A DNA stretch of 64,000 nt. Origin: Thuidium tamariscinum (lineage: Eukaryota > Streptophyta > Bryopsida > Hypnales > Thuidiaceae). The translations under genes and the position numbers were made by a program. Of this stretch, positions 1 through 64,000 are shown piece after piece; positions within the stretch are counted from its first letter, which is position 1; the number at the start of each line of letters is the position of its first letter. The stretch covers positions 27,160,386-27,224,385 of the forward strand of contig OX344752.2 in assembly GCA_947034885.2 (NCBI GenBank), read 5' to 3'. The notes below the pieces were generated by a model. That model had not been told where the DNA came from and searched no databases. It worked only from the letters and a program-made list of their open reading frames with translations.

Positions 1-107
1 GGCAAGATTGTTAATGAATTCTGCATTTTGTAATCTCCTTCTCTATGGAACTTTGTACTGGTTTAAACGGAACTAGGGAAATTGTGTAGGTATCATCCCA
101 CGTTCAG

Positions 108-1292
108 GCAGAGACTCCATTCCTTACGGATGAGTTGTACACAATATCCACTGCAAATGGTGTGAGGGATTTGAGCACGGCTACAACGTCGGGTTATGAC
201 ACTCCAACTCTTTTACATGTGGGAGAGCATTCGCCATTTCCTGTGGTAACATTGGTAGGTTTGAGAATTCCTCTAGTTTCTTAATATGCCATAGCAGTCA
301 AAACTTCAATTTAACAGTTTGGTAGCAAGCGCGGTTGTGAATACCCAACTTTTAGGGGTCTGAAGTTTAAATGTTCTTGCTCCTTCACTAATATCCCTTT
401 ACTTTGATCTTGTAGGCACAGGTGGTAATTCCCCTGCTGTTAATAGCTCCAGTTGTGGGGTTCTGCGTCAGATGTGCGGTGGACTACATTCAGGATCGAA
501 TAGAGAAAGAGATCAGAGCAAGACAAGCAGATATGGAAACATATCGTTCCCGCCATCGACCCAAGTTGAATCGCTGGCAGGGAATTTTAGACGAGGATCG
601 CGAAGAGGCACTAGATTATGGAGAAGCTGCCGCTGCATCAGATTCTTTGGTATGCGTTAGCATTGCAGCGTGATCAACCTTAACTTTATTAATCTCGTGA
701 AAATCTATCTTTTGAACTGCCTTTGGTCTGAATAACCAATTTGGGCTATCTGATCTGTGATGTGTGGAGTTGAATTTGCGTTTCAGCGAGGCACTCATTC
801 ATGCTGTGTATTGGTACGTCTTGGTACATGTAGGATGAATACCGGTTAAAGAATGAACGCCAAATTCCTACTGGATATGCGAGCATGCGGGCCATGAATG
901 AGGTACTGTGACTTTCCTCTCTTATTCATTTATATGTTTGCACATGTTTTTAAAATTTATGGTTAGTAAACACTCTAGTATTGGGAATTCTTATTAATGT
1001 AGTCACTTGACTCATTTTAAATTTAGTTTGTGTTTTTAATCTTTTGTTATAAGCAGTTTCGTCGGCTTGGAGACAGTTCATTCTAAAGGAATCCGTAACC
1101 TTGTTTTTGCAGGAGTCACTTGCAAATGAGTCCGAGGAAGAGCGTAGTTCTAGACAATCGCAGGACTATGAGGATATTCGGAAATCTTACGCTGAGCTGG
1201 AATCGACTTACATGAAATTTCTATCAGATAGTGGGCTGTCTAGATCTGGTTACTGGCGTGGGTCAGTGACACAGCTTCAGGAAGAGACGTGA
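108..1292 (+). CDS. Unrecognised single-pass membrane protein, 3' part (four exons)
   Basis: Four consecutive exons join in phase: 108-245, 416-649, 834-902 and 1113-1292, all with GT-AG borders and all ending at codon boundaries; the stop is at 1290-1292. The 5' end lies outside the window. The readable protein is about 173 residues. It starts with a Thr/Ser-rich stretch, then has one hydrophobic helix (VVIPLLLIAPVVGFCVRCAV). An acidic and basic, probably helical tail follows, with EYRLKNERQIPTGYASM and, near the end, YMKFLSDSGLSRSGYWRG. Low-complexity repeats are absent and phases are preserved, so it looks like a functional gene. I do not recognise the family. A membrane or organelle-membrane location is inferred only from the helix. 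Confidence 0.7.
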
Positions 1293-4200
1293 GATAGTGA
1301 GGAAGTCGCCTTTTGGAGTGCTATCGGTCAAGTGGGTATATTGCTGCATCTAGCTATGTTCGGTTCAAGGCACCCGACATAAATCTGCAACTGAGGTCAC
1401 TATTTTGGCAAGTGGACATGAAGTTTCTGCACTTTTCCTGTTCTGTAGCTCCTGCTTGCTCCCCTCGATGACCTATTTACAACTTGAGACGGTGTATAGT
1501 AATCCTTCATGTTTCTCTGAAATGTAAATCTTTTTTGCTTTCAAGTGCATCTCTGATCTTGTCACGTACTAAAGCTGATTGACGTCCTCAGTTTATAAAC
1601 ATCTTATTACCAGGTAACCTTCCTCATTTCACAGTCTCACCATTTTCATTCACTGCTTTTATATTCTTTATCTTGATGGTACAACTCAATTCAATATGTC
1701 ACACTAACTTGTACGTGAGTGGATTTAGCTTTAACCGCACTGCGAAGGCGTTATGTTCTGATATGGTCCCAGCCTCCGAGTGATAGTTCTCTGTAATTCT
1801 CTGCTGTCCAACACTGTCAATGATAATTCACCTCAAGTGAAATGATCACAACAGTACAGAGAGGGACAGAGGTATCCAAAGATCTGTCGTGGAGAAACGC
1901 TTAGTATTTTCGAAGAATAAAAGTTTTGACCCGTTGTATAGTGATTTGTTAACAAAGATGTCTCCTGGTGAATAAACAAAATGACAGTGTGGATGTACTG
2001 CAGACATTCTCAAGTGGAACTGGTGAGCCAAGCTGCCAAGTCACAAGTTGATTCCCTCACGAAAGTTGTACTTACACGGTACGTTACATATGGTGCATGG
2101 CCCAATCCAAAGTCTTTCATGTGATAGGCCCGAGTGATTTTCAGAATGTGCCTCGATTTCGCTGCACCACTGGCAAGTCAAGTCAAGGTGCTTGGAAAAT
2201 TCCTTGTCTCTGAGAGTGTTCTGTGAGTATTTTAGGTACACCCAAAATCGCACCTTGCCCCAAACCGTCATCATTAGTCTGTGTACATCTTTAAAATCAA
2301 TATGTTTCTATGTTGTAGAAGCAATTTCAGAACATCTACCAAAAAAACTGGACCTTTTGTATCTTCTGCATATGATATCCAAATGCCATGGTCTTGCGTG
2401 TTGTGTTCCTTGGTGCATCGGAGCCTCCTTTGATTTGCCAACAAGGATATATGAAATTTGGCTAGGATAACAATACTCCATGGGGATTAGGCATGGTAGC
2501 AAAAAGTGTTAGTTTGGAGTGTCATCTTATAGGCCATCCTTGTGTGTTGATCCTTACATTCAACTTGTAGAATGTCAAAAGCTTGTAAAATTTTGGGAAC
2601 AACATTGAATGGTTTCAAAGTGTTCTATGAATGATAGGCGAGTGTTCTTTTATGTTTCACATGAAGTGAAATATAGAAAACTAGATTTGACAATACTATT
2701 AAATAAGATGATGACTAAAGATACATTAAAATGTTAGGCCTATTATCATGGAGTTGCAATCTAAATTCCTTCACCTTATATGCTCTCATTGAGTAGCTAG
2801 ATGTGAGCAATTTTTTTAGATTTCTTTTACAAATATAAAATCACCTATTTTCTTTGCATCACAAATCTTCTAAGAATTTTTGGTGAAAAAATCTCAGGAA
2901 AATCATACTCTTAATTAGATATAGAGTGTCATGCTACTAAATTAAATAGAATTTAGTAGCCATTAAAAATAAAATATTCAATTTTAGGGATTTTTCTGAA
3001 ATTCAAATTGGAATAGAAATTAGGGTAGATGAATTTCATTTCATGAGTTGACTCAAACTCAAAAAATATCATTTTTATGATGAAATTTTAGATTTTATAC
3101 TAGAATACACTACAATAGCATAATTATTTTTTGATCTTGATTTTTTATTGCATCTTCATATATTGAAAGGTTGGAAATAACTCACTAAAAGCCAATTTCC
3201 AACATCATCCAAAGCAATTTCCATTCAAGCAACTCTCCAAATATGAAATGAAGAAATACAAAGCCATTCAAATACAATTTTTTTTAGTATAGGTGGTATT
3301 TTAGGATTAAAATGAAGGATTGACTCTAATGAAATCGCAAGAAGCCTAAAGAAATTTCAAGTCCCTTAAATTCCTTGAAGTCTTTTGACCTTGAAATTTG
3401 AATCCATTGCAAAGGTGGTGCTTAGCAAGTAGAGAGGTAGAAAATGTGAAGTCAAGTTAGACTTGGCTTTTTGTACCTTGAACCAAGGGATGGATTTAGT
3501 TCTTTTCAATTTTTTACAAGAAATATATTAGTATATATTTGTTAACTACAAGTATTTCAAAAGTGAACAATAGTCGTTAGAATTACATATTCTATTTTTT
3601 AATTATTTAAAAGTATTCTAAAACTTATAATAAATTTTTTTATTATAATTTTCATTGTTTGTATTTTTCTTTTTGCTTATAGAAAACATCTACAACTTTT
3701 GTTTTTGAATATTATGTATCAATATAATTTTATATCTAATATTTTTTGCATAGCTTTGGGATTTTGCTAGTAATTATTAAGGTTATTTATCTTGTTCATT
3801 GAATGATTTTGTTTAAAAAATTGCTGAACCACATCAACTACTTTACCCTCATTTTTGGCATCAATTCACATATGTGTGCAATTAAATTTCACCCATAAGC
3901 AATCAATCTCAATACACTTTAGAAAGAAATAGAACATATCTTTGGGCTATAAAGTGTGCCACTATGTATACTAAGAAATTAAAAAAAAACTTAAATTCGC
4001 AATATTTATTAAATTAACACAAAAAAAGGCTTTATATCAAAATAATAACAATTTTGATTTAGAAGCTAAAATCATAAATCTTAAGTCACTTAAGACTACC
4101 TTAAATCAAAATTTCATTGTAGGCTTCAAAAAGCTTAATGAAAATAAATGGACGATATCCATTTTTTAATACAAAAAACCATGTTTGATCATCAATGGTG

Positions 4201-6252
4201 TTGGTGTATAAGTATGAGAATGTAACCATGTCAACCTTGAAAATATGTATAAGTAGATGTACTACAATCAATGAAGGTGTTTATAATATAAACACCTATA
4301 CTATAGATATTTGTAATGTAATTGCATTATTATTGTGGAAGGTTTCTAAAATATAAACACCTATAATCTAAGTGAACAGTCTTCTAGGCTCATTGGCTCA
4401 TGCCCCTATTCTCACATATTAGTGACCCTCTTTGATCATTAATATATATTTTTTTGATTGAGACAATAAAAGACTAATACTAAGATACATTGTGTTGAAT
4501 ATGATTGTTAAATGCTCCTTTAAGCAAGTTTGGTTGATTCCATTGAGGGTGTGGTAATTTGCTTGTTTTCCAATTTTTTCCATCCATTTAAGTATTATGG
4601 TAGAAGTACCCATAGCTGATAAAATAAGCATATTTGGACAAGATCTAGGGTAGTGCAAGGCAAATCAAATATTTTTAGAGGTGCATTGAAAGAAATAATT
4701 GGAATTGCAAAAAATTTGGTAATTTTATCTCTTGAATTGAAATTACAATGAATTTTGAAAGGCAAAAGTTAGGCTTAACCAATTCAATGACCAACATCTA
4801 GAGTCATCCAATTTTGATCATTCAAGAATTACTTTCTTGCTAATTATTTCCTACTTTCTTGTTTATTTATGTGTCATTAACTTACTGGTTGAAACCTTGA
4901 AAATGTACAAAAACACATATTCCAAGGAGAAAATGGAAATCCATCCCAATCCTAGTTGGACATAGGGTATCCTATTTATTGTTGATGGTGTGTGTGTTAG
5001 TAATGGGTACCTCTACTATATTGAACTCTCCACAACATGCCCCTATATATGATAAAGGTAAAAAATGGAATTTATAGAGGTAACAACTTTCTAATTTTAT
5101 TGAAAGAATTCACTAATAGTTATAAACATGTGCTTTTGAAGGTCAATTAAGTGTGTATGGTATTAAAGTTGTATGGTATGAAAGTTAGGTTACTTCTTCA
5201 AATTCTTTTGTGTAAGAAATGAATTTTTTTCAAAACAATCCTTAGCAATACATTAAGCTTTATGGCAATGTAAGAATTGACATATTCAATCTATCCAATG
5301 TCTAGTACTACACTCTATGAAACTAACTTGATTGCAATTTCTAGTAATATCATTTTTTTAATCAAAGAAATAAACAAATGTGAAAGGCCAATTGGTGAGG
5401 TGAATTCTTTTGGAAATACTTTCAAAATATCATTAGATGGTAAGAGGCTTCCTTAATAGTGATTAAGCGATTTGTCATCAAGAAAGTCAATTCTACAATA
5501 TATTTAGATAATTTAACCTAGAAACTCATTTTGAACCATTTTTGAACCTCTAACCAATGGTGTTGATTTTGGATATTGAAGGAGATGTATACAAATGGTT
5601 TTGGATTTTTAAAGAAACAATGCTTTGAAATTTCACATAAATTTCAATTTTACTACACGATGTGGATTGAATGTGGCTTGAAATGTGATTCATATATCCA
5701 TTGAGAGTTTTAAAACTTTTATTTTTTGCATGCCATCTTAATTTCAAACTAATTTAAAATTTTTTTATCTTAATTCTTGAATTACATCCAAAACATATAT
5801 AATACCAAACCTTAGAACAACTTCAACACTCTACCAAATAAATTCAATTCAATGGTTTTTTGGATGAAAAATGTACACCCAACATTACAATGTTATTAGA
5901 AACAACTCCACTAGAATTACTTTTGCTTCAAGAAATAGTTCATTATATTAGTAATGATGTCATAACATTATTAACCAATACAAAAGGAAGCCCTTTTGCT
6001 TCAACAAAAAGTAGCATCCCCAACATTACAACTTCCTAAGTAGCCAAATCCTTTTACTTCTAGGCCAACTAAAGACTTTCTAACAACTTCCACAACTAAT
6101 GACACTAGCATTGCAACTTCCTAACCATCCAATGACTCTTTGGAAATTGAATTCTCCCATCAATGGAGGAACTATCAATAGAGGAATTATCCCTCCTCTA
6201 AGAAGGAATGGTTTAAACTAATTAACAATGGTTATGTAAGATTCTTTTTGCT
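1293..6252. other. AT-rich intergenic spacer
   Basis: About 5 kb with no convincing exon. Open frames are short and have no recognisable domain. The 3' UTR of the preceding gene probably occupies the first few hundred bases. Most of 2500-6200 is AT-rich with many homopolymer runs and looks like old repeat sequence. I see no terminal repeats or coding relics in it. Confidence 0.6.
2230..2470 (+). repeat. Dispersed repeat, relative of the 33.35-33.62 kb element
   Basis: By eye this stretch matches 33355-33560: a segment resembling TTAGGTRYACCC near one end, then a shared block around 'gtatccaaatg...ttggtgcatyggar' and 'tatatgaaatttg'. Identity is patchy. The terminal inverted repeat that bounds the other copy is not clear here. 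Confidence 0.35.
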
Positions 6253-6268
6253 TTGGGTCACTGTGAGC

Positions 6269-6316
6269 TTTGTAGTTGGTTGGAAGACAAAGTAGTAACT
6301 TCCAACCAACTACAAA
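6269..6316. repeat. Perfect 18-bp inverted repeat with 12-nt loop
   Basis: The arm at 6269-6286 (tttgtagttggttggaag) is the exact reverse complement of 6299-6316. It lies in a non-coding spacer about 700 bp beyond the UBC2 stop codon. It could be the core of a miniature foldback element or a small transcribed hairpin; nothing seen decides between these. Confidence 0.6.
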
Positions 6317-7019
6317 TAGTGGGACAAACAAATAATTTTTGCAACAAAACCACCACCCTATATTTCACTGAAATGAACTTTCCCAATGCTAATGGTAATG
6401 CTCTAGGAAGCACAGAACTCATAAGTGTCCAGGCATATTTGTGTTCACACTAAATCTAGCATTCAACTTAGTAGAGGACAAGTATCTCATTTAGTCCGAC
6501 GCAATTGCTCAATATACTTGAAAAGATGGCATTGGACCCTATTTAAGCATTCCCTCTCACATGTAATTGATGTCTTTGATTTCAAAGGAAAACCCAAAAG
6601 TACAACAAGGGCACAAGAGTAAAGGCGAGAAGACTTCTTAATAGAAAAAGGTAAAGCTTCGACAAACTAGTTCCTCAACCCATCATATTCCCCACAATGC
6701 CAGCAACACATCTCTTATTCAACTCCCAGTCAGAGATCTCTGGATCTTAACCTTAGAATGTTCTTAACATGGGAGCCACACCAGCTTTAATCGCACCAGG
6801 GATAAAAACATACTGACAAGTCAAAACGATATTCCTCCAGTAATTCTTCTGAACAAAGTAAAGTTGCGTAATACTTAAATGGAATACGGAAGGTTGCACT
6901 TACAAAAACTCCTCTCTCCCATCTCCAATTTAAAATTCCACATCCCGGTAAGCTGTAAATAGAACTTTGCTGTTTCCAGTGAACAATCAAAACGAACATT
7001 GCTCTGGAGTCCTCTTCAA

Positions 7020-9779
7020 TCATTCTGCTGTCCAGCTTTGCTCTACAATTTCTCGCACCCTCCGGTTGTACTCACGACGATTTTCGCTATACATGCGTGC
7101 AGCCTCAGAGTTTGCTGGTGAATTGGGGTTTGGATCACACAACAAGGACTGCATAAACATGATACATTAGAGAAATGGTGAATATATCGTGAGCATTGAA
7201 TTCAGGCAAAGTGGAATCCCAATCTTGGTGAAAGAATTTGAAATGCCATTTATCAAAAACATTCAAGGCCTCATTTAACGTTCCAAATCACCTATTTCTC
7301 ACAAACACGAAGAAAAAATGAAACAAAAATCTCAGTTAGCTAGATAACACCGAAGCTATTATTTATTAAGATGTGGTTTCAGAAATAGGGTGGGTGCGAT
7401 GAGTGTGGTTGAAGCATAAGGCATAGTACATGTCATCGATCCATAGAAAACAATCAATCGATACATCTCTTTTTCTCGGAATACTTGAGGCACAGATAAA
7501 TCTCTCTAAAAAAAATACTCAATATTTGATTGTGACGAACTTGAATGCACATAGGACATTCATAAAAAATTATATACCCAATCAATTCATACACATTAAG
7601 ACTTCTGCTTGACTGACAGTTGTTGGAATCAAAAAGTTCACCTGAATTGAAGTGAGAATCGCTGCCACATCGTATATTGGGCTCCACTGATTTTGCAGAA
7701 TGTCTAGGCAAATACTCCCATCCGCATATACTGATTTGCCACAACTAGCATTGTGAGAAAACAGAGACAAATGCAATTAAAGTTTAATTTTCACAAACCA
7801 TAAGTACTTCTGCTACTCTTGTCGAATTGAAACTGATAAGACAAAGATCTCCCACTGATAGAAAAACGATTAGTAAACAGCAATAGTGAAAACATCATTG
7901 ACCCAGAATGCCTGTTGCGCACAAAAACATATCCAAAGAGAGTATTCGGAATCACTGTACATCTACAACTAAAACAGAAAAGATCATCAAAGTCAAGAGC
8001 AAAAATCACAAAAGCTTACTATTAGGATGAAACATCTTGGAGACAAATCGTACAGTTGGAGGCTTATTTGGATAATCCTCCGTAAATTGCAAAGTCAACT
8101 TGAACGTTCCTAATGAAGAAAACCAATAACAGCTTAGACAATGTTCAACGATGAAAGGCATTTGCCAGACACAAACCCTAATTGCACACTGATAAATTTT
8201 GAGTGAGAGCACAAACCGCAAAACCTAGAAATCATGAAACAAGACTATCTACTACATACGTTTAAGAAAGATTTTAAGAAAATATTATGCACTACCCACG
8301 ATCAAACATAGATCGCAGCAACAACTAAAATTTTGAATGATTCTTCAAGTATAGATGTGTGAAAAATGAGTTGAAGGAGAACCAGACATACCTCCGTCCC
8401 ATGGAGTATCATCAGGACTGCAAAACATAAAGCAAAGTTCACATTAGGTTTCAACATCATCGTACAGCGACCATTTCTGGAATTCTTTGAACCAAGAATG
8501 AAAACAAGATGACTTCAGAGGTTCAAGGCCGATGCGTTATAGCCTCCAAACGATTCCTACTCTAAGAATACCAATACTATTGCCAAAAACCCCTAAAGAT
8601 GGAAGAAACTGTTGCTCTATACCTCCATGGTATCCTAAAGTACTAATTCTCTCTCACAAAAACAGACGCAGTGGCCTTCGGCAAAACATACAAGCGTACA
8701 AAAGCCTTAATGGCGAGATACTCTGAGAAATTGCAACTAAGACTCTTATTCTTTAGGACTCTATAAATATCAGAACTACTGAACTGCTTGATTGGCTTCA
8801 AAAGAACCCGCAACTGTCACAAAGAACTTACAAGAGAAGGCCCGCTCTTCTTTTCTCATGGCTATAAGAATAAAGTAAAGAAATATTTGCAAGATCTTCA
8901 ACCACTAATATTCGTTGAGCCCCAGATTTGAACGTATGCGCGACGCAAAAATATTGAATTCGAGATCTAATTTTTTCTATATGTAGCTATTTTGTTGACA
9001 CTGAATAAACCCTATTTAATCGCTACAATTCGGACGCAACACGACTAACACCTTAAGAACAAGAACAACTCCGACATTTTTCAAAAGACCAGTACATGTT
9101 GCTACTTAATTCGAACACAAAATACTTAGTTCGAACACAAAAAAACAATATACCAAATTTGCACGCTGACAATCTACTCGTCACAGACGCTATTTCTGTA
9201 GAAACCCCAGATAATCACTACGAATCTATGCAACACCTCCAAACATTGCTCAACAACCGACACCCTTTCTTATCATTCAAATAAACAAAATTACATAAAC
9301 AACACATATAAATTCCAAAACAACAGACGCAGAACTCCAATTACATTTCGGCTGTCGATTTCGCCCCAACACAGCCTATTTCTGTTGAACACAACAAACC
9401 CTAGATACTCCCTACAACCCATACGCAACACCTCCACTTCTTTAAAGAACAAGAACAAATTCAACCTTACCTAACTGTTACAAATTACCATCCAAAACAC
9501 ACAGAAATGAACGAACAAAGCCTTGATTTCCAACACTCCAAACCCTACGCACGCTACCAATTGCTCCTCATCCTCCCAGTCAATCGACTCCAGAGATGCA
9601 AGACTCTACTTCGATGAATTTTGGCCAAAACTTAGTTACCCAAAAATGCGTTACCCAAAAATGACCGCGTTCCAGAGCATGATGTTGTTGTCCTGCGGAG
9701 CTCCGCTGATGCCTGCTGGCGGATCATGCTGTAAGCGCTTGAAGTCACGCATCAACCGCTTTCGGGACGGGGTCGACAT
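7020..9779 (-). CDS. UBC2: Ubiquitin-conjugating enzyme E2, RAD6/UBC2 type
   Basis: Five exons on the minus strand join exactly in phase: 9779-9655, 8417-8392, 8109-8020, 7730-7642 and 7148-7020, giving 152 residues, the usual RAD6 length. The protein begins [17 protein letters not shown], has the HPN motif at residues 78-80 and the catalytic cysteine at 88 in [10 protein letters not shown], and ends EQSWTAE. It lacks the acidic tail of yeast Rad6, as plant members do. RAD6-type E2s accept ubiquitin from E1 and, with RAD18 or BRE1/HUB-type ligases, modify PCNA in damage tolerance and histone H2B in chromatin. The start is fixed by homology; the ATG at 9779 opens a GC-richer first exon. The longer frame upstream of that ATG has no family counterpart. 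The second exon is only 26 bp. Confidence 0.96.
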
Positions 9780-10023
9780 GATGGTCGCCCACCTTTCCTT
9801 TGCGCCGGCTGGCGATCGTTCTTCTTCTCTTCCACTTTGATAGAGACTCAATTCTTCACTTCGCAATTGACATGTATGGCTGTCCTGGACAAGAAAGGCG
9901 TCAAGCTAGTGGCGATGGCTTCGTAAGGTGATGCAAAGGCTGGATATGAAACCCTAAAGCTCGCCTGCTCCTAGAGCTCATGTAGCTCTTGAGGAAGTCA
10001 AGGCATGATCCCCACCACGGGCA

Positions 10024-10577
10024 TTCCCATCCCTATCCGGATGAAATTCATCCAAAGAGAACGGAAGAGTCAGTATCCTCCGTCCATCGTGTAAGTAGGA
10101 CAGTCACGGTAAACCCAAAACCCTTAAAACCTACTTCCTGGGTTGCGTTCCTTTCTCGCCCTCTCCACCATCGCTGGTTGACTGCACATCTGTCATCTCT
10201 CTCCATTCTATTGAGTGCCTTATTAGCGTTCGTCCCCTGTCTGTTGCTTTCGCAACGCGCGCCTCGTTTTTCAGCGTCACTTTCACGCTCTCTCTTTGCT
10301 AACACATTTCCCTCGTTGACACGAGCTTTTTTGCAATCTTTGGAGCGAGGTTTGTGACCAAGGAGCGAGTTTTTTTCACTGCGGTCTCGTGATCGGTGGT
10401 TTCCGAGGCCTTTGTTTGTGCGATTTGAACACTTTCCAGTGGATTAGCATGCCGTGGAGTGTTTGGTGCTATTTGCACTATAAGAAAATTGTGTTTTAGA
10501 TGACGAATTTTAAATGACATCCAATGATGCAACCCATGTTTTTATGTCCAAACTAATGTCCACCATAACATCTTGAT
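10024..10577 (+). repeat. Left copy of 554-bp direct repeat flanking the hAT element
   Basis: 10024-10577 and 15957-16510 are the same length and differ at only about three positions, all transitions. The left boundary, TTCCCATC, is the 8-bp sequence that directly follows the hAT right terminus at 15956, so the repeat starts at the presumed target-site duplication. The right boundary lies in the middle of a CACTA foldback element. The repeat is GC-richer than its surroundings and resembles a promoter or 5' UTR. It lacks TG..CA ends and any primer-binding site, so it is not an LTR. Confidence 0.85.
10476..10577 (+). mobile_element. Left half of a CACTA foldback miniature element
   Basis: Starts with CACTATAAGAAA and matches the first 102 bp of the complete element at 16409-16604, then stops four bases beyond the hairpin centre and passes directly into hAT sequence. 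The 3-bp junction overlap is GAT. It exists only because it lies within the 554-bp duplication. Confidence 0.8.
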
Positions 10578-12076
10578 CCCAGAACTGGCTAATTTGCGCC
10601 AAATTTTTACTTAAAAAAATTTCGTGCTAAAGGTACATTGTGGAAATCAGGGACGAATGAAGATTTTGAGCCAGAATTTGCAGGAGCCGACAGACGAGCT
10701 CGCAAATCCTCAGATTTTGAAATCTACAGGTAGCATAGATTCGCAACCGGCAGCTTCAACTAGTCACAATCTTGCGATCTGGTCCATTGATGAGGGAGCC
10801 GGGTGGCTAAATCGAACGGTCGAGATTAGCCCACAGCTGCCGCATTGGAGGGCTGAGATTCGCCAAGGGTTTTAGATCGTGAGGCTGGGATTTAGCCAGG
10901 GATGCGGATGTGGGGTTTAGGTTTAGGGAGGGGGGATTAGCCCATCTCCCTCCCTGAGCCTCCCCCCAGTAGCAATACTCCTCTGAGCATCTTGCATTAA
11001 TTCTCCTTCCTCTGACGATTTGCATTAATTCCTCGCTGTTGCTCAACTCTTGAGCATGGAACCTTGGATCCTTTTCATCATAACGTATTTCTTCAAAATT
11101 TCATGGTTTCCCTCCTTTGCTGGGGAAGCTGTTGTGATGCTCATCAGTTTGAAATTCTCAAAGCGCGCTTCAAAATTGGGAGGCGCCACCGTGCCACAAT
11201 GCCCACTTCCTCCCTGCTGTCAAATTCTTGGACAGTTTGGGGATCAATGGTGCGCCCATTGCCCTGGATCCCTGACTCTTGCATTTACTGCAGTTTGGAA
11301 TTGGAGGCACGTTGAGGCGATCAAACGGTTGCATAATCAGACATATAAGGTAAGAAGACTTCTCATTCCTCACAGTTGATCAAAGTTCTTTGTAATTTTC
11401 TTGCTCGTTTGTGTTTGGTGGTATGCAATCTCGCTTTGCTAGTTGGCGATACAGTTCTGTTGTTGGGCGATCTCGATGTTGGGCGATCAAATTTTGCTGT
11501 TGGGCGATCAAGCGATCAGCCATCTGGTTTGCAATTTCTCTCTTTTCTTGCGGTTCATGTACAGCTGCTACATTTTTCTTTTGTTCCACATTTTTTTTGG
11601 CTCCACGTGAGCTTGCACAATCTTGTACTTATTGTCTTAGGGTGGTCTTGGGGTGTTTGATTGTGCTGCAGGACCTCAAGCGTCTCTATTATTGCTTTCA
11701 TGTTTTGTTGAATTTGTTTTCCCTTGTGCGCTACTTTGGATATTGGGGTGTTGGGGGTGGTTGAAAACTTGAGGTGCAGGTGTACAGAGTCGATGGCGCC
11801 GCGTTTGAAACTGCTAGAGAACTTCCGAGTGAAGACATTTGGATCTAGCCGCAACTCAAGTGGGGTGGGAAATATTTACTCCCCAACTCGCATCCGGTGG
11901 GCTGCGATGGAGGGATGGAAGCAGACGTCGAGATCACACACGTCTCCGAAACCCGCACATCGCAGCTTCTTGGGGTTCTTCCGGATCGGAGTGCTTTCGG
12001 CTCCGACGTCACTGTGGTCTCTCCGCTCACTCCAATTTCTGATGTCGGGGGCGATGGCGCCGGCGACGGGTAGCAT

Positions 12077-14856
12077 TTGGGGAAACGAAGTCACGAGCCT
12101 GCCACAGTTGGGCGGAAACGTTCCAAGACATCTCCCAGTACCGTCACTCGAAGGTGGCAGGAGGTTTGGGCGTGTAAGTTCGCCTGGGCCGAGGGTCAAT
12201 TCAACGGGGACGGCGATATTGTTGGTGTCGTCTGTCGTAGTTACACTTCGATTACGGGAAGGCAGAAGGTGTTGGTCCCGAAAGTCGACAATCTAGAGAA
12301 ACACGAAGGTAAGCGGGTCTGCCGAGAAGATGGAGTTCCTTTCCCTCATCTAAAGAAAGGTGATGTTTTTGTAAAGCATGATTGCCAGCACCTTCAGTTT
12401 GTCAAGCTGTGGGCGGCACAGAAGAAAGCCACGATTGTAGCTAACCAACTGCAAGGGGAATTGGAGGGCGAGTTCAAGAGGAAGCAAATCCAATTCAGCA
12501 CCCTCTTGCATATTCTGGCTCATGGTCGCCCCATGTGCGATTATGAGTGCCAGGAGTAGTTGCTCAAGCAACTCAAGGTAAGAAACCTTCCCTGTAAGCA
12601 TTGGTCTGAGACAACAAGCTGGGAGATGAGTGAGCATCTTCATACCTCTGTATTGTCTGCTTTGAGAAACGTTGTTTAATCTGCGTCTATTATTTCCTTT
12701 AGTGCAGATGAGGTCATGGCTGTTGATGGTACATCTTGGCTAGGAGTTCACGTTTACACAATGTCTTCTTGGGAGAGAATACCTCATCTTATGCTCTTAT
12801 TGTGCGTTTCTGAGAGCAGGACAGCAGACCACTTAATTGATTTGATTATGCATAGTTTGTTTGATGAGGGAGGGCTGAGTCGTGAGGAAGTTGCTAGAAA
12901 GTTGGTTTGCTTTGGAGCGGACGGTGTAAGCACATTTCAAGGACCACGGACAGGAGTTACTACTCAAATCCGAGAGAAATGGGCTCCCTTTTTGATAGAA
13001 GCCAGTTGTGTTAGCCATCGTTTGAATCTTGCAGTAGAAACTATGTCTAAGTTCCCTATGATCTCACGGCTCAAGGGTTTGTTCCAATCCATATATAGTT
13101 ACTTCTGCCGCAGCAACAAGCGGCATGCTGAGTTGCATAGACTAGCTGATTTGATGGAAACTAAGGGCAATAAAATGCTCCGTAACGTTGAAACTAGGTG
13201 GATTTCGATGCGAAGTCCTGCTCCTAGGATCCTATCTGAGTACCGCACTTTACTCGTGAAGATGGGGGCCGATATGACCTCTGGGCCTAGAACGAAGGCT
13301 GTCCCTAGGGCAGCCGATAACTTCGATATGCTCTTCGATATTGAGCTGCTCCTGTCGCTAGCGTGCTTTATCCCGCTTGTGAACTCCGTGCACTCGTTGA
13401 TAAAACTATCACAAGCTCGTGATATCTTCGTTGGGGATTTCCTCCAAGCCTTGAAAATTTGCCAAGAGGAGGTTGGTCGTATGTTTGTAGATGCATCCAC
13501 TGCTTTTAACAAAGTGGATTTCCCCTTTTACAATGATTTGATTGCTCTGACCAATTCCAAAATTCCCTTAGTGTGGTGTCAACAACCTGGTGACAGTGGC
13601 ATTTGCCATTTGCTATTCAATTTCGACCATGCCCAGATGTTTGAACGATGCCATGACAAACAAACTGGGGCTCATTTGTTTGTCACCCAAGAGCAATACA
13701 ACAGGGTGCAGGACAATGTGGAGCGACAATTTTCAAGTAACAATTTTTTTTTTCTTTGATGTTTTCTTTGAAGCAAAATCTGTTAGTGTTACCTCTGTTT
13801 GTTTATATTCGAACTTGCATACTTTAACTGAGTTAGTTAACTTGAAAGCTGAAGCAAGTCTTTGATGCACTTGTTGCCGAATTTTTTTGAAACTACCTTT
13901 TTTTGTAGACTGCCATTTATCCCAAACCGGTGCTAAACTGTTGACTTTTTTTGCTCTCCTTTCGGTAGCTTTTCTGCAGGGTTCTTGTGATTAGATATGC
14001 TTGAGCTGCCGAGTCTTCAGGCGGTCTCTGCAGTTAGTATTTGAATTGGTTTCATAATGATAGATCTGAGGTTTTCAATTTGCTTTGGGTTCTTTGCTTA
14101 AATGTGACCTGCTTTGGCTAGCTTGCTTCCATTTTCGCAGGTATGTCAGCCTCTAGTTGCTTTGAGACTTGGCCTACTTGCTTCCTGTTTTGCAGGAATG
14201 TGAACCTCTGCTTGCTTTGAGACTGATGCCTTGTCCTTGACTGTGCAGAAATCGCCCAATCTTTGATATCTGAACTTGACCGCAGGTTTCCACAACAAGC
14301 TTTACTTGACACTTTTGGGATAATTTATCCTCAGTATTGGCGACAGGATGGCGCTGAGGAGAGTTTTGGCCATCATTTGGCAGTGTTGAAGGATTTCTTT
14401 GCAGTAGCAAAACCTGTGAAGAATGGGCAATCGGTTCTGGCTGGTGGGAAGCCGTATACTGCGCCCGAGATGCTGTCAGCGTCCAATTTGGACAACCAAC
14501 ATCACCTATTCAAAGTCACAATGAGGTCCAATGCAGAGGCTGCTTGCGGCCCTCCTTATCACATTAACCCTGTCATTAAGTTATGGAGGAAACTAGATCA
14601 ATCACTTCACTTGCGAAAGTTGATCTCTGAGTATTTCAAACTTGTTGACATAGGATGTTGCCTTGTTCTTGGTTCAGTGGAGGATGAGAGATGCTTTTCC
14701 AATCTGAAGTTTCTGAAATCATGCCAAAGAAATAGATTAGGGAAACACTTACCCCTTGTTGTGCGCATGTTTGGTCAAAACTACTTCTCTCTTGACAATT
14801 TTCCTTACAAGGAGGCGATTGAATCATGGAAAAGTGCTGTAAAGGTTGGCAGATAA
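12077..14856 (+). pseudogene. hAT transposase gene, two nonsense codons
   Basis: The first exon runs to 13736 and the second is 14249-14856, joining as S-K-I-A-Q. The N-terminal part has a zinc-finger-like Cys/His region (CKFAWAEGQ to KHDCQH, about 12160-12400). Then come the RNase-H-like core with MAVDGTSW and CFGADGVSTFQG (acidic residues), ASCVSHRLNLAV and VETRWIS. The C-terminal dimerisation region has DERCFSNLKFLKSCQRNRL. Between the two long open segments the frame stays continuous through 12560-12707 in hAT-like sequence (HWSETTSWEMSEHLH). It is interrupted by TAG at 12557-12559 and TAA at 12677-12679, so there is no intron there. Both stops are one C-to-T change from Gln codons. The true start is unclear: no ATG opens the frame, and an upstream exon is possible. 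Confidence 0.85.
14108..14236 (+). repeat. Two-unit tandem repeat in the hAT transposase intron
   Basis: Two units of roughly 55-60 bp share 'gcttcc...tttgcaggwatgt...cctct...tgctttgagact'. Each carries a pyrimidine tract followed by TTTYGCAG that resembles a 3' splice site, placed just upstream of the acceptor at 14248. Confidence 0.55.
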
Positions 14857-15014
14857 GGGGATGCTTAAAGTAGAGCAAAGGCTGTAGAAGTAGTATCCTA
14901 AGTTTCTTGTTATGGAATTTGATTTCCTTAGTTTTCATGAGATTAGGCTTGACTTGCAACTCAAGTTTACCTTCATTCCCAAGACAGCAATTCAGGTGGT
15001 GTTTCAAGCTGGTG

Positions 15015-15145
15015 GTTCGTGGATCTGTCTGCAAGGCTGGGGGCGCTTTGTGTGCGAGGCTGGGGCGATGGCGCTTTGTCTGCGAGGCTGGGGGGGCCGT
15101 GGGGCTCTATCTGCAAGGCTTGGGGATCTGTCTGCGGAGCTTTCT
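15015..15145 (+). repeat. G-rich subterminal repeat of the hAT element
   Basis: Four or five degenerate units built on 'ctgtctgcaaggctgggg' and 'tgcgaggctgggg', with runs of four to seven G on the plus strand. hAT elements often carry subterminal repeats as transposase-binding sites; that role is inferred. The G runs could also form quadruplexes. Confidence 0.55.
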
Positions 15146-15529
15146 CACTACAGCGTGCAGTTGTTTGGAGAACAGATGTGGCTGAGCGGTGAAGCAGCTG
15201 CTGCAACTTGGTGTTGGAGTTTTTATTTTCTAACCCTCTAATGTGTGCTGTTTGTTTGGTGTTGTGCAGATCACTAACACTACAAAATGGGCAGTTCATA
15301 GGGTTCAATTCCCTTGTTAGTGCATATCAGTTTTATGGAGTTGTAGTATTAGTATTGTGTTAGGTTTAGACATTAGAGAAATTTAGAGTTACAACAATAG
15401 TATTTCATGTAACTTGTATTTATTCAATTCAATTTGTATTCATCTTTTTGCAATGGCATGTTTCCTTATTGTCACTTTGATTGAATCAAATTGTTGCAAC
15501 TTCTGTATGACAAAATCCAACACTGACTT

Positions 15530-15800
15530 CTATATAACTTAGCAAAAAAAAAATGGAATTATAATTTTCAACTTCCACTTAACTTAATCTTGATAGCAAC
15601 TTAGACAAAAAAAATTGGAAATGTAGTTTTGGCCTTCCACATAACCTAAGGTTAATAGCAACTTAGCCCAAAGAAAAAAAGGACAATTAGTTCTTGTCTC
15701 ACACTTCATTTTTCTTTGATAGAAACTTTGCCAAAAAAAATTTGTAAAATTAGCTTTCTACCTTTCACTAAGTGGTAATAACTGTAGCAAATTTTTTTTT
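15530..15800 (+). repeat. A-rich subterminal repeat of the hAT element
   Basis: About four degenerate units of 70-80 bp share 'tagcaacttag..aaaaaaaa', then 'ttgg/ggaa', then 'ttccactt..ctt'. They lie 150-430 bp from the right terminus, where subterminal motifs are expected. Confidence 0.5.
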
Positions 15801-15956
15801 ACTGAAAATGAAATATGTAGATAAAAAACAACATTTGAAAATGAAGATTATCTGTAGACTTCCATCATTCAGAAATTATGTGGCCACAATGGCTCCCCAA
15901 TGGGCCACCGTCATAGCGGTTTAACTAATTCTGGGAAAACAGTTCTGGGATCGCTG

Positions 15957-16510
15957 TTCCCATCCCTATCCGGATGAAATTCATCCAAAGAGAACGGAAG
16001 AGTCAGTATCCTCCGTCCATCGTGTAAGTAGGACAGTCACGGTAAACCCAAAACCCTTAAAACCTACTTCCTGGGTTGCGTTCCTTTCTCGCCCTCTCCA
16101 CCATCGCTGGTTGACTGCACATCTGTCATCTCTCTCCATTCTATTGAGTGCCTTATTAGCATTCGTCCCCTGTCTGTTGCTTTCGCAACGCGCGCCTCGT
16201 TTTTCAGCGTCACTTTCACGCTCTCTCTTTGCTAACACATTTCCCTCGTTGACACGAGCTTTTTTGCAATCTTTGGAGCGAGGTTTGTGACCAAGGAGCG
16301 AGTTTTTTTCACTGCGGTCTCGTGATCGGTGGTTTCCGAGGCCTTTGTTTGTGCGATTTGAACACTTTCCAGTGGATTAGCATGCCGTGGAGTGTTTGGT
16401 GCTATTTGCACTATAAGAAAATTGTGTTTTAGATGACGAATTTTAAATGACATCCAATGATGCAACCCGTGTTTTTATGTCCAAACTAATGTCCACTATA
16501 ACATCTTGAT
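15957..16510 (+). repeat. Right copy of the 554-bp direct repeat
   Basis: Matches 10024-10577 with about three transitions. It starts immediately after the hAT right terminus with TTCCCATC and continues without a break into the rest of the CACTA foldback element, so this copy is the original arrangement of the locus. It may include the promoter or 5' leader of the gene at 17057. Confidence 0.85.
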
Positions 16511-16604
16511 GTTATGGCGGACATTAGTTTGGACATAAAAACACGGGTTGCATCATTGGATGTCACTTAAAATTCGTCATCTAAAACGCAAGTTTCTTAT
16601 AGCG
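16409..16604. mobile_element. CACTA-type foldback miniature element 1 (196 bp)
   Basis: Begins CACTATAAGAAA and ends TTTCTTATAGCG, with the two halves almost fully complementary along their length; the apex is near 16506/16507 within ATAACATCTTGATGTTAT. TTG precedes (16406-16408) and follows (16605-16607), the 3-bp target duplication typical of the CACTA (En/Spm) superfamily. It has no coding capacity. Confidence 0.85.
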
Positions 16605-17056
16605 TTGATAAGGTGAGATTTTATTTTTGGCTTGCGTTTAGGTCATGACGGGTGCGTTGCGTGCATGGTTTTCGAATGGCACGGTTTGTTTGTGATCTTT
16701 TTTGATATATGAGACTATTTTCTTGCTCTCATTTTGAGCGGATTTATATTGGCATTTGTTTGTTTGTGATTTTTTTGGTGAAGCTTTGTGTATCGGTTTC
16801 AGTGGGTTGTGAGGGTGTGTGAAGGAGTGGTAATCGGGTAGGTTGTGGACGTGGTGATATATGGGGTGAGTTGGTGGTTTTAGAATGATTGTCAAATGAT
16901 GCCTATTCGTGATTTTAGAGAGTAAGTTTTGTAGCAATGAATTGACTTATGCAAGTTACGATTGACCTATTGGTTTAAGGAGTGTCTCGGATAAGTGGTT
17001 GTAATTTTTATGTCTCGCCATATTCTGAACGCCGAGGCTTTATGTCTTTCTTGCAG

Positions 17057-17742
17057 GTGGGTCTGACGACCCCAGAGGATATGACGACTCCAGAGGACTA
17101 TCCATCACTGGTCCCAGCGATCACACTAACGTTGGAGGAGAGGTTCGCGAGGTTGGAGGAGAGGTTCATGAGGCTGGAGGAGAGGTTCGTGAGGCAGGAC
17201 GCAAAGCTTAAGACACAAATGGATCTTCTTTTCGGGTTTTGTGAGAGGGAACTCATCATTTTTGCAGGGGAGATTTTGAAATGGTCTGTAGACAAACGTA
17301 CTGAGGAGGTTGGAGAGGGACGGCAGCTCTTCGACACATCTTCCTCTGTCAAACGCATGGTTTTGGTATGTTTTTAAAAAAATTGTATAGTATATATGCT
17401 TTAATCAATTTTAAATTTGTTTTTACTAATTTTTTTCATTTATGTTGATGTTAATTAATTTGTGTTAATTTTGTGCAGCTTGCATGCCGTGCTTTTGGAG
17501 ACTATGGTCCAAGTCCATCCTCAAGAGATGTGACTGGGTTCAAGAAGATGTCTCAATCAGTGATCAAGTTAAGGAATTGCACCATACACTTCCAAGATCT
17601 TGCATCTTTGGAAAGAATGGTTAAAACGTGCAAGATAGCTATTAAAGAGTGGCCGGAACTTGCAGGAAAGTATCCAGATCAAGTGAAGATTGTCGAGCAA
17701 TACGAGACCTTTAAGGCTTTTTTGCTTGAGTGTTTCCAATGA
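17057..17742 (+). CDS. Unrecognised coiled-coil protein, two exons
   Basis: Exon 17057-17365 joins exon 17479-17742 in phase (RMVL-LACRAFGDYG), with good GT and AG sites; the stop ends at 17742. An upstream acceptor (TTTCTTGCAG) at 17047-17056 means more 5' exon sequence probably lies between the 16.5-kb repeat and here; the first in-frame ATG in this exon is near 17080. The product starts with TTPEDMTTPED, then three copies of a seven-residue LEERFxR unit that should form a coiled coil. A conserved-looking tail follows, with ERELIIFAGEILKWSVDKR and FKKMSQSVIKLRNCTIHFQD. I do not recognise the family. It could be host-derived or part of an unrecognised mobile element. Phase preservation argues it is, or recently was, coding. 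Confidence 0.55.
17132..17194 (+). repeat. Three tandem 21-bp coding units
   Basis: Three in-frame copies of 'ytggaggagaggttcryga', each encoding LEERFxR, with x = A, M and V. They extend the coiled coil by exact multiples of a heptad. Confidence 0.8.
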
Positions 17743-18009
17743 ACTCCTTCAATGTTTGCCCTTATTGTCTAAATGGGGCATTTAAAAAAAATACACTTTT
17801 GTTTAATGCTACTTTTCTTTCACATACTTCTCTGTCTCTTTCCCTGAACAGGCAACTACGACGGGTTATTATGCAATATGGTTTGTAGTATGGTCCTCCT
17901 ACTAGACCACTTTTCAGAATTCACCATGGACCTCTTAAGAAGCGTGGTACAAATGTTCGGCGAGTAGCTGTTGCTGCTATTGTCGGTCTGGTTGGCCTCG
18001 TATGTTCAG

Positions 18010-19210
18010 GGACCGTTTACTCCCCTCCCGGGAATTGATGTTGTTTTACCTCAGCTTGTCATCACTTTTATTCTGGTTGGTCGCTCAAGTGCCGCAGTTT
18101 ATCAGCAACTGGCACCTGCGGAGTGCGGAAGCTCTTTCTGCGTGGGTCCTTTTCCAATGGCTTGCGGTGTGCATTTCTGTCTTGTAACGTTGTTTCTTTC
18201 TCTTTTCGTAGCTGACAAAGGCTTTTCGATGTACGGAATGCTAATGGTAACATTGAACTTACTTAGGCATTGTCCTTCTTTGGTTTTGTTACTAAGGTTA
18301 TGAGAGTGAATTCATGGTAGGATAGCATTTTAGGCCCTTCTGTAAATTATTACAGTGGGAGTGACAGGAAGTTTGTTATCTTTGTGGAGCACAGAGGCTG
18401 TGTAAAATTAACTGGTTACAACGATGTGAGACAGAGGATGCTGGACTGGTAGTCACCCTTCTAACTGTCAGGATGCTGGACTGGTTGTCGTTGGAGGATG
18501 ATATTGATAAAGGAACGCTTGCTATCTGTGAAGTTCCCATTGAATAGCCAAAAACTGTAATATACAATATGAATGGTTGCTTTGTTCGGCTTAGGTTTCT
18601 TCGTCTCATATTGTAACTACTCCGACCGTTAGTGATGTCTTGTATTACTGTATGACCACAGTGTTCTGTAAAGGTTCTCTTACTCATTTATTCCGCAATT
18701 GTCACCATTTATGGCGATACCTTCAACTTCCTTGGATGTCTTCTTACTGGAGACCAGCTTGCAACTCAGAGTTTGTCAGCCAGCTACTTTATATTTGCTG
18801 ACTTTGTAGTTATTATCCAAGTGAGTTGCTCTCTTAAAAATTAAAGAAAGGTAATTTGATTCTTTGAAGCAATTAAGTAATTTCATTGCAAGGGCAGGTG
18901 AGTTCCAACTTTAGCTTGATGGTATTTAAATATTGTTAGTGCAAATTCTTTTTTTCAGCGCTCATCTCTTTAATCACATAGGTGATGGAACTAATTATTA
19001 ATGCAATCGTTTTTTTGATAATTCTCATCGATTGAGTTTTCCCGTTGTGCAATGTGTACTTATCTGACTTGGATACAATTATTTGCACCAGTAAATGTAT
19101 TATGAGAAACCGCATGATCAGGAAAAAGTGTTGTTTTCTAAATATGAGGATTCAAAGCAACCGACGCTCGAAGGCTCAGTTGGTCGGAATTCGATAATCA
19201 AACCACTATA
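18010..19210 (+). pseudogene. PQ-loop repeat membrane protein gene, decayed
   Basis: Three segments match successive parts of plant PQ-loop (lysosomal/vacuolar cationic amino-acid transporter-like) proteins. The first, about 18010-18166, has the PQ motif in FWLVAQVPQFISNW and then SAEALSAWVLFQWLA. The second, about 18713-18820, reads GDTFNFLGCLLTGDQLATQ and a hydrophobic helix. The third, about 19092-19210, reads YYEKPHDQEKVLFSKYEDS. The first has a usable donor at 18167 and the second a good donor at 18821, but no AG acceptor adjoins the second. The third begins with an in-frame stop just after its acceptor, and a CACTA element is inserted at its end. I found no second PQ motif downstream, so this is probably a truncated pseudogene. 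Another open frame upstream (about 17870-18010, RPLFRIHHGPLKKRG) may belong to it. Confidence 0.6.
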
Positions 19211-19472
19211 AGAAACCTCTGTCTTTGGTGACAAGCCCTAATTTTTTATAACAGATTTTAGGTGATGTCAATGCTGACAACTCAAAAACTTTATGTTAAC
19301 AAAAATGTTCAATGTAACATCAATGTTAACATAAAAACATTGGACTATCAGCATTGATGTTACATTGAACATTTTTGTTGACATAATTTTTTGGATTGTA
19401 AGTATTGACATCACCTAAAATCCATCATAAAAAATTAGGGCTCGTCACCAAAAACAGGGGTTTCTTATAGTG
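19204..19472. mobile_element. CACTA-type foldback miniature element 2 (269 bp)
   Basis: Perfect terminal inverted repeat CACTATAAGAAACC / GGTTTCTTATAGTG with long internal complementarity (for example ATTTTAGGTGATGTCAATGC on the left and its near complement on the right). The flanking 3-bp duplication is AAC (19201-19203 and 19473-19475). It interrupts the PQ-loop gene relic. Confidence 0.9.
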
Positions 19473-19475
19473 AAC

Positions 19476-20462
19476 ATTAGCATTGGGTGAGCCAAATTCC
19501 TTGTTCTTTATGATCGCCTTGTGATTTCTACAGGAAGGAACTTGATGCAATGCTAGATTTTAGACCATCTTAGATAATTATTGAGAGTTAGATCTAGTTT
19601 TTTATGTCGTCTTTTCGTGCGATGTAGGGATATTTTTGTGGCACAATGATGAAGGTGCAAGAACATTACGTGTTGGACTGGTAGGTATTTTTTTATTACA
19701 TCTTAAGTTGTCCATTGGCGACGTTATTTTCTATACTGTTTCATTGAGTTTCATTGAGTTCCTGATCATTTGTGAAGTCCTACCTTAGAATTTTATCTGG
19801 AGCAAGGAAATGTGTGCTTGCAATTAGAGTATCTTTGTGTGTAGAGCATGATAAGCTCTCTCATATTTATAAATAATGAAGGAGCAAACACTTGATGTGA
19901 AAAGTTGGAGTTAGAAAGATTCTTAATTGTTTAAGTGTTTCCTTGCTACCAAGTAGAACTGATTGTCTTGTTGATTCGAATTGAGGAAGCATTATTATGC
20001 CAAACACTACTCTACAGACAACAATTGGACATTTTTCATTACAACTGTCATTACTATTTGTGTATCAACTCTTGAGCCTTTTGATATGATGGCTGCTATC
20101 TTTTGGAATGCAAATCAATCAAGAAATTATCAACCGGCAACCAAGAAGCGTTCTGTAGCATAACTTCCTTAGTGCTCATGTACGCTCATTTTCACTCCTG
20201 CATACATAATTGCAAATTCTCAAGATAAGTGTCGTCTACAAGAGTTGGCCTTGGGCTGAACGCATTAATCACAAAGTTCCATAATCTTTCATTGGTACAA
20301 GAATTTGTTGTATTGAAATTGTATTAGCTAGAAATATTTCATAGTGTGGTTGGAGAGCAATGTATCTTCCTTTTGCCTTCTCATGCCATATATAACCCCT
20401 CTTTCTATATGAATACGCAACGTTAAAGGTGAAAATGATTCCTGCAAGAATGTATTCATCTA
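19476..20462. other. Non-coding stretch between gene relics
   Basis: AT-rich; I see no exon that I can assign. 20430-20462 contains 'gattcctgcaagaatgtattcatct', which may be a decayed prolyl 4-hydroxylase exon start (DSCKNVFI) but is out of frame with what follows. Confidence 0.5.
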
Positions 20463-23400
20463 ATCAATCTTGCACGTCCAAGACTTGTGAAATCAACAGT
20501 CATAGATGCTAACACAAGCAAGGCACGTATTCCAACTATTAGCTTCTTTTCTTTATGCACATGGTAATGTCTGCAATGTGTGTTGTTTCTTGGAAACACA
20601 CGTGGTATTGCTCTTGCTCCATAATTGAACAAGTGTTTTGATCAACTATTTGTTCATCAAGCTTGCTGGAGTTGGCCCTTGATCATTACACAATTGAACC
20701 TGGAATTTCTTATATGCCTAGCAGAGTTTAAAGATAGCTGTTTGTGATGGGAATGTGTATTGGCTTGCTAGTTTTGTTCATGAAATTCTGTGTGACAGTT
20801 GCTTTTTATGACCAGTTACAACAGGGAATAGAGAGCAAGGTTCGAACAAGCACTGGCACGTTCTTGAATTCATAGGATCGTAGGCATCGCACTATTCAAG
20901 TGAGGAATTGAATAATTATTCCATCTCTGTCTATGAGTTCACCTGTTGATGTAAGGCTATTGGTGGAAGTGGGAGTTTATGCTCTTTTATTCTTTTTCAT
21001 TTACAATGACTTGCACCTATTATCTTCAATATGTGGGTTTGCATGGATCTTGTCTTCAGGTAATTGAAAGTCGGATTGCAATGTATTCTATGGTACTTGT
21101 TGAGAATGGGGAAGTGCTCCAAGTTTTACAGTGAGTTTGTTAGGGATGTGTTTATTGCCAATTCTTCCAGTTGCCACTGAACAAGGATATGCATTTGACT
21201 CTATTGTGTTGTGAGTTATGGAAGTGGCTGTCATCTTCATGTTGTAGTTATCTTACACGAGCAAAAAATTGACTCTACTGGGGTATGTAATCTTGAGTTC
21301 AAGTTCATTCAAATCTACCGTATTTCTGGGTCGTTGCAAGAAACACTTACCGGTTTTGGCTCAAAATGGCTCAAAATCAATGAGTCATGTGAGTCCTATG
21401 ACCCTTTGAAATAAATTTCTTTTAAATTGAAAAAAATATGTATAATTTGAAGAGAAATGAGAATATTATGTCTCTTGAAATTCAAACCTAAGAATTTTTT
21501 TCTCTAAATGTTATAGACAATGGAAAATACAATGAAAATAGCTCTTTTCTCACTAATTTGGTAAAAATAGTAAAAAAATTCAAAAAATGAAAATGAAAAA
21601 TCCATTTTTTCTTCAAGTAAAGGTCTTTCTTTTCCAACAAATTTCATCTTTGTAAAAAATAAATTCTATTCTCTACACTTGCGCAAAGTCATCCACTTTG
21701 ACGACATGTGGAAGTTGAACAGTTTAATATTTTCAAAAATTATTTTTAGGGATTGTGTAACTATACTATAGATCTAAGCATGACAATTTTCAGCTCAAAA
21801 TTTTCATTTTTGGGTCAAAAATAGGACTAAAAACCCCCAAAATGGCCAAAGTAGACAGCCAATCGGGGGCAGTTTAAAAATAGTAAACTAATTTTTAAAA
21901 AATTGAAAAAATTACACAACATACAAAACTTTTGTGTGCACCTTCACTCCAAATTTAAAGTTTATAGGGAAAACTATGCAAAAATTATGAGCAAAAAACT
22001 ACCTGTTGGAGGTCAAGGGGACAAAAAATAGGACAAGTGTTTCTTGCAATCACCCTTCTGTCATATGTTCTACCATATGCAAATCATCTCTTTGTGGTTC
22101 TGAGCATCATTAATTATCTTACTATCCAGGTATGAATCCGATCAATATTACAAGGCACATCACGACTATTTTTCTGATGAGGTAGTGTCTATTTTCTCTT
22201 CCTGAAAATGAAATATCGAGTAAGGTGTATTCATTTGCTGGGGATGAGTATCTTGCAAGAAATGCAGACAGTACTCATACGTGCATATGTCTTATAGTAC
22301 TTGTGAAGACCTAAAAAACTGGTCATTCGTAGGAGAAGGAATCACGTGTCAAAGTTGGTTTTGCAGGCCATACACCTTGATTTATCATAGATGTCTCGAA
22401 ATTTGTTGATGGACACTTCATCTGCATTTGAACCCAGGTTTTTTGTTGGTTTATATTGGGTCATGTATCTCTTTACACAAGTGAAGCCCTTATGCCACAT
22501 GTCGGTTGTCTCAAATTATTGGCGCCCTTGTTTTTCAATTCAATTTGAAACGGGGTGGGTAGCGTGTGGCCACAATGCTTATGCACTTGACCAAAGGTGT
22601 TGAAGGGTGAAACGATTTTCCCAGGGGTACAATCCTTTCTATCATCTCAAATCCTTCTGATCTCTCCTGCAATTTAGGGCATAAGGACAATAGTAGACAC
22701 CCCATCTTTTTTTTGGAATTTTTGGATATCTTCGCTGTTACTCATTCTTCTGTGCCACTTGTTGATCTCAGATTGGAGACAAAGAGTGTAGCTGTGGTGG
22801 GAAATGAAAAGAGGCATTTGTGTCAAACCTAAGCGAGGTGATGCGGTCCTTTTTTGGAGCATAGTAAGCGCCTCTTAGTTTTTTTCACACCTACCATGTC
22901 TCTTTATTGTCAATGGTTGGGGTTACTGGCATATGCATGGAACTTGCCTCCCCAAAGCCATCTCTCCTTTATTGTAAAATTTAAACTCATCTACGATTGG
23001 GTGGTAAGCAAAAAAAAAAATTCTTAATACTTATGGTACAAGAATACCATTACCTAAAGATTGGTGCATCTTCATCAATTAGACGTTACTTGACCCTTGA
23101 TGCCTGAACTGAAAATAGAAAGTCCACTTTAACGGAGTATTGTTAACTAGCTTGATGTACAGTGCCCGATATCGGTTGGGGTTTTGAAAGTGCTTCCATG
23201 AATACATCACGTAGGTAATTGAAAATTGGAAATAGAGTTGATGTTTTTCCTTTATCTTCGATGTAAATGACAGTAAAAGAGACCCCTAGGCAATAATCCT
23301 ATACGGAATTTTTCTACAGAATCTAATTTAAGCAGAATGAAGTAACATTAGGAATCTAAGCCTCCAATTCGGCATGAAAACAATCACATGCAAGATCTGT

Positions 23401-23914
23401 GGACAAATAGATTCAATTGTGGTATAATGTAAATGATATTATCTTTCTAAATATATCCGTTTTTGTAGGCCATACTTTCTCCTTCCGACAATTTATTTAA
23501 CAAATTTAGTACTCATCCTAGGACCTTCAGAAGGGATTCGTTTCAATTCTTGCAACTTTTGTCCATTTACGCATTAGGGATTGAGCTTAAATTAATAGCA
23601 AGTATAGTTTTGCGGTTAAATGTCTATTGATGTGCAGAAACTAGATGGAGCAGTCGACCCATCAAGCTTTCATGGTGGGTGCAAAGTTCAGGCAGGAGAG
23701 AAGTGGTCGTCCACCAAATGGATGAGGTAGCGAAATTTTGACTAGGACTTGCGAGGAAGAGCTAACACAAGCTTTTTATTAGTTTCCATTGGTGTAACTG
23801 GCTAAGGATGCATGTAGTGAGATTTTGAATAGGGTATTTTTTTTAATTCCATTCAGGGACGTTGAAATTGATGCCAAAGTTTCTAGACGCATTTATTTGC
23901 CGTTGTCAGTGTAA
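20463..23914 (+). pseudogene. Prolyl 4-hydroxylase gene, decayed but with introns
   Basis: Scattered segments, in order, match plant collagen-type P4H. They are NLARPRLVKSTVIDANTSK (20464-20522), ESKVRTSTGTFLNS followed by an in-frame TAG (about 20825-20876), VIESRIAMYSM..VENGEVLQVLQ (about 21060-21131), YESDQYYKAHHDYFSDE (22131-22181), KRGICVKPKRGDAVLFWS (about 22806-22860), DPSSFHGGCKVQAGEKWSST (23638-23727) and a final short exon (23857-23914). P4H hydroxylates proline in cell-wall glycoproteins in the ER/Golgi, using 2-oxoglutarate and Fe(II). The His-x-Asp pair is recognisable (HHDYF), and the Lys that binds 2-oxoglutarate is plausibly in VKPKRGD. The segment around the usual LMYLSDVEEGGET is not visible, one splice donor reads GC, and a foldback-ended insertion lies in one intron. 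Introns are kept, so it is not a processed copy. Confidence 0.75.
21334..22049. mobile_element. Insertion with 15-bp terminal inverted repeats in a P4H intron (716 bp)
   Basis: TTGCAAGAAACACTT at 21334-21348 is repeated in inverse as AAGTGTTTCTTGCAA at 22035-22049. The interior is AT-rich and non-coding, unlike the adjoining exons. No clear target duplication is seen, so the superfamily is unassigned. Confidence 0.5.
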
Positions 23915-23935
23915 CTCAAATAGGCAGATAAGCGG

Positions 23936-25500
23936 CAGCGATCCCAGAACTGCTTTTGCAGAATTAGTCCGGGGGCTATACCCGTAGGTATAAGGATGGC
24001 TAATCCCGTGACTTGGTAATTCCGTGGGAGAAAGTCTCTGAGAAATTTGAAAAAAAATTGTAGGATAGTGAATTTTTTTTTCTTTAGTAAAGTCATTTTT
24101 GCTACAAACAAAGGTACTACGTGAATCGTACATGGCTATTTGTTGCCCTTTTCAATGGATCCAGTTGCCAAAAAATGAGTGACTTGCTTGCTGAAATTGC
24201 TCAAATATGAGTGAGTTGCTTGGTTTTTTGGTCAAAAATGATCACTTACTTGTTTGTTGTACATATGCACTTGCACAAAGTACACTTAGTGTTAAAATTC
24301 AAATTTTTGAACAAAATGAAAAATTGTGAAGTGTTTGTCTTTTGAAAACAAAGCCAAAACTGCCCACTAACTTGGGAATTGAACCCAACTTACATAAAGC
24401 AAGACCGCCCCAATTGCAGTATTAGTGTCATGTACACACTAGGCAAACAACCCACGTTAGAAGAAAAAGTTAGAAGTAAAAGTATCAAAAATCGCAGAAG
24501 GGCTCCCAGCTGCGAATCTCCCACAAGCCTCAGCTTCATGGCGTCCAATCTCCTACTCCACCTTGTGTATATGCGGTTGATGGCACATACGGCCCAGAAA
24601 CTTTGAATGTCAAGAAACTCCATACTTGAGATTCAAAGCCAGGATAATCTTATGAAAACTAAGGATTGTAAAAGAAGAGGATACTGTCGTGTAAATTACA
24701 CGTCCCCCATGATGGCCCACCTTCACAACATTCTTCCAAGAATCAATGGCGTGCTTATAGGGAAAAGTGTCCAGAGAATAGTAACTTTGCCCAAACATTC
24801 GCACCACAAGTGGCAAATGCTTATGCAGCTAATTCCTTTGACAGGACTTCAAGAATTTCAGTGTTGAGAAGCAACGCTCATCCTCCACGGAGCCCAAAAC
24901 CAGACAACAGCCTATCTCGACAACTTTAAAGAATTCAGAAATCAAGTTCTGTAAGTGTCGTGACTGATCAAGGCCTCTCTACAATTTTATGACCGGATTG
25001 ACATGGTAGGGCGCTGTCAAAGCAGAGTCAGCATTGGCTTTCATTGTAATTTTAAACATGGACTGCTGATTGTCTAATTTAGAGGCAGATAGGATTTTGG
25101 GAGCAATGAATCCTTCATCATTAGAAGCTACTCCACCCATGACAGGCTTCAAATGACAGTAAAATTTCTTGAGCAATGCCAAGTGTTGAGGAAAACTTTC
25201 TTCAGCTCTGTCATGTTTCCAGTATTATAGGTAAATGATGCCAAAGGCATCAAGTAACTCTTGTTGAGGAAATCTTTTCTCCAACTCATCACAAAGTGAT
25301 TGAGCTATCTCTACCAAATCCAACACACCCACATCAAACTCATTAGAATATGCACTTCCAAGTTTCAACAACCTACCAAAATTGAATAAAAAAAGATACA
25401 AACTAGACTTACAACTAGGCAAAAAAAAATGGGAATGGTATTGAAAAACCTCCATTGCTATCAGTAATTGGAAAACCTCCACTGCTAATCTGTGACTCAG
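23936..25500 (-). mobile_element. hAT transposon copy 2, 5'-truncated
   Basis: The left edge CAGCGATCCCAGAACTG (from 23936) equals the terminus of copy 1 and continues similarly (gcagaattagt). On the minus strand, about 25320-24620, the C-terminal transposase region appears: IAQSLCDELEKRFPQQELLD, AFGIIY, SASKLDNQQSMFKITMKAN, YHVNPVIKL and LVVRMFGQSYYSLDTFPY. These fall in more than one frame, so the copy is decayed. The N-terminal two thirds and the other terminus are missing. The element starts 22 bp beyond the P4H stop codon. Divergence from copy 1 is clearly larger than that between the 554-bp repeats. Confidence 0.8.
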
Positions 25501-25734
25501 ATCCAAAAAACACTAGGACCCAAAACCTACAGTGCAGAGCGTGCACCTAATGATTTTGAGGGAGATAGACTAAGTTGGAATAGGGGCCCCGGTCCATGGT
25601 TTTCATCTGAGAGCTCGGAGACGGAGTATTCCTCCGCTATTGAGCTCTCAAATGCAAGCTCTTGTCCTCCGTTTGTGGAGTTGCTTGAGAATATTCATAC
25701 TGATAGGTTTTATACGGAAGAGTCATTATCCTTA

Positions 25735-25960
25735 CACTAGAAGAAAAGCCTCAAAATCTGCATTTGTTTCAACATAACGCGTCAAGTGAGTTATGTTGAA
25801 ACAAACACAGAAAACGTAGTGAAAAAGTGGGAAAACGTAGAAAAAAGCATTGTTTTGCGTTTTTCCACTTTTTCATTGTGTTTTCTGCATTTGTTTCAAT
25901 ATAACTCACTTGACGTGTTATGTTGAAACAAACGCAGATTTTGAGGCTTTTCTTCTAGTG
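25735..25960. mobile_element. CACTA-type foldback miniature element 3 (226 bp)
   Basis: Terminal repeats CACTAGAAGAAAAGCCTC / GAGGCTTTTCTTCTAGTG, with almost complete complementarity of the halves (TTTCAACATAAC and GTTATGTTGAAA blocks). The flanking duplication TTA is at 25732-25734 and 25961-25963. It splits an open stretch (25492-25734, ending TEESLSL) from a downstream acidic SDSDEDDD-like stretch. These might be a former exon, but the frames do not agree across the site. Confidence 0.9.
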
Positions 25961-26225
25961 TTAGCTCGGATTCTGATGAGGATGATGACATAGAGATTAT
26001 AGAATAGTATCTCTTTTATTATAGAGTAATATTACATATGCATTTGTTACCAAACATTCTCAAAGAGGCTTATTTTTTGTTAGAGATGCTCTGGACTTCT
26101 TTTGTGCTATCATACCAAGTTTTTTTAATTAAAGCATATTTCATTGCAATTTGAAGTGACATCAATTACTATAACCCTTAGCTCATTGTTTTCGTGAATA
26201 AGAAAGGTTGTACTAAGGATTGCCT

Positions 26226-29200
26226 ATGCAGATGGATATCTCGCCTATTAAAATGACTCAAGAGGAGAGAATTTTAGAGACTCCGGGCACAGATGATAGC
26301 ATGCAGCCTGATATTCTTGGACAAGGATATGAAAGAGTAGAGAATGAAGAAATCATTGTCACAAATGTGGTTGAAGATGAAGAGATGAAAGGCCTCATGG
26401 AGGACGAACTTCGGCAAATTCAAAAAGGAGATTCAGTGGGCATCCTCTCTAGTTTGCGCACAAAGCCTGAAGATCTATTTCGTCTACGCATCCCTCTTTG
26501 CAGACTTGTGGCCATGCCTATGGTGAGGCCTACCTTGTCTTCTGATATTACTAAATTAGAGCATGAGTTTGTCGGTGGGTACCGTGATGGAGCGGCGGTG
26601 TTCTATGTGTCTATCACAAATGAAGAGGGGAAAAGCTCAGAGTTTACAGAGGCTGAGATGAGTAAGTGGAATGCCATTTGGAAAGAGAAGAATGAAGTGT
26701 TTATCTAGCATGTAGAGTCCCAACCTGAACTCAAGTTCCTTAGGAACTTGAAGTTCTTTATATGCGATGGAAATCATCGCCGTATTGCTTGGATGAATGT
26801 CATAGAGAGATGTTTCTCTTTGATTCCAAAAAAGCACTGTGTTGTGGATTGGATTCTACTAGACACAAAGGGCCGGAACGAGCTTGTCATGCAAGTGATG
26901 CATGACATCAACAAGTGAGTTTTCTTCCTTTTATTTATTCATTTTTGAAGACTTCAAGTTTACAAATGTTTTGTACTAATTTCACTCATGTTAATCTAGT
27001 ATTCATTGAATAACTTGCAGGTCGACTAAGGACTCACACGTGAAGACGAACTTGGTACATACTTTGTACCAAGTGCAGAAGTATGGACTTCTGCCATTTG
27101 AGAGGTTTGCTGATTTGCTGAGGCTTGCAGAGAAGAAAAAGTGTTTGGAACACCGAGTGTCCAAGAAATGGTATAGCATACCTGTGGAAGTTTTTACTTC
27201 CTTCATTTTCAGGGTAAGATGAAATTTAGTTCTCATAATTTCAGAGGTTTGTATTTGTATGATTTTCAAATACTTTCGGATGGCTAACTAGTAAAATGGG
27301 TTGATTATGTAGCAAGAGATTTCTCAAGCTGTTGATTCAGCCGTGAAAAAATATACAGATGCCACACCAGAAGAGGACCATATGTAAGGTAGTAGAAGTG
27401 CTCATGCCATGAGAGTTGGTGCACAGGATAAAACCAAAACTATGATGGTGAAAATGGGAAAGTTGCTCGTAGTGGCTCATCCGTTGAATGGTCCAAGTTT
27501 CCTTGAGCAGGTGAACTTGATTTGTTTATGAATTTTTGGATTTATAAATTTTTTGAGGGTGAGATATGGATTTGAAGATGTCCTTTTGGTGCAGATTGAA
27601 AAACATTGGAGCACTAACAAAGTTCCCAAAATGACGTTGGAGAAGTTGCAATTGCTGGCAACATGTAGTATGACATCCACACACAAGATTAAAATCTTGA
27701 AGTGGTGGAATTCCTCTCTTCCTACTCGTGAATCAAGGAAATTTCCACCAAAGCCAGTCTCTGAGATTCTTCTTCCTCAATTTCTAGCCAAATGCGTGGT
27801 ACGCTGGGGTAAGTAAACAATTTTGTATATGCATATATTTGTTACTTGTGGTTGTTGCTATTTGTTTTTGCATTCACAATTTTGAATTGGAATTAGAACC
27901 CTAAATATTGGTTTTTTTTATTGAAATTGGTGTGTTTTCAGATAGAAGATGCAGCTATTACGTACTTTGATTCAGTGGTGAAAGAAGACAACATCACCAT
28001 TGATTACAAGACGCCAGAGAAACCACAGTATTTGGCAGACTACATTGAGGATTGGAGGCAAAAAATATGGGAGTATGGCTTCATGAATTATTTCAAGAGG
28101 CACAATTATTTTAAGAAGGGGGACTCTTTCATGGCTTTTGAGGGTTCTGCCGCTGCGGTGCGTAGAGTTCTCTTCCGGTATGTTCCATCAACTTGTTTTC
28201 ATAAATTTTGGTCTTCATACAATTATATGTTGCTAAAGATTTTGAAAAACTACTTCCAAACTTTAATTTGTAAATAAATCACATTTAGAAAGTGCAAGCA
28301 ATTGTTGACTAGTTGTAGGCACTGTATGTACAGAGGCATGTCTTAGGGTTTAGGTTGATCCTTAAGCAAAGAAGGTTTTACCCCTATCAACTTCAAATAC
28401 AGTTTCTAGTTCTGTGTGGATTATTTATCAACTACATTGAATTCTTTGAGGACTTCTTTTTATCCTTGAGGTTATTTTTTCTTTTATTCTTATCATGGGT
28501 TTTGATGTAGCCATCACACCCTAAGCAGCTAAGCTTTATATTATAAAACAAAAATTTGATATCCATCATTAATATTTTCTCTAATGAAGTTGATTAACTG
28601 TATTTTAGGTATTTCAAATTTGAGTTGGAAGGAAAAAAGACAATTGCAACACTCGACCTTCCTCCGTTCTTGTCTGGATATCTTGATCGCAACTCCACAG
28701 CTTGCATGTTCACCCAACATCAGATTCGTACTTTCACTATAGCGCATCTCAGTGGTGGAGGATAGTACTTGGATTGTACCCTTGATTTTACTCTACTTTC
28801 AAAGGGTGATCTAAGGAGATCTTTGGATGGAAAAGGAGTGTAGGACTTGGAGATTGACGAGTTTATTGGGCTTGATCGAAATGCATAAAAGAAAGCCATT
28901 ATGAAAAGGGATGCAAACGACAGGAAGAAAGTAGCCCGAGCCCAAGTACACTTGGAGAACAAGGAAAAAAGGGAGGCCGAGAGAGCAATCAAGAAGGCAG
29001 AGAAGGAGAAAGCAGAGAAGGAGAAGGAAGAGAAGAGAAAGGGGAAGGGGAAAAAGGAGGAACAGGGAGGTCAATTGGTACCATCTTCTACCGTGGATCA
29101 GAGTTCTCAAATGGAGAGTGGAACCAAGAGGAAGGTCACTCTCTCTCAACTCACCGAAGAAGTCATCAGTCATGTCACGCAAGCCATGGTCTTGACAGAT

Positions 29201-30803
29201 GATGATGGAGTGAAGACCGAGGATTTAATCCTCAATATCTCCATTGAAGATTTGGCAAATGACATGGACGAAATGAAGCCAACCTCTTACAACGTCGTTT
29301 TGAGCTTCTTGGAGAAGGTACCCATTTATATTCTAGTATTGAATTTTCATTTATTTTTTTGAAGTGACATTAATGTTGTCAGACTTCCAAAATTTATTTA
29401 TAATGTCTTTCCATTTGCAGATGACATCAGGGAAGCCTCGCATATTGAAGGTGTATTAAATGCGCGGACAGGGATAGACGTCATATTTATTGATTGTCCA
29501 GAGAACTTGCTCGTACCATGTCTATCTTCATCCCCAACAGATGTGCCAAAATGGAATGCAGACCCTGAAGATGAAGCTTTGCAGGCATCGTGCAGGTTTG
29601 CTACAGAGCATCTGCAAGATGATGGATGCATCATAGTTTTTCACCCCTACAGCATGAAGTCAAGAGAGGACATTGCTGGAGTGTGTGAAGCTTATGATTT
29701 GGTGCAGAAAAATGATTGGATGGGGATGAACCGCATGCACCTTTCTTCATCATCAGACACCACCAAGAAGGTAAATTCTAGTTATAGTTTTATGCCTTTT
29801 AATTTTATTTCACAAAAAATACTTCTATTCATTCAATGCATTCTCATGTATATTTAGCGTGGATGTTGCAGACACAGAAGTTTGGAGTTACCCTCCTTGT
29901 GAAGGATTTGGGCTCGAAAGGGGATTTGAAATTCTTCTTCAAGCAAACCCACACGATGGTAAAGGCTGGGGTTAACGTTGCAGAGGATGACATGTTGATG
30001 AATTACACTCATCCGGAAGACATGGCTATGAATGGGGACTATCCTTGGCGGGGGGGACGTGAAAAAGATCCAAGGTTCTTTACTATCCTCCTCGAAGCTA
30101 CCAGCATCGAAGGAGATATTGGATTGGATTGCACTTGCATCCATAGGTTTGTATTCAATTCACAAATATGAAACTTCAATTGTTTTGTACTAATTCTATT
30201 ATAAAACTAATGCATTTTCATGGTATTACCTATAGGTGCTTACATTACAGCTTGCCGTGGCACGGAACACCACATTGTGGCTTTAGAAGGGAACGAAGAC
30301 ATTTACAGTGCCTTCTTGAAGCCAATGAAGAAGAAACCAACATCTGTGGTAGCAACACCAAAGCCGATGCCGGTGATCGAGGTTTCACAGGATCTGGAAG
30401 ACATGCCCGTGGTCCCTCGCAACTTTGTTCGCAAAGGGAAATCTAGTAAGTAAGTTGGCAATGTTTGAGGTCTTTATTGGAATAATAATCATTTCACTAT
30501 TTGAGTTGTAAAATACTTACAATATATCTTTTTTTTTTTAGGAGTTGTGGATTGATGTCAAATACTGCCATCCTCAGCAAAAGTAGTCTTCTTATCAGTC
30601 CAGAGAAGCCTTTTGAGCTTCCAGTTTATGTTGAGCAATTGGCAAGTGCTTTTGCGGATTTTGGTTGTTCTAAACCAAAATGCCGTAAAGACACTTATGC
30701 TCTAAACGTTTTACAGTTTGTAGATGTGTCTGCATCCGAGGGTAGGGAGTCCTCAGAGTCATCTACAGGTTTAGATTCTGCAACAGAGTCTACAGCGACT
30801 TAG
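26226..30803 (+). pseudogene. Large multi-exon gene: ParB-like domain plus DNA methyltransferase-like domain, decayed
   Basis: About ten exon-like segments with GT-AG borders: 26226-26914, 27021-27213, 27313-27510, 27595-27808, 27946-28177, 28609-29317, 29421-29771, 29872 to about 30147, about 30236-30445, and about 30542-30803. The first has LFRLRIPLCRLVAMPMVRPT and, after it, FICDGNHRRIAWM, a good match to the ParB-like DGNHR signature. A long Lys/Glu-rich helix spans about 28900-29050. The end has VIFIDCPENL (motif IV-like, in place of DPPY), then an LQDDGCIIVF strand. Last come GLDCTC and ITACRGTEHHIVALEGNED, the motif I/X region of beta-order methyltransferases, where the catalytic motif precedes the SAM-binding one. 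About five in-frame stops and at least two frame steps mark it as inactive. Similar genes are not known to me in flowering plants. The stops are TAG or TAA, of the kind made from Gln codons by C-to-T change. Confidence 0.6.
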
Positions 30804-31249
30804 ATTCAGAAGATTGATAAATCTCTTGGGTCAAACTATTGTGTATTGATTTTTATAATGATTGGATTTGTGTGTTTTATGGCTACTTCTTTGATGTATT
30901 TCATTTTCTTGCATAAAAATGTTTATTGCTTTATTTATATTTATTTAAATAATATTTAACCTTTGCCTTGTACAAATAATATAAAGCATAATCAATTAGT
31001 TATCTTACAAGACAAAGCTATTCCTCTGAAATCCTAAACCCTAAATTCTTATAATGAATTTAAATTGTTCTAAAACAAATTCTTAAACAATGAACAAATA
31101 AGTGCCAAACAATGTATGCTTTGGCAACCACGGTCATAGGACCATCCACGGTCATAGACACTTCATCAATTTTTGAGAATTTTTTTTCCTGCTTCCAGGC
31201 TCCTAGGCTCCCAAGCTTGCCTGCTAGCAACCCTGTTTGAAATTGCAAG

Positions 31250-32910
31250 ACAGTGTTAAAAAAACTTCTTTTTTCTAACTTTGAATGCTCATATCTTCCA
31301 ATCTATATGGTCAAACCTCATGAAATTTTTATCACATGATTTGAGACAAATAATTTACAAGATCCTATGGTTAGATTCTATAAAAAAAATTTGTTCTTTT
31401 GGATGAACATAGCAAAAATAGTAGTTTTAAGTGGTTTTTGACAAGGAAATGGCCTTGGGCCTATAGGGATTAAAGTAGATGATGTAACACAATGCTAAAA
31501 AGAGTGATTTTTACAATCACCAACTAGGTATTCATGAGTTAACACCATTGAATAGGGGTGTTAAGGGGGCCAAAAAATTAAAGGGGCTTATCAAGGGATA
31601 CCATAGATGTTTGAAATATAATGTACAACTTCCAAATACTTCAATAACAATTGATGTATAGTACATGAAGGTATTTATTTAGTGTGAAATGTCAATGAAT
31701 TAGTGTGGATCCCTTTAATACTCCTATTTAGTGTAATCTATTGTATACTCCCTTTGTCCTACTAATAGCTTCCAAAAATCTTTTTTTTAGATATTAAATG
31801 TATTTTCAATTATAGCATTACCAATATATGCATTTGAGAGTTAGTGACCTATCCCTTAGATCTATGCAAAATCTTGAGCTTAGGTACGTCTATTTAGGCA
31901 TCCAAAATCTATGTGAAAAATATGGTTTTTAAGCACATTTCATAAATGCTCCTAGCTCTATGATTTTCTAGAGTCATTTTAACCCCTAAAGGACCAACAT
32001 GCGTTTTTTGGCCGTATAGAAATTTTGGGCAAGTACATGTGATTGGAAATTTGAATATTTTGGGCTGAAATTTTAATAGAAGGTGGGGGTGAGGAATATC
32101 TTCATGTGTACCAAATTTCATGACATTTGGAGATATGACTCAAAAGTTATGGCCTAATATGTTACTTTTTTTTGTAAGTGGGCAGTTCGGGCAAATCAGA
32201 AAAAATCACTTTTTTTTAAAATGAAAATTTTAAACTGGTTTTCTACATTTTTATATAAGTGGAAAGCTTTGAATCATTCTATTTCAATCAAAGAGTCAAA
32301 AGTTATGAGGTTTTTTTGTTTGCGGGCAGTAATGGATTTTCCACTATCAAAGAAACTTCGAAGTTGTTTATTTCACTCAATTTTCAATATTTTTGTAAAA
32401 AAATAAAACCCTAGGATGTAGATTGATTATTACAACATTACAACCATTGGGATTCTCATTTTTTAATTCTATAATTAAATTCTTAACAATTTAGTATTAT
32501 GAATCATTCTCTACTTCTTTTTACTTACTATTTTTTTCCTATATGTTGTACAATTCCAAATGACATGAAATTTTTTGAGCGTATCTCCATCTTGTTTAGG
32601 AAACTGAATTCAAAGAGGAACCACCATTTTCAACATTTTTTCCTTGAGAAGTGAGCTTGTGAAGTGCAGCTGCCCGGTTTTTTGCAGGATTGAAAAAGCG
32701 GTTTTGGTGAATTTGAATGCTTATATCTTTTGATCCACATGGTGGAATTTTCTGAAATTTCTACGACATGTTTCTTAGACATTATACTACAAGATCCTAT
32801 GGTTACATGTGTCAAAAATTGTTTTTATCAAGAAAATTGATAGTTGTACTAGAAATGGCAGTTTTCGAGTGTTTTTGGTGAATACAGAGTCATGGAACTT
32901 TAGGGGTTAA
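31250..32910. repeat. Dispersed repeat family A, two related units
   Basis: 31255-31450 and 32680-32905 share an order of blocks: 'gaatgctyatatctt', 'catggt..aa', 'caagatcctatggtta', 'gtttttggtga/gtttttgac'. The same order, plus 'aacattacaaccattgggatt' and 'tactatttttttcctatatgttgtacaatt', recurs at 61590-62560. No coding region or terminal repeat is visible, so the class is unknown. Confidence 0.6.
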
Positions 32911-33347
32911 ATGATTCAAAAGGTGGTGGCAACAATAGGATGCTAGAAACATGTTGCACAACCTAAATATCCACAATATGGAAACTTGTCCCACTTAGTG
33001 ATTAAAGTTTCATAGTGCTAAAGTGGTCACTAAATGCATCGTCAATACCACTATCTGAAGAAGCAATTAGTACAAAGTGCCTCATAAGGACAAGGACAAG
33101 CTTGTAAGGCTTGAGGAATACTCTTAGATTTTTTCACTAGCCCCACAAGGATGTTCAATGCAACAAACACTTCATGTTCAAAATTAAGAAACAAAGGTTT
33201 TAATGGGATAGAAATTTTGCCTGATTTGGAAGGTTTTAGTGGGACAAAGGGAGTATATTTGCAAATTTTGGATTTCTGTCTCATAATCTCACGTGGAGAT
33301 GTTTGCAAATGCTATACAGCAACTGTGGTGCAATCTCCCAAGTTACT

Positions 33348-33622
33348 TAAGGTGGATACACCTAAAAGTGCACCTAACCTATTAGTGCCATCTATAGCTG
33401 ATGTACATTTTTGAATTTCATTATCTACCTATTTGGCTGGAGCGCTTTTAGAAACAAACTTTGAACCTTAATAACTTTTGCATACTGTATCCAAATGTTG
33501 CGTTTTTTGGTGCATTGGAATATGCTTTCACTTGCTAAGAACACTATATGAAAATTTGAACAAATCAGTAAGAGTAACTAGGCACAGCCCCAAAAGTGGC
33601 ACTTTTAGGTGTACCCACCTTA
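33348..33622. mobile_element. Miniature element with 23-bp terminal inverted repeats (275 bp)
   Basis: TAAGGTGG-A-TACACCTAAAAGTG at the left edge is mirrored by CACTTTTAGGTGTACCCACCTTA at the right, with one mismatch. It is non-coding. The target duplication is ambiguous, so the superfamily is not assigned. Confidence 0.6.
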
Positions 33623-35534
33623 GTCTGAATGATTTTTCCAGCTATAAAATGATGCTTGGTGGAGAAGCGCACTCAAGGTTTAACCCTTCATCACCACAGG
33701 GGACAAAAAGTGTCCTCACAGTTGGCAGCTTGATTCAAATTGTTTTAACTTTTGCATTCGATGTCCGAATTCAATAAAAAATTGTTGGAAAAGTTGCGAA
33801 TATTAGTCTAGTTTTTGTGGTAAAATTTTCAAATCGATCCAAGATATACAAATGATTTGGGAGCCAATCAAAGTTCACATGTTCAATTTGAGTTCACCAT
33901 TGCGGTTGATGGCTGCAACTTTGAAGGCTTGTATCTTCTTCATACAATGTTTTTTTTCAATAAAATTCATTGGATTACATTCCTCTACAAGTATAGTTAT
34001 TGTGGTCAAATTTTCAAGGCAATCCAAGTTGTTTTGAATGCTTGGAAGCAATTCAAAGTTCAGAAACCTAATATTTCTAGATTATAGTGAACTTTGGCGG
34101 CTTGTTTCTTCCTCATACAATGTTAATTTCTAATAAATTTTTTTGGAAAAGTTGTGCATTCTAATCTAGTTTGTGTGGCTGAAATTTCATATCAATTCAA
34201 GAAGTTATGAGTGACTGAGAAGCATTTTAGTAGGAGGTTTAGTTGTAGATGTGTTTTTTGCACACTTTTTTGTTATTTTTTTGACATTTCAAAGTCATTT
34301 TGCAAACATAGTTAGTCAATTCAATGAAAAAAGATTTCACCAATGTATTTATATGTTCATTTTGAAGCACTTTCTAGTTCAAAGTTTTTACATTTGAGTA
34401 GGTTTAGAAATCAAATTGACCTCCAAATGTGTTTTCAGAAAAATTTCAGTATCTTTTTTCAACACTAAATTAAACATTATAATCTCTCAATCTATGCGGT
34501 GAAATAACTTCAAATTTTAACATCATCTACAACATGCACACTACAAGATTGTACTGTTAAGATCTTCATAGCTTAGTCACATATAGACTTATGCAGCTTG
34601 AAAAGTAAGCAATTTTTAGCACAGTTGGTCTTCCGGCAATGAGGGGTTAAGGTTAATACACTGAAATGCGCCCAAATGAAAAAGCAATCAATTAGCATTG
34701 TTTGTATTATCAAATTGCCTAATTTTTTGTTGGAAGTTAAATGGGAGATTGTACATTCTTAGTTCTCTTATGTAAATTTTAGACACTATATATATAAACT
34801 ATAAGTTTTCAAGGTGCAAAACTGTACATTCCATTCTTGTTGGATAGTAATCCTACTGTGCTATGACATTCTTAAGAAGTTGCCCATATTTCCAAGAGAA
34901 AAGGCATCTATTGACTAATGGGTCCTATTGGTCAAGCGAAAATCATCCTTACATTCCCTGACACCGACTAGTACATGGATAAAGGAATAAAAACTCTTCA
35001 CATAAGATTCAGGAGACGATGCCACGAGGGGACACCTCTCTTTGCAACGCAACATTCCTCATTTCCAGCAATTCAGAAACCTTTTCGCACTCCGTGCAGA
35101 GTGAGGGATCATTACTTGCCATGGAATTAATTCTGCCATAATTCTCCGGAAATCTGATAAAATCATCAACAAACCAATTCTTCACCAGAACTACGATTCA
35201 TTCAAGAGATTCAGCAATCTGCTTATTCACAGACTACTCCACTGTTTCATCAAACTCAGTCCTGATGATCCAGAGCTTGCTTTCGACAATGAGCTTGCCG
35301 CATTAGAAATTCCAGCAATGGCAGGTCGAAGAAGGAATCCAAGAAAGAATTAAAGTATGCAGGATACTTCGAGTCCTCTTTCTTTGCCACACTTAATTAG
35401 CCATGTTGCATTAGAAACTCCAGCTATCGGCAGACAGAAGCTCCTTAAAAAATAACTTAACACTCTTGAAAGGAGTTGCCTTGACGCCTACTACTAATTC
35501 AAAAAAGAATTCAAGTATCCAAGATATTTCAATT

Positions 35535-36184
35535 CTATTTTCTGACACACATCCTCTCACGTCTTGATAGTTCAATAACATTACAAGCAATGTAGTTACT
35601 GTAAATCACAGTGAGGGCGGTCAAATCAACACTACTCCAGAATGTTCTGCACCCTAACCTTGCCCAGATAATCCAGACATGAGCAACGTGAGGAGGATGC
35701 ATTTGAAAGGGCGATTGCAAGCAGAAAAAGAAGAGTAGCAAGCAAGAATACTTGCTCTGATAGTAATCCACCCAATTCAGCAGCAATGGAGTTCGAGAAG
35801 CGCAGCACAACAGCAATGAAAGCCCAGCAGTAAATGAGGTTCTTCCCATGGTGCGGCACCTCGAAGAGGCGAAGCAAAAAAGAGTCCTCCCGCAATGCCA
35901 GGTCCGACGACTGCAAACGGTGCAAAGCTTACTCGGCCCCGTCCACGCCGCGCGGCACTCGGCCTCGGCTTCGGTCAAGATCTCTGTCCCCAACAAATGC
36001 CAGTGGCCGACGCCATCCATGCTTCAATAGCAAATTTGCGTTCCAAGACTCCAGCAATTCAAGGGCGTTGCCAATTGATCTGCATCCTGACCACCGGCCT
36101 CGCCAAGTGAAGCATGTGCATTCGTGCCAGAGCTCACGTCGAGGGTGCCATGACCATCGCTGCCATCACAGGGAAAAATCGTAA
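35535..36184. other. GC-richer block with overlapping open frames, unassigned
   Basis: Long frames are open on both strands here. On the minus strand one (35925-35632) encodes a hydrophobic stretch, LSEQVFLLATLLFLLAIALSN. Another minus frame is open for 161 codons, and a plus frame (35834-36184) ends just before a GTAAGT at 36181. None shows a domain I know. It may be a small membrane-protein gene or a 5' exon whose partner exons I cannot identify. Confidence 0.25.
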
Positions 36185-36364
36185 GTACCTGCAACATCAT
36201 TCTTGTCATCAGTTCACCCCCTAAAGGAACACGTAGCCCAAACTGACACTCGTGCTTTCCTAGAAGACATACGAGGACTTTCTTGAGTCCAAATTTCTTT
36301 CTTTCTTGACCACCACATGAAATGCCCTTCACTGATTCTGGTGATCAAACAACTTTCGCAACAC

Positions 36365-36541
36365 CTGAATTCTATTACTTTCACAGTATGATCAGTTGAA
36401 TTGGTCATTTTCAAGCCAGGAAATCTTGATCCTTCAGGGGTTAACGCCCCTGGATTAATAGAGTTCGCTAAAACCCCCAGGAAATCGTGGTTTGAAAATG
36501 ACCAATTCAATGGATCGTATTGTGAAGACAATAGAATTCAG
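36365..36541. mobile_element. Foldback miniature element (177 bp)
   Basis: The left arm from CTGAATTCTATT (36365) through GAATTGGTCATTTTCAA is matched in inverse by the right arm ending AATAGAATTCAG (36541). A smaller palindrome, CAGGGGTTAACGCCCCTG, lies inside. Arms are about 60 bp with several mismatches. I see no clear target duplication. Confidence 0.6.
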
Positions 36542-37499
36542 ATGGGGCAAAATTTTATTGATCATCAGAGTCAGTGAAGAGCAATGCATTTGTTGGTAAA
36601 AAAGAAAGTAGTTGAAAAAAAAATGTCCCCATAAGATCCACTCAAAAGTGGTAAAAAAAACATGATGATACTTTGAAATCTTTGGTCCATTCGGAGTTTA
36701 AAGGAGAGTGAACTATTGGAGATGCTAATTAATAGCATGAGTTACTGAACAAAAATAACAAGGCACTTAATATTGATAATGTTGAAGAGCACGACCTGAC
36801 CCACTTGCAGGATGAAAGGGTATCACGACAGGCATTGATTCTCCTCATGTGTCCCTCAAGTTTAGACTCTAACCAACTTGACCCGACATATCATAGAACA
36901 TGAGGGAAGAGACTGCGGTAGACTCTTTCCTACATAATTAAATAAATAAATAAATAATGAAATTCCTAAAAAGAGGCGAGAAGCAACCTGATGTTGTGGT
37001 CGGTTTGTGGATGCAGGAGGTGCACCATCTCGTAGAGACACTGTTACGAGCTCAGCGACTTTCGCAAATGATATTCGCAACATGGCATCTGCAATCTCAA
37101 CATTGACCACAAACTTGGATACACATCAAGCATTTGAGACCCGCCAAAAAAAGGAATAATCAATACCACTATGCAGCAAGTAAGAGACATTATTGAATGT
37201 TACTCCATAGCACATGAAGAAGACACAGCACTGATCAAGAGAAGGGTGCCGGAAGAGCAAAAGAGAATGGAAACCGCGGAGTCACATACACGGTGAAACA
37301 GCTAAGGATTTCAAGAGTCCTCATTATGTACCCGAAGTCATTACAATTATCTCCTAAAGATCTCCAACATGCCATGAACGCTACCACCAATTATGGACTA
37401 ATACACCAGATTGATCTTCGCTTTCCTACTTGTAACTACTAAATGGAATCACCAACAAAAATAGGGAAACAGAAAATATTCACATTCACTCTTCCTCCG
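36542..37499. other. Spacer downstream of SLY1
   Basis: No gene recognised. It holds an (AAAT)n run near 36936-36957 and a minus-strand open stretch (37110-36987, VEIADAMLRISFAKVAELV) followed by a possible donor. That stretch has no family I recognise and could be an exon relic. The SLY1 3' UTR probably lies at 37300-37499. Confidence 0.45.
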
Positions 37500-40400
37500 C
37501 TAGGAAGAGGAAGCAGTAGTTGTAGAAGAACCCCCGACCCCCATCTTTCTACCCAACACAGCCAATTGTTCAATGAAGTCTTTCCCTGAGAGTATCTCAG
37601 TGGTTCCGTAAATGATGTTCTTGGAGGGTTGCTGTCGTTGGGCAAATTCTTGCAAACTTCCGTACTCCAAGTAATTCCCTCCACCTATCATGAAAACAAT
37701 GGCCTCTTTGAATGGCCCCTTGGAAACACTGGACGATCCTTTCGGAGCTCGCGGATCAAATGTAAGGTAAGGGTCAGTTTCAGGGGATGGTTTCGCCTCC
37801 ATCAGAGCTTCAACTACACGAATCAGAGCCGCTTGCCTACCACCTGAGAGCAAATTCTTGACACCTGCAGTGATGGAACTCAGCGCCTGTTCGTAGAACT
37901 GACCTCCCCATACACCAAGGTTACTCCTGCTCGCTGCTTGAGCAGAAGAAAGTGAGACGTTGAGGGACTTGATTCTCTTGACATACAAAAATGCAGAAGG
38001 ATCGACCTCACACTCTCGAAGGGCTGCTTCCACAGCTTCGATCTCTGCTGGCGGTGTGGTTTCCACTGCAAGTAGATATACAACAGCTAACCGTAATTTG
38101 TCTTCTTTGGTACCTTTGCCTTTCAGATGTGCAAGAAGGCCTTTGTCCACACTACCTTTTGAAAGCATTTCGTCCTCGATTGAGCAAAAGGTATCAAGAG
38201 AACGAGTCTTAATTTCCCCCAACAAAGCAGTAGCAATGTTGGTGTGCTTATCAATCATCCGCTTCCTTTCCGTGAGCTCTGGCAAAGAGTTAACAGCATT
38301 CATCAAGTGCTTCGTGTTGCCCATCAATTCGTTCTCATCGAAGTCTTCAGCGTTCCCTCCTGTTTTTTTGTTCACTTCCTCGATGTCTTGCTTATACCTG
38401 ATCACAAATGACTTCAAGAGTCAGTGCTGACCATACATACCCAAAAAACGCAAAGTAAAATTAAGAGACTGAAGGGAGAAGGGAGAAGGGAGAAGGGAGA
38501 AACGAAAAACACTCTGCAAAGGATTCATGCATAATAACAGTGAACGAAATCTATCTTCACAATATGGTTCATGTAAGTCATCAAATTCATACACTTTGGA
38601 TGTAAGAGAACCATTCATAGACACATGCGTTTAATAATCGGAAACGCTGACCTGCTCAATTGAACTTCAACTTCCTGAGCTACTTGTGGAAACACAGCGT
38701 TCCCATTTGCAACCCAAAACGAGTCCCCATCATCAAGTTCATACGCTTTTCCTGCACTCTTTCCCTTCAACCCTAAAGTGGCCCCTTCCCCTTGAACGTT
38801 GACACGATTCAACTTCATATTCAAGACATCATGCACCAGCGGACGGTAACTCCAAACGTGCTGTACAGCCACTGATAATTCAAAATTCCGATCGAATAAA
38901 CACAGGACAGGTCGCTGGAACGAAGTGCCCATGTGCCCAGCCTCTGTGAACAAGTTGTTCCGAGAAACTAGATGCTGCCGTATCCGTGAGTCAAGAGCAC
39001 CAGCTACCATCTCTGCAGGTCCACCCCTGCCAGACACAGTAATAAATGTTAAGAGAATGCACGAAAAATGAGTCCCATAACACCATAATTTCCTTAAACC
39101 CCGTAGCTGCCGTAAGGATAATGGGACCTAATTGTGTGTCCTGCATTGAGGCCTCGTAACCAACAGCAGCTCCTTTGAATGGAAATGGGGTTCTCTCCTA
39201 TCACTTACGATGGTCAACAACCTCCACTTTGAAATTGTATAAGGTCAGACACAGTAATAAATCAGATCCGGCTCCTGAACCCTGAGATCTCTCTACTGCA
39301 CTGCACATCTCCAAAATCATACTCCTATCTATGTTTAAATGTTCAAAGTGACACAAATAGTATTCTCTAACTTACTCCATGGAACCAGTATAAGGTAAAG
39401 GATACAAAAATCGTAAGGGGCCTGAGCGCGTCTCCTACCAACAGCAACTCATGTGCATCCTCTGGTGCATGGGAATCCTTAGATTTGCTAACAACAGTTG
39501 TGAAAATTTGAGCATCCTTATAGTAAAAATATTTAAACTCTTTTGCAGCTAGATGTAGTTAGCTTAAGTCTGTAAAAATGGTGACCATTTCCAAGCGGGT
39601 GAGGAACAGTCCCACACATACCTTGCACAGCGAATTACAGGAACAACGCCCAATGTTGCAAGCACGGAAAATAGCCCGTTCGCAATGCTGTCCACCACCG
39701 CTTCCACATCCTGATCTTGAGCAGCCGGGTCATTGAGTTGCACGTACGAGAGGGGCTGGGCCAGAGAGAACATTCCATTTTCCAGCGTCACAAACTCCAG
39801 ATACTGGTCATAAACCTTGGCGATTCTCTGCAAGCTGTCCGTTTTAAGGGTCCCCGTGGCGAGCTCCTCCAGCAGAGGTCGGGGCAGGGACGAGGAGAAG
39901 TTGAGGTGGAAGGACTCGTACATCCCGCGAGAGGCATCGAGGATGATTCTCTGAATGTTGCTCTGGGAGGGTTGGGCGAAGTAGATGGCGGGAACGTCGG
40001 GAACATTCTGACGCTCCTTGTCGAGCCCCAAATATAGAGTAATGCCGTGCTTCCGCAGGTCGTTGACACGAATGAGTGGGGAAAGAATGTCGCGACAGAA
40101 ATTGTCGTAGATTAGCACCTTGTACACTTCTTCGTCGGCTGTGCCCCCGCTGATGACTGGGTGGTTCAGGTTTAGCATCCGAACCACAGCATCTGAGACA
40201 CAAGGTTCCACACAACTTCAGCGGTTATCCAAAACAACACACTCAAAGAAAAAGAAAAAGAAAAGAAAAAAAGTTGGCCGAATCCAACATGTCATACATG
40301 AAAGAAAACTCAGACGCGATCACGTTTCACATTCAGCACATACACCTTACTTGGAACGCACACTATCATTCACGAAATCGACGATTCAAAGTCCAATGCC

Positions 40401-40796
40401 GTAAACCCTAAACCTATGAAACTAAGCTGGATTCTCCCCCATCACTCCATTAATCAAACTTGGCAAGTGGACACAGATTCTAATGCCCGTCTTCCGAAAT
40501 TCTAATCCTTCAGATTGCGATGTCATTGATCCCCACCCGCAAGACCCGCCCCGGAACACCGTTTCACCCCCAAATTGCACCAGACTCAGCTCATTGCACC
40601 CAAATCCAGCAAACGTAATTTATGATTCAGCTATGCAGTTTCGAAAATTCTGGCCGTAGGAATCACTCCAACAAGTAAAGTATTGAACCCAAAACAGGTA
40701 AAGTATTGAATGACAACTACTGTGCGATTTGTGTGTCAGATCTGCGAGGGAAAGAGAAGCATTACCGAGCTGTTTCTGACGCAGCGAGAGCGCCAT
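37500..40796 (-). CDS. SLY1: SLY1, Sec1/Munc18-family protein of ER-Golgi transport
   Basis: Four exons join exactly: 40796-40766, 40192-39622, 39026-38652 and 38397-37500, giving 624 residues, the normal length. The first exon encodes only MALSLRQKQL. The protein follows plant SLY1 throughout: VVRMLNLNHPVISGGTADEEVY, LLEELATGTLKTDSLQRIAKV, VTLGVVPVIRC, NLFTEAGHMGTSFQRPVL, RDIEE/KQDIEEVNKKTGG, LPELTERKRMIDKHTNIATALLG, FKEAIVFMIGGGNYLEYGSLQEF. SLY1 binds the syntaxin SYP31/Sed5-type SNARE on early Golgi membranes and promotes SNARE assembly for ER-to-Golgi traffic. It is a soluble, peripheral protein. No frame damage is seen. A 7-bp tandem repeat lies in the third intron. Confidence 0.95.
38471..38500. 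repeat. GAAGGGA 7-bp tandem repeat in SLY1 intron
   Basis: About four units of GAAGGGA on the plus strand, within the intron between the third and fourth coding exons. Confidence 0.85.
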
Positions 40797-43143
40797 GGTC
40801 GTCGCCCTCGGCAGCCAAAGAATCGATCGACTTGCTGACTTGTGAGGATCCCTCGCGGTGCACTCGCGATCGGGGTTCTCGATTGTCGCCAGCCCTCAAG
40901 CTCAGGCTCTGTATTCCCGGTTTGCCACCGAGGTTGGATTTCGTAGATCTCGATGCAATCTACCGAATTTGATTCGTAGATTTGGGGATGTGTAGGTGGC
41001 AAGCCACTGATTGATTGTCGCTGTGAAAGTATGACATATGCATTGGACTACGAGCATCTCCACCAGCGCGGTAAAAGTTCAGTACGTCAAAAAGGCCGGC
41101 CACTTACTTTTACTTTTATTTTTTACTTTTATTTTCCGGCCCAAACCAAGATGTAATTGCCCGTACTTTAGTGGTGTCTAGGTTGGGAATTTGAAGCAAA
41201 GGATTGAGATATGCAGATTTCAAGAGAGAAAAAGTAAGAAACTAACTTTGACATCCCATATTACAAAAAAACTAAGAAAAAATAGAAGGGAATCTAAGGA
41301 GAAAGTAATAAAAAAAAATTCTTAAATTCAAAATATTAAAAAAAATGTAGCCTCTCCTCTTTTATCCTCAGAAAAGATAATACTTAATGATGATTTGGGT
41401 ACCTTTCTTGAAAAAGTTTAAGATTGTTTTTTAACTCTAACATACAATCCTCTTACTAAAGAGAGACTTGGTTTCTTTCAACAAGCCAAATGATTGAGTT
41501 TGGACTCTGAATATTGGTAAGAACATGTTATTTATTGAAAAGGTAAACACCTTATTTTGCTACTGATGTAATTTAATGTATTAGATCTAAATGCCCAAGG
41601 TGTCATATTAATGTGTTGACAAATTTTGGACCTAAATAAATTTTACAAAATACTACTTTTAGTAGTTTTTGAAACCTTTAAATGTCTTTTTAACATTACA
41701 TTGAATTTGATTTTGGATAGATTATTTATGATTCTTTTGTTTGAAAATTTGTGCTAGGTTGTAAATTGTAAGTCTAGTGTTAATTAAGGGCTCTTAATGG
41801 TGAACCTCAAATGCATTAAATCTTGAAGAAAAACACACTCACACTTAGAACTCATTAATTGAAAAGATATGAAGCCAAAATTTAAGAAGATATTAGAATG
41901 ATTATCAATATATTTGTTACATTTTTCAACTTCATATCATTTCTATAACTACAACATTAGATTTGAAATGTCATTAAAAATTTGAAAGACTTCAATATAC
42001 ATTCAAGATTTTATCCTTTTATGATCAATCATTATAATCTTTTAATTCATATGTATTTATCTAGTGTTTTTTTCCTAAATAAAATATATTACATCTTGTT
42101 AAGATTATAAACTTACATTTTTAAAATAATTGACAAATCAAACTTATCAAAACTTTAGATTTTGTTTGTTAAAAGCTAACTCTAAGAAGTAAACAAAAAA
42201 TTCTAAAGCATTTAGGATATATTTTTTTCAATTGCAAGTTTGCTTACTTGCCAAAGTAAATTGAATCTCTATCACTTATTATGTCAATGTTTGATTTGCA
42301 AAAGAATAATGATTGATTGTTGGTATAATGTTGTTAACTAACATTTTTGATAATGATCTTCAAATTTAAAATTTGTAAATAAATTCTAATTGTATATTTG
42401 CTAGTTTACCAAAGCAAATTGAATCTCTATCATTTATTATGCTAATGCTTAATTTGTAGAAGAAAAACAATTGTTTATTAGTATATTGCTTTCAAGTGAC
42501 ATTTTTGATAATGATCTTGAAAACTGAAATCTATAATTCTAATGATTGTGTTGTTTAGTTCTTTTCTTTCAATTCTTGTCTCACTATTTTTTAGCCAACA
42601 TTCATATACACATATCTTTCATTGCCATTCTCTATTTCTTAAGAAGATATGCATCCATAATTGACACTAATTGCAACTAAGCATACTTGTTACTATAAAA
42701 CGTAAATAGTATTCATTACATTTTCTACAAAAGTGAAAAAGGATTCCAACTTATCTTAGGATGCATTACTTGGGGACAAGTATTGTGTTGAGGTGTAAAA
42801 AAAAGGAATACTTGACTCTCATACACTCTCATATTCTGATTGTATACATCTTAGGTCAACAATAGTTAAATTATAGTGTTGGTTTTTGTTGGTCCAATTG
42901 TAGGTGTTGCATTTTGAACAAAGATTATTGTTTTTCACAAATCCAAGAAACTCGTTATGGCTTCTGATCAGACAGAGTGAGTAACAGAGTGAGTGGTTCG
43001 AGGAATGAATATCATCCATTGGATGAAACCCTAGAAGTGGTTCTGATTTTGCTGACAGAAGCAATCACTTCTGCTGGTTTTGGATATTCATTGACAAGTG
43101 TGGATAAGGCAAGGAGCAGAGGTTTTAGTGAAGGAATACGGAA
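40797..43143. other. Spacer between SLY1 and SUFD, divergent promoters
   Basis: The two genes diverge, so both promoters and 5' UTRs lie here. 40800-40980 is GC-richer and CpG-containing, probably the SLY1 5' region. 41100-42820 is very AT-rich with a two-unit tandem repeat. No exon was recognised. Confidence 0.55.
42237..42545. repeat. Two-unit tandem repeat, period about 158 bp
   Basis: 'ccaaagtaaattgaatctctatcactta' near 42251 recurs as 'ccaaagcaaattgaatctctatcattta' near 42409, followed in both by 'acatttttgataatgatctt'. It is AT-rich and non-coding. Confidence 0.7.
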
Positions 43144-45984
43144 ATGGCAAATGCAGCGATGGCAGGTAGTGTTGCAATGGCGGGGACCCTCGGGCAGTTT
43201 CCGAGGCAGGGTGCTGCGGGAATGCGAGTGTCGTCCCACAAGGCTTTTGTACCAGCAAAAATCGGTGCACAGCGCTTTGGAGGTGCAACAAAGGTAAGTT
43301 GCTTACATTTTGAGGTTTAGGGGATTTGCATGCTCCACAAATCTTGCAAGTCTGCGGATTTGAAAGGTGTTAGCGGAATTCAGACTTTTCTCGTTCTCCG
43401 ATATCTAATTCAGTTAGAATATGTGTGCTTTTCATTCTTTTGATGTGCACTTACAATTCAAGAGCAGAATCTGTTTTATGAAGACTGAAAAAAGGCTATG
43501 TAAATCGGCATCGAAAAGATGTGAGACCAAGTATTTCCGTTTCTCGGTGACACACTGGATCCAAGCGCCTAAAAGTTGCGTATTTACTTAGATTGAAGTT
43601 TTAGTGGGAACCGTCATTGCAATGGTTTATGCAGAAACCCAGAGCAGTACGCTTTAGGGTTTGTAATTGTGTCTGATTGGTGATGGTTCATGTGCCGGAG
43701 AGGTTGTTGAATGGGTATGGGTACGGCAATGGGCAGCTGGGAGTCGGCACCAGGGCTTCTTTTGCTGAAGCAGTGAAGGCCGAAGAATCAGGTTCTATCT
43801 CTGGATCACTCAGAGATCAGGCGGATGCATCTTTCACGTTGTCCAAGGACCCCAGTGGACCTGACTTCTTCCTGCTGGACCTCGCAGAGAAACTGGAAAA
43901 TTGTATAAACCCCGAGCAAGGTGGGGATACTCTAGGCAGCCGTGCTTTGGCAGAGCTTAGAGATCGGTCAGCAGAGAAGGCGTTGAACTCTCGGTGGCCC
44001 ACTAATAAGGACGAAGCTTATAGGTTCACTGATGTGAGGTTTCTAAAAAATCTTGATATCTCCCCAACCCCCTCTGCATTGGATTTTGCATCAGGTAATC
44101 ATGTTGGACGGTACTACCTGGTTGCTTACCTTAGTGCGGCATTTAGTCAAGTTTTCGCGACCTCCTCTGAAACTTGAGATATAGGGTCTCTGTACCATTG
44201 AATCATATATTAGAGTATCTTAATTACAGAAATATGGGTACCTGAATTGTGTAATTACTTGGAGGCATATGGTACTGAATTCGGTAGGTCAGTATGATAA
44301 TGTTACAGTTTATGTGGTCACTAACGTCTTTTTTTATTGGCGTCAGGCCTCGATCTCGATAAAACGGAGACTTTTCGTCTTGTATTCATCGATGGCGTGA
44401 TCTCTGAGTCGCTTTCAAAACTAGACGGTTTATCCGAAGGGGCATACGCTGGAAGCATCTGCAAAATATCGGTCGAAAATGCAGGAAGCGCCTTGGCACA
44501 AGCATTAGATAATCTCGGCAGACCTGCGATTGGAACGCAAGACGACCTCTTCACGTCTCTGAATGGATTAGGGGTGCAGGACGCGGGTGTTATTTTTGTG
44601 CCGAAAGGTCTACAAATTGCGAAACCAATTCACGTAGTTTACTACTCTTCAGGAAGGGGAGGGTCGAAAACGGGGGAGGAAGGGGGGGCTTCCATCTCTT
44701 TGTCGAGTCCTCGTTTGTTGGTTGTAGCAGAAAGTGGCGCTAAAGTGGAGATCTTTGAGCAGTTTGTTGGAGCACCCGGTCAAACCTACTGGGCAAACTC
44801 AGTTTGTGAAATTTTTTTAGCGGACGAGGCAGAAGTCTCTCACAACTACTCTCAGGAGCAAGAGAGAAACGCTGTGCAGATCAAACAGACTCATGTTTCC
44901 CAGGTTAGTTGGACGACTCATGAATTTGGTAGCTATGATTACTCTCTTTTTGAAGTTGGTTTGGAAGTCCATTGAGTGAGTTGAGGGAAGAAATTACGCT
45001 GGTGATTGACTACGTAGATTCTATGTAGATTGCTGGTAATTGTGGTTTCTATTGATGTAATATCAAACCATCGAAGTTTCTGTTACAGTGAATTTCAGGT
45101 CTGTCCTATTCCTTTTAGGGCCTAGGTAGAACACTCCAAGCATGCCACCCATCAAATGCAGCTACACGGCCATTGGGGTAGATATTCCGTGTGTAAGCAA
45201 TAGACAAGCTGAGTTCAATTTGTGGTGTGAAAGCTGATTGCTTTGGGTATGCTTGTTCCAGGGAAAAAAAAGCTTTTACAAGATGGTAGAGGCTGAAATT
45301 GGTGGACGGTTGAGTAGGCACAACCTTCAAGTAATCCAATTAGGCCCCGAGACACAGACTGAATTTTCAACCTTCTCATTATCAAGCGAGCGGCAGGTGC
45401 AAGACCTGCACAGCAGACTGGTCCTTAATCACCCGCGAGGAACTAGTCGCCAGATTCACAAATGCATCGTGACTCACAGGTCAGGCCAGTCAGTGTTCGA
45501 TGGCAATGTTAAGGTCAACAGGTAATATTTTGAAGCATCTCCATGAACTCATCGTACTCTTCTCTTGAAGTAGATTAATACTAGTCTCCAAGTTTTTACC
45601 TCTTTTGATCCCAAGTACCGTTTTTGGCTACTTGCTTTGCTTTGCAGGTACGCGCAGCAGACAGATGCAGGGCAGCTGAGTCGTAGTCTATTATTGGCTC
45701 GAGGAGCAACTGTGAACGTTAAGCCCAACTTACAGATTATCGCTGATGATGTGAAGTGCACTCACGGAGCTGCAATTTCAGATTTGGAAGAGGATCAGTT
45801 GTTTTATTTCCAGGCGCGGGGGATCGATGCTCTGACTGCGCGAAGTGCTTTAGTTTTTTCATTTGCTGCAGAGGTATTACAATCACTTGGTAACGATAGC
45901 TTACAGAAAAGACTCGAAGGCCTTGTAAAATCATCTTTGGCATCTGCCGGGGTTGTCAACCCCAACGTGCCTGTAGGATTGTAA
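43144..45984 (+). CDS. SUFD: SufD, plastid Fe-S cluster assembly scaffold component
   Basis: Five exons: 43144-43293, 43701-44094, 44347-44903, 45262-45521 and 45648-45984, with consistent phases (about 565 residues). Exon 1 encodes an Ala/Gly/Ser-rich leader (MANAAMAGSVAMAGTLGQF) typical of a chloroplast transit peptide. Mature-protein signatures are SRWPTNKDEAYRFTDVRFL, DAGVIFVPKGLQIAKPIHVVY, IGGRLSRHNLQV, DLHSRLVLNHPRGTSRQIHK, GQSVFDGNVKVNRYAQQTDA, KPNLQIIADDVKCTHGAAIS and EEDQLFYFQARGID. SufD binds SufB and SufC in the SufBCD complex, which builds Fe-S clusters in the plastid stroma. The acceptor of exon 2 (CCGGAG at 43695-43700) is weak and its position is the least certain border; some residues before RLLNGYG may differ. 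Confidence 0.93.
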
Positions 45985-46539
45985 GTCAACCAATTTGTAA
46001 CATTATGTTCCTAAATTCTTGTTGTGAAAGATTTTTTCTCTCTGGTCCTCTGTAGTCTTTCGCATACTTGCTTTTTATGTGGCTTGGTTTTCTCTGAATA
46101 TCCAAGGCCTTAGTTTGCCAACCCTCAGAGTTCGAACTATGTATTAGAGCTATTCTTTCATTTTTTGAAACGCAGGGTATATTTTGAGTCGGCGCGTGCG
46201 CGTTTGCTATTGAGGGCAGATAGAATAATCTGTATTTGCTAGCAACTGTGAGATTTGGAGTCGAAGGTGTCTAAGTGGTTAATGAGTTAAAGACTCTTTC
46301 AAACATTCTCACTCTAAAATGATATCGAAAAATGGGGAGTATATGCATGCTGGAACAGAAATTGTATGATTGCATATGCAGCAGCACGTATCGATGGGAT
46401 ACCAAGCAGGTATTTCCCAAGAGGTTGTGTTTGAAGCATAGCGTAGTTTTACTATGGATGTGCTTAATTCATGTTGAGAATTTAGAGTCGATTTTCGAGC
46501 AGCAACACTCAAACTTTCTGACTTCACGGTAGATGGAGC

Positions 46540-47060
46540 TTGTGCTAATGCGAAGCCTCCTCCCCTTAGGAACAGAGCCAACAAACGAAGAGTGAAATGA
46601 TGGTGCTCACTTCTCAAAACGATCAATCGTTCAATTGAGCCTGGCTTGAAATAAGACTGAAGTTTCTCTCACCGGTTCGCATTCTTTGTAAACATTTCAA
46701 AGAAGGCGTTGAACTAAACATGGTCTGGCATCGTGTCATCGTCATACGACTGTAATTTGCTTACCAGTCACTAACCATAAAATCACATGTGGGAGCAGGT
46801 GCGTAAGATGACACAGATTTATTAACATTACTGTGGACTGTTGTTTCCATGCATTCCTTTGGTTTGGTTATGCATAGGTGCATACAGTGAAGCGAGTCTT
46901 AAAGCCATTCCGGATTTCCAGTGTTGTTGCAAGTGTTCATCAAAATTGCTCTGTTGTGTATTCTGCAACGTAGAATCACAATAGAGACACAGAAAGACTT
47001 GAAAATATTCCATGCTTGAAGTTGTTTAAAAGTTTCTGAGAGTTTAACTCTGCTGAATAA
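46540..47060 (-). pseudogene. Relic of the EF-hand family gene (exon, intron and 3' UTR)
   Basis: 46655-46760 reads, on the minus strand, like the EF-hand exon of the genes at 55.5 and 63.7 kb (DDDTMPDH..FNAFFEMFTKN) but with a stop in the loop. The flanking intron at about 46840-46910 matches 56790-56870 ('tggamtgttgtttccat', 'agtcttaaag'). The 3' sequence near 46550 ('cctcctcccctt..agagccaa') matches the 3' region of the paralogue at 63428-63455. It is therefore a duplicated and abandoned copy. Confidence 0.65.
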
Positions 47061-47206
47061 GCAGACATCGATGATAACGGTCTGGATTGCAATAGAGAAT
47101 AGCAATCGTAGAAAACATCTCTACTCAACGAAGTCAGTAAGGCAGGCATTGAAAATGAAAATTAGTGATGGTAGGATTGATTGATTATTGCCCTTACAGA
47201 TGAATG

Positions 47207-48103
47207 TTATGCAATTCCGACAGATCGCTGGGATAGCTTCGATCCCGGATAGGAGAACAGGGACTTGGAGTTTCTGAAGGTCCTCTCTGCCAAGTCCTCT
47301 TCTGAAATCTCCAGTAATGACGCAACATGAGTGAGAAGCGCTCGGACGTTAGCAGGCTGGTTGAGTGCATCCTTCCCAGGTTGTTCAGCAGGCTCTGAAG
47401 GGGCATTAGGATCTCCAGGAACCCAAACCAGCCAACTCGGATCGACGCGAGGAAGAGCGTCAGGGCAGTCGGTTTCCAGCAGCAACCGGTCGTACGGCAC
47501 GGCACGCCAGATTCGTTGCGCTTTCTCCCGTTTCAGCGACGAGTTGTGCCCGGAGAACGAGAAGTATGCCCCATACTTCGCCAGCTCCTTCACTTGCTCC
47601 TGGTTTCCTATAAAAGAATGCATGATGACTCCTGAGGGAAAATGCCCCATCTCCTTCAGCAACTGCGTGAGAGGACCGAAGGCGCCGACGCAGTGAACCG
47701 CGACAGGCCGCTGAAGCTCTTGTGCGAGATGCAGCTGCTGTCGCAAGACCTGTAATTGAAGCTCCGCCTCCACCATTTTGCCTCGTTGGCTCTGGCAGAG
47801 TCCGACTTCGCCCACGGCGGCGGTGGGATCCCTCTGCAGCATGGACTTTAGGTTTGAAAGCCAGTCTGGCGACCTCTCGTTCACGAACCAAGGGTGCAAC
47901 CCGTAACAAGGGATAACAGACGCATGATCCTCACCCATTTTTTTCACCGTTGGCCAATCGGCTTCCGACGTTCCGTTCACGGCTATCCACTCCACTCCTC
48001 TTTCCCTGGCGATACGAATGAGCTCCGGCGCTTTCAGCAAGATGCGGCTGTCTTGCAGGTGGCAGTGGCTGTCGAACAACGCGATTCTTCCTCCTGCAGC
48101 CAT
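47207..48103 (-). CDS. TatD-family metal-dependent hydrolase
   Basis: Single-exon gene, 298 residues, starting MAAGGRIALFDSHCHLQ. The metal ligands of the TatD TIM-barrel family are present: Asp11/His13/His15 (DSHCH), Glu99 in AVGEVGL, His137 in VAVHCVG, His162 in MHSFIG and Asp212 in LLETDCPD. TatD proteins are magnesium-dependent nucleases or deoxyribonuclease-like hydrolases, linked to DNA repair and programmed cell death in other organisms. The usual GEVGLD aspartate is replaced (GEVGLCQ), and a longer insert follows LLETDCPD. Upstream in-frame sequence offers no better start. The high GC of this gene contrasts with its surroundings, which fits an intronless, possibly retrocopied or anciently acquired gene; I cannot tell which. 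Confidence 0.9.
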   Translation of the reverse strand: MAAGGRIALFDSHCHLQDSRILLKAPELIRIARERGVEWIAVNGTSEADWPTVKKMGEDHASVIPCYGLHPWFVNERSPDWLSNLKSMLQRDPTAAVGEVGLCQSQRGKMVEAELQLQVLRQQLHLAQELQRPVAVHCVGAFGPLTQLLKEMGHFPSGVIMHSFIGNQEQVKELAKYGAYFSFSGHNSSLKREKAQRIWRAVPYDRLLLETDCPDALPRVDPSWLVWVPGDPNAPSEPAEQPGKDALNQPANVRALLTHVASLLEISEEDLAERTFRNSKSLFSYPGSKLSQRSVGIA

Positions 48104-49929
48104 CTCGATTCTCCGCTCTCTAGTACTGCGCCTCCTCCTCCTCAGTTCCTCAATTCAAGGCTCGAACTAATGCCTGCGGAAGCACTAGCAGCAACACTCG
48201 TTTATCCAAAACCCTAACTCGAAATCTGAGCTCCGCAATCCAACGCACACCTTGCTGCCTGCTACTCCTGTCTTGACTATTAAAGCCATCTTACGTAATT
48301 GATACCCACTACCCAATTGCCGTCACGCTGAGCTCTGCAATTCTCCGTGCACCTCGCTGCCAACTACTCCTATCTTGAGGCCATCTTACGTAATTGTTGT
48401 CCAATTACCTGTAGATTCAATTCCACTCAAAAAAGATTGTCTTCTCGAAAAATGCGTCCGGCAAGCTCATCGTTCTCCCTCAATCCAAGACTTAAGCAAA
48501 TTTCCGTGTTTTCGCACAACCCTAATTCAACAAACCGTCTCAAATTCACAGTAAGTCTCTCTGCTAGCTACTCCTGTCCCTCCGGTATCGTGATCAGACT
48601 GGAGTCATCCCACGCAATTACAACTTGGTGTAAGCTTCGATGTATCAGGAGCACTTCCGGAATTCAGTGATTAACCTTCGCGAAATGAATCCAAGCAAGC
48701 CAACGGGAATCCATGTATAGATCTACGTTCGTCCATTCTTCGATTGTTTTCTAAGCACAGACCTGTAACTTAGAATGTCTTATCCTTGGACTCCAAATTG
48801 CACCTTCAGTTTGAACGATATCTATTGAGATTTTTAACATTTGCGATGTAGTGATGATTTGTGTTTGATATCATCCTATTGCAAGGATGGGGCTTCAATC
48901 TCAATCCAGAAACAAGAGAATCAATGGGATTAGTGGTATGCAATCATGCCTTGTTATCTGTCAAAAAAGATAGAAGTTGAATAAAGATTCTAAAGCAATT
49001 TAGAATTACTAGCAAACTCAAGACCAAAGGAGGTGTGACATTTCACAGTTTTAAAGATATTTCTATACTAATGGTACAAGGTAACCATATAAAAAACTAT
49101 CCAAATAAGCATTTCACTGGTACAACTCAAAATTTGTTTAAGTTTTTATATGATCTTGTTAAGAGTCATAAGAAGATATTGACTTCTCTTAACATACAAT
49201 TTTTGAATGTCCTATAAAACAATACAAATTTTCAAAGTATTGGAGAATGATGAACCCAAATCAATCTTTTGCTCTCATGAACAAAAGTCATACATTTTAG
49301 TCAAGAATTTGAAGGGTTCACGCAAGGGCTTTTTTCGGCAATTAAATGCCTAAAAGCACCAAAAATGATTGGAGAGCTTCTAGCCTACATGAAAAATTTG
49401 AAGAAAAATTGAATGATAATGCTAAGTTGTTTCAATTTTATAAATAATTTGGGTGAAATTGCCAATTTTAACCCCTAATCACCCAAATTGTGTTTTTTGG
49501 CAACATAGCAATTTCAAATAGCTTACTACAAATGCAGATTTTATTTTTTTCTTTGAAATTTTCACACAACATGTACCTAGGAGTTAAATGAAATTCATCC
49601 AAATATATATAGTTGCAAAGATAATTCTATCCAATATACGGATGAACACTAAAATATTTGACTACACTTCTCCAAAAATACTTAAGCACTTCTCAAAAAC
49701 CAAAAACAACAATACTGGATATGATATTAGAGCCGGTGATATTAGAGAAAGTGATAATAAGGAGGTTTGCAAGGCCAATTGCTCTGGTGCTCTGCTCGGG
49801 CTCCGATGAGCTTGACTACCATCGCGGCGTTTTCTCACATTTGGCACGCAGTTCTGCATTCCGACATGAGGTGGTGGAGTTGTCCTTGCCAGAGTTTTTA
49901 GCTGGAAAAATCTCCCAAGTTTGGAATCC
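48104..49929. other. Spacer upstream of TatD and XRCC1, divergent promoters
   Basis: 48104-48700 is moderately GC-rich with an imperfect direct repeat and open frames lacking domains; it probably holds the TatD promoter. 48700-49700 is AT-rich; 49320-49580 resembles dispersed repeat family A ('ttaacccctaatcacccaaa', 'gttttttggcaacatagcaattt', 'actacaaatgcagattttattttt'). The XRCC1 5' UTR and promoter should lie in 49700-49929. Confidence 0.5.
48228..48408. repeat. Imperfect direct repeat upstream of TatD
   Basis: 'gagctccgcaatcc..gcacaccttgctgcc..ctactcctgtcttga..gccatcttacgtaattg' (from 48228) recurs as 'gagctctgcaattc..gcacctcgctgcc..ctactcctatcttgag gccatcttacgtaattg' (from 48329). The shared TTACGTAA core is palindromic and resembles a bZIP site. 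Confidence 0.65.
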
Positions 49930-52900
49930 ATGGAGGAAGCCGAAGACTTGTCACTCCCCGTGCAATGGATTGTCGAAAGCGCTTCCTCTCAAAGCGAGCT
50001 CCACCCGAGCTCCAACGTGCTGGACAGGGATTTCGACAAGCCCTGGTTGACGCACAAGCCCACGGACGACGCTTGGTTGTGTTTGGAGCCCCGCCCGCCC
50101 TCGGCATTCCACCGCGTGGAGGTTGGGAACGCCGGATCGGCGCTTCTGGAGATGCACGGCTTGCGAGAGGATGCGCAAGGGGATGCTGAAAGTGATTATG
50201 AGCTACTGTTGTCTGCTCAACAGGTGATTATGACCTAAACCAAAATTAGACTCCTTTTTTGCAAATATTATCGACTTACGTAGTGAATGCTTTTCGTCGT
50301 GAATTTTTGAGATTGCGAGGGGCGAAGTTTGCGAGAAATTCATTTGGATTGAGTGGAAGGATAGGTCGGGTTTGAATTGTGCGTTATTACAGATGTGTTC
50401 CTGGATTTCCAAATCCTCGTTACATTCCTCCGAGGTTTTTGAATCATTACGGAGTAGGCAATGACAAACAAGGACACGGCTATCAAATTTTATTTGTATG
50501 GTACTACTTACGTAGCCGCTTTTGATAATTGTGGCGTCGGTTGTCATTGACAGACATAATGCCGACGGGAGTGGCATTTTTTATTTACAACGTAATCTGA
50601 TCTTGTTGAATTTCAATTTTGAGACCTAATTTGCGAAATCCAACTGTAGGATCTTGTTGTGTTTGCTCTAACCAATGGGATCGAATCTTGCTGTGCCCTA
50701 TATCTCAGCCCGTTGATTTTAAGACTTTAAAATCCAGCTGCATCCTTTGACGTTGAGGGTACGTTATGTTTGTGCATTTGAAGCTCAATTTGAATCTCAT
50801 TGAGCTCCAGAATCCGACATCGGCCTTATGATGAGAATCGTGTTTGTGACCTTGCATGTATTTTACCATGACCGTTGCAAAAGACTAGATGAAGTAAGGT
50901 GGAATACGAGCTCTTGAATACAGTTGGTACTCTAAAATGCTAATGATTTCAGGGCATGCTGTATGTCAATGAAGCTCCGTGAATACTGACTTCCAACCCC
51001 CAAACCTGCCAAAACCTTCTGCTGACAGACTGCAAAACCCTTGTGGAAACTACTGTGCGATGAGAGGAAAGGCTAGGCAACTGACGTTAGGGTTGGTTTA
51101 AGTCTTCAGGTCATGTCTGTGAAGGACTTGATGAGCAAGAGCAACCGCAATCAAGCGTTCATCTACGACATTGACGGTAATCACAAACTGGCACCTGTGG
51201 CTGCCCAGCAACGGTAACCGAACTATGTCTATCCTTCTTTCTCTTTTTAATGTGGTTAGGAAGACGCTGAGTCCCAAGATACCAGAGCTCAAATTATTCG
51301 TGTCACTGAAGAGCGTGCTAGAGTAGCGTATCTGGAATCATTGAGAAAATCAATAATCTGTGGCATTGTATTTGTTTTACAAGAATTGAGAATTGGCTGC
51401 TAGGTCGTGCATGTTGTCTCGTTTGGGGTCTTATCAAATTTTATGACAAAAAGACTTAAGGTTAACCTCATTGACCTCTTTTTTTTGTAAATGCTCTAGG
51501 CTCCTCTATACATCGGATAGGAATTCACCGTATAGAACGCTTGGTCTTTAAGGCGGGTCCTTAATACTACTCCTGTCCCCGACTGCACTGTGCAAGATGT
51601 AGAAACTCTGGAAACTAAAGCGTGCCTTGTCTTTTCGATTTTACAGCTGGAGAAAGATACGTGTTAATTGTCGCCAACCGTTTGGTACATCTGAACATCG
51701 CGCTTGCATAGGTCTGGCATATATCAACTTCACGCCGTGTCCCTGCAAATCCAATTCGAACAACTCATCCCAGTTTCTCACTTCAAAGACGAAGCCTGCA
51801 GTGACCAACACGAAGAGAAAACTTCCTTCGTGGCTATCCTCAAACGAACCCGCGGCTGATGACGTTTTGCCAGAGAAGAAGTCTAAAGCACGTTCTCATC
51901 GAGATGTAATCAAGTCTGAGGCTGACGAGGGCAGCAATGGTATTGAATTGATGGATCCAGAACAGGGCGGGAATTTAAAACTTGAATCCCAAGCAGTGAA
52001 AGGCAAAGCCGTTACTGTGACGATGGAGCATTCCGCTCACGAGGGTAGGGTGGTTGGCAGTAGTGAATCTGGAGAAGAGCAGGCAATTCGGAGCTCTTCT
52101 TTGAAAAGACGAAATCCAGATGCAAAGAAGACTGGAACTAAGGAGATAAAGAAAACGAAGGTTGAGAAAGAAAGTTCTACCAGGGTTGACTCGGCAGTAC
52201 CAGCTGCAGATGCGTTGTCAAAAGGTCATACTAGTGAAAATCCAGACAATGAGCTTGAAATAGATCGAATAAAAAAGATACGTGATGGTCTCCCTCTTAG
52301 AGCGGGAGGTAAGTCGGTACAAGGAGAATCCTCTCATCGGAAGATGGACGTATCTAAAGAAGAGAAGGGTAGAACTAGCAGGGACGAAGATCAGGTCCTC
52401 TGCATTGGGAGCAAGGATGAACCAGAGCGAGATTTCTCAAAACTGCTGGTAAGATCCTTTGTCGCATCAACCGTATCCTGTACTTGAAAATTTTACATTG
52501 AGGGTTATGTGTTGTTCCCAATTTCCGATCTAGTTTTTCCCGTGGTTGAATATGACCCCGTCACCACATTCAATTTTTCCCATGCTAGTTTTCTTAAGTT
52601 TTCTCTTTTTGAGTTGCAAAGGTTATTCTGTTCGTGCAGGAGGGTGTAGTCTTTACGATTTCTGGTATACAAAATCCAGAAAGAGGAGAGCTTCGAATTC
52701 AAGGACTTGAAATGGGCGCACAATATCGTCCAGACTGGAGCACAGACTGCACACTCCTTGTGTGTGCATATATGGATACCCCAAAATTTAAGCAGGTTCA
52801 AGCAAATGATGGATCTATCGTTTCTAAGGTATCTAAGTGATTCATATGTCTGCAAGAGTGACTAGAAAGTACTAGCAATATGGGAGTTGCTTTGTTTTGT

Positions 52901-54810
52901 GTACCTATACTCTGTGAGTTGTTATGCAAGAATCGACTTGGACTGTTTGTGCATGTACGTTGTTTGAGGACAATTTCTTATTTCATGTGCTCTCAAGCTT
53001 CTTGCTTTGTGGATCTGATTTTGATTGCAGCTTTAAGAGCATGCAGGATTGGATATTGGAGTGCCACAAGAAGCGTAAGCTCGTGGACTTTGAGAGGTGG
53101 TTTTCACTCTTACCTTCGGAGTTGTTTGCAGTATCGTGCATATTATGTAACGCACACCACCATCGTCTAAAGCTGCTTCATGTTGACTCGAGTTGATCTG
53201 CGTCTGTACAGATTTGTTCTGAACAAGGGCAGACCATGGAGATTGCCAGGTGAGTTTTTTGAGGACCCATTTATGTTTGATGATAATTCATTTTTATGTT
53301 GGCATTACTAAATTGACAATAGTATTTTTAAGAAACCTTCAGTTAATGAGATAAGTACATATATTTTGGTTGTGAGTCACCTGTTTGTGCATGATCATTG
53401 CACGCATATCCTTACCGACCTTGGTGCAATCTGCTTATTAGTCACCCATTGGATGTTTGCTCTTAACTGGAGGCTTGCTGGATATTGAATTATGGAAATT
53501 TTATTTGTAGATCCTGCAGAAAAAGAAGTGAAGCGGAAGAAGGTGAATTGTGGATCTGTAGAAGTGATTCGAAAGTGGGCTCGTGAGGATTTGAGATTGA
53601 TAATCGATTGGCTACTGCAACAAGATGCGAAGGTTGTGCACTGGAATGTTGCTTCAATTTTATATTTTTATATAATTCACTGACAGAGTTACTCCCACTT
53701 AAGGAAAGGATTAGAACAGTCTTGGTATGAAAGAATCTGTATGAGTTTTTCCATGCGGCTGTGTGTACTTTTGTTCAACCAAAGCAATTGTTTCTTTTAG
53801 ACTCTCTTCGCACCATTTCATCTCAATATGATTCTTTATGATGTATTGGTGATACAGCCCGACCCTGAGGAGCTAGAGTTTACTGCAGCTCAAGGTATAA
53901 TGGTTTGCCTTGAGGATGCCGTCAAAAGTCTAACTGATAATCAGGTCAGTACAGTGACCACGTAATTCATTTCTCAAGAAATCTTGGAATTTAATTCATA
54001 AGATTAGAGATTTCGGGAAGGTCGATTTAGACTTTCATTCTTGTTGCTTTTTTTGGTTTTATGAGTGCGATGATGCAGTTGCCTAGTAAAAGTTCGTTTC
54101 TATGCAGTATGCACGAGCTTAAACTGAATATGGTGTCTTACATGTCGAGCAGGGATTGAGCAGTATAACTGAGAACTGGGGTTTCGTCCCCAGAGCAGTC
54201 AAGGAGCTGGCAGCCATTGAAGAGGGTTACACGAGAACTTCCATATCAACTCTTCAAGAAGCTGAAAGGCTCAAGGGCATATATGATGAAGTTCTTAACG
54301 ATTTCCTTTCTTCTTCAAAGAAATCATCAAACATCATCGATAACACAAAAAAGGGGTCAGTGTTGCAATTCTGCAATGTTTTCCTTTTTATTGCAAATAT
54401 ATGCTCGGTTTGTAATCCCTAGCTGCTATGTTTGTTCTGAAGGACTTTTATCACAGATTCTGCACAGAGATGAACCGCCTTGCCAGTAAATTTATGTTGC
54501 GATTCATATCACGCTGGGCTGTTTTCACGATCTACGCTAGATACATTGACCAAAATTCAAGAGATGTAACTTATTTGTCCCTAATTGCGTTTTCCTGGCT
54601 AGAGAAAAGACCAAACTACTGAATTTCTGTTTTGTAATGTGCTGTAGGAACGACGAAGACGAAGTTGATGACGATGCCACCGAAATTATGTCAGACGGCG
54701 ATTCACAAGAAACTGTTGATTACGATAGTGATGAAACTACTGTCCTGGACTCAGATGCCATTGTTGCGTGCACACACAAGCTGATGAAAAGATTCGCCAG
54801 AAATAAGTAA
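49930..54810 (+). CDS. XRCC1: XRCC1, single-strand-break repair scaffold, with N-terminal domain
   Basis: Eleven exons join exactly: 49930-50223, 51110-51176, 51264-51327, 51647-52448, 52640-52828, 53038-53096, 53212-53249, 53511-53632, 53858-53944, 54153-54355 and 54648-54810 (695 residues). Residues 1 to about 168 match the XRCC1 N-terminal domain: FHRVEVGNAGSALLEM, SDYELLLSAQQVMSVKDL, WRKIRVNCRQPF, IGLAYINFTP. A charged linker follows. Residues about 410-492 form the central BRCT domain (GVVFTISGIQNPERGELR, YRPDWSTDCTLLVCAYMDTPK, MQDWILECHKKRKLVDFERW). The tail matches plant XRCC1 (KWAREDLRLIIDWLLQQDAK, WGFVPRAVKELAAIE). XRCC1 gathers repair enzymes at nuclear base-excision and strand-break sites, and its BRCT domain binds poly(ADP-ribose). 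Flowering-plant XRCC1 is about 350 residues and lacks the N-terminal domain. Exon 3 is the least certain. Confidence 0.93.
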
Positions 54811-55476
54811 TACTGGAATTAGATGTAACGCCTGCCAGGCCAAGTGTCCATTTTCACAACGGACTTCTGAGACCGGGCCTTCTGAGGCATGGCGACCTGA
54901 GTGCTCTCATTGCTCTCAACGAATGAATGTGAACCGACTTCTGGTAATTCGATTTTCCTTAAATGCTTGATTTTTGTACCATGTCTGGAAATTCGTTCTG
55001 CTGCATGTTGGGCAGCTCACTAGTCCACCAACGTGGTCCTCTAAGGTACACGAAACGAAACGCTGATCTCATCATCTATACTGATCCCTATTACCAGCAG
55101 TAGCTTATTTACACACAACTGGGGACTTTTTCGCAAGTGGGTGCCAGCAAGGATTCGCTAAATTACTGGGTTGTGGATAGGTCACTTTCGGTACAAGAAC
55201 CAAATGTTTTGAAAGCAATTTTAATCACCAATTATGAAGTTCTTGTGCAGTTTTTCAGTGGGAAGTTGTAAAACACCTCGAGTGACAGCAGACAGCCCCA
55301 TTTGGAAGGCAATCTCCACCAAAATCACTCCTTTTCATAGACTGCTTTGGACTACTTAGCAAGCAGTGTAATCGTGACTTGTAGCCAATGAGTAGTTTGT
55401 CTAAACTCCAACCCCATTAGTGTAGACTAATAACACATGTAAACGAAAGCCTGCTCATACGAATTCGCACTCCAGT
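54811..55476. other. Convergent 3' regions of XRCC1 and the EF-hand gene
   Basis: The two genes converge here. I see no further exon; the sequence should be 3' UTRs and terminators. Confidence 0.55.
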
Positions 55477-58174
55477 TCACTTGCGGATTTGCTTCACGAA
55501 AGTGGCCAGTGAGTCCATATCAGCACTAGCAAAGTTGAAGATCTGAAAATGACTCCCACCGCTGAAACTATTCAAGTTCACCGCCGAATCAGTGCGCCCA
55601 TGTCGTAAGACGTTCCAACCCCCATTGGGAGCCTTCAACTCCTCAGCATCCGCCACAGTGTTCTTCAATTCTTTGAACTTCTTCATGTAAAGGTCTTCAG
55701 AATCTTCAGTCTTCACGTTTCGACTGGGTCCTGGCTCTTGGGAGGAACAGTCGGATTCCTGACCACCACCACCAGCACACACAAACAGCGCCAGTGATTG
55801 GTATCAATTGTACCTAGTTACTATTATTAGTCTATTCAGATTTTCATGTAGTTTTGTTGGCAAGTGAAAGTGTGTTCCAATGCATCAAAGAACACAGCAT
55901 TTAGATACAGTATGCACAAGTTATTAAGGGTCAAAGTTTGCTTTTGAAAGCACCATCTATTTTGGATTTTGGAAATGTACACGGTGTGTAGATGGCACTT
56001 TAAGGTCGACTGTGCCTTTGGATGCACCCACTATACTTAGATATCCATTTTTACAGCAGAAAAAGATTACATCACAAGAAGTTACCCACTGTGATTATTT
56101 AGGCCTACAAGATCAGCTTTAATTTGTTGTTTGTATTGAAGGTCCTATCAACATCAACTATTTCCGAGCATAATTTGATTGCCCGACAGGATTGATAGTC
56201 AAGGAGGTCTGAATTTTTTTTACACAAGTGCACAGGGCCTCACCATCACAATTTCATCCATTTGCGTAAAGGGTATGCTTGTTATGCATTCCAGCTTAGC
56301 TTTTGATTGCATATTTGACATTGGTTGTGGTACTTGATCTGTTGTGTGCTACAATCTTTCTTTACATGACAAGACAGTCTCATAATCATCCTTAATATTC
56401 ATATTTATCCAGAATTTGGAAGCACTGGACTTTCGTTTAAAATTGAGTTCTCTCAAACGAAAGAAAACACGAATGTGTCTAACGCGTTCACCGGCTGTGG
56501 AGATGTGGTGCTTACTTGTCTGGTGTGGGATCCCAAACGAACGAACTGTTGATTTGTGCCACTCTTGAAAAACGCTTGGAGCTCATCCCTCCGGATTGTA
56601 TTCTTTGTAAACATTTCAAAGAAGAAATGATTGAAATCGACACGGTCTAGCATCGTGTCCTCGTTGATCTCGCCATGAGTCTGCAATTGCAATTGCACAC
56701 CAGTCATCAGCACAGAAAACTTGAAACCAGCAACTCAAGTTTACATTGGCAAGAGAACAGAAATGATTGGGGAGCACGGGTTTAAGAAATGATTCTGGAA
56801 TGTTGTTTCCATTCCTCCACTTCGGTTATTGTCTACTAAGTACTTCAAATGACACAAGTCTTAAAGATATTCAATTTCATAAAATGTCGTCTTAATGCAC
56901 ATTCTTGGTTTTAATCATGATAGCTCTGTGCTTACAATGACAAATTCTAAAGACATCCTAATTAATGTTGCTCTAACGGTCATTTCAATTATGTGAAGTA
57001 ATCTACAAGGTCAAATTGAAAACAGACCCAATGCGAAATAGAACGGCAAGCTTGGAATGACTTCAAAGTCTTCCTTAGTAACAAAATGGGTTCTTTTTGG
57101 CCCTATGAAATAAAAGTCTCAGTCTAAGAGAGATTAGACGGTATTATAGTGGAAAATTAAAGGGGCACTGACCTTAATACATTTGTCGACTTCTTTCTTT
57201 GTGGGTGGGTCACGATGTGGAACTAGTCGCAATGTCTTGTTGATGTCGCTGTTACAAAACAAGTTGAAAAAATTAAATTATACGGAGTACTTCTTTAGAA
57301 AGCTTCGTACATTCTACAGAACGACTACTGGATCGCTGCACGCACAGGGCGTAGTACCCCATCTTTAGGAACAACGAATTGGAGAATAGAATCATTCATC
57401 AACTTTGAATTGGAGCAATTCACGGCACCAAAATTGTAACATTGAACTGCCCAAAAGCTAGGATGCACAACGCTAGGACTGCACTGGTATAGAAGTGGAA
57501 CAGATTCAGTTTTCCAGGTTTCCACGAACGACAGAAATAGCAACAAATTATGTGCATCAATGTGCTACTTACAGATTGAATGGATTCGAACGATCAGTAC
57601 AAAGCGAATGAGATCGAGCCTGCTTCGATCATACACTCCTTCAAACCACTATGGAATAGAGAAGGAAGTGAAGAGAGTGCGAGGTCGAGAGAGAGGATAT
57701 AATTATGCATCTGGTGACCTCACTTGTAAAGGAGCAAGATGGCACAGTACAAGTCTTGACTTCGAAGGCCAAGAGCTGCATTTTCTTCCTTGGAAACCTC
57801 GTTGTAATGCAAGGCTTGGTGTGTGATCTTGACCAAACGCTCCCAGACTTGGTCCACGAGATCCATCTTCTCCTTCCCTGGAGGCTTCTCCGAAGTAGTA
57901 CTGACCTTCTTCTCCTCCTCCGGGTGATCTGATCCCTTGTTGGCTGCACACACATGAATCCGCATAAACTCAGCAACTGATCGGCTCTTGTCAATCAAAG
58001 TTTAGGAAATTTCAACGGTCTTCACTCAATTCAAAGCCTCGCGTTTTGCCACACACATTCTAGCTACAATGTATCGACGTCAAACCTCTCAAAAATAGTG
58101 TTGAAAAATTAAATCAGGCTCTAGAGTGAAATCCTGTTTGCAAGCAACAACTACTCACACTCGGTTTTGCCCAT
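55477..58174 (-). CDS. EF-hand-like family protein with a replaced C-terminus
   Basis: Five exons: 58174-58159, 57943-57724, 57248-57173, 56680-56516 and 55758-55477 (252 residues). Exon 1 encodes only MGKTE plus one base. Then come an acidic/basic linker, DLVDQVWERLVKITHQALHY, LLLYNDINKTLRLVPHRDPPTKKEV and the degenerate EF-hand loop INEDTMLDRVDFNHFFFEMF. In the paralogue at 63.7 kb the EF-hand exon runs into a membrane helix. Here it instead continues RRDELQAFFKSGTNQQF, splices at 56516, and ends in an unrelated exon with a Ser/Glu-rich start and HFQIFNFASADMDSLATFVK. The loop lacks several standard calcium ligands, so calcium binding is doubtful. Phases agree, but an extra small exon between the last two cannot be excluded. 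The function of this plant family is unknown to me. Confidence 0.7.
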
Positions 58175-58270
58175 CCTGCTTCGAGAGTAATTGCAAAGCA
58201 AAATTTGAAGAATGAAGCTGCAACAAGAAAAAGAAAGTGAGATGCGACAAGAAGCTGGTCTTGCAGGAGC

Positions 58271-58278
58271 TATATAAG
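58271..58278 (-). promoter_or_regulatory. Probable TATA box of the EF-hand gene
   Basis: Read on the minus strand this is CTTATATA followed by GCTCC, about 100 bp upstream of the ATG at 58174, a normal spacing for a plant TATA box with a short leader. Confidence 0.45.
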
Positions 58279-58668
58279 TTCCTCGGCACCCCTGCGCAAG
58301 TACCCGATGAGGCCATTCCTCTTGGAGACTTCAGGATGAAGTATCTTCAAGCCTGCTGTATTTAGAGCGTCTCCAAATTTCCCCATCAACTTCATACAGT
58401 AGTTCATACTGCCGGCGGTAAGCTAAGAAGTTCTAAAATTGACCAAGCTCTAAAAGCCATGCTAAATGCACTGATCAACAAAAGGTCCATAGAGGCATCC
58501 ATGTAAGAGCTGAAACTGAATTTTGGGAGGTGAAACTTCTAACTTGAATTATTTTTCAATAAATTTCCTTGAAAGACAAGTGGAATTAGCATGTAACCCA
58601 AGTTATTTCATCTTTTTTGGAGCTTTATGAAATTAGTTATGAAATTTTGAAGTTGTAATGGCATGGGG

Positions 58669-58788
58669 CTCTAAAATTGCCCACCTTCTCAAATGTACAG
58701 TACATTGTTTGTACATTCATGTGAAGATAAAAAAAAAGCAACATGTACGAGCAATGTGCATTTGAGAAGGTGGGCAGTTTTCAAGCCT
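58669..58788. repeat. Imperfect hairpin, about 45-bp stem
   Basis: 'attgcccaccttctcaaatg' at about 58675-58694 pairs with 'catttgagaaggtgggcagt' at about 58759-58778. Pairing continues outward (gctctaaaa / tttcaagc) and, with bulges, inward (acattgtttgtacat / acatgtacgagcaatgt), around an A-rich loop. It could be a foldback element or a small-RNA precursor. Confidence 0.65.
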
Positions 58789-61589
58789 AAGCGGTTCTTG
58801 AGTCTCTTCCCTTACTTATTTCAAGTGTGATTTGAAAACTTCTTGTTCCCTTAGTGCTTTATTATAAAATTTCAGTGACAAAATATACACTCCTTCTCTC
58901 CCAGTAAAACCCTCTAAATATGGCACATCTTTTGTCCCACAAAAAAGCTTCGTTTATTGATTTGGAAAATTAGGAAAGTGTTTGCCTTGTTGAACAACCT
59001 TATAGGCCAAGTGAAACAATTTGGGAGCATTCCTCTTTCCTAGCAAGCTTGGCCTTGCCTATATGAAGCACTTGGTATTTATTGCTTACTTCTTCAAACA
59101 ATTTAGTGTTGATGATGCTTTTAGTGATGACTTGGGTGCTATGAAAATTTCTTTATAAAGAAGCTAAGTTTTCTTGTTGCAAATATTTAAGTTGGAGAAC
59201 ATATTTCTAAAATCCCAATGTTGCCAACACCTTTAGAATCATCTAAAATAGTAAAGTTGGTGACATTTACAAACTATGCTAAATTATCATACTTTCCACA
59301 TGGTTTTTTAGAGCCTAAAAGACAATGCCTTAGGTAGAGATTTTGCATAGATTTGAGGGATGGAGTGTTGGTTTTTGAATGCATGTATTGCTCTAGCTAT
59401 GATTAAAAATACAATCAATCCCTCATGGGGATGATCTTTGGAGGTTTTCAGTAAGATAGAGGTAATGCTATATTTGAAATTTGAGCAATTTTGTTGAAAA
59501 TCATTTTTTTTTAATTCATGTACTCTTCTAGGATTTTTATATAATTAACCTTGAAAAGATTGGTATGTGACTACTTTTTCAAACTTCAACGCTCATTTCT
59601 AGTATGCTTCTGTATTGCAAACACATATGACTGAATGAAATGGTTTGTATTTATGTTTTAGAGGTGTATTGATGACATGTCATTTGTAAGTCATTACAAA
59701 TTTCAAGATTGTTTATAAAAATTTGAACCTTATTGTGAATTTTAATTTAAAAATTAAATAAAAAATTATATATGCTAAAAAAGTTTGAACTTTTCTGCAG
59801 TGGTACATATTGTAGTGTAGAACTTCTTGGTGCAAAACAATTTATTGTATCATTCAAAAAATTTTAAAAATTGCACTCCATAAGCCTACTAATTTGGAAG
59901 CTCAAATTGTTCTAGAATATTCAATATTAGTGATTTTTTCAAATTGAAAGGATGATTTTTCAAATTGAAAAAAAAACTAGACTAATCTTAGTAAGTTTTG
60001 TTTCATTAGTTGGATTCAAATTCAAATAAGATTTTTTGGAGCAAAAATTTTCATAAAGAGGAAGGAGCTAAAGTTGCCAAAATTCACTATTCCATAATCC
60101 ATGGGTTTGACATTTTTGTAAGTAGGAAAGTAAAAAATATCACTAAGAAGGAATTTTCAATACCATACTAAGAAAACAAATTCAAGAAAAAATATTGAGA
60201 TTGAAAGGAAGAGGAAAAAAAAAAGACTTTATTTTAGGTAAGCATAATTTGAAAGTCTATCCATCTCATTCCCTACATAAAGTTCCAAGGAACAAAATGC
60301 ATTATTCCAAACTACATACCCTCTATTAAGAAGGAGATTCTATTCTAATTACCTAAATGGACAAAAATAAGGAGTGTATGGATATTAATGATTTTTTTTG
60401 TCATAAATAGTGATAGTATTGTGTTACTTTATAATTTTGTTAAGTTTGATGTATTAAGAGTTCTAATGGGTGACCAAATGGCATTATATATTATTTAATA
60501 GTAAGTGTATATGTTGATAATTGTCTATTTTATAAGTATATAGTATATATGTAGCATATTTAATGGTTATGTTGTTTGTTTAATGGAGTAAACAATAGAA
60601 GATATTGGTGTAGAATATTTTGGATACAAAAGATATCAAAGCTTAATTTTGCATCACATGAGCATTGTTGTGGGGCTTGGTATGAAAATGTTAATAGCCA
60701 TGTATGATGAAATTGTTTTTTTTTAGTGGTTTGTCTTGGAAGATTCATGCATTGATTAATATAGAACATTTAGATTTATTATGTGATAATAATTATTTTC
60801 TAATTATTTTCTTGAATTGCCTTATTGCATTGTTGTATTCAAAGTGCTTCTATATAAAATTTAGCACGCAAGAGTATGTACAGCCATGTGTCTACTTGAT
60901 TGAACTTACATATGTGACATGTTGCAAACTACTATAAATTTGACAAGGCTCTAATTGCATATGGGCAAAAGATTATCTTGCCTTCCCCTATAATTTTCAA
61001 TGATTTCTTTGAAATCATTGCAACAAAGTTGGGAATTAAATGAGCCATTTTAGCATCCAAAAGGACAAGAATAATCCCTTCTTTGTAGTCCCAAAGGAAA
61101 GCTATATGCTTTTACTTCAACCACCTCTAATGCATATTACTTATTCTATAAATAACTTGACCAAAATTCTTGCAAAATATGTTTGGATTCATTGTTTTGT
61201 TTTTCTAACTTCTAAATTTGATAAGTCTAAGTGCATACAATAATCAAAGGCTCTACAATGGGTTATCTTCACTTAATACTCACTACCAAAGGAATAATTT
61301 GTTGTACTATATTATACAAAAGTCAATCTTGTTTTCTTTTCTAGTTCACTAGGGGAGAAATATGTACTATAATTTGTAATTGACACTTACTACAATGAAG
61401 GTAAATATAATGAAGTTTTAGTAAAAGAATGCAATGTGTCCTTCAAAAACTAAAGAGAAGGCAAAGAAAGTAGAGAATTTTGGTCCAAAGTAGAAAGATG
61501 ATTCATTTTGAAAGTTCATATGAAGAAAATCCATATTCAATGATTGGCAATCAGTAAGATTATTTATAAGTCAAGTACAACCTATAATA

Positions 61590-62560
61590 AAAATAATAAT
61601 TTAACCCCTAAAGCCCTGAACATTGTTTTTTGAGATTATAAATTTTTTGGGCAGCTCACTACAGATGGAGTTTTTATTTTTTTCTGCTGAAATTTTGATA
61701 CAATATGTGCCCAAAGAGTAGCTTCAAGGCCCAATAATTTTCATAACTTTTGACTTCACAATTAAAAAGTTATGACATGATATGTTGTTTTCTTTACTCG
61801 GCGGGCAGCCTGGGCAGCTGAAAAAACTTCTTCAAAAATACTTTATTTTAAAAGTGAAGTTTCAAATTGATTCTTTAGGTTTATACAAGCATGGGAATCT
61901 TTGAATCATTCCATTTGGATTAATGAGTTAAAAGTTATGAGGATTTTTAGATTGAGGTAGTTTCGGCTAGTTATAAAATCTCTACACTACAAAAAAAAGT
62001 TTGAAATTTTTTATTGAATTCAATTTTCAATATTTTTGAAAAAATAAATAAAAAATTGGGTGTATATTGTTTAATGCAACATTACAACCATTGGGATTGT
62101 CTTCTTTTAACTTTATAAATAAATTGTTAATTATTTAGTATTTTGGCTCGTTTTCTACTTCTTTCTACTTACTATTTTTTTCCTATATGTTGTACAATTT
62201 CAAATGATCTGAAAATTTTCAAGCATGTAGCCAACTTCACTTGGAAAATGAATCCAAGTAGTTACAATCATTTTGGACATTTTTCCATACAAATATGATC
62301 TTCTGAAGTGCAACTTCCCGGATTTCCGCAGTGCTAAAAAAATGATTTTTGACACTTCAAACACTAATATCTTGCAATCTACATGGTGGAAATTTCTGAA
62401 TTTTTTTCCACATATTCTTAAATTTGTTCTCTGAAAGATCCTATGGTTACTTTTGTCAAAAAATGTTTTTTTTTAAAATTTGATAGTTGTCTAAGAAATG
62501 ACAATTTTGAAGCGATTTTGGTGAAAACATTGTCAAAAACCTTTAGGGGTTAATGACCAC
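61590..62560. repeat. Dispersed repeat family A, second locus
   Basis: Parallels 31960-32905 block by block: 'aacccctaaagcc', 'gttttttgagattataaattttttgggca', 'aaaagttatgacatgatatgtt', 'aacattacaaccattgggatt', 'tttcctatatgttgtacaattt', 'agatcctatggttac', 'gattttggtgaaaaca' and then 'ctttaggggttaa'. Identity is perhaps 70-75% by eye. It is non-coding. Confidence 0.65.
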
Positions 62561-62702
62561 ACAAAATGATGGATTCATAATATGAAACATGTTCAATGCG
62601 TTCTCTTAATGACCTTCTATAATCATAGTTTGAGTTGACATTCAATCATGTTCAAATTTTAGGTAGGCCATAGGCGTGAATACTATAAGCTATTCCAAGA
62701 TG

Positions 62703-62860
62703 CTCAGTACAATTGAACCTCTCTAAGTTGGTCCTCTAAAGCCAATAAACTTCTCTAAGCCAATGTTGTCAAACCAATCCCATGACCCTCTAAAAGCCAA
62801 AAAACTCTCTAATTTAGTCAAACCAATCTTGGTTGTATTGGTTATGGCAAGTTCTACTAT
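62703..62860. repeat. Degenerate repeat of 'cctctaa..gccaa' units, possible miniature element
   Basis: Contains three units of the form 'ctctctaagttggtc', 'cctctaaagccaataaac', 'cctctaaaagccaaaaaac'. The left edge CAGTACAATTGAACCTCT vaguely recalls pogo/Emigrant-type ends, and the right edge reads AAGTTCTACTATA. The assignment is weak. Confidence 0.3.
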
Positions 62861-62948
62861 ATACGTGTTCAACTACTCTCTATTCTATCTATATAGGATG
62901 CTAAAAGTTAATGTAACTTCTGATATTATTTATACTTTAAGACAAATT

Positions 62949-62983
62949 ATTTGTTTGTTTTGTTTGTTTTGTTTGTTTTGTTT
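62949..62983 (+). repeat. TTTG/TTTTG microsatellite
   Basis: Alternating tttg and ttttg units (about four cycles of nine bases). Confidence 0.85.
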
Positions 62984-63659
62984 ATCATGTTGAGATCTCC
63001 TGTACCATGTGTCCCCCAATGGCATGCTTAGTAGTGTCAAAAAGCTCTCAAAGAGGAGGGGTGCGTGGCTTGGTTTCATGGCATTCTACCATGTTGCGGG
63101 AAAGTTATTGAATTTCAAAGCTTTTATGGATTAAAAATTAGAAAATTAGAAAATTACTTTTAAATCGATTTTGACTGTGCCAACGGCACAGGGCACACTA
63201 GTCGACATGAACGAATACAAAATTTGATACATCAAATCACTGACAGGTCTTCAACAGGCAGCTTTAACCAAATAAAAACATTCTGACAGGTCGCTGAGTT
63301 CAATTGTAACTCCTGACTGGATCCAACATCGAAGGATACATTTGACCGATTTATTGGCTCGCATTGCGAGTTGAAACCAACTCCAATTTCCTCACATTCA
63401 CTGAGATGAAGTTTTGGAGAATGTCAGGCCTCCTCCCTTCAGCCCAGAGCCAATAAACAGGTCAAGCAGCTACCTTAGCTGCAAACAGTAACACACCCAG
63501 TTCACTGCCCCCAAATGACTCTATCAACCCCAACAAAAACCAATGAATTATAACATCTGCAATTTGCAATGGCGAATAAAATGTGATTCCTCAGAAAACA
63601 TTACATCCCGACAGTTTAATGGTCAGGAGAAAAACTCACAAGAAGGACCAAATTGAAAC

Positions 63660-63929
63660 TCAAAACTGGTTCTTGAATTTACTTCCAATGAAGACAATGA
63701 GGGTGGTCATGACGGCCGAATAGAGAGACGGAGGGGCTTTTTTCACAATAGGACCCACGCGAGGCAGCTGCTCCACTTTGGGCCTGCTCAGAGAAACCAC
63801 GGTCGGGATGACAAACGAGAAGATCAACAGGTTGGTGGCCACCTTAGCTGACACATCCTTCAAAAATGTTTCGATGAAGGCATTGAACTCGTTTCGGTCA
63901 AGGTACCCATCCTCATTCTTGTCATTGAT
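63660..63929 (-). CDS. EF-hand family protein with C-terminal membrane anchor, last exon
   Basis: The terminal exon starts after an acceptor (TTGCAACAG) at 63930; the rest of the gene lies beyond the right edge. It encodes the second half of an EF-hand with good ligands (NDKNEDGYLDRNEF), FNAFIETFLKD, then a hydrophobic helix (NLLIFSFVIPTVVSL). A Pro/Lys segment with PRVGPIVKKAPPSLYSA and a second hydrophobic stretch follow, ending KFKNQF. This is the usual tail of a plant EF-hand family that I know only as uncharacterised membrane-anchored proteins. Compare the copies at 55.5 kb and 46.6 kb. Confidence 0.75.
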   Translation of the reverse strand: MNDKNEDGYLDRNEFNAFIETFLKDVSAKVATNLLIFSFVIPTVVSLSRPKVEQLPRVGPIVKKAPPSLYSAVMTTLIVFIGSKFKNQF

Positions 63930-64000
63930 CTGTTGCAAACAAAAAGCCATCACCAACACTATAATGAAAGCACCAGTCTCTATTCATACGTTGACATTCC

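Follow-up and report, generated by a model that had tools for sequence, protein, structure and literature searches.

A hAT-like element between two direct repeats that run from its target site to the centre of a foldback MITE

In the 64-kb window, which is the whole stretch of DNA analysed here, a 5.4-kb hAT-like element is located between two direct repeats of 554 bp each (Table 1). Aligning the two copies bore out this arrangement, which a sequence-only reading of the locus had proposed. The repeat identity extends from the first base of TTCCCATC to the end of a GAT, and the left boundary of the repeat is the first base past the right end of the hAT element. TTCCCATC is present only at 10024 and 15957 in the window, in agreement with the earlier claim that the repeat starts at the 8-bp hAT target site. 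The right boundary lies 3 nt beyond the 2-nt centre of a palindrome. The same reading had placed this end at 16510, near the apex of a hairpin; the position is correct, and the offset past the centre is 3 nt instead of the 4 nt it gave. As it had also noted, the copies are little diverged: they differ at three positions, all transitions (10228 G/16161 A, 10536 A/16469 G and 10564 C/16497 T), which corresponds to a divergence of 0.54%.

Table 1. Coordinates of the features at the locus, counted from the first base of the 64-kb window.
Feature	Position	Strand	Remarks
Left (derived) repeat copy	10024..10577	+	Three differences from 15957-16510
Lone clean TTCCCATC, start of left copy	10024..10031	+	Second copy or footprint absent beside it
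Half MITE: left arm, 2-nt centre and at most 3 nt more	10476..10577	+	98% identical to MITE positions 1-102
GAT shared by the MITE centre and the hAT left end	10575..10577	+	TGAT 10574-10577 if base 4 = T
hAT-like element, left end without CAG(C), right end intact	10574..15956	+	Genome end matches
Long open frame inside hAT element, presumed transposase	12716..13759	+	No Pfam match
Further open frame of hAT element, presumed transposase	14263..14856	+	No Pfam match
Intact right terminal repeat, CAGCGATCCCAGAACTG on minus strand	15940..15956	-	
TTCCCATC adjoining hAT right end	15957..15964	+	
Right repeat copy, original downstream context	15957..16510	+	C10 paralogue (L003) aligns both sides of MITE
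Complete CACTA-type foldback MITE, TTG on both sides	16409..16604	+	196 bp
Palindrome centre, TT	16506..16507	+	2 nt

The right end of the hAT-like element reads CAGTTCTGGGATCGCTG and then TTCCCATC, and its left end reads ACATCT-TGATCCCAGAACTGG. Matches to these ends in the same genome number 38 on the left and 34 on the right, the window's own included. We read 30 left and 30 right loci, and for 23 of the 30 left loci a right partner could be assigned from its position. The flanking target bases agree at 7-8 of 8 positions in 17 of the 23 pairs, and those of L013/L046 agree, by eye, after a one-base shift. The 8-bp match is absent in the window element (L009) and in L012, L014, L022 and L035, the last four of which have a poorly located end or possibly a wrong partner. 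The family has the 8-bp target duplication of hAT elements, and its left ends read CAG[C/T]GATCCC or close to it, beginning with CA(G) as hAT terminal repeats do. Four open frames, three of them inside the element, found no match in Pfam at E up to 0.1, and two of the in-element frames still found none at E up to 10. The longest frame gave two chance-level matches in the PDB (E 0.4 and 1), and its single-sequence structure prediction was too poor to use (mean pLDDT 41). Since the in-element frames have no Pfam match, the hAT label rests on the ends and the target sites.

A related hAT right end occurs in the window at 23936, inverted with respect to the first element (91% over 33 bp), and positions 24715-25275 on the minus strand match the presumed transposase region 14263-14856 at 68% of DNA positions. 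A simple pattern search for the left end of this related element (23936-25275, minus strand) found none. Elsewhere, the hAT ends of L015/L040 and L021/L060 are 13 and 24 kb apart with target bases identical at 8/8; these two probably carry later insertions inside.

The palindrome at the right boundary of the repeat is formed by a MITE with the ends CACTATAAG, of which the window copy finishes with TAGCG. Its hairpin arms (16411-16505 and 16508-16602) are 95 nt long and 95% complementary, with a folding energy of -96.7 kcal/mol, where shuffled sequences average -18.0. Identical 3-bp flanks were found in 23 of 28 full MITE copies elsewhere. The MITE combines CACTA ends, a 3-bp target duplication and a foldback, as expected of the CACTA type. 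Genome-wide, 443 places match the MITE centre with at most 3 mismatches, and the reversed control matches none.

At the junction between the left repeat copy and the hAT element, the terminus of the element is incomplete. Among the 29 other left ends of the family, scored partly by eye, CAG stands before [C/T]GATC in 21, five are one mismatch off (L037, one of these, in a shifted register) and three, L014, L031 and L038, have neither form. The first 61 query bases are unmatched in L014. Base 4 of the element is C in the nearest relatives (L010-L012) and T in most others. Judged against these relatives, the window element has lost CAG, with an overlap of TGAT, if its base 4 was T, or CAGC, with an overlap of GAT, if it was C; up to 7 hAT bases are missing if the overlap is assigned to the MITE. 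The idea of a truncated left end, joined non-homologously over GAT, had been put forward from the sequence and stands, with the overlap read as GAT or TGAT and the loss as CAG or CAGC. GAT by itself is weak evidence, since 6% of random junctions should show an overlap of at least 3 nt. Loss of CAG(C) by point mutation was ruled out, as the bases before GATCCC match the MITE consensus ACATCTTGAT. We also dropped the idea that the loss of CAG is unique to the window copy, because L031 and L038 are without CAG too, with TGATC kept. The left ends of these two loci start at TGATC, and they may be further one-sided events.

The octamer that directly precedes the junction, ATCTTGAT, scores like a target of the window hAT family, a likeness that the sequence-only reading did not take up. 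The Hermes target pattern nTnnnnAn (PMC10368747) fits 12 of the 18 family target sites, each pair being counted with a single spelling, versus 9% of window octamers. When each site was ranked by a leave-one-out matrix, 13 of the 18 fell within the top 3.7%. ATCTTGAT fits the pattern and belongs, as does TTCCCATC, to the top 3.5% of window octamers; in TTCCCATC itself, the T at position 2 fits and position 7 is not the A of the pattern. The octamers at the two flanks are different and mark the exact bounds of the duplication, as alternative transposition or unequal exchange between two insertions would predict. We weighed a rather improbable alternative, namely that the hAT left end inserted at ATCTTGAT, at the MITE centre, by alternative transposition, or that two hAT insertions 554 bp apart recombined unequally, and that CAGCGAT was lost later between two GATs. 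Duplications from reversed-ends transposition in maize have no Ac at one breakpoint and show 8-bp target duplications (PMC3744419), and L031 and L038 indicate that loss of the terminus can occur at other copies. Transposition leaves an intact terminus, however, whereas this junction has the target-like octamer and no CAG(C), so a further loss of 7 bp would be required. Searching the genome for the left junction in one orientation of the MITE, we found one weak place for an intact hAT left end at the MITE centre, with 3 mismatches. The 64-kb window also holds no second, compatible reversed element nearby: with its right end at 23936 inverted, the related hAT element faces the first one with the same (right) end, and the two do not make up a reversed 5'/3' pair.

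Among the 23 left/right hAT pairs compared, a flank repeat starting at the target site was found at the window element only; the comparison is weak for four of the pairs (L012, L014, L022 and L035), in which one end is poorly located. Flank repeats at other copies, namely 347 bp at 75% identity in L018/L066, 70 and 41 bp in L011, 22 bp in L026 and 30 bp in L027, do not begin at the target site. An independent tandem duplication into which the hAT element inserted later was ruled out, because the 8 bp left of the element match at only 1 of 8 positions.

A diverged paralogue of the repeat (L003, C10:3113854-3117190) allowed us to ask which of the two copies is the original. L003 lacks the MITE but aligns to the right copy on both sides of it, at repeat positions 156-452 on the near side and again past it, so that it represents an empty MITE site. 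Because this alignment spans the MITE site, the right copy keeps the original downstream context, and the left copy runs into the hAT element. L003 has no match for the first 155 repeat bases, nor for the left flank at 8001-10023. At the first differing site, L003 has G; at the third, all 28 of 28 other MITE copies have C, agreeing with the left copy against the right; the second site varies in the MITE family (18 G, 10 A). The G of L003 and the C of the MITE copies place two of the three changes in the right-hand copy. In L003, the segment paralogous to the repeat stands in front of a gene, which we take to encode a protein resembling a universal stress protein. The 2.6 kb past the window MITE matched C10 at query positions 32-343 only, and the L003 gene was not seen beside the window copy.

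The differences between the copies also bear on whether the structure is an assembly or chimeric-read artefact at the hairpin, which we consider very improbable. Palindromes are difficult to sequence, and this gives the suspicion some ground. The junction overlap of 3-4 bp should nevertheless be too short for an assembler, and the copies differ at three sites, at one of which the 28/28 other MITEs side with the left copy.

The left repeat copy ends in half a MITE. We classed 69 MITE copies in the genome, of which 45 were classed from listed hits by hits in both orientations, 20 from 32 listed exact arms that had no listed mate and were new to the set, and 4 from foldbacks read directly. Both arms are present in 66 copies, with damage in some (L105, L108 and L127), and the other three are halves: the left copy in the window, L008 (C2:43424475) and L109 (C2:32635486). 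Each of these halves ends within 3 nt of the centre, and L008 and L109 within 2 nt, in a sample that is small and non-random and in which the arm pattern of the second set lies close to the centre and favours centre halves. By our own arithmetic, uniform breakpoints would put about 8 of the 196 positions within 3 nt of the centre. The missing half of L008 was not found in the 3.1 kb read around it, a stretch that contains one complete neighbouring MITE, and that of L109 was not found in about 0.5 kb beyond. In L008, 400 bp separate the full MITE from the half; we found no second copy of this stretch, and the search returned 43- and 50-bp matches only. Further candidates were rejected as halves. 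C2:26536483 has both arms, as does L092:201, in which one end is altered, and MITE arms 1.2 and 1.9 kb apart proved to be, in each set, two complete foldbacks.

On the basis of these observations, we propose, tentatively and at close to an even chance, that the structure was made by a single end-joining event, in which the broken hAT left end met a MITE centre broken on a copy of the locus that was not interrupted. At the start, the hAT element would be inserted at TTCCCATC. Its left end would be cut or broken free, perhaps by the transposase, with the loss of 3-7 terminal bases. The uninterrupted copy, which may be the homologue without the insertion or the sister chromatid, would break 554 bp downstream, at the palindrome centre of the MITE, possibly when a cruciform is cut at its base and the hairpin tip is opened. 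The hAT left end and the MITE-centre end would then be united over GAT. In the product, the uninterrupted copy would supply the sequence up to the MITE centre and the occupied copy that from the hAT left end onwards. With these two origins, the duplication must span from the target site to the hairpin centre.

The evidence for end joining comprises the start of the repeat at the target site with its clean TTCCCATC, the termini and 8-bp duplications confirmed by the family, the endpoint at the MITE centre (0-3 nt from the 2-nt centre, where a palindrome-centre break should fall), the two further centre halves and the downstream context of the right copy. The points left to explain are why a hAT terminus and a palindrome centre are the joined ends. 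Transposase cutting would account for the former. As for the latter, opening the tip of a resolved cruciform would yield an end at the centre, and a stalled polymerase should stop at the hairpin base. In a review of human palindrome translocations, breakage is always at the centre and proceeds through diagonal cleavage, tip cleavage and end joining (PMC4940405). Hairpin-capped breaks via cruciform resolution have been argued for yeast inverted repeats (PMC3855049). No footprint is present in the left copy, and this would make a partner that was never occupied, or copying from the right-hand target copy, more likely than a sister chromatid that lost the element. For end joining, a single cell must have suffered both breaks and must have held an uninterrupted copy next to the occupied one; the match of ATCTTGAT to the hAT target motif is then a coincidence.

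The structure and the junction would be the same if the left flank, once freed by the break at the left end of the hAT element, had been extended by copying 554 bp of template into the MITE and then joined to the hAT end over GAT. We consider this unlikely, though less so than an insertion at ATCTTGAT. The copying could begin with invasion of the right flank via the 8-bp TTCCCATC, or of an empty allele via long homology. In rice, filler DNA of 1-123 bp after transposon excision is explained by SDSA (PMC4423477), and fillers from a few bp to several kb have been described (PMC5023962); gaps at animal TIR elements are filled from nearby sequence with short microhomology (PMC8277862). By our own reasoning, copying should stall at the hairpin base and not at the centre, unless the displaced strand, having folded onto itself, was trimmed at its tip, and the 8-bp priming is superfluous if an empty allele is present. 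Sequence alone cannot tell joining from copying, as repair synthesis can give an identical product.

The sequence-only reading had suggested an aborted excision, in which the broken flank primed on the 8-bp target duplication, stalled at the palindrome and switched template. The break at the hAT left end, the non-homologous join and the palindrome at the other endpoint survive from this proposal, which is thus supported in part. Priming on 8 bp is unneeded, because a hAT end joined to any uninterrupted flank copy starts the duplication at TTCCCATC. A stalled polymerase is the less apt explanation, since the whole left arm is kept and the endpoint lies, as in L008 and L109, at the centre instead of the base (about 10476), where by our reasoning a stall should leave it.

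The locus has parallels in several known systems. Like human PATRR-type rearrangements, the locus combines a breakpoint at a palindrome centre with non-homologous joining; unlike them, the partner here is the end of a transposon, carried by a copy of the same locus, and not a second palindrome, and the palindrome is a MITE (PMC4940405). As in maize Ac/Ds duplications and re-replication, a hAT element sits between direct copies, one endpoint of which is the target site. Here, in contrast, the second endpoint is without an intact terminus and a proven 8-bp target, and a suitably oriented second element was not found in the 64-kb window (PMC3744419, PMC4270019). Re-replication itself, in which an excised hAT end inserts near a fork, the flank is copied twice, and the fork is aborted in the palindrome and its end joined, seems to us highly improbable. 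The internal junctions of the maize cases include some with homology of 0, 3, 4 or 9 bp (PMC4270019), but those cases involve two nearby element ends and composite insertions, from which a single element with 554 bp differs. Grass filler DNA and SDSA resemble the locus in that a breakpoint lies a few bases from a transposon end and DNA, of sizes that reach several kb, is added there. They differ in that here the element remains, and the added DNA is the flank past the other end, stopping at a palindrome centre (PMC5023962, PMC4423477). Gap filling at animal TIR elements likewise captures nearby sequence at a transposon with short microhomology; those captures are inside the element, and this one is outside the left end (PMC8277862). 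Judged by titles and the openings of abstracts in the part of the literature covered, no paper describes the joining of a hAT end to the centre of a MITE. The scar is genuine, and the break-and-repair routes that meet in it are already known.

A transposon end and a palindrome centre, both fragile structures, are tied together here in a single readable scar, which implies that a transposon-bounded duplication can arise without a second transposition. We further suggest, as a possible but doubtful extension, that the MITE foldbacks serve in this genome as natural sites of palindrome breakage, and that their centres open in the manner of PATRR cruciforms and their hairpin tips join other broken ends, including hAT ends cut by transposase. 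If this is true, the hundreds of near-identical MITE copies form a natural series for measuring palindrome breakage. With 443 MITE-centre places, breakage at the centre is testable by a plain count of half-copies.

We notice several other variations among the foldbacks. At the MITE centre or next to it, L105, L108 and L111 have a short deletion or insertion. In L127 (C6:24238060-24238360), the right arm of the MITE is interrupted at MITE position 153, beside CAGGGCTG, which we take to resemble the end of another transposon, perhaps a hAT insertion. On C1, L123/L124 and L125/L126 are pairs of complete foldbacks, 1.2-1.9 kb apart and mirrored, as if a hairpin stood at each end of a larger element. 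In the window, a second foldback of 269 bp with the ends CACTATAAGAAA locates at 19204-19472, and an inverted repeat at 25731-25964 has 115-nt arms that are 89% complementary, with 4 nt between them.
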